From assembly GCA_035529855.1 (NCBI GenBank), contig DATKVX010000003.1:1-32432 (forward strand): a DNA stretch of 32,432 nucleotides, in the 5' to 3' direction. The notes under the pieces are model-generated. The model saw nothing but the letters and a program-made list of their open reading frames with translations. It did no database searches and was not told the origin of the DNA. This DNA is from a bacterium. Its GTDB lineage: Bacteria; RBG-13-66-14; B26-G2; WVWN01. The translations under genes and the position numbers were made by a program. This document shows positions 1 to 32,432 of this stretch, piece by piece; the stretch's first letter is position 1; each line of letters starts with the position of its first letter.

Positions 1-2
1 GC

Positions 3-170
3 CACCGCGGGAACCTGTCTCCGTTCCAAATCGCCTCCTCCTTGCGGCCCGGCCTCTCCGAGCACCTGTTTACCCCGCCCCCTATCATCCTCGACCTCGT
101 TGAACCTGAAACCGGTGAGTACCATGTCCCTTGTCCCCCCACAATACGCTTGACATACCATCGTCCGTAA
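3..170 (+). CDS. possible 3' end of an unidentified coding region (partial)
   Basis: One plus-strand frame stays open from the window edge to a TAA at 168-170. Its 55 residues include stretches such as SPFQIASSLRPGL and PPIILDLVEPETGEYHV that read like real protein, whereas the other two plus frames are Pro/Ser/Arg-rich and look non-coding. The SPFQI...PP.ILD pattern loosely recalls the C-terminal tail of DDE integrase-type transposases, but this is a weak impression and not an identification. The promoter of the next gene overlaps its last codons. Confidence 0.3.
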   Translation, partial: HRGNLSPFQIASSLRPGLSEHLFTPPPIILDLVEPETGEYHVPCPPTIRLTYHRP

Positions 171-179
171 GCCTATAAT
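150..179 (+). promoter_or_regulatory. sigma70-like promoter for the Cys/Met enzyme gene
   Basis: TTGACA at 150-155 and TATAAT at 174-179, separated by 18 bp: both hexamers match consensus. Transcription would start near 186, giving a leader of about 40 nt. No convincing Shine-Dalgarno sequence precedes the ATG at 228. Confidence 0.8.
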
Positions 180-227
180 CCCGCCGTATCGATTCCTTAC
201 CCCGACGGCGAGCGATTTCCATCTTTC

Positions 228-1400
228 ATGAAGCGGCCGAAGTTCCATACCCGCGCTGCGCGGGGCACGGCGCCCGTAGATGACGATACGGGCGCGTTAT
301 CGGTCCCCATCTATCAAACGGCTTCCTTCGCCTTCCCCTTCGGCGACGCCGGGCGGGCGCTGGTCGCCGGCGAAACCGAGGGCTACTTCTACAGCCGCTT
401 CGCCAATCCCGCCACCGCGGTTTTCGAACGGGACGTAGCGGCCTTGGAGGGTGCGGAGGCGGCGCTGGCCTTCAACTCCGGGATGGCCGCCATCGCGACC
501 ACGATCCTGGCGCACGTGGGCGCCGGCGACCACCTCGTCACCCAACGCCAGCTCTACGGCGGAACCGCCATTTTCTTCGCCGAACAGCTGCCCCGCTTCG
601 GCGTCGAGCTGACCTACCTTGAGCACCCCGACGGGTCGGCGGTCACCGCGGCAATCCGCCCCGCGACCAAGCTCGTCTACCTGGAGACGCCGTCCAACCC
701 CCTGTTGAACGTGGTGGATATCGAGGATACGTCGCGCGCCGCGGCTCGAGCCGGCGTCCCGACGGTCTTCGACAACACCTTCGCGACGCCGTACCTCCAA
801 CGGCCGCTCGAGCTGGGCGCGACGTTCGTCGTCCACTCGGCCACGAAATACTTCGGCGGCCACGACGTAATCGCCGGCGTGCTGGCGGGGCCGGCGGACC
901 GGCTCCACGAAATAAGGAAAACGCTCTACAAGGACCTGGGCGTCGCGCCGGCGCCGGCGACGTCGTACCAATTCATCCGCGGCCTTAAAACCATGCCGCT
1001 GCGGATGGACCGCCATTGCGCCAACGCCCAGGCGATAGCAGAATTCCTCGCGACCCACGGAAAAGTCCAGAAAGTATACTACCCCGGCCTGCCGTGCCAC
1101 CCGGGCCACGAACTCGCCCGGCGCCAGATGAGTAAGTTCGGCGGCATTTTGGCGTTCGAGCTCGCCGACGGGGAGGCGGCGCGGCGGTTCCTCGGGGCGC
1201 TCGAGCTGTGCATCTTCGCCGTCAGCCTGGGCGACCCGCTCACGCTGGTACAACATCCGCCGGGCGTGACCCACGGCGTCTTCGAAGCGGAGCGAGCCTC
1301 CGGCGCCGGCATGGCGCCCGGCTTCGTAAGGATATCGGCCGGCTTGGAAGACGCGGAAGACGTTATCGCCGATCTGGCCCAAGCCCTGGACAAAGCGTGA
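228..1400 (+). CDS. Cys/Met metabolism PLP-dependent enzyme (cystathionine gamma-synthase / gamma-lyase / O-acylhomoserine sulfhydrylase family)
   Basis: A 390-residue fold-type I PLP enzyme of trans-sulfuration, cytoplasmic by lack of a signal. Visible family marks are YSRFANPA near residues 55-62, the cofactor-stacking tyrosine in LYGGT (Y110), the Asp that pairs with the pyridine nitrogen in FDNTFATP (D182), and the Schiff-base lysine in HSATKYFGGH (K207). Length is normal for the family. True methionine gamma-lyases usually carry a Cys just after the stacking Tyr (YGC); here it is YGG, so a synthase, cystathionine lyase or sulfhydrylase role is more likely, but the sequence alone does not settle it. 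A consensus promoter lies upstream at 150-179. The next gene, a lipoprotein, starts 20 bp downstream and may be co-transcribed, although no functional link is evident. Confidence 0.93.
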   Translation: MKRPKFHTRAARGTAPVDDDTGALSVPIYQTASFAFPFGDAGRALVAGETEGYFYSRFANPATAVFERDVAALEGAEAALAFNSGMAAIATTILAHVGAGDHLVTQRQLYGGTAIFFAEQLPRFGVELTYLEHPDGSAVTAAIRPATKLVYLETPSNPLLNVVDIEDTSRAAARAGVPTVFDNTFATPYLQRPLELGATFVVHSATKYFGGHDVIAGVLAGPADRLHEIRKTLYKDLGVAPAPATSYQFIRGLKTMPLRMDRHCANAQAIAEFLATHGKVQKVYYPGLPCHPGHELARRQMSKFGGILAFELADGEAARRFLGALELCIFAVSLGDPLTLVQHPPGVTHGVFEAERASGAGMAPGFVRISAGLEDAEDVIADLAQALDKA

Positions 1401-1420
1401 TCGTAAGAAGCGAGGTAGAT

Positions 1421-2056
1421 ATGCGTCGTCTCGCAAAGGCCTTGGCGTTATGCAGCACCTTGCCCCTGGTCGCCGGTTGCATTTCGTACAACCAGCACAC
1501 CACCTTCGAAAGCGACGGTTCCGGCCGTATAGTACTGGATACGTGGGTCCGCTACTTCGGCGACGAAGAAGGAGACCAAACCGCGGGGGAAAACGTAACG
1601 CCCGAGGCCAGCGACGAACTGGACCCCGCTTTCGCCGGCTTGAAGGGCGTAACGGTCGAGGAAAATTGGGCCAAGGTCGAGGGCGAGGGAGACGACCGCC
1701 GCGAACACACTCATATCGTCCTCGGCTTCGACAAAGTCGAAAGGTTTAGCGGCCACGGCGTCTTCAAAAACCAGGAATTGACGTTCCAAAAGGACGGCAA
1801 CGAATTCCTATTTAAGCAGGTTATCCTTAATGAACGAGAGGAAGAACCGGAAGAGTCCACGAAGGAAAGCGAAGAGCTAGCTCGCACCCTTTTCGAAGGT
1901 TACACGTTTACGTACACGGTGGTCATGCCGGGCCGCGTCGTCGACACCACCGGGACCGTGGGCGACGACGGCCGGACGGTAACGTGGGAATGGCCGCTTT
2001 ACGATTTCGCCAACCTGGAGGAAGTTATAATGACGGCTGCGTCGCTAAAGGAGTGA
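1421..2056 (+). CDS. LppM-like lipoprotein, paralogue 1
   Basis: A 211-residue exported lipoprotein. The signal peptide ends in a lipobox (LVAGC, lipidated Cys20), after which come SYNQHTTFESDGSG and a soluble domain ending in a strand-rich segment (YTFTYTVVMPGRV...GRTVTWEWPLYD). This arrangement resembles LppM-family domains. I chose the ATG at 1421 because it begins the signal peptide and has GAGGT about 4 nt upstream; the frame is open further upstream to 1208, but that stretch lies inside the PLP-enzyme gene and is Arg-rich shadow. It is clearly paralogous to the next gene (same GCI.Y.Q..T...DGSG start, same GHGVF/GRGVF centre, same TVTWEW/TVKWEY end) but lacks that gene's C-terminal membrane segment. 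It sits 20 bp after the PLP enzyme. Its exact function is unknown. Confidence 0.85.
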   Translation: MRRLAKALALCSTLPLVAGCISYNQHTTFESDGSGRIVLDTWVRYFGDEEGDQTAGENVTPEASDELDPAFAGLKGVTVEENWAKVEGEGDDRREHTHIVLGFDKVERFSGHGVFKNQELTFQKDGNEFLFKQVILNEREEEPEESTKESEELARTLFEGYTFTYTVVMPGRVVDTTGTVGDDGRTVTWEWPLYDFANLEEVIMTAASLKE

Positions 2057-2081
2057 TGCCCGCCGCGGACGGAAATTGCGG

Positions 2082-2110
2082 TTGACAGGTGAGGCGTCCG
2101 TTGTTAGAAT
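2082..2110 (+). promoter_or_regulatory. sigma70-like promoter for the second lipoprotein
   Basis: TTGACA at 2082-2087 and TAGAAT at 2105-2110 with a 17-bp spacer. The predicted start near 2117 gives a GC-rich leader of about 90 nt, ending in a strong ribosome site TAGGAGGA (2193-2200) 7 nt before the ATG. GGAGCG (2122-2127) could pair with CGCTCC (2170-2175) in that leader. Confidence 0.8.
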
Positions 2111-2207
2111 CGCGCTAGTCGGGAGCGCCACGGCGCGATAGCGGGGCCGAGGCGCGTAAAGTACATTAACGCTCCAAAACGTTTTCATAAATTAGGAGGA
2201 AATTTTT

Positions 2208-2999
2208 ATGCGTTTCAAAATCGCGGGCCTCGCGGCCCTCGCGGTAGCTCTGGTCATAGTAGCCGGCTGCATAAACTACGACCAGGAGCTTACGCTAAAT
2301 ACCGACGGTTCGGGGACGATAAAAATTAGGTACGACCGGACGGGCGGAAGCACCGGCGAAGAAAAAGAAGGGGAAGGCAGCCTCGACTTGAGCGCCGCGC
2401 CCAAGCTATCGTTCACCGAGAAAGAGATTATGGCGGAATACGAGGGCGCGCCCGTCACGGTCCGCGACATCGAAATCGGCGAAACGGACGCCGGCGTCCC
2501 CGAGGCCACCTACTACATCGACTTCAACAACATCACGGACCTGAACGGCCGCGGCGTCTTCGCCCTCGAGGGCGAGAAGCTCAAACAAACGTTCTCCCTC
2601 GACACGGCGGGCGACACGCAGGTCTTTAAGCAACTCGTCCAACTAAAAATGGACATCGAGGACCCGTCCCAACTTTCCGATTATAAATTCAACTATATTT
2701 TGAACGCCCCCGCCGAGGTCGTCGAAAACAACGGCACCGCTACCGGCAATACCGTCAAATGGGAATACTCCCTGGATAAACTCATCAATACCGACACCGA
2801 GATGACGGCGACCTACAAAGCGGCCGCGCCGGGTGCCGGCGGCAAAATCGCCGTTATTATCGGCATCATCCTCTGCGTCATAATAGTAATCGTTATAATC
2901 ATCGTAATCATCGTACTGCTGACCAAAAAGAAGAAGAAGCCTGCGGGGCCGGCACCGACGCCGACGCCGCCCTCCGAACCTGAACAACCCTCCGCTTAA
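2208..2999 (+). CDS. LppM-like lipoprotein, paralogue 2, with C-terminal membrane anchor
   Basis: A 263-residue protein with a lipoprotein signal peptide (VAGC, Cys21), an extracytoplasmic beta-rich domain (about 25-205) matching paralogue 1, then a very hydrophobic Ile/Val segment (about 213-238), five lysines (240-244) and a Pro-rich acidic tail. Such a protein would be tethered twice: by lipid on the N-terminal Cys and by a C-terminal helix, with the Lys-rich tail in the cytoplasm by the positive-inside rule. That would keep it in the inner membrane. The LppM-like identity is by eye. It has its own promoter and a strong Shine-Dalgarno site, so it is probably expressed separately from paralogue 1. 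A GC hairpin follows at 3031-3050. Its function is not known; a cell-envelope role is inferred from location only. Confidence 0.87.
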   Translation: MRFKIAGLAALAVALVIVAGCINYDQELTLNTDGSGTIKIRYDRTGGSTGEEKEGEGSLDLSAAPKLSFTEKEIMAEYEGAPVTVRDIEIGETDAGVPEATYYIDFNNITDLNGRGVFALEGEKLKQTFSLDTAGDTQVFKQLVQLKMDIEDPSQLSDYKFNYILNAPAEVVENNGTATGNTVKWEYSLDKLINTDTEMTATYKAAAPGAGGKIAVIIGIILCVIIVIVIIIVIIVLLTKKKKKPAGPAPTPTPPSEPEQPSA

Positions 3000-3030
3000 C
3001 CCTCAACTCACGCGGGTAAATGGAAACCAG

Positions 3031-3053
3031 GGGCGGCCGCAAGGCCGCCCTTT
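3031..3053 (+). terminator. rho-independent terminator-like hairpin
   Basis: GGGCGGCC (3031-3038) pairs perfectly with GGCCGCCC (3043-3050) around a GCAA tetraloop of the GNRA type, followed by TTT. The T-run is short, so termination may be partial. It lies 30 bp after the second lipoprotein gene. Confidence 0.6.
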
Positions 3054-3113
3054 ACACCCGTTACGACCCGTATTGAGACGGCAACCCGACCGCCGCCGGA
3101 CGGGAAAGGTTTG

Positions 3114-3719
3114 ATGGCGCGACAAAGCAAATTAATCGATATGCTCGTTAACGAGCTGACCAAGATGCCGGGCGTCGGCCGCAAAACCGCCCAACGGCTG
3201 ACTTTCTTCCTCCTGAAAGCCCCCGAAGGGTACGTCGAAAACTTGGCTCGACTTCTCAACGAAGTCAGAGAGCACGTAAACCCGTGCCGGGAATGCGGCA
3301 ACCTGACCGAGGGGGAACGTTGCAACGTATGCGCCGACGACACCCGCAACCGCCGCCTTATATGCGTCGTGGAGGAACCGTCCCATATCAACCTCGTCGA
3401 GCGCACCGGCGAATTCAATGGCGTTTACCACGTCCTTATGGGTGTTATATCGCCGTTGGAAGGCATAGGCCCCGACCAACTGCGGATGGCGGAACTCGTG
3501 AGCCGGACCCAGAGCCACCAGGCCGTCGAGGTGATAGTCGCGACCGACCCCGACGTCGAAGGCGATACCACGGCCTACTACATCGCCAAGCTGCTGTCAC
3601 CGCTGGACGTCAAAGTCACGCGTATCGCCCGGGGTCTGCCCGTGGGCGGCGACCTCGACTTCGCCGACGAAGTTACGCTGGCGAAGGCTATCGCCGGGCG
3701 GCAGGAAATAGGAAAATAA
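3114..3719 (+). CDS. recR: recombination mediator protein RecR
   Basis: A 201-residue RecR, part of the RecFOR system that loads RecA on gapped DNA. Domains in order: an N-terminal helix-hairpin-helix (MPGVGRKTAQRL, about 18-29), a four-Cys zinc finger (C58, C61, C70, C73), a Toprim domain (RLICVVEEPS to about 175; EVIVATDPDVEGD carries the acidic Toprim residues), and a C-terminal segment with VTRIARGLPVGGDLDFADE. Length is normal. ATG 3114 has AAAGG 4 nt upstream; the TTG immediately before it at 3111 is an alternative that adds one residue. The usual neighbours dnaX and ybaB/ebfC are absent. A convergent gene and its terminator follow. Confidence 0.97.
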   Translation: MARQSKLIDMLVNELTKMPGVGRKTAQRLTFFLLKAPEGYVENLARLLNEVREHVNPCRECGNLTEGERCNVCADDTRNRRLICVVEEPSHINLVERTGEFNGVYHVLMGVISPLEGIGPDQLRMAELVSRTQSHQAVEVIVATDPDVEGDTTAYYIAKLLSPLDVKVTRIARGLPVGGDLDFADEVTLAKAIAGRQEIGK

Positions 3720-3748
3720 CCTAACCTTGCGCCAAACGGGTACTAAGC

Positions 3749-3772
3749 AAAAAACCGGGCGTCGCCGCCCGG
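3749..3772 (-). terminator. intrinsic terminator for the minus-strand secreted protein
   Basis: Read on the minus strand, CCGGGCG-GCGA-CGCCCGG (7-bp perfect stem, 4-nt loop) is followed by six T residues (A-run at 3749-3754 on the plus strand). It lies between convergent recR and the propeller-like gene, and the stem could also stall plus-strand transcription. Confidence 0.8.
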
Positions 3773-3793
3773 CTCGTTCGTCTCGGTTTCACT

Positions 3794-4561
3794 CTATCTG
3801 AATAACGCCTTAACGCGACCCAACGACCTGGGCTCGACGGCCACGCCCCTTAAATCGACTTTCCACAAACGGCCATCGTTCGCCAGCGTGCTGACCCACA
3901 GGTACCTACCGTCGTACGCCGCCCCCCAGGGTTCGTCGGCGGGCGTCGCGAACGAACCGGCCACGGTACCGCTCACCGGTTCGAAACCGACGACCCGATA
4001 GTTTTTCGTAACGTCGTCGTACTCCGGCCCCCAAAGGTTCGCCCCGTCCCAGGCAAGGTCGTATAGCTCGTAAAGAGCCGAGTACGATTTTACTAAGCGG
4101 CCGTCGATACGCATTTGGTAGTACGGGTGGGACCACTGACTACCCTTCTCCGTGCCCCATAAATGGAAGCCGGACCACGTAAGACCCTGGCCGAAGTTCC
4201 AGCTCGCCTTAAAAGAGGAGACTACGCCGCCGCCCCATTCGAACCGGTGAATATAGTCGGTCGCCTTGTTCCCGACCCAGAAGTATTTACCGTCGTACGC
4301 CAAACCGGCGGTATCGGGGCCGGCCTTCGCGAACTTGAAAGAACCGAGCACCTTCCCGTTGCCGGGGCCGACCTTCCAAATCAGGTACGGAGCCGTTTGG
4401 CAAAAGCAGTAGGCGTTGCCGTTCGCCCAGGTGAGCGCGACGGGTTTCGGCGCAGGCGCGGGGAAGGAAGCTACTATCTCGCCGAAGCGGCCTGAAGCGG
4501 TAGCGGCCGTCAACGCGCATACCGTCGCGGCTAAAAATACTAAACGCACAGCTATTCTCAT
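3794..4561 (-). CDS. secreted beta-propeller-like repeat protein
   Basis: A 255-residue protein with a cleavable signal peptide (about 1-23) and five copies of a short motif of the form G-L-A-Y/W-D-G-x-x-L/F-W-V at about residues 42 (ALTWANGNAYCF), 86 (GLAYDGKYFWVG), 126 (GLTWSGFHLWGT), 168 (DLAWDGANLWGP) and 213 (GAAYDGRYLWVS). The 40-45-residue spacing is that of one beta-propeller blade, so a small five-bladed propeller (or an incomplete larger one) is inferred. No catalytic residues are recognised. The start ATG has GGTGGAG just upstream, a good promoter at 4592-4620 and a terminator at 3749-3772, so it is a single-gene transcription unit. Periplasmic or surface location is expected; the ligand is unknown. 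Confidence 0.8.
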   Translation of the reverse strand: MRIAVRLVFLAATVCALTAATASGRFGEIVASFPAPAPKPVALTWANGNAYCFCQTAPYLIWKVGPGNGKVLGSFKFAKAGPDTAGLAYDGKYFWVGNKATDYIHRFEWGGGVVSSFKASWNFGQGLTWSGFHLWGTEKGSQWSHPYYQMRIDGRLVKSYSALYELYDLAWDGANLWGPEYDDVTKNYRVVGFEPVSGTVAGSFATPADEPWGAAYDGRYLWVSTLANDGRLWKVDLRGVAVEPRSLGRVKALFR

Positions 4562-4591
4562 ATCTCCACCTTGTCTATCGGTAACGGTTTT

Positions 4592-4620
4592 AATATAAAG
4601 GTTTCACCCGAAATAATCAA
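4592..4620 (-). promoter_or_regulatory. promoter of the propeller-like gene
   Basis: On the minus strand TTGATT (4620-4615) and TATATT (4597-4592) are 17 bp apart. Transcription would start near 4585, leaving a leader of about 24 nt with a ribosome site. Confidence 0.65.
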
Positions 4621-4708
4621 GGGAAAAGGGGTTCGTCGCCCCGCCGGCTTTCGACCCGGAACGCCGATAAGCTTTTATAAAAAACGTTTTCTACCTAAAC
4701 CGACTTTA

Positions 4709-4717
4709 TGTTATAAT
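4709..4717 (+). promoter_or_regulatory. extended -10 promoter of the por operon
   Basis: TGTTATAAT is a perfect extended -10 element (TGn plus TATAAT at 4712-4717). The -35 region (around 4688-4694, TTTCTA) is poor, as is usual for extended -10 promoters. The start near 4724 would give a leader of about 190 nt that contains the stem-loop at 4818-4877. Confidence 0.6.
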
Positions 4718-4817
4718 ATTAAAAAGAGTAGAAGCGGCCGAACTAAATTACTTTACCGGATAGCGTTATAAAATACCCTCCAAACGTAAAATTATACGGT
4801 TACCCAAGCCGATCAGC

Positions 4818-4877
4818 GGCGTCGCGGAAAGGCCGAGTCCGCACACCGGTCGCTTTTATACCCTTTCGCGCGACGTC
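4818..4877 (+). promoter_or_regulatory. long stem-loop in the por operon leader (candidate cis-regulatory RNA)
   Basis: Bases 4818-4832 pair with 4862-4877 as 15 base pairs (9 bp GGCGTCGCG/CGCGACGTC with one G-T wobble, then 6 bp GAAAGG/CCTTTC), with a single bulged G at 4868. The 29-nt interior can form a second small hairpin (CGA-gt-CCG / CGG-TCG at 4834-4852) followed by CTTTTAT, which looks like a weak terminator. The 3' side of the long stem ends 22 nt before the Shine-Dalgarno sequence. I recognise no known riboswitch class. An mRNA-stability hairpin is the simplest alternative. Confidence 0.5.
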
Positions 4878-4912
4878 GAACGTAAAATTTAAACCTAGCG
4901 AGGTGATACGAA

Positions 4913-5491
4913 TTGCCGGATAAAATCGTCGAAATCCGGTGGCACGGCCGCGGCGGCCAGGGCGTTAAAACCGCTGCGATGTTGTTCGCCGAGGCGGCGT
5001 ACGAGGGCGGTAAATACGTCCAAGGTTTTTCCGATTACGGGCCCGAGCGCTCGGGCGCGCCGATTCAAGGCTTTACTCGCCTCAGCGACGGCCGCATCTA
5101 CCTCCACAACTTCATCACGGAACCGGACGTAGTCGTAGTATTGGACCCATCCCTCTTGGGGACCGTCGCCGTGACCGAGGGGTTGAAAAAAGGCGGCAAA
5201 GTCCTAGTAAATTCTTCCCACGACCCCGCCGAGCTCGCCGCCCAATTAGGGGTAGACAAAGAGCAAGTGTTCGTCGTGGACGCCAAGAAAATCTCGCTCG
5301 AGACGATGGGTCGCGACATGCCCAACTCGCCGATGATGGGCGCCTTGGTAAAAGTCGTCGGCCTGGTCGAATTGCCCTGGGTCAACGAAACGTTCGAAAA
5401 GAAGTTCGGCGCGAAATCCGAGAAAATCGTGGCCGATAACGTCGCCGCGGTAAAGAGGGCGTACGACGAGGTGCGCGGCGCCGCCAGTTAA
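4913..5491 (+). CDS. porG: pyruvate:ferredoxin oxidoreductase, gamma subunit
   Basis: A 192-residue 2-oxoacid:ferredoxin oxidoreductase gamma subunit (POR_gamma domain over the full length). The hallmark WHGRGGQGVKTAA lies at residues 10-22 and SDYGPERSGAP at 40-50. The enzyme oxidatively decarboxylates pyruvate with CoA to acetyl-CoA and reduces ferredoxin; this subunit belongs to the soluble four-subunit form. It starts with TTG: GAGGTGAT (4900-4907) is 5 nt upstream and the TTG begins the conserved MPDKIVEIRWHGRGGQG, so no other start fits. It is first in the gene order gamma-delta-alpha-beta, as in Thermotoga and archaeal por loci, and has the structured leader described above. Substrate is most likely pyruvate given the alpha subunit; other 2-oxoacids are not excluded. 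Confidence 0.95.
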   Translation: MPDKIVEIRWHGRGGQGVKTAAMLFAEAAYEGGKYVQGFSDYGPERSGAPIQGFTRLSDGRIYLHNFITEPDVVVVLDPSLLGTVAVTEGLKKGGKVLVNSSHDPAELAAQLGVDKEQVFVVDAKKISLETMGRDMPNSPMMGALVKVVGLVELPWVNETFEKKFGAKSEKIVADNVAAVKRAYDEVRGAAS

Positions 5492-5511
5492 TAACCGGAG
5501 GCAACGTAAAG

Positions 5512-5799
5512 ATGGAGAAAAAGAAAGGCTGGAAAGAAGTACCGCTGGGCGGCTTGATCACGGAGGCCGGCAACGCCGACGAGTACGAGACCGGCTCGTG
5601 GCGAACGTTTAAGCCGGTATTGAATCCGGAAGCTTGTAACAACTGCCTTATTTGTTGGATTTTCTGCCCGGACACGTCGATCCGTATCGAGGACGAGAAA
5701 ATGGTCGGCTTCGATTACGTTCACTGTAAAGGTTGCGGCATTTGCGCCGCCGAGTGTCCGAAAAAAGCCATCGAGATGGTACTAGACGAACAGAAATAG
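5512..5799 (+). CDS. porD: pyruvate:ferredoxin oxidoreductase, delta (ferredoxin-like) subunit
   Basis: A 95-residue 2x[4Fe-4S] ferredoxin subunit that passes electrons from the catalytic beta subunit to free ferredoxin. Two classical motifs are present: C42-x2-C45-x2-C48-x3-C52-P and C72-x2-C75-x2-C78-x3-C82-P. The N-terminal 40 residues (ending TGSWRTFKPVLNPEAC) are typical of PorD. The ATG has GGAGG 10 nt upstream. Its TAG stop overlaps the ribosome site (AGGAG, 5798-5802) of the alpha subunit, so translation is probably coupled. Confidence 0.95.
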   Translation: MEKKKGWKEVPLGGLITEAGNADEYETGSWRTFKPVLNPEACNNCLICWIFCPDTSIRIEDEKMVGFDYVHCKGCGICAAECPKKAIEMVLDEQK

Positions 5800-5808
5800 G
5801 AGACCGCT

Positions 5809-7005
5809 GTGGGCAAAACACCCGTTCGACAAATAAAAATGCCGCTCACGGGCAACGACGCGAGCGCGTTCGCTATGAAACAGGTCAACCCCGACGTCGT
5901 AGCCGCTTACCCTATTACGCCGCAGACCGAACTTATGCAGACGTTCGCGCAATACGTCGCCGACGGCGACGTCGATACCGCGCTCATAACGGTCGAGAGC
6001 GAGCACTCCGCCATGAGCGCCTGCATCGGCGCCGCGGCCGCGGGCGCCCGCACCATGACGGCCACCTCGGCCAACGGCTTCGCGCTGATGTGGGAAGTCC
6101 TCTACATCGCCGCCTCGTTGCGCCTCCCCATCACCATGGCGGTCGTGAACCGCGCCCTGTCCGGGCCCATCAACATCCACTGCGACCACTCCGACTCCAT
6201 GGGCGGCCGGGACGCGGGTTGGATACAAATATACGCCGAAAACCCGCAAGAGGCGTACGACCTGTGGCTTATCGGCATAAAGGCCGCGGAGAACCACGAC
6301 GTCCTTCTGCCGGCGATGGTTATGTACGACGGCTTCATCATTAGCCACACCATGGAAGTCGTGGAGACGCTCACCGAAGACGTGATCAGGGATTACATCG
6401 GCCCCTACAAACCGGCGTACGCCTTGCTCCTGGACGAGAAACCGTTCACCGTCGGGCCGTTGGACTTCCACGATTATTACTTCGAGCACAAGCGCCAGGA
6501 GCTCGAGGGTATGGAACAGGCGCCCGCGGCGCTCGCCGCCGCCGCGGCCGAGTACGAAAAGCTCTCCGGCCGCCGCTACGGCCCGGTCGAAACGTACCGA
6601 GCCGACGACGCCGACGTCATAATGGTGGCGCTCGGGTCCACCGCCGGGACGGCGCGCTACGTCGTGGACGTACTGCGCGAGCAGGGCAAATCCGTCGGCC
6701 TTATGAAGCTGAGGACCTTCCGCCCGTTCCCCCACCGCGAAGTCGCCGACGCCCTCGGCAAGACGAAATGCGTCGTGGTGTGCGACCGCGTCGCGTCGTT
6801 CGGCGCGTTCGGCTCGCCCACTTTTATGGAGGTGCGGAGCGCGCTCTACGAGGTCCCCGATAGGCCGTTGGCCATAAACTACATCTACGGCCTCGGCGGC
6901 CGCGACACCGGCCCCGACCTCCTCGAGCAAGCGTTTGAAGAGGGCCTCCGCGTAGCCCAAACCGGCAAAATCGAACAGCACGTGGGCTACCTCGGCGTAC
7001 GTTAA
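5809..7005 (+). CDS. porA: pyruvate:ferredoxin oxidoreductase, alpha subunit
   Basis: A 398-residue alpha subunit with the pyrimidine-binding domain at the N terminus (YPITPQT at 34-40 and the catalytic glutamate region TVESEHSAMSA from 61) and the domain II transketolase-like C-terminal half (VALGSTAGTARYVVDVLRE, then LMKLRTFRPFP). PINIHCDHSDSMGGRDAGW and IQIYAENPQEAYD resemble pyruvate-type PorA sequences. It begins with GTG: TAGGAGA lies 5 nt upstream and overlaps the porD stop codon. A 399-residue open frame on the opposite strand (5782-6981) is a GC-rich shadow. Confidence 0.95.
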   Translation: MGKTPVRQIKMPLTGNDASAFAMKQVNPDVVAAYPITPQTELMQTFAQYVADGDVDTALITVESEHSAMSACIGAAAAGARTMTATSANGFALMWEVLYIAASLRLPITMAVVNRALSGPINIHCDHSDSMGGRDAGWIQIYAENPQEAYDLWLIGIKAAENHDVLLPAMVMYDGFIISHTMEVVETLTEDVIRDYIGPYKPAYALLLDEKPFTVGPLDFHDYYFEHKRQELEGMEQAPAALAAAAAEYEKLSGRRYGPVETYRADDADVIMVALGSTAGTARYVVDVLREQGKSVGLMKLRTFRPFPHREVADALGKTKCVVVCDRVASFGAFGSPTFMEVRSALYEVPDRPLAINYIYGLGGRDTGPDLLEQAFEEGLRVAQTGKIEQHVGYLGVR

Positions 7006-7039
7006 GGGACTGCAGTCGGAACTCTTAAGGAGTGTATAG

Positions 7040-8002
7040 ATGACTACGCTTAAGGAATTATCTCACCGCGAAGAACGCTTTACCGGCGGCCACCGGCTGT
7101 GCGCGGGCTGCGGCGCCGCCATCGTCGCCCGGCAAGTCCTGCTCGCCGCCGACGGGCCGGTAGTAATCGGCAACGCCACCGGCTGCCTGGAAGTCGCGAC
7201 GACCCTTTATCCGTACTCGTCGTGGAAAGTCCCCTGGATCCACAACGCGTTCGAAAACGTCGCCGCGACTATTTCGGGCGTGGAGACGGCCTACCGCGTA
7301 TTCAAACAACAAGGCAAGCTGGCCAAGGATTTCCATTTCGTCGCTTTCGGCGGTGACGGCGGCACGTACGATATTGGCCTGCAGGCGTTATCGGGTGCGC
7401 TCGAGCGCGGCCATAAGATGCTCTACGTCTGCTACGACAACCAGGCCTACATGAACACCGGCATTCAGCGCTCCGGCGCCACGCCCAAGGGCGCTTCTAC
7501 CACCACCGCCCCGCACGGTAAATTAATCCCGGGTAAAATCCAACGCCGTAAAGACCTCACCGCCATCGTCGCGGCGCACCACATCCCGTACGCGGCGCAG
7601 GCCGCGCCCCACGCCTTCATGGACCTGGTGCGTAAGGTCGAGAAAGCGCTCGCCGCCGACGGCCCCTCCTTCATCAACGTCCTCTCGCCCTGCCATCGCG
7701 GTTGGCGCCACGCCCCCGAGGAAACGCTCGAGGTAACCCGCATCGCCGCCAACACCTGCTTCTGGCCGCTTTACGAAATAGTCGACGACCAGTGGAAGCT
7801 TACCTATAAACCCCGGAAAAAATTGCCCGTCGAGGATTGGTTGAAGTTCCAGGGCCGTTTCAAGCACCTTTTCGACGACGGCGGCCACCCCAAGCTCGTC
7901 GCCGAGATCCAGGCCGACGTCGACCGCGACTGGGAGGACCTCCTCATACGCTGCGGCGAGTTGCCGCCGCGCGAGTGCCGCGACGAAAAGGCGAAGGAAT
8001 AG
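7040..8002 (+). CDS. porB: pyruvate:ferredoxin oxidoreductase, beta subunit
   Basis: A 320-residue thiamine-diphosphate-binding subunit. Residues seen: proximal cluster cysteines C21-x2-C24, C49 in NATGCLEVA, and C218 in LSPCHRGW; the ThDP/Mg motif GDGGTYDIG at 105-113 with the downstream N134 in CYDNQAYMNTG. Length and order are typical. AAGGAGTG lies 5 nt before the ATG. A strong terminator follows at 8029-8054, ending the por operon. Confidence 0.96.
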   Translation: MTTLKELSHREERFTGGHRLCAGCGAAIVARQVLLAADGPVVIGNATGCLEVATTLYPYSSWKVPWIHNAFENVAATISGVETAYRVFKQQGKLAKDFHFVAFGGDGGTYDIGLQALSGALERGHKMLYVCYDNQAYMNTGIQRSGATPKGASTTTAPHGKLIPGKIQRRKDLTAIVAAHHIPYAAQAAPHAFMDLVRKVEKALAADGPSFINVLSPCHRGWRHAPEETLEVTRIAANTCFWPLYEIVDDQWKLTYKPRKKLPVEDWLKFQGRFKHLFDDGGHPKLVAEIQADVDRDWEDLLIRCGELPPRECRDEKAKE

Positions 8003-8028
8003 CAACCGCTAAAATCAGGCCTACGCGA

Positions 8029-8054
8029 AAGCCGTCCACGAGGGCGGCTTTTTT
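8029..8054 (+). terminator. rho-independent terminator of the por operon
   Basis: AAGCCGTCC (8029-8037) pairs with GGGCGGCTT (8042-8050), 9 bp with one T-G wobble around the loop ACGA. A run of six T residues begins at 8049. Confidence 0.9.
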
Positions 8055-8124
8055 ACCCCGAAAAACACGATAATAACGGGTCGAAGGCCCGATAACGCGT
8101 AACGGCACCGTTTTCCGGTATAAC

Positions 8125-8153
8125 TTGTCTTGGGCAACTTTTTTTGGTAAAAT
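8125..8153 (+). promoter_or_regulatory. promoter of the TolC-adaptor-ATPase operon
   Basis: TTGTCT (8125-8130) and TAAAAT (8148-8153) are 17 bp apart, giving a leader of about 29 nt. A second, perfect -10 hexamer TATAAT (8176-8181) lies 7 nt before the ATG and would produce a leaderless mRNA, but it has no good -35. There is no clear Shine-Dalgarno sequence in either case. Confidence 0.55.
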
Positions 8154-8188
8154 AACGTAATTTACTAAAAAGAGTTATAATACATATT

Positions 8189-9487
8189 ATGAAGGCCGTT
8201 ACGTTCATATCCGCGCTTCTTGTGGTCGCCGCCGGCGCGCACGCCTCGGAGCTTACGCTCGAGGAGGCGATAGACTTCGCGCTCGCCCGGAGCCCGGCGG
8301 CCGCGGCGGCGGAGGCCGCGTACCTGTACGGCCGAGCCGACCTCTACCAGGGATGGGGCGGCGTCCTCCCCGCGGCGAACTTGTCCTACTCCGGCTCGCG
8401 TTACTTCGACCGCGAGGCGTTCCGCGTGGGCGGCTACGAAATACCCGGCTACAGGCCGCCCATACATTATTACTACGCCCAGGGCCGGTTGGACCAACCG
8501 TTGTTCGCCGGCGGCAGGTTGATATGGGGCGTCATGTCGGGGCGGGCGTCGGCTCGAGCCGGCAAGGCCGCCCGCGTTGAACAGCGCCAATCGCTGGTCG
8601 TCGAAATCGCCCGCGCCTATCTGGCCGTATTAAAAGCGCAGGGTTTGAAAAACGTCGCCGACACTTCGCTCGAGGCCGGCCGCAATAACGAGGAGCTCGC
8701 GTCGGCCCAATACGAGTCCGAGGCGATCTCGCGGGCGGAATACCTCAAGGCCGTCGTCCGGCGGGGCGTAGACGAAACGGCGTCGATCGCCGCGGAAGCG
8801 GCCGTCGAAACCGCGCGGCTGGCTTTCTTCAACGCCGCCGGTATGGAACCGGACGACAACCTCACCTTCGCCGAAGTCGAGGGTTTCGAACCGCGGGAAT
8901 TACCCTCCCCGGCCGAGCTGACCGAGCAAGCCATGGCCCGCCGCCCGGACGTGACCAGAACGAACGCCGAAAAGCGCGTCGCCGACCTCGGCGTACGGTC
9001 CGCCCGGGCGGGGTGGTTCCCCTCGCTGGCGGCGTCCGCCATCTACGCCTGGAACGACGTCAACTCCCCCTCCCGCGAAACATGGAACGACTTCGACGAG
9101 TGGACCGTGGGCGCGACCGCGTCGTGGGACCTATTCGACGGTTTTTCGACCAAAGCCAACGTAGACCGCGCCCGGGCCGCGGCGGCGACCGTCCGCGTGG
9201 CGCACGACCGACTACGCGACGCCGTGGCGTTGGACGTTACAACGGCCTACTACGAATACAAGAAGCAAGCCGAGACGGTCACTGTAGCGGAGAAGACCGC
9301 GGCCGCCGCGGAAGAGGAATTCACCATCGTCCAAGAACTTTACGCGCTCGGCGGCGCCTCCACCCTCGAGCTGACCGACGCCCAGGCCCGGTTCGTCGAA
9401 GCCCAAAACGCTTTCGTCGAAGCGAAATACGACTTCCTCATCGCCGACTTCGACCTGAAGCGCGCGTTGGGCCAACTGAAATATTAG
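8189..9487 (+). CDS. TolC-family outer membrane efflux protein
   Basis: A 432-residue outer membrane channel subunit of a tripartite exporter. A signal peptide (about 1-19, ending AHASE) is followed by the family's opening motif LTLEEAIDFALARSP, which recurs in the second half as PSPAELTEQAMARRPDVTRTNAEK (typical start of the second OEP repeat). Long Ala/Glu-rich helices follow, including SAQYESEAISRAEYLKA and the conserved ELYALGGASTLELTDAQ near the C terminus. It is the usual length for the family. It leads a run with an adaptor and an ABC ATPase, as in MacAB-TolC-like loci. The substrate cannot be told. Confidence 0.92.
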   Translation: MKAVTFISALLVVAAGAHASELTLEEAIDFALARSPAAAAAEAAYLYGRADLYQGWGGVLPAANLSYSGSRYFDREAFRVGGYEIPGYRPPIHYYYAQGRLDQPLFAGGRLIWGVMSGRASARAGKAARVEQRQSLVVEIARAYLAVLKAQGLKNVADTSLEAGRNNEELASAQYESEAISRAEYLKAVVRRGVDETASIAAEAAVETARLAFFNAAGMEPDDNLTFAEVEGFEPRELPSPAELTEQAMARRPDVTRTNAEKRVADLGVRSARAGWFPSLAASAIYAWNDVNSPSRETWNDFDEWTVGATASWDLFDGFSTKANVDRARAAAATVRVAHDRLRDAVALDVTTAYYEYKKQAETVTVAEKTAAAAEEEFTIVQELYALGGASTLELTDAQARFVEAQNAFVEAKYDFLIADFDLKRALGQLKY

Positions 9488-9508
9488 CGGCGTTTTACCG
9501 TTCGTTCA

Positions 9509-9549
9509 CGGCCTACGGCCCTTTTAATCCTTCGACCCGACGTAGGCTG
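9509..9549 (+). other. inverted repeat between the channel and adaptor genes
   Basis: GCCTACG (9511-9517) is the reverse complement of CGTAGGC (9541-9547); two flanking pairs extend the stem to 9 bp with a 23-nt loop. GGCCC (9517-9521) and GGGCC (9551-9555) could form a competing pairing. It sits in the 122-bp gap between cotranscribed genes. An mRNA processing or stability element is possible; no T-run follows. Confidence 0.4.
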
Positions 9550-9609
9550 CGGGCCTCAACCGGGGGCCGGCGGACGCCGTATCAATTCGCGCCCTAAGGG
9601 GTACTCGAG

Positions 9610-10938
9610 ATGAAACGCCAAATCCGTATGACCAAAGTGCGGTGGGCCCTGGTAGTTATAATATGGCTCATATTAATCTCGTGCCCGCTGCTCGTCACCA
9701 ACTCCAAACGCCAACAGGTCCCCCCCGTCCGGGTGGATACCGTCACGAGCGCGGACATCACGTCGTACGTATCCGGCCCGGCTACCGTCGACCCCCGCGT
9801 GAGCGTCGACATCTCGGCCAACATCATGGGCAAGGTGACGAAGATTTTCGTCGAAGAAGGCGAACGGGTAGCCAAAGGCGATATCCTGTTGGAGCTCGAG
9901 CAAACGCAATACCGCGCCACCCGCGACGAGGCGGGCGCGGCCTACCGGAGCGCCGTCCGCAGCCTGGAGCTCACCGCAACGAAATGGAACACGGCCCGGG
10001 AAGTCTTCGACCGCAAGCAGAAACTATACGACAAGCATCTCATATCGCGCGAACAGTACGACCTCGCCAACACCCAATTCGAAGCCGAACGGACCGAACA
10101 CGAGCTGGCTCGAGACAACGTCGTACGGGCGCGGGCCTTTTTGGTTCAGGCCAAAGATTCGCTCGATAAAACGATCTACACCTCTCCCCTCGACGGCGTC
10201 GTAACGGCGCTCAACGTCGAGGAGGGCGAGTTCACCGTCGTGGGCACGCTCAACACGCCCGGCACGGTAATGGTCACGGTGGCGGACCTGGCCGCCATGC
10301 AGGTCGTGGCCGACGTCGACGAAACCGACGTCGTCAACGTCGAGCTGGGGCACCCGTCCTCGGTAACTATAGACGCCTTCCCGAACGAAATATACCGGGG
10401 AGAAGTCATCGAGATCGCCTCCAGCGCCAAGGAATCGGTGTTCACTACCACCGACGAAAAGACCTCCGCCGATTTCGAAGTCAAAGTCTTACTCGCCGGC
10501 GATACGTCGGCGCTCCGCCCGGGGATGACCGCGACCGCGGACGTCATTACGGCCGAGGCCGAAGGCGTAACCGCCATCCCCATCCAAGCGCTCGTTACGC
10601 GCACCCGCGAAACCGTTACGGAGTGGGAGGAGGCGCGCGCCGGAAAAAGCGGCGACCGCGAGAAACCCAAGGAAAAAGCCAAGCCGCAATCGGACTTATT
10701 CCGCACCGACTACGTGAAAGGCGTCTTCGTTTTCGACGACGAGAAGCCGTTCGTAAAGCGGGCCCGCTTCGTCCGCGTGGAAGCGGGCATTATGGGCGAC
10801 CGGTACGTGGAAATCAAGAAGGGCCTAAAAGGCGGCGAGACTATCATCGTCGGCCCGTACAAAACGCTGCGCCGCCTGAACGACGGCGACCTGGTCCGGC
10901 TGGAGAAGAAGGAGCCGACGGAAGAAGAGCAAACGTAA
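9610..10938 (+). CDS. MacA/HlyD-type periplasmic adaptor (membrane fusion protein)
   Basis: A 442-residue adaptor linking an inner-membrane ABC transporter to TolC. It has an N-terminal membrane segment (about 11-29; its LISC end also fits a loose lipobox), a biotinyl-lipoyl-like half ([30 protein letters not shown]), an alpha-hairpin (about 95-180), the second lipoyl half ([19 protein letters not shown]), a beta-barrel ([15 protein letters not shown]) and a membrane-proximal domain. A charged Lys/Glu-rich linker (about 340-365) interrupts the C-terminal part. AAGGGG is 8 nt before the ATG. Its TAA overlaps the ATG of the ATPase (TAATG at 10936-10940), so the two are translationally coupled. 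Confidence 0.92.
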
Positions 10939-11657
10939 TGGCCGAGCCGCTCATAAAATTACGCGACATAGTTAAAATTTACCACATGGGCGGCGAAGAC
11001 GTCGTCGCGCTTAAAGACATTAACTTCGACGTCCGGCGAGGAGAATACGCCGCCATTATGGGGCCGTCGGGCTCCGGCAAATCGACGTTGATGAACATCA
11101 TCGGCTGTCTCGACGTCCCGACCGGCGGCTCCTACCACTTGAACGGCCAGGAGGTGGCGGCGGCCACCGAAGACGAACTGGCCGCCATCCGCAACCGCGA
11201 AATAGGCTTCGTCTTCCAGACGTTCAACCTCCTCCCCCGCGCCACCGCGGCCAAAAACGTCGAGCTCCCGCTGATATACGCCGGCATCCCGCCCGAGGAA
11301 CGCCGCCGACGCGCCGCCGAGGTCCTGGAGGCGGTGGGGCTCGCGAAACGCGGCCACCACAAACCGAACGAAATGTCGGGGGGAGAACGGCAGCGCGTCG
11401 CCATCGCCCGGGCGCTCGTCAACCGCCCCTCGGTCGTGCTGGCGGACGAGCCCACCGGAAACCTCGATACCAAGATAGGCGACGAAATACTGGCCGTGTT
11501 TCAACACATAAACGACGAAGGCAAGACGGTCATAGTCGTAACGCACGACCCCGACGTCGCGGCCAAAGCCCGAAGCACCATCGTACTGCGTGACGGCCAG
11601 ATCGTCGACCGGGTGAACAAGAAAACGAAAAAGCCGCGAGGGCTTCGCGGCGGCTAA
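10938..11657 (+). CDS. ABC transporter ATPase, MacB/LolD-like
   Basis: A 239-residue nucleotide-binding protein of the MacB/LolD/FtsE group. Walker [10 protein letters not shown] is at 42-50, the Q-loop in [21 protein letters not shown] at about 91-111, the signature [15 protein letters not shown] at 146-160, Walker [13 protein letters not shown] at 167-177, and the switch His in VIVVTHD at about 198-204. The ATG at 10938 is fixed by the 1-nt overlap with the adaptor stop and by the family N terminus; the open frame upstream to 10623 is a shadow. No FtsX/MacB-type permease follows: the next gene is on the other strand. The basic C-terminal tail (from about residue 228) is encoded by the terminator of that convergent gene. 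Confidence 0.94.
11621..11651 (-). terminator. terminator of the radical SAM gene, inside the end of the ABC ATPase gene
   Basis: On the minus strand a 7-bp stem GCCGCGA/TCGCGGC (11651-11645 with 11639-11633) is followed by TTTTTCGTTTTC (11632-11621). The whole element lies within the last codons of the convergent ATPase gene. Confidence 0.65.
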
Positions 11658-11673
11658 GCGGCAATCGGGGGGC

Positions 11674-12438
11674 TTAATATATTTCGGCCGGGACGCCGGC
11701 CTCCTCGCACACGCGGCGCGCTATGGCCGCGAGCCGCTCGCGGGGGACCATCTGAACGCCGGGCCGCGCTACGGGACGGTCGGTAGTATAGACCTGGACC
11801 GCCGACGGCTTCACCGCCGCTACCGCGCTTACGTAATCGGCCACCGCGCCGTCGTCGGCGTTTCCCGCGTCGCCGGCGACGAAGCAAGATTGGACCGTAA
11901 AATTATCCAAAGCGGCGAGCCCTTCCAAAATAGCGTCGAACGATACGCCGGCCGCCGGCACGTTGACCGCGGCGAAGAGCTCCGCCGAGCCGGCGTCCAA
12001 CTTCATGATGGGCGCGTCCAACGAAGCGAGGGCGGCCCGTATCTCCGGGCGGTCGACGGTACTGGAGTTCGAGAGCGCCGCCAGCTTCGCCGTGGGGCAC
12101 AGCTCGTCGCGGACCGCCCGCACGGCCTCGACCGTCGCCGGGAATTCGGGGTGCAGCGTAGGCTCGCCGTTCCCGGAGAAAGTTACGTAATTCGGGGCCG
12201 GAATCGACCCGAGCGCGTCGCGGAGAGCGCCGGCGATTTCCGCGGCGGGCGGCAGCATATGGTTGAAACCCCTGCTCGAGGGAACGTGGTACGTCGTCGG
12301 GCCGTACTGGCAGTATATGCAATCGAACGAACAGATCTTCGCGACCGTGGGCGATACGTTTATGCCCAACGAGGGCCCCAGCCGTCGAGACGCGATGGGC
12401 CCGTAGATCACCGTTTTTTGAAGCTCTAGATAAGACAT
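11674..12438 (-). CDS. radical SAM protein, COG0731-like
   Basis: A 254-residue radical SAM enzyme. The cluster motif C36-x3-C40-x2-C43 is in CSFDCIYCQYG, preceded by the group's YGPIASRRLGPSLGIN, and followed by the SAM-binding FSGNGEPTLHPEF and LSNSST. This matches the small radical SAM proteins grouped with wybutosine-type Fe-S oxidoreductases (COG0731), whose bacterial members mostly have no assigned substrate. No C-terminal Fe-S extension is visible. The promoter at 12445-12473 places the transcript start at the ATG, and there is no Shine-Dalgarno sequence, so a leaderless mRNA is likely. It is monocistronic and convergent with the ABC ATPase. Confidence 0.9.
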   Translation of the reverse strand: MSYLELQKTVIYGPIASRRLGPSLGINVSPTVAKICSFDCIYCQYGPTTYHVPSSRGFNHMLPPAAEIAGALRDALGSIPAPNYVTFSGNGEPTLHPEFPATVEAVRAVRDELCPTAKLAALSNSSTVDRPEIRAALASLDAPIMKLDAGSAELFAAVNVPAAGVSFDAILEGLAALDNFTVQSCFVAGDAGNADDGAVADYVSAVAAVKPSAVQVYTTDRPVARPGVQMVPRERLAAIARRVCEEAGVPAEIY

Positions 12439-12444
12439 CGCGCC

Positions 12445-12473
12445 ATCATAAAATAAATACTACCTTTAGACAA
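12445..12473 (-). promoter_or_regulatory. promoter of the radical SAM gene (leaderless arrangement)
   Basis: On the minus strand TTGTCT (12473-12468) and TATGAT (12450-12445) are separated by 17 bp. Seven nucleotides below the -10 lies the A of the ATG at 12438. Confidence 0.65.
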
Positions 12474-12501
12474 CAACAAATAATAAGAGGTGTCTCCCGA
12501 G

Positions 12502-12699
12502 ATGGCGGAGTGCAAGGTGAACGACAACCTGGTTTCTTGTAATTGCACGTACGAGCCGTGTAGCAGGAAAGGCCGCTGTTGCGACTGCATTTCGTACCAC
12601 CGCGCGGCGGGGGAATTGCCCGCGTGCTGCTTCGACGCCGCCGCGGAGAAGAAGTACGACCGGTCCGTCGGCCATTTCGTCCGGTGCCAAACCCGCTAG
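12502..12699 (+). CDS. small Cys-rich protein, DUF6485-like
   Basis: A 65-residue protein with nine cysteines, including [17 protein letters not shown], followed by [14 protein letters not shown] and a [11 protein letters not shown] end. This matches my memory of the short DUF6485 family; the Cys spacing suggests metal or Fe-S binding, which is inference. The ATG at 12502 is preferred, with AGAGG 11 nt upstream; a GTG at 12490 would add four residues. It is divergent from the radical SAM gene over a 63-bp gap. Confidence 0.8.
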
Positions 12700-12709
12700 C
12701 GAAAAACCG

Positions 12710-12738
12710 TTGACGGCCGGCGCGGCATAGCTTATATT
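12710..12738 (+). promoter_or_regulatory. sigma70-like promoter for the GT2 gene
   Basis: TTGACG (12710-12715) and TATATT (12733-12738) are 17 bp apart. The start near 12745 gives a leader of about 43 nt with no obvious Shine-Dalgarno sequence. Confidence 0.75.
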
Positions 12739-12787
12739 TTCTGGAAGGGAGCCGTCCGGCACAAGCGCCTTTGGGTAGCGCGGAATC

Positions 12788-13471
12788 ATGAAACTATCCA
12801 TCATCATCCCGGTTTTCAACGAAGAAGCCACGGTCAAGGAAATAATCGACCGCTGCCGCGCGCTGCCCTTCGACACAGAAGTCGTCGTCGTGGACGACGG
12901 CTCGAGCGACGGCACGCGCGACGTCCTCGCGAAAGAGAACGGCGCCGACGGCGTAACGGTTTGCTACCACGAGAAGAACCGCGGTAAAGGCGCCGCGATA
13001 CGGACCGGCGTCGAGAAATGCACCGGCGATATCGTCGTCATCCAGGACGCCGACCTCGAGTACATGCCCGAAGAATTCCCCGCGCTGGTCCAACCTATCG
13101 TCGACGGGTACGCCGACGTCGTTTACGGCTCGCGCTTCCTGGGGACCCACCGCGTATTCAAAGTCGTCCATTACTTCGGCAACAAGTTCCTGACTCTCGT
13201 CACGAACGTCCTCTACGACACCATGCTCACCGACATGGAAACTTGCTACAAAGCGTTTCGCGCCGCCGTTATAAAAAACGTCGACATCAAATCGGACCGC
13301 TTCAACTTCGAACCGGAGATAACGGCCAAAGTTTTCAAACAGAAAAAACTCCGCGTCTACGAGATGCCTATCTCGTACCACGGCCGCGATTACGACGAGG
13401 GTAAAAAGATAACCTGGTTCGACGGCATACCGGCGCTCTGGGCCCTCATCAAATACCGCTTCACCGATTAA
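12788..13471 (+). CDS. glycosyltransferase family 2, dolichol-phosphate-mannose-synthase-like
   Basis: A 227-residue GT-A glycosyltransferase. The N-terminal strand LSIIIPVFNEE, the nucleotide-binding VVVDDGSSDGT (about 33-43), NRGKGAAIRTG, the metal-binding D87-A-D89 in VIQDADLEY, and the YGSRF and YKAFR segments are all present, together with the C-terminal ISYHGRDYDEGKKITWFDG. The latter part is typical of the soluble DPM1-like group that transfers a sugar from a nucleotide to a polyprenyl phosphate. No C-terminal membrane domain is seen. The protein is of full length for this subgroup. A possible 54-residue ORF and an MDR dehydrogenase follow closely. Confidence 0.93.
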   Translation: MKLSIIIPVFNEEATVKEIIDRCRALPFDTEVVVVDDGSSDGTRDVLAKENGADGVTVCYHEKNRGKGAAIRTGVEKCTGDIVVIQDADLEYMPEEFPALVQPIVDGYADVVYGSRFLGTHRVFKVVHYFGNKFLTLVTNVLYDTMLTDMETCYKAFRAAVIKNVDIKSDRFNFEPEITAKVFKQKKLRVYEMPISYHGRDYDEGKKITWFDGIPALWALIKYRFTD

Positions 13472-13473
13472 AT

Positions 13474-13638
13474 ATGCTGGCGTTCCTTGTGGCGGCGTGG
13501 TCGGTGGCCGTCAAGTGGCCGTTACCGTTGCTCTTTGACACGCTGTTGCTCCGACCTATATGCCGCACGGCGCTCTATACCAGCGGTTCATATTATAAAC
13601 GTTTACTGAAAGGCTCAGGTGGCAACCCGAAAGAATAG
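13474..13638 (+). CDS. possible small hydrophobic protein (54 residues)
   Basis: An open frame starts 2 nt after the glycosyltransferase stop and ends with a TAG that is part of the TAGGGGG ribosome site of the next gene, so it fills the gap between the two genes exactly. The product would begin MLAFLVAAWSVAVKWPLPLL, a membrane-helix-like stretch, and end in a basic tail with YYKRLLKG. It has no Shine-Dalgarno sequence of its own and would depend on reinitiation. The tight fit argues for a gene, while the shortness and a possible promoter inside it (13535-13562) argue against. Confidence 0.35.
   Translation: MLAFLVAAWSVAVKWPLPLLFDTLLLRPICRTALYTSGSYYKRLLKGSGGNPKE
13535..13562 (+). promoter_or_regulatory. 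possible promoter for the MDR dehydrogenase
   Basis: TTGACA (13535-13540) and TATATG (13557-13562) with a 16-bp spacer, about 85 bp before the GTG start. It overlaps the possible 54-residue ORF. Confidence 0.45.
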
Positions 13639-13647
13639 GGGGTCGCG

Positions 13648-14601
13648 GTGAAAGCCGTTGTCGTCAAAGGCGGGAAACTTTCGTTGGACGCGTCGTACGC
13701 CAAACCCGCGCCGGAACGCGACGAAGTCATAGTCAAGGTCCGGTACGCCGGCGTGTGCGACACCGACGTCCAACTGGCGTCGGGATACATGTCGTTCGAA
13801 GGCGTCCCCGGCCACGAGTTCGTGGGGGTCGTCGAGGGCGGCTCGGAGGCGTGGCTCGGGAAGCGCGTCGTCGGCGAGATCAACTGCGCCTGCGGCGTTT
13901 GCAGCCATTGCATCCAAGGCCGGGGCAACCATTGCACGTACCGAACGGTGTTGGGCATCAACGGCCGCGACGGCTGCTTCGCCGAATACATAATGTTGCC
14001 GACGGCTAACCTGCACGAAATCCCGGACGACGTACCCGACGAAAAAGCGGTCTTCGTGGAGCCGCTGGCGGCCGCGGTCAACGTCGTCGAATTGACCCAC
14101 GTCCCGCCGACGTACGAGGTAGCGGTCGTGGGCGACGGCAAGATCGGCCTGCTGGTCGCGGAAGTGATAAGCCTGAGCGGCGCCGCGGTAGCCGTCGTGG
14201 GCCATCACCCCGGCCGCGCCGACAAGCTCGCCGCTATGGGCCGCGCCGTCCCCATATTGCGGCCCGACGAGGCGCCCGACGGCCACTACGACGTGGTGGT
14301 AGAGTGCACCGGCGCCGCCGACGGCTTGCAGCACGCCCTCCGCTACGTACGGCCGCGGGGCACCGTCGTCCTTAAGACCACCGTCGCGGACCCGTACAAC
14401 GTCGACCTCGCGCCGGCGGTCATTAACGAGGTTACGGTGGCCGGGAACCGCTGCGGGCCGTTCGCGCCGGCGTTGAGGATGATAAGCGAAGGCCGCGTCG
14501 ACCCCACGCCGCTTATTGAGGAAATCCACCCCGTAGAAGACTTGCCGGACCTTCTGGCGCGCGGCGCCCCGGGCCTTAAGCACCTTATAAAGTTCGAATA
14601 A
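13648..14601 (+). CDS. zinc-type medium-chain dehydrogenase/reductase (alcohol dehydrogenase-like)
   Basis: A 317-residue MDR-family oxidoreductase. Catalytic zinc ligands C37 (AGVCDTD) and GHE (H56, E57) are seen, and the structural zinc lobe C82-x2-C85-x2-C88-x7-C96 is intact. The Rossmann fold starts at VAVVGDGKIGLLVAEV. It is somewhat shorter than the usual 340-350 residues, with a compact C-terminal catalytic part. The substrate is unknown. The GTG start is supported by TAGGGGG about 6 nt upstream and by the family N terminus MKAVVVKGG. It ends at a bidirectional hairpin. Confidence 0.9.
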   Translation: MKAVVVKGGKLSLDASYAKPAPERDEVIVKVRYAGVCDTDVQLASGYMSFEGVPGHEFVGVVEGGSEAWLGKRVVGEINCACGVCSHCIQGRGNHCTYRTVLGINGRDGCFAEYIMLPTANLHEIPDDVPDEKAVFVEPLAAAVNVVELTHVPPTYEVAVVGDGKIGLLVAEVISLSGAAVAVVGHHPGRADKLAAMGRAVPILRPDEAPDGHYDVVVECTGAADGLQHALRYVRPRGTVVLKTTVADPYNVDLAPAVINEVTVAGNRCGPFAPALRMISEGRVDPTPLIEEIHPVEDLPDLLARGAPGLKHLIKFE

Positions 14602-14623
14602 AAAAGCGGCCTCAAGGCCGCTT
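14600..14623. terminator. bidirectional terminator hairpin
   Basis: AAGCGGCC (14604-14611) pairs with GGCCGCTT (14616-14623) around TCAA. On the minus strand the stem is followed by six T residues (A-run 14600-14605), a good terminator for the TonB receptor unit; on the plus strand it is followed by CTTCC only. Confidence 0.75.
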
Positions 14624-14653
14624 CTTCCATCTCAAGCTTCGGCGGGAGAACGA

Positions 14654-14788
14654 CTAACCCGCGGCCCCCTCCAGCTTCTTTATCCGCTCCTCCAGCGCGC
14701 GGATGCGCCGCGCCTGTAAGAAGTCGCCTATCAAATTAATTACGTACAACAACGTCAGGAACGAAAGCCATATCGCCACCCATCTCAT
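14654..14788 (-). CDS. 44-residue membrane protein with cytoplasmic helix, downstream of the TonB receptor
   Basis: A minus-strand frame begins 15 nt after the receptor stop with a strong ribosome site (GGAGGAAG, 14801-14794) placed 5 nt before ATG 14788. The product has one hydrophobic segment (about residues 3-20, WVAIWLSFLTLLYVINLI) and then an amphipathic Arg/Glu/Leu helix (about 25-41, RRIRALEERIKKLEG) with coiled-coil-like heptad spacing. The terminator at 14600-14623 closes the unit. The ribosome site, spacing and protein-like composition make this a real gene in my view. I do not recognise the family; a short anchored coiled coil could assist the receptor or be an unrelated small membrane protein. 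Confidence 0.75.
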   Translation of the reverse strand: MRWVAIWLSFLTLLYVINLIGDFLQARRIRALEERIKKLEGAAG

Positions 14789-14803
14789 CTCGTCTTCCTC
14801 CGT

Positions 14804-16696
14804 TCAGTCGAACAACGTCCAGTTAAATCCCACGTACGTCCGCATCCGCCGCGGTACCGAGTAGCCGGGCCGTATCACGTAGTCGCGCGCGCCGTTTATG
14901 TTCTCGAGGTTGCAGTATAGCTGAAACGAGACCACCGCGACGGAGAAGTGCGCGCCTACTTGCCAGTACGCCGGCAGCTCGTACCGGTAAGGTATCTTGA
15001 AGTACGGATACGGCTCGACGACGTACTCCGGCGACTCCGGCGCGACGTTGCGCCTTATGCCGGTGTACTCGAGGCGAGCCTCGGCCCGCAGCCTTAAATC
15101 ATCTTTGAGAAAACCTTTTTGGAATCCCAACTTGCCGAAGGCGCGATGCCGCGGCACGAACCCTACTTCCTCGCCGCCGGCGCGCACCGCATCGGTTAAA
15201 CAATAGCTCGCGCCCCAATCGAACCACGGCGGCAGCTTACCCTCGGCCGAGGCCTCCACGCCCCGGCGCGTAAGCTCGGCCGTCCACAACCCTTCCCCGT
15301 CGAGGTAGACGTCCTTGCCGCGGTTGTAGAAATACGCCAGGCCGGCCTCGGCGACGTTTGTGCGGTAAAAGCGCGCCCCGGCTTCATAACCGAGTTCCCG
15401 CGTTACCTCCTCGCGCCTTCCCAATTCCGCCGCCGCGGGAAGCCGTACGCCGCCGTTCAAAGACCCGTAGAACTTAACGGCTCGCGCCAGCAACGCCGAC
15501 GCCGCGACGCGAGGGCTAAACGCGCCGCCGACGCCCGCCAGCGCGTCGTAGCTCGTCCCGGCCGCCAGGTAAACGCCGCCCGCGGGCCTGATTTCTTCTA
15601 AAACCCTGCCCGATACGAGAACGGCCTTTTCTCCCGCGTCGGCCTCGCCGCGGAGGCCGCCGGCCGCCTCCACCGTAAACGCGCCGCCGGCGGCGTGCGG
15701 CAACGTGTACGAAACGCCGCCGCCCTCCTCATAAGCCCGGGTTTGATGCAGCCGCCGCTCCTCGGCCTCGTGGAACCAACTCCGCGTCGTAACGTAGTAT
15801 CCGCGCGCGCGTAAATCGCCCGCGCCCCAGCGCCGCCGGCCGGCCGCGCGTAGCCGGTCTTGCCAGCCCTTCTGTAACCCGGGCGCTTTGGGGGCCGTTA
15901 ACCGAGAGCGGTATTCTTCCCACTGCCAAGGCGGCAGCACGCTCTCGTCGGACGCGTAATGGCCGTAGGAGACGTCCAATTCGCCGACTTCGCCCCAACG
16001 CCGAGCCACGCGGCCGTCGACGTTGGTGGAGGTGTCGCGGTCGCGGGTGTTGGGTTCCGCCGTAAGTATGCGATTGCCGCTCGCGAAGAGGTCTATCCCC
16101 CGCACCGTCATGCCGAAGTTGAAGCGGTAACGTTCGGTATCGAAAGAACCGTCGGACGCCGATAGCAGCGCGCGCGCCGATTCGCGCGGGCCCTTCATCG
16201 TCTCGACGTTGACGACGCCCGCGACGGCCCGGTCGCCGAACCGGAACGACGCCGGCCCGTTTATAACCTCCACCCTCGCGACCGCCTCCATCGGGAAAAC
16301 CTTCAAGTCGGCCCAGCCGGTGGCGAGGTCGTTCACCGGAACGCCGTCCACGAGCAGCAACACCTCCCGGCCGCTCGAGCCCCGGAAACGCGGCGTCATC
16401 GTCGGGCCCTCGCGCCCCGGAACGTACTCGACGTAGATGCCGGCCTCTTCCTCCAAGACCCGGCCCAACCACAAATATCCCCTATTACGCAAGACCTCGC
16501 CGTCCAGAACGCGCGCCGTCCCGGCGAACTCGCGCGCGAGGACGGGGACGTACCCGCCGGCGGTAACCGTTTCGCTGCCGGCGTAACGCTCTTCAGCCGG
16601 CGGCTCGAGCTTATAATAATAGGGGTAGTCGTCGTCGGCCGCCGCACCGCCGCCGTACGCCGCAATACATAAGGCCAACGCGGTTTTCCTTAACAT
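14804..16696 (-). CDS. TonB-dependent outer membrane receptor
   Basis: A 630-residue receptor with a signal peptide (about 1-20), a TonB-box-like SETVTAG (41-47), a plug domain (about 60-170, with PRFRGSSGREVLLLVDGVPVND, then VARVEVINGPASFRFGDRAVAGVV) and a beta-barrel ending in FNWTLFD near the C terminus. LYCNLENINGARDYVIRPGYSVPRRM is the usual last-strand region. Size and layout resemble BtuB-type receptors. No TonB, ExbBD, substrate-binding protein or ABC importer lies nearby, so the substrate is unknown. The promoter at 16711-16740 gives an mRNA with only about 8 nt before the ATG and no Shine-Dalgarno site. It is divergent from tadA and is followed by a 44-residue gene. Confidence 0.93.
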   Translation of the reverse strand: MLRKTALALCIAAYGGGAAADDDYPYYYKLEPPAEERYAGSETVTAGGYVPVLAREFAGTARVLDGEVLRNRGYLWLGRVLEEEAGIYVEYVPGREGPTMTPRFRGSSGREVLLLVDGVPVNDLATGWADLKVFPMEAVARVEVINGPASFRFGDRAVAGVVNVETMKGPRESARALLSASDGSFDTERYRFNFGMTVRGIDLFASGNRILTAEPNTRDRDTSTNVDGRVARRWGEVGELDVSYGHYASDESVLPPWQWEEYRSRLTAPKAPGLQKGWQDRLRAAGRRRWGAGDLRARGYYVTTRSWFHEAEERRLHQTRAYEEGGGVSYTLPHAAGGAFTVEAAGGLRGEADAGEKAVLVSGRVLEEIRPAGGVYLAAGTSYDALAGVGGAFSPRVAASALLARAVKFYGSLNGGVRLPAAAELGRREEVTRELGYEAGARFYRTNVAEAGLAYFYNRGKDVYLDGEGLWTAELTRRGVEASAEGKLPPWFDWGASYCLTDAVRAGGEEVGFVPRHRAFGKLGFQKGFLKDDLRLRAEARLEYTGIRRNVAPESPEYVVEPYPYFKIPYRYELPAYWQVGAHFSVAVVSFQLYCNLENINGARDYVIRPGYSVPRRMRTYVGFNWTLFD

Positions 16697-16710
16697 AACG
16701 TCGCGAGGTT

Positions 16711-16740
16711 ATCATATAATTTCGGCATAATCAAAAGCAA
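16711..16740 (-). promoter_or_regulatory. promoter of the TonB receptor, overlapping a possible tadA promoter
   Basis: On the minus strand TTGCTT (16740-16735) and TATGAT (16716-16711) are 18 bp apart. On the plus strand TATAAT (16715-16720) overlaps the same bases and could serve tadA, with a weak -35 TTAACA (16690-16695, 19-bp spacer). The two units therefore share a 60-bp control region. Confidence 0.5.
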
Positions 16741-16756
16741 ACGAAACGCCGACGCT

Positions 16757-17239
16757 ATGCCGCAAGAGGAAGACGACGAACGTTTCATGATGGAAGCCCT
16801 GGCCGCCGCCGTAGAAGCCGGGGCCGACGGCGAGGTCCCGGTCGGGGCCGTAATCGTATCGGAAGGCCGCGTCATCGCCCGGGGCCGGAACCGAACCGAA
16901 GCCACCCGCCAGGCCGTAGCCCACGCCGAACTCGAGGCGCTGCGAAAAGCGAGCGGCGTCGCGGGCGATTGGCGGCTGAGCGGATGCACGCTCTACGTAA
17001 CGCTCGAGCCTTGCCCCATGTGCGCGTTCGCCGCGGTCCTGGCGCGTCTGGGCCGCGTCGTCTTCGGCGCGGCGGACCCGAAATTCGGCGGCTGCGGCTC
17101 CGTCGTCGACGTCCCCGCGGCGCCGTTCAATCACCGCCTAGCCGTTCGCGGCGGCGTCCTCGCCGAGAAATGCGCCGCTTTGCTGCAGGAATTCTTCCGG
17201 GGTCGCCGCGAGGAGGAGCGAAACGCTAAACAACCGTAA
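16757..17239 (+). CDS. tadA: tRNA adenosine(34) deaminase
   Basis: A 160-residue zinc deaminase that makes inosine at the wobble position of tRNA-Arg(ACG). The zinc site is complete: H56-A-E58 (AVAHAELEAL, with the proton-shuttle Glu) and P85-C86-P87-M88-C89. GEVPVGAVIV near 25-34 and the length are typical of TadA; related guanine or cytosine deaminases share the motif but not the GEVPVGA opening. No Shine-Dalgarno sequence is seen before the ATG. It is divergent from the TonB receptor. Confidence 0.94.
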   Translation: MPQEEDDERFMMEALAAAVEAGADGEVPVGAVIVSEGRVIARGRNRTEATRQAVAHAELEALRKASGVAGDWRLSGCTLYVTLEPCPMCAFAAVLARLGRVVFGAADPKFGGCGSVVDVPAAPFNHRLAVRGGVLAEKCAALLQEFFRGRREEERNAKQP

Positions 17240-17253
17240 TCGGTTTAAGTGAT

Positions 17254-17353
17254 ATAAGTTGACTTATTTAGTATAGTATGCCATTATATAACATTGTATG
17301 ACTTTATCCACCCCGCGCTAACACCTGTTAAACCAACAATATAACTAAATAAG
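17254..17353 (+). promoter_or_regulatory. AT-rich control region with inverted repeats before the DUF362 gene
   Basis: ATAAGT-tg-ACTTAT (17254-17267) is an inverted repeat overlapping a -35-like TTGACT (17259-17264); a weak -10 CATTAT is at 17282-17287 (17-bp spacer). Separately, CTTATTTAGT (17263-17272) is the exact reverse complement of ACTAAATAAG (17344-17353), the latter running into the AAGGGGA ribosome site (17351-17357). This looks like operator-type sequence; the regulator is unknown. Confidence 0.45.
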
Positions 17354-17363
17354 GGGATAGTAT

Positions 17364-18287
17364 ATGGGGATAAATAGACGCGAATTCTTCCGGGATTTGG
17401 GGCTCGCCGCCGGCGCCGCGGCCCTTTTAAGCCGCGAAGCGTTCGGGGCGGACGAGGCCGTGTGGCCGTACGCCCCCCTAAAAACCGCCGACGTTATAGT
17501 CTGCGAGGGCACGGCCTACAAGACGCTACTGACCCGTGCCTTCGATAAACTGGGCGGCCTGAAGAAATATATCAAGGGCGGCGACAGCGTACTGGTCAAA
17601 CCGAACATCGCCTGGGACCGCGCCCCCGAGTACGGCGCCACCACCAACCCGTTCGTCGTCGCGGCGTTGGTCGAGCTCAGCCTTGCCGCCGGCGCGGGCG
17701 AGGTTAAGGTCTACGACAACACGTGCGCCAACTGCCGCCGCAGCTACGACTCGAGCGGCATCGCCGACGCGGCCCGCGACGCCGGCGCGAAAGTCTCGTA
17801 CGTCGACACCGCGCTGGGAAAAACCGTAAATATCCCGAACGGCGTCGCCGTAAAAAAAGCCGAGGTCTACGCCGACGTCCTGGACACGGACGTAATAATC
17901 AACGTCCCGATTGCCAAAGACCACTCCCTCTCCCGCCTCACCCTCGGGATGAAAAACCTGTTGGGGATACTGGTCGAGAACCGCGGCCGCTGGCACCAGC
18001 GCATAAACCAAAAGCTCGTCGACCTGGCCCAAGTGGTAACGCCGACGCTTACCGTCATCGACGCCACGCGCATTATGACCGCCAACGGCCCAACCGGCGG
18101 CGAATTAGGTTACGTGAAGCGCCTTGACAAGCTCATCGTAACGACGGACGTGACCGCCGCCGACGCCTACGCTACCACCCTCTTCGGCCTCGAGCCCACG
18201 GACCTCGGCGTCGTTAAAGAAGCCCGCAAGCGGGACTTCGGCACCGCGGACGTCGAGCGTATGAACGTCTCCAAGGTCACGGCCTAA
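17364..18287 (+). CDS. Tat-exported DUF362 protein
   Basis: A 307-residue protein with a twin-arginine signal (NRREFFRDLGLAAGAAALL, about 4-22), so it is exported folded and probably carries a cofactor. The mature part matches the DUF362 domain: VLVKPNIAWD, GATTNPFVVAALVELSLAAGAGEVKVYDN, DVIINVPIAKDHSLSRLTLGMKNLLGI, and a C-terminal TTDVTAADAYATTLFG. A short Cys pair (CANC) is present near residue 123, but there is no ferredoxin domain. The next gene starts 2 nt after its stop and encodes a polyferredoxin, so the two very likely form a redox unit. The reaction is unknown. AAGGGGA lies 6 nt before the ATG. Confidence 0.88.
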   Translation: MGINRREFFRDLGLAAGAAALLSREAFGADEAVWPYAPLKTADVIVCEGTAYKTLLTRAFDKLGGLKKYIKGGDSVLVKPNIAWDRAPEYGATTNPFVVAALVELSLAAGAGEVKVYDNTCANCRRSYDSSGIADAARDAGAKVSYVDTALGKTVNIPNGVAVKKAEVYADVLDTDVIINVPIAKDHSLSRLTLGMKNLLGILVENRGRWHQRINQKLVDLAQVVTPTLTVIDATRIMTANGPTGGELGYVKRLDKLIVTTDVTAADAYATTLFGLEPTDLGVVKEARKRDFGTADVERMNVSKVTA

Positions 18288-18289
18288 AT

Positions 18290-19849
18290 ATGCCTCCGGG
18301 CGGTTGGGAATGGTTCCGCCGATTGAGCCAGGTTGCGTTCTTCGGCGCGGCGTGCGTTTTAATCGTCGCGACGAACTACCCCCTCGAAGCTGACCTCCCG
18401 TACGACATAATTCCCCGCTTCTCGCCGCTTCTGGCGGCAACGGCTATGGCCGCGAGCCGCGCGGTCATAACGGCCTTCTGGCCCGCGCTCATAGTCGTGG
18501 CGTTGACGCTGCTGCTCGGCCGGGCCTTCTGCGGTTGGGTTTGCCCGGTGGGCGCGCTGCTCGACGCCGGCGACTTCGTCATCGCCAAAGTATTTCGCAA
18601 ACGCCGGCGCGAGGGCGAAAAAGTCAGCCACCGACGGTGGCGGATCCTCCTGCTCGTAGCGCTGGTGGTATTCGCCGCGTTCGGCATCCCGCTCGCCGGT
18701 TGGTTTGACCCGCTCGCGCTATTCCCCCGCACCCTCGCGACGTCGATAATACCGTACGCCTCCATCGGCCTCGACAAGCTCACGTTACTCTTGTACGACG
18801 TCCCGAGATTGGAATCGTTCGCGAGCGCCGTACGGCAACGCGTCGTCGCCGAAAACGTCACGCTCTTCCCAGGGCACATCGTCGTCGCCGCGGTCTTGGC
18901 GGGATTGATACTCCTCGGCTTCGTACGTCGCCGCTTCTACTGCCGGTACGTCTGCCCGACGGGCGCGCTGCTTAGCGTCGTCGGTTGGGCTTCGCCGTTC
19001 GGCCGTCGCGTCGCCGGCGCCGAATGTACCGAATGCAAGAGGTGCCGTAATGTATGCCGGATGGGCGCCATCGGCGGCCGCGGCGAGGCCACCGCCCAGG
19101 CCGAATGCAACCTCTGCATGGATTGCCTGGCCGCTTGCCGGCGGGACGCGACTTCCTTCGGCTTCGGCCGCGCGAGGCCCCCCGAAAACCCTACGACGTG
19201 GGCGCCCGCCGTTACGCGGCGCGGTTTTCTCGTAAGCGCCGGCGCGAGCCTGGTCGCCGCGCCCGCGGTGCTCGTAACCGACGGCCGGGTCCAGAGCGAC
19301 CTGTTCCTCATACGGCCTCCCGGCGCCCAGGAGAAGAGCGAATTCCTCGCGCGCTGCGTGCGGTGCGGCGAGTGCATAAGGGTTTGCCTTACGCAAGGGC
19401 TGGCGCCGGTTCACTTCGAAGCGGGGCTGACGGGCCTTTGGACGCCGCGGCTCGTACCCCGCAAGGGGTACTGCGAGTACCTGTGCACGCTGTGCACGCA
19501 AGTATGCCCCACCGACGCCATAAAGACGTTGACGGAAGAACAGAAGAAAAAGGAAATAATCGGCCTCGCCGTCGTTGACCGTACGCGCTGTCTCCCCTGG
19601 GTCGAGGACGAAGACTGCAACGTGTGCGAGGAGATGTGCCCCACCTCGCCTAAGGCGATCGAACTACGAGGTCGGGGTCGTTTGAAGCCGCACGTGATCG
19701 CCGATAAATGCGTAGGCTGCGGCATCTGCGAGTACGCCTGCCCCGTAGAGGGCGACGCCGCGATCGTCGTCGTAGGCGACCGCGACCGCGTCTACTTCAC
19801 AAACGACGGAGGAGGCGGCCGGCACTACCGCGGCGGCCGGGGCGGTTAA
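18290..19849 (+). CDS. NapH/NapG-like fused polyferredoxin membrane protein
   Basis: A 519-residue fusion. The N-terminal half is NapH-like: membrane segments near 13-28, 60-78, 118-138 and 196-212, with the paired motifs FCGWVCPVGALLD (80-92) and YCRYVCPTGALLS (217-229). Ferredoxin motifs follow at C246-C256 and C273-C283. A Tat-like segment (RRGFLVSAGASLVAAPAVL, 310-328) then leads into a NapG-like part with four more cluster motifs: C356-C366, C395-C406, C434-C450 and C474-C484. The tail is Gly/Arg-rich. Family knowledge says NapH takes electrons from quinol and NapG carries them in the periplasm; here the partner is probably the DUF362 protein encoded immediately upstream. The topology of the internal Tat-like segment is unclear. 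Confidence 0.9.
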   Translation: MPPGGWEWFRRLSQVAFFGAACVLIVATNYPLEADLPYDIIPRFSPLLAATAMAASRAVITAFWPALIVVALTLLLGRAFCGWVCPVGALLDAGDFVIAKVFRKRRREGEKVSHRRWRILLLVALVVFAAFGIPLAGWFDPLALFPRTLATSIIPYASIGLDKLTLLLYDVPRLESFASAVRQRVVAENVTLFPGHIVVAAVLAGLILLGFVRRRFYCRYVCPTGALLSVVGWASPFGRRVAGAECTECKRCRNVCRMGAIGGRGEATAQAECNLCMDCLAACRRDATSFGFGRARPPENPTTWAPAVTRRGFLVSAGASLVAAPAVLVTDGRVQSDLFLIRPPGAQEKSEFLARCVRCGECIRVCLTQGLAPVHFEAGLTGLWTPRLVPRKGYCEYLCTLCTQVCPTDAIKTLTEEQKKKEIIGLAVVDRTRCLPWVEDEDCNVCEEMCPTSPKAIELRGRGRLKPHVIADKCVGCGICEYACPVEGDAAIVVVGDRDRVYFTNDGGGGRHYRGGRGG

Positions 19850-19875
19850 CCCGGCGTAACCACTGTCGGGGTTTT
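19850..19875 (+). terminator. weak terminator-like hairpin
   Basis: CCCGGC (19850-19855) can pair with GTCGGG (19865-19870), including one G-T pair, followed by GTTTT. The loop is 9 nt and the stem short, so it is marginal. Confidence 0.3.
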
Positions 19876-19891
19876 GAAGGGTCAGGTTAAA

Positions 19892-20290
19892 ATGGGAACG
19901 GAGACGAAGAACGGCGACACCGCCAGGTTCGTCGTGCAGGAGCACGACGCCAGCACCCATCACTACGATTTCCGGCTGGAGATGGACGGCGTCCTGAAGT
20001 CCTGGGCCGTGCCGAAGGGCATCTCAACCAAACCGGGCGAAAGGCGCCTCGCCGTCCAGGTCGAAGACCACGACGTCGACTACATCGGCTTCGAGGGCGA
20101 AATCGAGGAGGGGGTTTACGGCGCGGGGACCGTTTCGATATGGGACCGGGGCCGGTACGACCTCGTGGACCGCAAGGATAAAAAATTGGTCTTCAACTTA
20201 CATGGGGAGAAACTAAAAGGCTCGTTCGTCTTGGTTCACACGAAAGAAAAGCTTTGGCTCATAATGAAGATGAAGAAAGAAACCGCCTGA
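19892..20290 (+). CDS. stand-alone LigD-type 3'-phosphoesterase domain protein
   Basis: A 132-residue protein consisting only of the LigD PE domain, which removes 3'-phosphate and 3'-ribonucleotides from DNA ends before ligation. The active-site block FVVQEHDASTHHYDFRLEMDG is intact, with H18, H24, D26 and R28 at the positions expected for metal and phosphate binding, followed by SWAVPKGISTKPGERRLA and DHDVDYIGFEGEIEEGVYGAG. No ligase, polymerase domain or Ku gene is nearby. I start at ATG 19892 (CAGG 5 nt upstream); a TTG at 19874 would add six residues. It ends 6 bp from the convergent gatB stop with no terminator between. Confidence 0.92.
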   Translation: MGTETKNGDTARFVVQEHDASTHHYDFRLEMDGVLKSWAVPKGISTKPGERRLAVQVEDHDVDYIGFEGEIEEGVYGAGTVSIWDRGRYDLVDRKDKKLVFNLHGEKLKGSFVLVHTKEKLWLIMKMKKETA

Positions 20291-20296
20291 CGCGCG

Positions 20297-21754
20297 TTAC
20301 GATTCCGCCAACACCTTCGTAATAAGTTCGTCCACCATCTTCGGGTTGGCGCGGCCGCGCGTCTTCTTCATAACGTACCCCACCAGCGCGCGACGCGCCT
20401 TCTCCTTTCCGCCCTTAATATCCACGACCGCCTTCGGGTTCGCCGCCGCCGCCTCGCGGACGAACTTCTCTATATCCGACGCGTCCGAAATTTGACGGAG
20501 CCCTTTGGCGTCCAGGATAACCGCCGGTTCGCCGCCCAAGGTCATCAATTCCGCCAGGACCTCGCGCGCCGCGGGGACGTTGGCGTCACCGGCGTCGACG
20601 AGTTGTAATAGCGCCGCGAGGCCGGCCGGCGTAAGCTTAGTATCGCCGAGAACCTCGTCGCGTTCCTTGAGCTCCCGCGTAACGTCGCCGACAAGCCAAT
20701 TTACGACCGCGCGCGGTTCGCCGCCGTACGCCGCCGCCGCGGCCTTCAGGAACTCCGCGTAGCCGGGCGCGAAGGCCAACATCTCGGCCTCCGCCGCCGT
20801 CGCGCCGTAATGCTCCCGCAACTCGCGTACTCGGGCCGCCGGGCCCGGGCCCAATTCTCCCTTCAAATCGTCGATATAGGAAGCCGTTATCTCGAGCGGC
20901 GGTAAATCCGGCTCGGCGAAATACCGGTAGTCCGCCCGCAATTCCTTGACGCGCGTGGGCACCGTTTTGCCGGTGGCGTCGTCGTAGTGCAGCGTGACGC
21001 GTTGCACCTCACCGCCGTCCCTTAGTGCCTTCACCTGGCGCGCGAACTCGTACTCGAGCGCGCCCTCCATGGCCTTCAGCGAGTTCAGGTTCTTGATCTC
21101 CACCTGCTCGCCCAACTTCTCCGCCCCGACCCTTTTAACGGAGACGTTGGTATCGATGCGAAAGGCGCCCTTTTCGAATTCGCAATCCGAGACGCCGGCA
21201 TCAATGAGCGCGTGCCGCAAGGCCACGATATAACGCCGCGCCTGCCCGGGCGATTTAATTACCGGCCTGGAAACTGCTTCCATCAACGGGACGCCCGCGC
21301 GGTTGAAATCGAGCAACGTCTCGTCCGCCCCGACGTACGCCTCGGCGTGGGCCGCTTTGGCCGTGTCCTCCTCGAGGTGTACGCGTTCCACCGATACGAC
21401 GCCGAAGCTTTCGTCATCCCAATACTCGACCTCGCCGTCGTAACCCAGCGCGCCGAAGTGCTGGCTTATCTGGAACCCCTTGGGCAGGTCGGGATAAAAA
21501 TAATTCTTGCGGTCGAAAGACACCCGCGCCGGCGTAGTGCACCCGAGCGCCACGGCGGCCTTGAAGCCCAGCCGGACCGCCTCGCCGTTCACTACCGGCA
21601 ACGACCCCGGCAACCCCAAGCACACCGGGCACGTCAATGTATTCGGCGCCGCGCCGAACTCGCTCGCGCACCCGCAGAAGAGCTTCGAGCCCGTCTTCAG
21701 CTGGACGTGGACCTCAAGCCCTATCGTGACTTCGAATTCGCCGTTGTCGGCCAT
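20297..21754 (-). CDS. gatB: aspartyl/glutamyl-tRNA(Asn/Gln) amidotransferase subunit B
   Basis: A 485-residue GatB, the kinase/tRNA-binding subunit that activates mischarged Glu-tRNA(Gln) or Asp-tRNA(Asn) for amidation. The N-terminal IGLEVHVQLKTGSKLFCGC and zinc cysteines C27, C29, C42, C45 are present, then FDRKNYFYPDLPKG and the KIEIKNLN-like VEIKNLNSL, and a C-terminal helical YqeY-type domain with GRANPKMVDELITKVL. gatA and gatC are not in the window. The ATG at 21754 shares its A with the TAA of hflX (TAATG), which fixes the start and implies coupling; the open frame continues upstream to 21976 as Arg-rich shadow. Confidence 0.96.
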   Translation of the reverse strand: MADNGEFEVTIGLEVHVQLKTGSKLFCGCASEFGAAPNTLTCPVCLGLPGSLPVVNGEAVRLGFKAAVALGCTTPARVSFDRKNYFYPDLPKGFQISQHFGALGYDGEVEYWDDESFGVVSVERVHLEEDTAKAAHAEAYVGADETLLDFNRAGVPLMEAVSRPVIKSPGQARRYIVALRHALIDAGVSDCEFEKGAFRIDTNVSVKRVGAEKLGEQVEIKNLNSLKAMEGALEYEFARQVKALRDGGEVQRVTLHYDDATGKTVPTRVKELRADYRYFAEPDLPPLEITASYIDDLKGELGPGPAARVRELREHYGATAAEAEMLAFAPGYAEFLKAAAAAYGGEPRAVVNWLVGDVTRELKERDEVLGDTKLTPAGLAALLQLVDAGDANVPAAREVLAELMTLGGEPAVILDAKGLRQISDASDIEKFVREAAAANPKAVVDIKGGKEKARRALVGYVMKKTRGRANPKMVDELITKVLAES

Positions 21755-23037
21755 TACGGAACGCCCTTGTCGGCGGCCGCGTACGGCTCGAGGCGCCGCG
21801 CGAGTTCCGCCGGTACGTCCGCCACGACGCGAACGCGGCCGTCGTGGTCGTCGCGCGTCAGGACCCGCCCGCGCTCGTACACTTCGGTTAAAAGGGGACC
21901 GGGCGAAAGCTCCGCCACTACGCGGACGCCCTCGCCCGCTAAAACGTCGTCCATCAACGCGACCAATCGGTCGCACCCGTCGCCCGTAGCCGCCGAAATC
22001 GCCACCGGGTTCTCGAAGCCGAGCAGCTCGTAACGGCCTACGTCGAAATCCGGTACCAGGTCGGCCTTGTTGAATACGTCTACCCGGCGCTTCTCGCGCG
22101 CCCCTAACTCGCTTAGGAGGTCCTCCACGACTTCGGCCCGGCCCTCTATGTTCGCCGCGGTCACGTCGCGGACGACGAGTATAACGTCGGCCCGCGTTAT
22201 CTCCTCCATCGTAGCGCGAAACGCGGCTATGATGTCCGGCGGGAGGTTCGATATGAAGCCGACGGTATCCGCCAGCAATACGACTCGCCCCGACGGCAAC
22301 CGCGCCCGCTTAATAAACGGGTCGAGCGTCGCGAACGGCACGTCGGCGGCGTACGCCTCCGAACCGGCGAGCCGGTTGAGGAGCGTCGTCTTCCCGGAAT
22401 TGGTATATCCCACGATGGCCGCCAACGGCAGCGCCGCCCGGCCCGCCCTTTCCAGCGAACGGCGGCGGGAGACGTCCTTGAGCTTACGCTTCAACGTCGA
22501 TATCTTGCGCATCACGCGCCGGCGGTCGATCTCCAACTTGGTTTCGCCCGGGCCGCGTATCCCGATGCCGCCCGCGGTACGGCTCAACTCACCGCCCCAC
22601 CCTCGCAGCCGCGGGAGTTCGTACTCGAGCTGGGCGAGCTCCACTTGCAGGCGGCCTTCGTTCGTGCGGGCCCGCTGGGCGAATATATCCAAAATCACCG
22701 TCGGCCGGTCGACGACGCGAACGTCCAACGCCTCTTCCAAGTTGCGCTGCTGCGCTGGCGTCAACGGCTCGTCGAAGACGACGAGGTTCGCTTCCGTTTC
22801 CTTGACCTCGGCCGCGACCTCGGCCGCCTTGCCCCGGCCTATCAAGAGCGCCGGGTCGGCCTTGTTACGCTTTTGAATAACGCCGCCCGCTACCCCGGCG
22901 CCCGCCGCCCTCACCAGATTCTCGAGCTCCAGAAGCGACTCTTCGGAAGTTAATGCCGACGCGCGGCGCCAATCGACGCCCACCAGAAACGCGCGCTCGG
23001 CCGCGAAGCGGTCCGCGTCTTCGGGCCTAACCGGCAC
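21754..23037 (-). CDS. hflX: ribosome-associated GTPase HflX
   Basis: A roughly 427-residue HflX, a GTPase that splits or rescues ribosomes. The N-terminal HflX domain (ADPALLIGRGKAAEVAAEV; VFDEPLTPAQQRNLE; VVDRPTVILDIFAQRA) and the coiled linker (GPGETKLEIDRRR) are followed by the G domain: G1 GYTNSGKTTLLN (near 210), switch FATLDPF, G3 LADTVGFISNLP, G4 FNKADLV. I choose GTG 23037 because AAAGGGGA sits about 6 nt upstream; a TTG at 23055 adds six residues but lacks a ribosome site. It overlaps the rmlD end by 11 nt and the gatB start by 1 nt. Confidence 0.93.
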   Translation of the reverse strand: MPVRPEDADRFAAERAFLVGVDWRRASALTSEESLLELENLVRAAGAGVAGGVIQKRNKADPALLIGRGKAAEVAAEVKETEANLVVFDEPLTPAQQRNLEEALDVRVVDRPTVILDIFAQRARTNEGRLQVELAQLEYELPRLRGWGGELSRTAGGIGIRGPGETKLEIDRRRVMRKISTLKRKLKDVSRRRSLERAGRAALPLAAIVGYTNSGKTTLLNRLAGSEAYAADVPFATLDPFIKRARLPSGRVVLLADTVGFISNLPPDIIAAFRATMEEITRADVILVVRDVTAANIEGRAEVVEDLLSELGAREKRRVDVFNKADLVPDFDVGRYELLGFENPVAISAATGDGCDRLVALMDDVLAGEGVRVVAELSPGPLLTEVYERGRVLTRDDHDGRVRVVADVPAELARRLEPYAAADKGVP

Positions 23038-23890
23038 CGGGTTCCCCTTTCTCAATTTCGCGTAGATACGCCGCCAAGCCCTCTTGCCACGGCGGCATAA
23101 CCTCGCCCGTGAGGGCCATATACAACGACGCGTCGAGCGCGGAATAGCGTGGCCGCCGCGCCGGCAACTCGAGGTCGGCGGTGGCTATCGCCCTTAACGG
23201 TACTCGATAACCCGTTAAACGCAGAATCTCGCCGGCGACGTCGAACCAGCTGGCCTCGCCCGAGCCGGCGACGTGCAGGACGCCGCGGAATTCTAAGCCG
23301 ACGAGTTTCGCCAACGCCGTCGCCAGGTGGCCGGCGTACGTCGGCGACCCGCGTTGGTCGTCTACCACTTCCAGCGGCTCGCCTTCCTTCGCGCGCGCGA
23401 TTATTTTGGATACGAAGTTGGCGCCCCCGGCGCCGAAGAGCCAGGCCGTGCGGACGATAACGTGCTCGGTAGCCGTCGCCGCTACGCGCTTTTCGCCGTC
23501 GAGTTTGCTTTCGCCGTAAGCGGACAGCGGCTCAGGTCCGTCGCCCTCTTTATAAGGAACTCGCGAACGGCCGTCGAAGACGTAATCGGTGCTTATGTGT
23601 ATTACGCGCGCGCCCGCCGCCGCGGCCGCCGCGGCGACGTTTCCCGCTCCCCGGCCGTTTACGTCGAAGCATAAATCGCGTTTGCTCTCGCAGCCGTCGA
23701 CGTTCGTAAACGCCGCGCAGTTGATGACGACGGCCGGCCTTTCTTCATCCATTACGCCCCGGACACGGCGCGCGTCCGTAACGTCCATCTCGGCGACGTC
23801 GACGCCGACGACGTCAAAACCGTGCCCCGGGAGCTCCCTCATCAGGGCGCGCCCCAAGATGCCGCGGTGTCCGGTAACTAAAATCTTCAC
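23027..23890 (-). CDS. rmlD: dTDP-4-dehydrorhamnose reductase
   Basis: A 287-residue short-chain dehydrogenase-type reductase that performs the last step of dTDP-L-rhamnose synthesis. The NAD(P)-binding MKILVTGHRGILGRAL, VINCAAFTNVDGCE, STDYVFDG (100-107) and the catalytic Y125-x3-K129 in SAYGESKLDGE are all present. It starts with GTG (23890-23888), 4 nt after the rmlB stop. Together with rmlB, rmlA and the rmlC-like gene on the same strand it completes the pathway. Confidence 0.95.
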   Translation of the reverse strand: MKILVTGHRGILGRALMRELPGHGFDVVGVDVAEMDVTDARRVRGVMDEERPAVVINCAAFTNVDGCESKRDLCFDVNGRGAGNVAAAAAAAGARVIHISTDYVFDGRSRVPYKEGDGPEPLSAYGESKLDGEKRVAATATEHVIVRTAWLFGAGGANFVSKIIARAKEGEPLEVVDDQRGSPTYAGHLATALAKLVGLEFRGVLHVAGSGEASWFDVAGEILRLTGYRVPLRAIATADLELPARRPRYSALDASLYMALTGEVMPPWQEGLAAYLREIEKGEPGAG

Positions 23891-23894
23891 GCGT

Positions 23895-24893
23895 TTAACC
23901 GCCGTACTGGCGCTTGTAATATTCGTCGAAAGCCTCGTCCTTAAGAGGCCGCCACCAGTCTTCGTGTTCGACGTACCAACGAACCGTCTCCTCGAGGCCC
24001 GCGTCGAACGGCGTTCGGGGACGCCACCCCAAGGCCTTAATGCGTTCGCAGCTCAGCGCGTAACGGCGGTCGTGGCCCGGGCGGTCTTTGACGTACGTTA
24101 TCAGGTCGTCGCCCTTGCCGAGTAACTTCAGGATGCGCTTCGTAACGTCTACGTTCTCGAGTTCACAATCGCCGCCGACGTTGTAAACGGTCCCCGGCTC
24201 GCCCCTCTCGAGCAGCAACGCGAGCGCCTCGCAGTTGTCGCGCACGTGCAGCCAGTCGCGCACCTGGCGGCCGTCGCCGTACACCGGCAACGGTTTATCG
24301 TCGAGCGCGTTGGTAACGAACAGCGGTATTAACTTTTCGGGATACTGGAACGGGCCGTAGTTGTTGGTCGAACGCGCCACCAGCGCCGGCGCGCCGAAGG
24401 TCTTGGCGTACGCGAGCGCGAGTAAGTCGCCGCCGGCCTTCGACGCCGAATACGGGCTCGAGGGCTCGAGCGCAGCTCCCTCGCCGAACGCGCCCTCGTC
24501 TATGGACCCGTAGACTTCGTCCGTCGAGACCTGCACGAATATTTTGACGCCGTGCTCGCGCGCCGCCTCGAGCAACGTGAACGTTCCGACGACGTCCGTT
24601 AGAACGAACTCCCTGGGGAAAAGTATGGACCGGTCGACGTGCGTTTCGGCGGCGAAATTTATCACGGCGTCACAGCCGGCGATGACCCGGCGCACGACGT
24701 CCTCGTCGGCGACGTCGCCCCGTACGAAAGTGAACCGAGGATTATCGCGAGCGCTCTTGAGGTTCTCGACGTTGCCGGCGTACGTCAGTTTATCCAGGAC
24801 GACCACGTCGACGCCGGGCCAGCGCTCGAGCGCGTACAAAACGAAATTCGAGCCGATAAATCCGGCGCCGCCCGTCGCGAGTATTCGTTCCAT
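23895..24893 (-). CDS. rmlB: dTDP-glucose 4,6-dehydratase
   Basis: A 332-residue extended short-chain dehydrogenase that converts dTDP-glucose to dTDP-4-keto-6-deoxyglucose. NAD-binding GGAGFIG at 8-14, NFAAETHVDRSI at 79-90, STDEVYGS at 123-130 and catalytic Y148-x3-K152 (SPYSASKAGGD) are seen, followed by ARSTNNYGPFQYPEKLIP, which is diagnostic for RmlB. Full length. It begins 3 nt after the nuclease stop codon, within the long minus-strand run. Confidence 0.97.
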   Translation of the reverse strand: MERILATGGAGFIGSNFVLYALERWPGVDVVVLDKLTYAGNVENLKSARDNPRFTFVRGDVADEDVVRRVIAGCDAVINFAAETHVDRSILFPREFVLTDVVGTFTLLEAAREHGVKIFVQVSTDEVYGSIDEGAFGEGAALEPSSPYSASKAGGDLLALAYAKTFGAPALVARSTNNYGPFQYPEKLIPLFVTNALDDKPLPVYGDGRQVRDWLHVRDNCEALALLLERGEPGTVYNVGGDCELENVDVTKRILKLLGKGDDLITYVKDRPGHDRRYALSCERIKALGWRPRTPFDAGLEETVRWYVEHEDWWRPLKDEAFDEYYKRQYGG

Positions 24894-24896
24894 TAA

Positions 24897-25418
24897 TCAG
24901 CTCTCCCCGTTGCGCCGCCGGGCCGCCCATATGCCGCGGCCCCGCCGCCGCGCCTCCTCTTCCGCGCGTCGAAACCGCGGCGCGAACGCCGTGTTGGGCG
25001 GGATTTCCAACGTCTTCGCCCAACCGGCGCGAACCATTTCCTCGTTCACGAAGACCAACCGTCCGGCCTCCGTACGCACGTAAACGTACGCCAGCGTTCT
25101 CCCGTAGCGGTCGTACCGTTCGCGGCCGTAGCCGAGCGACATTTTCCCTTGCGAAAGGAGTCGTTCGTTGTACCCCCGCGCCTCGTCGTAAAAAGGCTCG
25201 TCCCTCTCGGGGGCGTCGATGCCTATATATCGTACGGGCCCCACGCCCGCCATCCTGATAGTATCGCCGTCGACGACGTCGTACCTCCCGGCGCCGAACA
25301 GGAAACTTCGCCACCCGAATTCGCGGCCGCTCCTGGAGGCGATGACGGCGACGGTCGTAACCGCCGCCACGGCCAACGTGAGCGCCGCGACCAATCGCTT
25401 TTTAGAAGAGCGCGGCAT
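24897..25418 (-). CDS. membrane-anchored or secreted thermonuclease (SNase-like)
   Basis: A 173-residue protein with an N-terminal hydrophobic helix (about 9-27) preceded by lysines, then a staphylococcal-nuclease-fold domain. The active site is readable: VDGDTIR (49-55), R63, D68 and E71 in RYIGIDAPER, and the later Arg in DRYGRTLAYV (105-108). The enzyme would hydrolyse DNA or RNA outside the cytoplasm with calcium. Its start overlaps the end of the DUF72 gene by 17 nt and its stop lies 3 nt before rmlB, so it is embedded in a sugar-nucleotide run without an evident functional tie. Confidence 0.9.
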   Translation of the reverse strand: MPRSSKKRLVAALTLAVAAVTTVAVIASRSGREFGWRSFLFGAGRYDVVDGDTIRMAGVGPVRYIGIDAPERDEPFYDEARGYNERLLSQGKMSLGYGRERYDRYGRTLAYVYVRTEAGRLVFVNEEMVRAGWAKTLEIPPNTAFAPRFRRAEEEARRRGRGIWAARRRNGES

Positions 25419-26220
25419 CTCCCGGCGGCTCGAGCGCCACCCCCAGCAAGTCCATCATCATCTCGGCGTTGGTGACCGCCTGCCCCAGCGGGTGGTTGTT
25501 CATAAATACGTACGTCTTCTTGGCCTTGGCCGCCACTTCCTTTATCCGCGGTAACCACTCTTCCAACTCTTGCCGCGGATATAAATAATCGTACCGCTCC
25601 GCCGCTTGCTCGTGTCGCCACCACTTCTTGGCGTTGCGGCCGTGGAAGCGGAAATACCCCACGTCGGAAGTGGCCGCCGCCGTAGCCGGCAACAACCCCT
25701 TGAGGCCCGGCTCGTCGACGTTACAAAACCCGACCTTCATCTCCGACAGTTGCTCGAACGCGTCGTCGTTGACCCAGGAATCGTTTCGGAACTCGGCCAC
25801 CACGCTCAGGTCGCCGAGGTACTCCGCTATTTTCTTCAGGAATTCCATCGCCGCCGGCGTGTACTTGAAGCGCCAAGGAAATTGCGCCAACAAACACCCC
25901 AGCACGCCGGCCTCCGCCATCGGCTCGACGCCCCGGCGGTAATCGCCGGCCAGCTCCTCGGTAAGTTTACCCTCGTGGGTTATGTCGCCCGTCAGCTTAA
26001 CGGCGTAACTCAGGCGGGGCGCCTTGCTCGCGATCGCCGCCATGGTGCGGGCGGCCGGCAGCCGGTAATAGGTAAAATTGATTTCGACCGCGGCGAAGCG
26101 GCGGGTGTAGAAAGCCAGCATGTCGCGGTCTTTAATGTCGGCGGGGTAAAAAGGGCCCTTCCAATCCTGGTAGGAGTACCCAGACGTCCCTACTAAAATA
26201 TTTCTCTTCTTCTTAACCAA
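25402..26220 (-). CDS. DUF72 family protein
   Basis: A 272-residue DUF72 (YecE-like) protein, TIM-barrel-like. Family marks: ILVGTSGYSYQDWKGPFYP at the N terminus, FYTRRFAAVEINFTYYRLP, LAQFPWRFKYT, VVAEFRNDSW, GYFRFHGRNAKKWW and the terminal YVFMNNHPLGQAVTNA. The biochemical role of the family is not established. The best start is a TTG (26220-26218) directly before VKKKRNILVG; no Shine-Dalgarno sequence is visible, so the exact start is less sure than the identity. Confidence 0.9.
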   Translation of the reverse strand: MVKKKRNILVGTSGYSYQDWKGPFYPADIKDRDMLAFYTRRFAAVEINFTYYRLPAARTMAAIASKAPRLSYAVKLTGDITHEGKLTEELAGDYRRGVEPMAEAGVLGCLLAQFPWRFKYTPAAMEFLKKIAEYLGDLSVVAEFRNDSWVNDDAFEQLSEMKVGFCNVDEPGLKGLLPATAAATSDVGYFRFHGRNAKKWWRHEQAAERYDYLYPRQELEEWLPRIKEVAAKAKKTYVFMNNHPLGQAVTNAEMMMDLLGVALEPPGDAALF

Positions 26221-26238
26221 ATAAATTAATACGGCAAC

Positions 26239-27261
26239 CTACTGCGCCGTCTCACGTTCACCCTGCGACGTCTCGCCGGTTAAAGGGGCGACGCCGGCGT
26301 ACGTCAAAGCCTCGGCGATAGTCACGTCGTTCAACTGCCCCACTACCGACGCCGCCGCGACCCAGCCGGTATCCTCGTCCGCGGCCAAGAACGCGTTCGC
26401 CCACTCGGCGGGGAGCTCTCCCAGGCCCAGCTCTTCCCGGCGTTTACCGTGCCGCACCTTGGCCTGTTCGTCCAGGCCCGCTTTCTTAACCGCCTCTAAC
26501 TTGTCTATGTAGACGACCCGCTCCTCGACGAAAGCGGCGAGCTTCTCGTCCGTTACGGCGTCGCCGAAGTCGACGCGTTTCTTCAGCGCCTTTACCAGCT
26601 TCGCCGGGATATCCTCGCGGGCGTAAAAGAGCGCCGTCTTACGGGCGTCGCGGCTCGCCGTCTCGCGAACGACGTACGCCAGCTCTTTCTCGTGCGTATA
26701 GACGGCCGAGAGGTCAAAGGGCGTCTCGACGATGTCTTTGAACTTCTGGCGCCACGTCGCCGCGTCCGCGCTTTCCGCGTCGGCCAACAGGCCCAGGCAT
26801 TTGACCGCCCAGCCGTAATCGAGCGGCGGCCTGGCGAGCGTCGCCTCCACCTCGCGGCCCACCACCGCGTCCAACTCGTGCTCCTCCACGACCGACCCGC
26901 GCGGGCACTCCTCGACTACCCGGGCGAGCCAGGGATACGCCTCGGCGCGTTTACCTTCCGCCAGGTACGTCCGCGCCGTTCCCAGGAACGCGTCGTCGCA
27001 CAGCTCGCCGCGGTGGTAGTCGACGACGGCGCGATACGCGTCGCGCGCGAACGCGTACTTCCGCGCCGGCATCAGCTTATCGTCCGCGACGGCCAAAACG
27101 CGTTCCGCCTCGCCGGCCGACATCTTGCCGAACGTTACGCGGCAGCTCAGGTCCGACGTTATTTTAACCGTTTTGACGTTGAAGGCGACGTAAAGGCCGC
27201 CGGCGACCGTCACCCCGACGGCCGCAAATATTAAAATCCCGTATAACTTCTTCTTGGTCAA
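26239..27261 (-). CDS. membrane-anchored helical-repeat protein of unknown function
   Basis: A 340-residue protein with a Lys-rich start, one membrane helix (about 7-27) and a large, mostly helical soluble region. Residues about 50-125 look like TPR-type helical pairs (ARKYAFARDAYRAVVDYHRGEL; TYLAEGKRAEAYPWLARVV). Two further helical stretches follow; the C terminus is Glu/Thr/Gln-rich. I do not recognise a family. It begins with TTG (27261-27259), with GAGGG 4 nt upstream, 14 nt after the rmlA stop. A periplasm-facing scaffold is the plain reading of this layout, but no role can be assigned. Confidence 0.8.
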   Translation of the reverse strand: MTKKKLYGILIFAAVGVTVAGGLYVAFNVKTVKITSDLSCRVTFGKMSAGEAERVLAVADDKLMPARKYAFARDAYRAVVDYHRGELCDDAFLGTARTYLAEGKRAEAYPWLARVVEECPRGSVVEEHELDAVVGREVEATLARPPLDYGWAVKCLGLLADAESADAATWRQKFKDIVETPFDLSAVYTHEKELAYVVRETASRDARKTALFYAREDIPAKLVKALKKRVDFGDAVTDEKLAAFVEERVVYIDKLEAVKKAGLDEQAKVRHGKRREELGLGELPAEWANAFLAADEDTGWVAAASVVGQLNDVTIAEALTYAGVAPLTGETSQGERETAQ

Positions 27262-27275
27262 TCGCCCTCGAGTCG

Positions 27276-28016
27276 TCAGTTAGCCGGCTCGTCTTTGTTG
27301 GCGCCGGTATCGGCGACCAGGTTCGACGCCCGCAGGAGCGACGGAAAAGTCCCGGCGTCGGTCCACCAACCGTCCAATACGGCGTACGTCATCTTCCCCC
27401 ACGCTATGTATTGGTTGTTGACGTCGGTTATCTCGAGCTCGCCCCGGCCGGACGGCTTAAGGTCCTTTATTACGTCGAAGACGCGCCCGTCGTACAGATA
27501 AATACCTATCACGGCGAGGTCGGTGGGCGGCGACTCCGGCTTCTCGATAATCCGCGTCACGCGGTCGCCGTCGACGTCCGCCACGCCGAAGCGCCGGGGG
27601 TCCTCCACCTTTTTCAAGAATATTTTGGCGCCCCGGCCGGCTTCCGCGAAGGCCGCCATCGAGCGGTTCACGTTCCCCTCAATAATGGTATCGCCCAAAA
27701 TAACCGCCACCGGCTCGCCGTCCGCGAAGTCCTCCGCCAGCGCGAGCGCCGCGGCGATGCCGCCCGAGCCCTCCTGATAGGCGTAGTGGAGACGCTTAAG
27801 GCCGAACTCGGCGCCGTTGCCCAAGAGCCGCAAGAAGTCGCCGGCGAACTCGCCGCCCGTCACCACCATTATGTCCTCGACGCCGGCCTGGACCAGCGTC
27901 GTAAGCGGGTAGTATATCATCGGCTTGTCGTATAACGGCAAGAGGTGCTTGTTGGTTATTTTCGTTATGGGCAGGAGCCGGGAGCCGGTCCCGCCCGCCG
28001 TGATGACGCCCTTCAT
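27276..28016 (-). CDS. rmlA: glucose-1-phosphate thymidylyltransferase (short form)
   Basis: A 246-residue sugar-phosphate nucleotidyltransferase that makes dTDP-glucose from glucose-1-phosphate and dTTP. The signature loop GGTGSRLLPITKITNKHLLP (8-27), YDKPMIYYPL, AYQEGSGGIAAAL, VILGDTII (metal-binding Asp) and the later WWTDAGT are present. It is shorter than the 290-residue enterobacterial RmlA because the C-terminal extension is missing, a recognised short form. A 62-bp gap without a clear promoter separates it from the rmlC-like gene upstream. Confidence 0.92.
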   Translation of the reverse strand: MKGVITAGGTGSRLLPITKITNKHLLPLYDKPMIYYPLTTLVQAGVEDIMVVTGGEFAGDFLRLLGNGAEFGLKRLHYAYQEGSGGIAAALALAEDFADGEPVAVILGDTIIEGNVNRSMAAFAEAGRGAKIFLKKVEDPRRFGVADVDGDRVTRIIEKPESPPTDLAVIGIYLYDGRVFDVIKDLKPSGRGELEITDVNNQYIAWGKMTYAVLDGWWTDAGTFPSLLRASNLVADTGANKDEPAN

Positions 28017-28078
28017 AAGCTCGAGCCTACATTATTCAAAATTAATCCAACCGTTCGATAAGCCGCCGGTACGCGGCA

Positions 28079-28564
28079 CTACCCGCTCGCCGGGTCGGCC
28101 TCGCCCCAGTCGTACGGTATCGCCGGGTCGTCGTACGGCCGCCGGAGCTCGTCGGGTTGGTCGTAATCGTAAAGCTCGGTCGGCACGTTCACGACGTGCG
28201 CCGGCGCGCCGCCGACGGCCTTAAAGCCGTGGTAGACGCCCGGGGGCACGACTATTAGTACCGGGTTGTTCTCGCCCGCTGCGATTTCGAGAACGTTGCC
28301 GCGCGTGGGCGAGCCCTCGCGGCCGTCGTAAAGCCCTACGCGCGCTTCGCCGGCGACGACGGCCAAGTGGTCCGTCTGGCGCTCGTGGGCGTGCCACGCT
28401 TTGACGACGCCCGGCCCCGCTACCGTAACGTAGACCTGGCCGAACCGCTGGAAATGCGGGTCGTCGGCACGCAATATCTCCATCAGCCAACCCCGCTCGT
28501 CGCGCAAAAGGCGGAGCGGTTTTACGATGACGCCGTCGATAAGTTGTCCCGGTTCGTCCGGCAT
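28079..28564 (-). CDS. rmlC: dTDP-4-dehydrorhamnose 3,5-epimerase-like cupin
   Basis: A 161-residue cupin. VAGPGVVKAWHAHERQTDHL holds the first metal/active-site-like histidines, followed by VGLYDGREGSPT, VVPPGVYHGFKAVG and the family's C-terminal VPTELYDYDQPDELRRPYD. The context (rmlA, rmlB, rmlD on the same strand) supports the epimerase role. It is shorter than classical RmlC (about 180), and the usual G-L-H-Y-Q...QGKL block with the catalytic Lys reads A-W-H-A-H...QTDH here. It therefore belongs to a divergent subgroup, and an isomerase of the QdtA/FdtA type is a less likely alternative. Confidence 0.8.
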   Translation of the reverse strand: MPDEPGQLIDGVIVKPLRLLRDERGWLMEILRADDPHFQRFGQVYVTVAGPGVVKAWHAHERQTDHLAVVAGEARVGLYDGREGSPTRGNVLEIAAGENNPVLIVVPPGVYHGFKAVGGAPAHVVNVPTELYDYDQPDELRRPYDDPAIPYDWGEADPASG

Positions 28565-28578
28565 GACCCGCGCCGCCG

Positions 28579-29517
28579 TTACTCGACGACGGCCGCGGCC
28601 ACGTACCCCACGACGCCGCCGCTCGCGTCGCCGGTTACGTCGCCCGAATTTTTATACTCGAGCGCTACGGCCTCCGTCGCACCCAGAGCCTTCGCGTACC
28701 AGAACGCGGCCGCCACTACGCCGGGCGCGTCTATTTCGAACTCCCCCGCGTTCTGGCCGACGAAGATCGCGAGCTCGTCGAAACGCTCAAACGTCCTAAT
28801 GAACGCCCGGTCGAGCTTCACGGCTTCGTCGTAAGGGTGGTAATGGCTCAGGTCGCACGTCGCCACCGTCACGACGTCGGAACCTTCGGCCGCGACGGCC
28901 TCGGCTAACGCCTTCCCGAAGCGCGCCGCCGCGCCGGCGTCGTGTTGGCAGAAAATGAACGGTGCGATACGAGCTTCCGGGAACAGCGTCTGGACGAAGG
29001 GGAGCTGGACCTCGAGGCAGTGCTCCCGGGTGAAAGGTACGTTGCTGTACGTCACGTCGGCGCAACCGTCCGCCACCGCGGCCACGAGTTCGACGTCGAC
29101 CCGCGCCACTCCCAGCGGCGTCTCGTAGCCGTCGTACGTACCGGTGGCGATGCCCGGCGAGGCGCAGTGGTGGCTCGGCCCGAGCAGGATGACCGTCGCC
29201 GGCCGACGCCCCTGGAGCTGGCGGAAGGCCGTCGCCGCGACGGCGCCGGAGTACGGATAACCGGCGTGGGGCGTTATTATCGCGACGACGTCGTCCGCCG
29301 GTACCGACGCGTCAGCGTCTCCCAACAAGCCTTCCACCGCGGCCTTCAGCTCGTCGGCTTCGCCCGGGTAGAACGCTCCGGCGACGTTCGGCGGCTTGAC
29401 CGACGCTTTCTCCGCCGCGCTCTCCGCGGCCGCCGGCCGTTCGGTAACGCCCTTTTTACACGACGTCGCCGCAAACGTCAGCATCGCCGCCAGGATATAA
29501 AACCATACCGTTCTCAT
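28579..29517 (-). CDS. MEMO1-family protein with a lipoprotein-like signal
   Basis: A 312-residue Memo-like (AmmeMemoRadiSam protein B) domain, related in fold to extradiol dioxygenases. The His motifs ITPHAGYPYSGAVAA, LLGPSHHCAS and CDLSHYHPYDEA are present, as is the C-terminal LEYKNSGDVTGD...GGVVGYVAAA. Two things are unusual. The N terminus is a signal sequence ending FAATSC (Cys20) followed by a Pro/Ala/Glu linker, which suggests an exported lipoprotein, although Ala at -3 is not ideal. And the segment that carries the conserved metal-site Cys in other members (ICG...) reads IDAPGVVAAA here. AMMECR1 and the radical SAM partner are not nearby. Confidence 0.87.
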   Translation of the reverse strand: MRTVWFYILAAMLTFAATSCKKGVTERPAAAESAAEKASVKPPNVAGAFYPGEADELKAAVEGLLGDADASVPADDVVAIITPHAGYPYSGAVAATAFRQLQGRRPATVILLGPSHHCASPGIATGTYDGYETPLGVARVDVELVAAVADGCADVTYSNVPFTREHCLEVQLPFVQTLFPEARIAPFIFCQHDAGAAARFGKALAEAVAAEGSDVVTVATCDLSHYHPYDEAVKLDRAFIRTFERFDELAIFVGQNAGEFEIDAPGVVAAAFWYAKALGATEAVALEYKNSGDVTGDASGGVVGYVAAAVVE

Positions 29518-29532
29518 GTCGCACTCACCCTC

Positions 29533-31107
29533 TTAGAACGAGCTCTCCAGCGAAACCTTAAGGCCGGTGAACGACACCTCTGTCTGGCACACGCCGCTCG
29601 AGCATACCCGGCCTCCCCGCCGCGAGCCGTAACCGACCGACAATACTTGGTTTTGGAAGACCTTGTTGTACCACGACAGGCGAACCTCGCCCCACAACCA
29701 GTCATTCTTGTACCGGTACGTGGCCGGGATATAGTTTACGGGGTCGCCGGGGTCCACCAACTCCTGCTCCGTTTCGTCCGAATCCTCGTAACTTACGGTC
29801 AAGCCGAGCCAGGAGGAATACGTATAACCGACGTCGGCGCGGTTGGAGACGAATACCCCAGCTACCGTGTAGTCGGTCTTCTCCTCGCGCGCGAACTTCG
29901 TCGAGAACGAGTGACTATCCCACGGCGTCCAACTCACCGCCAGCGAGGGCGTGCGTTTGATGTCGCCCGACTTGTCCTCGCCAAAATAATTCAATTTCCC
30001 TAAATACTCGTACCCGCCCTCGACGACGACGGGCCAGGGCAAATCGTAGCGGACATTAGCGAAGTATTGCTCGACCTCAACGGCCTTAACGTCATTTTCG
30101 CCGACCTTGTCGTCGGCGTAGCTGTAGCCGCCGCGCGCCCGGACGTCGCTCACCGGGTTGGCGGACGCCTGTACGTAGTAGCCCCACTCGCCGCTACTCG
30201 GGCTATCCAACCCCGTTATCATGTATTCGTCCACCGAAACGGGGGGCGGGTTGTTGTAGCGGTACGCGAGGTCGTCGTACAACTTGTATTGGAACGACAG
30301 GCTCGAGCGCGGTAGATACCCGGTAACGATGCCGTAGAAACCTTTTCCTTCTACGTCCTCGGCGAAAACGGCGTCGTATCCGTCGCGAAGGGCGTACTCG
30401 CCGTACAGGTCGAAATATTGCCACCCGCCGCCCAGGCCGCCGGCGTAGAGCGTATTTTCTTCGGTGGGGTAACCTTGTGCTGGTGCATTTACGTTCTTAA
30501 CTTCCGCCCGGACCGCGGAACCGGTGAGGTAGAAGAAGTCCACCGGCTTTACCGTCAATTGGCCGCCGGCGACTTTATCCTTACCTATCTCTTCCGGGCC
30601 TTCGGCAGTCACTACCTCTATCTGGCGGGAACTCCGGCCCCACAACGCGGTGACGTCGCCCCATTCCCGTCCGCCGACGGTGATGCACGCTTCCGCGACG
30701 CCGCCGTCGAGTCGTTGGTAAACGTCGAGGTCGCGGTCCTCGTACGAGCGCAACGTTAAACCTTTACCCAACGTTTTGTCGTAGTTGCCGGCGCGAAGGT
30801 CGAAGATGTCGTCGCGGTAGCGGGCGTAGCGTTGCACTATTTCGTTACCCTCGGTATCGAATTTTTCCTTTTCGGTCGTTTCGATTACCGGCCGGCGGGG
30901 GTGGTCGAACTCGGCCTCGACGCCGACGGCGAACCGCCACGCCCAGACCTCCGTCTGGAGGATGTCCCACGTCCAGCGGTGGTCGTCCTCGCGTTGGCGC
31001 ATATAGACGGCCTCGTTGGTGCCGTTGACGGAGAGCCAGTCCGTTACGCTTACCGCGCCCGCGCCCGCCGCGGCCGTTAAAACTAAGACGAAGATCTTCC
31101 TATGCAA
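29533..31107 (-). CDS. outer membrane beta-barrel protein (DUF6029-like)
   Basis: A 524-residue protein with a signal peptide (about 1-18) and alternating aromatic/hydrophobic strands through its whole length, ending in VSLESSF with a terminal Phe, as expected of a BAM-assembled barrel. LRAGNYDKTLGKGLTLRSYEDRDLDVYQRLDG resembles DUF6029-type barrels as I remember them. It has a C-x4-C pair in the last hairpin (VCSSGVCQ) and one more Cys near residue 140. It starts with TTG (31107-31105), with GGAGGG 7 nt upstream and overlapping the end of the thioredoxin gene, so the two are coupled. Confidence 0.82.
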   Translation of the reverse strand: MHRKIFVLVLTAAAGAGAVSVTDWLSVNGTNEAVYMRQREDDHRWTWDILQTEVWAWRFAVGVEAEFDHPRRPVIETTEKEKFDTEGNEIVQRYARYRDDIFDLRAGNYDKTLGKGLTLRSYEDRDLDVYQRLDGGVAEACITVGGREWGDVTALWGRSSRQIEVVTAEGPEEIGKDKVAGGQLTVKPVDFFYLTGSAVRAEVKNVNAPAQGYPTEENTLYAGGLGGGWQYFDLYGEYALRDGYDAVFAEDVEGKGFYGIVTGYLPRSSLSFQYKLYDDLAYRYNNPPPVSVDEYMITGLDSPSSGEWGYYVQASANPVSDVRARGGYSYADDKVGENDVKAVEVEQYFANVRYDLPWPVVVEGGYEYLGKLNYFGEDKSGDIKRTPSLAVSWTPWDSHSFSTKFAREEKTDYTVAGVFVSNRADVGYTYSSWLGLTVSYEDSDETEQELVDPGDPVNYIPATYRYKNDWLWGEVRLSWYNKVFQNQVLSVGYGSRRGGRVCSSGVCQTEVSFTGLKVSLESSF

Positions 31108-31110
31108 GTT

Positions 31111-31644
31111 CTAACCCTCCTCGGTGACGTCGTCGACGTCGGGCTGGGGTTCGCGAGCCGCGAAATATTTCTCTATTTCCGCTTGCATCTTCTTCTCGTC
31201 GCCTTTGCGGTAGCCGCTGTGTTCCCATATGACGTCGCCCTTGGCGGTAACGAGGAACGCGTAGGGATTGCCGGGGATGCCGAGCGTTTTCACCAACTCG
31301 CCGTCCACGTCGAGCAGGGTATCGAACTTAAAGCCCTGGCCCTTGAAATAGGGCTTAACCTGGGAAGAGGTGCGGGCGCTGTCCGTCGACACGGCCACGA
31401 CGCCGAACCCCTCGTAATCGCCGGCGAACTTGTTTATCTCGATCAGCTCATCCTTACACGGAGCGCAACCGGTGGCCCAGAAGACGAAAGCCATGAGCTC
31501 GTACTTCGCCGCCAGGTCGTCGAAGGTTACTTTCTTGCCGTCTACGTTACAGAGTTTAAAATTGGGGACCGTCTTCGCGGCCCAGGTTGGAGTCGCGACC
31601 GCAAGTAAAACCACCGCCGCCGTTAATATCGCTCCGGTCCTCAT
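31111..31644 (-). CDS. exported TlpA-like thioredoxin-fold protein
   Basis: A 177-residue periplasmic redoxin. A signal peptide (about 1-22, ATPTWAA) leads to an AhpC/TSA-Redoxin-like thioredoxin fold with the active site FWATGC60-A-P-C63-K, VVAVSTDSA and the cis-Pro loop GIPGNPYAFLV. CxxC chemistry as disulfide reductase or oxidase in the periplasm is expected. An additional Cys is at residue 32. TAGGAGGT lies 5 nt before the ATG. The barrel protein gene follows after 3 nt. Confidence 0.93.
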   Translation of the reverse strand: MRTGAILTAAVVLLAVATPTWAAKTVPNFKLCNVDGKKVTFDDLAAKYELMAFVFWATGCAPCKDELIEINKFAGDYEGFGVVAVSTDSARTSSQVKPYFKGQGFKFDTLLDVDGELVKTLGIPGNPYAFLVTAKGDVIWEHSGYRKGDEKKMQAEIEKYFAAREPQPDVDDVTEEG

Positions 31645-31670
31645 CGGTACCTCCTAAAAAAGATATCGCA

Positions 31671-32432
31671 CTATCTCGCTACGACGTTTAAAGGTGTTAT
31701 CTCCCCGAACCGCTCAAACACGGGATAATCCAGGAGGTAAAACTCGCGGCCGGGGAACATCTCGGCCAATTCGCGGTTCCGTTCGCCGTTGTCCCGGGCG
31801 AAGACGACGCGGTCGTCGAGGAACGGCGAGCCGGGCATAGAAGACAAACAGGCCTCGCGCGGTTTTATTATCACCACCGCTCTATCCGGGATAGACGCCG
31901 CGACGCGCCGGCGCATAGCCGGGTCCGTCCACGACGACGTACCGATACGCCCCCCACCCGAATAATATCCCCGTAACTGCGGCAACGACGCCGCTAGATT
32001 TACGGCCGTTAGGGCCGCGAACACGAACGCCGCCAAACCTTCGCCCGCCTCTTCGAATCGCCGCTGCGCCTTAGCCGCTAGTATAACAAAAAACCGCGCC
32101 GTTATAAAGGTCAGGCAGAACCAGGCCGGGTAATACGCGCCGGCGTCCCAGCCCCCCGCGGCGTCCCGCAACGGCAACTGCGCGAGGACCGTCAACACGG
32201 CCGCGGCGTAGAGCGCTTTCTCGAAATCGCCCGGGGGCGGCTTCCAGAACAGCCGCCATACCGCCGGGACCAGGCACAACAGCGGCCAGCCGAACGCCTC
32301 GGTCGACAACGCCACCACGCCCCGCGCCGCGGCGGAAATAGCGTCCCGGAACCCATAACCGGCGCCGAAGCCGAAATAAGGCGCGTCGGCGAAAAACCGC
32401 GGCGGCAGGAAGACGTTGCCCGTCTGGCGCCA
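31671..32432 (-). CDS. GT39-like polytopic membrane glycosyltransferase, C-terminal part (5' end beyond window)
   Basis: The minus-strand frame is open from the window edge to a TAG at 31673-31671, 253 residues. It begins VFLPPRFFADAPYFGFGAGYG, continues with an FGWP-type helix (EAFGWPLLCLVPAVWRLFW) and at least two further membrane segments, and ends with a soluble domain (VVIIKPREACLSSMPGSPF...EFYLLDYPVFERFG). The FLPPRF...GFG and FGWP features are those of GT39/ArnT-like polyprenyl-linked sugar transferases as I know them. The GTG at 32318 is internal and not the true start. It may use the rhamnose or another lipid-linked sugar, but that is inference from context. Confidence 0.7.
   Translation of the reverse strand, partial: WRQTGNVFLPPRFFADAPYFGFGAGYGFRDAISAAARGVVALSTEAFGWPLLCLVPAVWRLFWKPPPGDFEKALYAAAVLTVLAQLPLRDAAGGWDAGAYYPAWFCLTFITARFFVILAAKAQRRFEEAGEGLAAFVFAALTAVNLAASLPQLRGYYSGGGRIGTSSWTDPAMRRRVAASIPDRAVVIIKPREACLSSMPGSPFLDDRVVFARDNGERNRELAEMFPGREFYLLDYPVFERFGEITPLNVVAR

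Follow-up and report, generated by a model that had tools for sequence, protein, structure and literature searches.

A Tat-type DUF362 protein with a predicted LarA-like fold, paired with a NapH-NapG fusion polyferredoxin in several bacterial phyla

The gene pair and its products

The window, meaning the whole stretch of DNA analysed here, is 32,432 nucleotides long (assembly GCA_035529855.1, contig DATKVX010000003.1, positions 1–32,432 of the forward strand) and comes from a bacterium of the GTDB lineage RBG-13-66-14; B26-G2; WVWN01. It carries a gene for a Tat-type DUF362 protein, whose stop codon is separated by 2 nt from the start of a gene on the same strand that encodes a fusion of a NapH-like and a NapG-like half (Table 1). 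The arrangement had been described from the letters of the DNA, and both coordinates and domain matches agree with it. The pair is flanked by unrelated genes, upstream by one for a deaminase and downstream by those for a LigD-type phosphoesterase and GatB.

Table 1. Features of the DUF362 and fusion genes in the window.
Feature	Positions	Strand	Basis
Shine-Dalgarno-like AAGGGG, ahead of the DUF362 start	17351..17356	+	read in the sequence
Tat-type DUF362 protein, 307 aa, predicted LarA-like fold	17364..18287	+	ORF listing, PF04015, structure model, PDB match
Tat-type signal region NRREFF..., residues 1–28	17364..17447	+	sequence; R5, R6 and F8 invariant in 17 homologues
Codon of DUF362 H187	17922..17924	+	hhalign: pairs with the LarA catalytic His (His174, L. 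plantarum); 67/67
Codon of DUF362 K197	17952..17954	+	hhalign: pairs with the LarA cofactor-anchoring Lys184; 67/67
Codon of DUF362 H211, proposed counterpart of the LarA Ni-ligating His200	17994..17996	+	spacing; putative equivalence
NapH-NapG fusion polyferredoxin, 519 aa	18290..19849	+	ORF listing; NapH and NapG models, one per half
NapH-like half: hydrophobic regions, CX3CP motifs at C81 and C218, four-cysteine motifs at C246 and C273	18290..19147	+	models, motifs, hydrophobicity
Internal Tat motif TRRGF and fifth hydrophobic segment, residues 309–332	19214..19285	+	R310/R311 invariant in 17 homologues
NapG-like half, four 4Fe-4S motifs at C356, C395, C434 and C474	19286..19846	+	models, motifs

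The first half of the fusion protein is matched by NapH/MauN models and the second by NapG models, all of them below their curated cut-offs: the NCBIfam equivalogs score 87 bits against a cut-off of 234 for NapH, and 103.2 against 269 for NapG. The NosR model scores the NapH-like half weakly. The NapGH proteins of E. coli and Wolinella resemble the fusion in that their models score both halves and in a similar layout of clusters, but the window protein is a single polypeptide that lies far below the cut-offs and has a DUF362 partner instead of a NapA-type reductase. The sequence-only reading counted six cluster motifs and assigned them to the NapG-like part. The six four-cysteine motifs are present, but they are divided between the NapH-like half (C246–C256 and C273–C283) and the NapG-like half (C356–C366, C395–C406, C434–C450 and C474–C484). 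Because two CX3CP motifs (C81/C85 and C218/C222) occur besides the six four-cysteine motifs, the fusion is likely to hold seven Fe-S clusters. Seven clusters, three cytoplasmic and four external, have been predicted for a relative from MLMS-1 (Tooke et al. 2017, PMC5449189). All 28 motif cysteines are invariant among 17 aligned fusion homologues.

The two halves meet at an internal twin-arginine motif. Its position at residue 310 had been read from the sequence and is confirmed: arginines 310 and 311 stand directly ahead of the hydrophobic stretch 311–332 and are invariant in the 17 homologues. The fusion has the make-up of a polytopic polyferredoxin, with a NapH-like membrane half containing CX3CP motifs and clusters, a NapG-like half containing four clusters, and a twin arginine conserved just before the fifth hydrophobic segment. 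The MLMS-1 polytopic polyferredoxin (Q1NSB0) is likewise a NapH-NapG fusion, with an internal twin-arginine before the fifth segment and clusters on both faces, and reporters show that the part after its fifth segment is exported by Tat (PMC5449189). The same paper, which according to its accessible text deals with biogenesis only, notes homologues in several phyla, and a term search of that text returns no DUF362 (PMC5449189). According to Tooke et al., hydrophobicity should be lower in the fifth segment than in the first, which simple values do not reproduce in our 17 homologues: on the Kyte-Doolittle scale, a crude measure, the fifth segment lies below the first in 8 of the 17. Positive charges are further expected to follow the fifth segment; there, the net charge is above zero in 13 of the 17 homologues and zero in the window protein.

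The sequence-only reading had placed the C-terminal ferredoxin part on the extracytoplasmic side. This is supported by the reporter fusions on the MLMS-1 relative (PMC5449189), by the invariant twin arginine, and by the distribution of TatC. Of the 14 genomes sampled from the phylum of the window, the 7 with the fusion have TatC and the other 7 do not, a match that kinship could explain because all seven fusion-less genomes belong to one family. Tat export of the C-terminal half of the window protein is supported by analogy with this relative. The structure model of the fusion is poor (pLDDT 54), and its PDB matches are meaningless.

The DUF362 protein begins with MGINRREFF, and R5, R6 and F8 of this Tat-type signal are invariant in 17 homologues. 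Residues 76–271 match PF04015 (DUF362) with 161.2 bits, compared with a gathering cut-off of 24. Cysteine is conserved neither in the 17 homologues nor in a profile of 67 DUF362 sequences; therefore, the DUF362 protein itself is expected to bind no Fe-S cluster through conserved cysteines. Its predicted structure, built from 17 sequences, has a pLDDT of 87.9 and a pTM of 0.83. The closest PDB entries to the model are lactate/malate racemases of the LarA family (Z 15.7–18.3 over approximately 205 residues); the next entries have unrelated folds and score Z 5.8. Eleven of the top twelve entries are titled LarA-type or malate racemase, and the remaining one is an unnamed protein of T. maritima (4nar). 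The DUF362 model thus has the predicted fold of the LarA N-terminal domain. The second, C-terminal domain of LarA is absent from the 307-residue protein, which consists of a single DUF362 domain, and the structural match extends only to LarA residues ~259–286 of 393–480.

DUF362 and DUF2088, the LarA domain, are placed in one Pfam clan (PMC11770544). LarA anchors the nickel-pincer nucleotide through Lys184 and His200, binds its phosphate with Arg75, and uses His108 and His174 for acid-base catalysis (PMC11770544, PMC9283937). Aligned to LarA by hhalign, the profile of 67 DUF362 sequences sets H187 on His174 and K197 on Lys184 with no gap, a pairing that is weak by itself. The motif K-x-H-9-K occurs in 67 of 67 DUF362 sequences, and all 67 have another histidine 13–15 residues past the K197 position. 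No fixed histidine is present among the 67 where LarA His108 would fall. LarA homologues with one catalytic histidine are described, and in those His174 is the one replaced (PMC12611868). The His/Lys segment is the best local match of the 67-sequence profile (P 0.015); E drops to 1e-4 only once a correlation term is added. Given a single LarA sequence, or profiles of few sequences, hhalign gave nothing useful, and a sequence search of the PDB with the DUF362 protein returned unrelated weak matches only. Since the link by sequence is weak, it is the fold comparison that carries the relationship to LarA. The exported DUF362 protein shares with the LarA superfamily (Pfam clan CL0471) the predicted fold of the N-terminal domain and a His/Lys pair at the same spacing, but differs in its export, its single domain, its redox-protein partner, the lack of a fixed His108 equivalent, and the missing cofactor genes in several hosts.

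The genome of the window encodes two other DUF362 proteins (L002 and L003), which represent cytoplasmic DUF362-ferredoxin proteins. They, too, have a DUF362 domain with K-x-H-9-K and are tied to 4Fe-4S clusters. Unlike in the exported protein, the clusters are on the same polypeptide, in a C-terminal two-cluster ferredoxin domain, and no Tat signal is seen.

Recurrence and joint evolution of the pair

A scan of a species-genome collection seeded with the fusion yielded 22 loci, which span Coatesbacteria, Zixiibacteriota, Desulfobacterota-type groups, Acidobacteria and Anaerolineales. A DUF362 sequence lies directly upstream of the fusion in all 22, masked by N in one locus (L006) and decayed to a fragment in another (L022). 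No third gene is conserved around the pair in these 22 loci, and no pathway is indicated. Viral contigs gave one partial match.

The Desulfobacterota sample comprised 247 genomes, drawn from the phylum to which a Desulfotignum genome belongs. The fusion is found in 130 of them (E <= 1e-40), about half, and DUF362 in at least 138 (E <= 1e-30). After 27 of 139 matches that started above position 66 or ended below 485 were dropped, 112 near-full fusions remained. Among the matches listed, 91 of the 112 have DUF362 on the same strand within 600 nt. A wider query set showed that 4 of the 21 non-adjacent cases are adjacent after all (L145–L148); in two more a fragment of DUF362 lies at the end of a contig (L047 and L157), five are linked across a gap of about 0.6–2.4 kb, and eight have DUF362 elsewhere in the genome. 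The remaining two consist of one case with both genes at contig ends and one without DUF362. Re-checking thus raised the number of fusions linked within about 2.5 kb to 102 of 112. Strict operon linkage is not required, as DUF362 is elsewhere in the genome for 8 of the 112 fusions and missing for one.

Sampling the phylum of an Acidobacteriota genome in the same manner gave 199 genomes, of which 59 encode the fusion. DUF362 is adjacent in 28 of the best 30 of 60 fusion matches, and two of the 30 lack it beside the fusion. Eleven DUF362 matches without a listed fusion were re-read: seven have a fusion downstream, three are cytoplasmic forms in which no Tat signal is seen, and one is an exported orphan. 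Co-occurrence, which the sequence-only reading had named as a check, is thereby found in all three samples. That reading would have been abandoned if homologues were never adjacent; adjacency instead recurs in several phyla, which places the pair far beyond chance.

For the comparison of trees, 17 loci (duplicates, cytoplasmic or LarA/LarC loci) had been left out beforehand, and nine more yielded no pair. Pairs were dropped when the DUF362 protein had fewer than 251 aa or the fusion fewer than 451 aa, which left 64 of 68. The tree distances of DUF362 and fusion correlate with r = 0.85, a value reached by none of 999 shuffles. Paralogous pairs provide a better test, because shared species history alone could make the trees congruent. 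In eight genomes with two paralogous pairs, both proteins match alike in 26 of 28 between-genome comparisons. Adjacency across phyla, congruent trees and matched inheritance of paralogues agree with the earlier claim that the two genes belong together. Their recurrence and joint evolution indicate that the DUF362 protein and the fusion very probably form one redox machine.

Proposed electron flow and possible chemistry of the DUF362 protein

In two loci, another protein occupies the slot of DUF362. A Tat-type aldo/keto reductase with a ferredoxin domain is encoded just before the fusion gene in one (L149), and a Tat-type Fe-S protein akin to QueG and the reductive dehalogenases takes the place in the other (L120). 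Such swapped-in Fe-S oxidoreductases are as expected if the fusion supplies electrons and DUF362 is an oxidoreductase. We class the pair with NapGH-type systems of electron supply to an exported enzyme. The gene pair, its motifs, conservation, coevolution and predicted fold come directly from the present analysis, and the topology from work on a relative; quinol as donor, the direction of flow, the cofactor and catalysis are inferences.

We lean towards the pair being an exported redox module. The NapH-like half would reside in the membrane with its clusters on the cytoplasmic side, and the NapG-like half with its four clusters would be moved outside by Tat at RR310, so that the polyferredoxin is inserted by Sec and then by Tat. 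The fusion would take electrons, most likely from menaquinol, and pass them to the Tat-exported DUF362 protein. Around K197, H187 and H211, facing the ferredoxin half, the latter probably has a site for a cofactor or substrate, organic or metal-organic, and it would reduce a small molecule outside the cytoplasm. All 14 genomes of the phylum sampled contain the UbiA family, which is therefore uninformative on the quinone. One of its three copies in the window's genome is MenA-like, which makes menaquinone plausible, MenA alone being no proof.

The main rival has electrons moving inward: the DUF362 protein would oxidize an external substrate, for example a hydroxy acid, and the polyferredoxin would deliver the electrons to quinone or cytoplasmic ferredoxin. 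A cluster wire with two sides could run both ways, the fold and the His/Lys motif fit LarA, and the intermediates in chemistry of the LarA type are an oxidized keto acid and a cofactor that carries a hydride (PMC11770544). However, the NapGH relatives are described as quinol dehydrogenases that take part in nitrate respiration (PMC5449189), and of the two proteins that replace DUF362, one resembles reductases, namely QueG and the reductive dehalogenases. We therefore consider inward flow unlikely. Flow from quinol through the clusters to DUF362 is favored because exported oxidoreductases fill the slot of DUF362 in L149 and L120.

MauM/MauN- or NosR-like proteins serve in the reduction, repair or loading of cofactors in other exported proteins. 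The polyferredoxin and DUF362 could act in the same manner, reducing, repairing or loading a cofactor into other exported proteins. The scores of the NapH/MauN model, and weakly of NosR, for the NapH-like half are consistent with such a role, as is the lack of pathway genes steadily beside the pair. The locus neighborhoods, however, contain no client gene steadily beside it either, and we regard maturation or repair as improbable.

The LarA-like fold raises the question of whether DUF362 is an exported nickel-pincer-nucleotide enzyme, holding the LarB/LarE/LarC-made cofactor on K197 and H211 as LarA does. Apart from the fold, the placement of H187 and K197 on His174 and Lys184 by profile and the histidine that follows 13–15 residues on would suit this. 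The window's genome has LarA, LarC and a LarE match over the cut-off, and the fusion locus with the aldo/keto reductase adjoins larB and larC. LarC is present in 17 of 25 pair-bearing genomes, plus the window's own, and LarE over the cut-off in 19 of 26. The presence of LarC says little, as it is found in 209 of the 247 genomes of the Desulfobacterota sample. Against a nickel-pincer enzyme, both LarC and LarE are missing over the cut-off in 6 of 26 pair-bearing genomes, one of which is rated 100% complete and which include all three Acidobacteriota pair-bearing genomes; the second domain of LarA and a histidine at the His108 position are absent as well. The six genomes without larC and larE rule out the nickel-pincer cofactor as a general requirement. 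The exported DUF362 protein probably does not use it in most hosts as a rule, and its use as in LarA appears very improbable to us.

That the two genes are mere neighbors acting separately would accord with the eight near-full fusions whose DUF362 is elsewhere and with unrelated genes between the two in a few loci, but it is strongly disfavored, to the point of being hardly credible, by adjacency across several phyla and by the matched inheritance of paralogous pairs.

Significance of the pair

The fusion family and its Sec-then-Tat topology (PMC5449189) are already known, as is the DUF362 domain. The literature searched, largely without subscription papers, contained no work that links DUF362 to NapH or assigns a function to DUF362 or to the pair, and no biochemical datum on any DUF362 protein. 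In the same literature we found no earlier description of a conserved, coevolving pair with a LarA-like partner.

It is tempting to speculate, tentatively and with more doubt than conviction, that DUF362 is the founding member of a class of exported oxidoreductases with the LarA fold, which carry out net redox chemistry and not racemization. The external ferredoxin half would replace the second domain of LarA over the active site and feed a cofactor held by K197 and H211, which need not be the nickel-pincer nucleotide. In roughly half of the Desulfobacterota sampled, DUF362 would then be a new terminal enzyme of respiration linked to quinol.

Many hosts of the pair are likely sulfate reducers, judging from genera such as Desulfobacula and Desulfotignum. 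The widespread domain DUF362 is now testable through its exported form, for which there are a defined partner, a pocket predicted to resemble that of LarA, and few residues to mutate. Metabolic models lack a common electron sink or source of anaerobes if the pair is a respiratory end-point.

Other genes of the window and its genome

Two further features of the window, one of them adjacent to the NapH-NapG fusion, are listed below.

Other features of the window
Feature	Position	Remark
Pyruvate:ferredoxin oxidoreductase gene set	4913-8002	subunits separate
LigD 3'-phosphoesterase domain protein	19874-20290	stand-alone; just 3' of the fusion

Archaeal-type lipid genes are grouped at another locus of this bacterial genome (L132, G000:C110:14500-24500). 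The set is composed of geranylgeranylglyceryl-phosphate transferase-like, geranylgeranyl reductase, and archaetidylinositol-phosphate synthase-like genes, assignments for which most scores lie under the NCBI cut-offs. The phylum titles of three records from near the window's genus (L004, L005, and L006) disagree, with two assigned to Zixiibacteriota and one to Coatesbacteria.

Fusions with other upstream genes

The NapH-NapG fusion at five loci from five genomes (L056, L057, L064, L155, and L156) is preceded by genes that we take, from their sequences, to be queE-queC-like, and the DUF362 gene is located elsewhere. At L120, DUF362 is replaced by a Tat-type relative of QueG and reductive dehalogenases (160-1236), directly 5' of the fusion. 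At L149 (G111:C1:1758500-1763500), the gene directly 5' of a distant NapH-NapG fusion encodes a Tat-type aldo/keto reductase that carries a ferredoxin domain, and the nickel-pincer cofactor genes larB and larC lie upstream of both genes on the same strand.

A second class of DUF362-fusion pairs

Loci L067-L073 form a second class of DUF362-fusion pairs, characterized by longer membrane halves and the DUF362 motif KDHHRSGAS...KNWYG. Some genomes contain both classes, with one pair of each.
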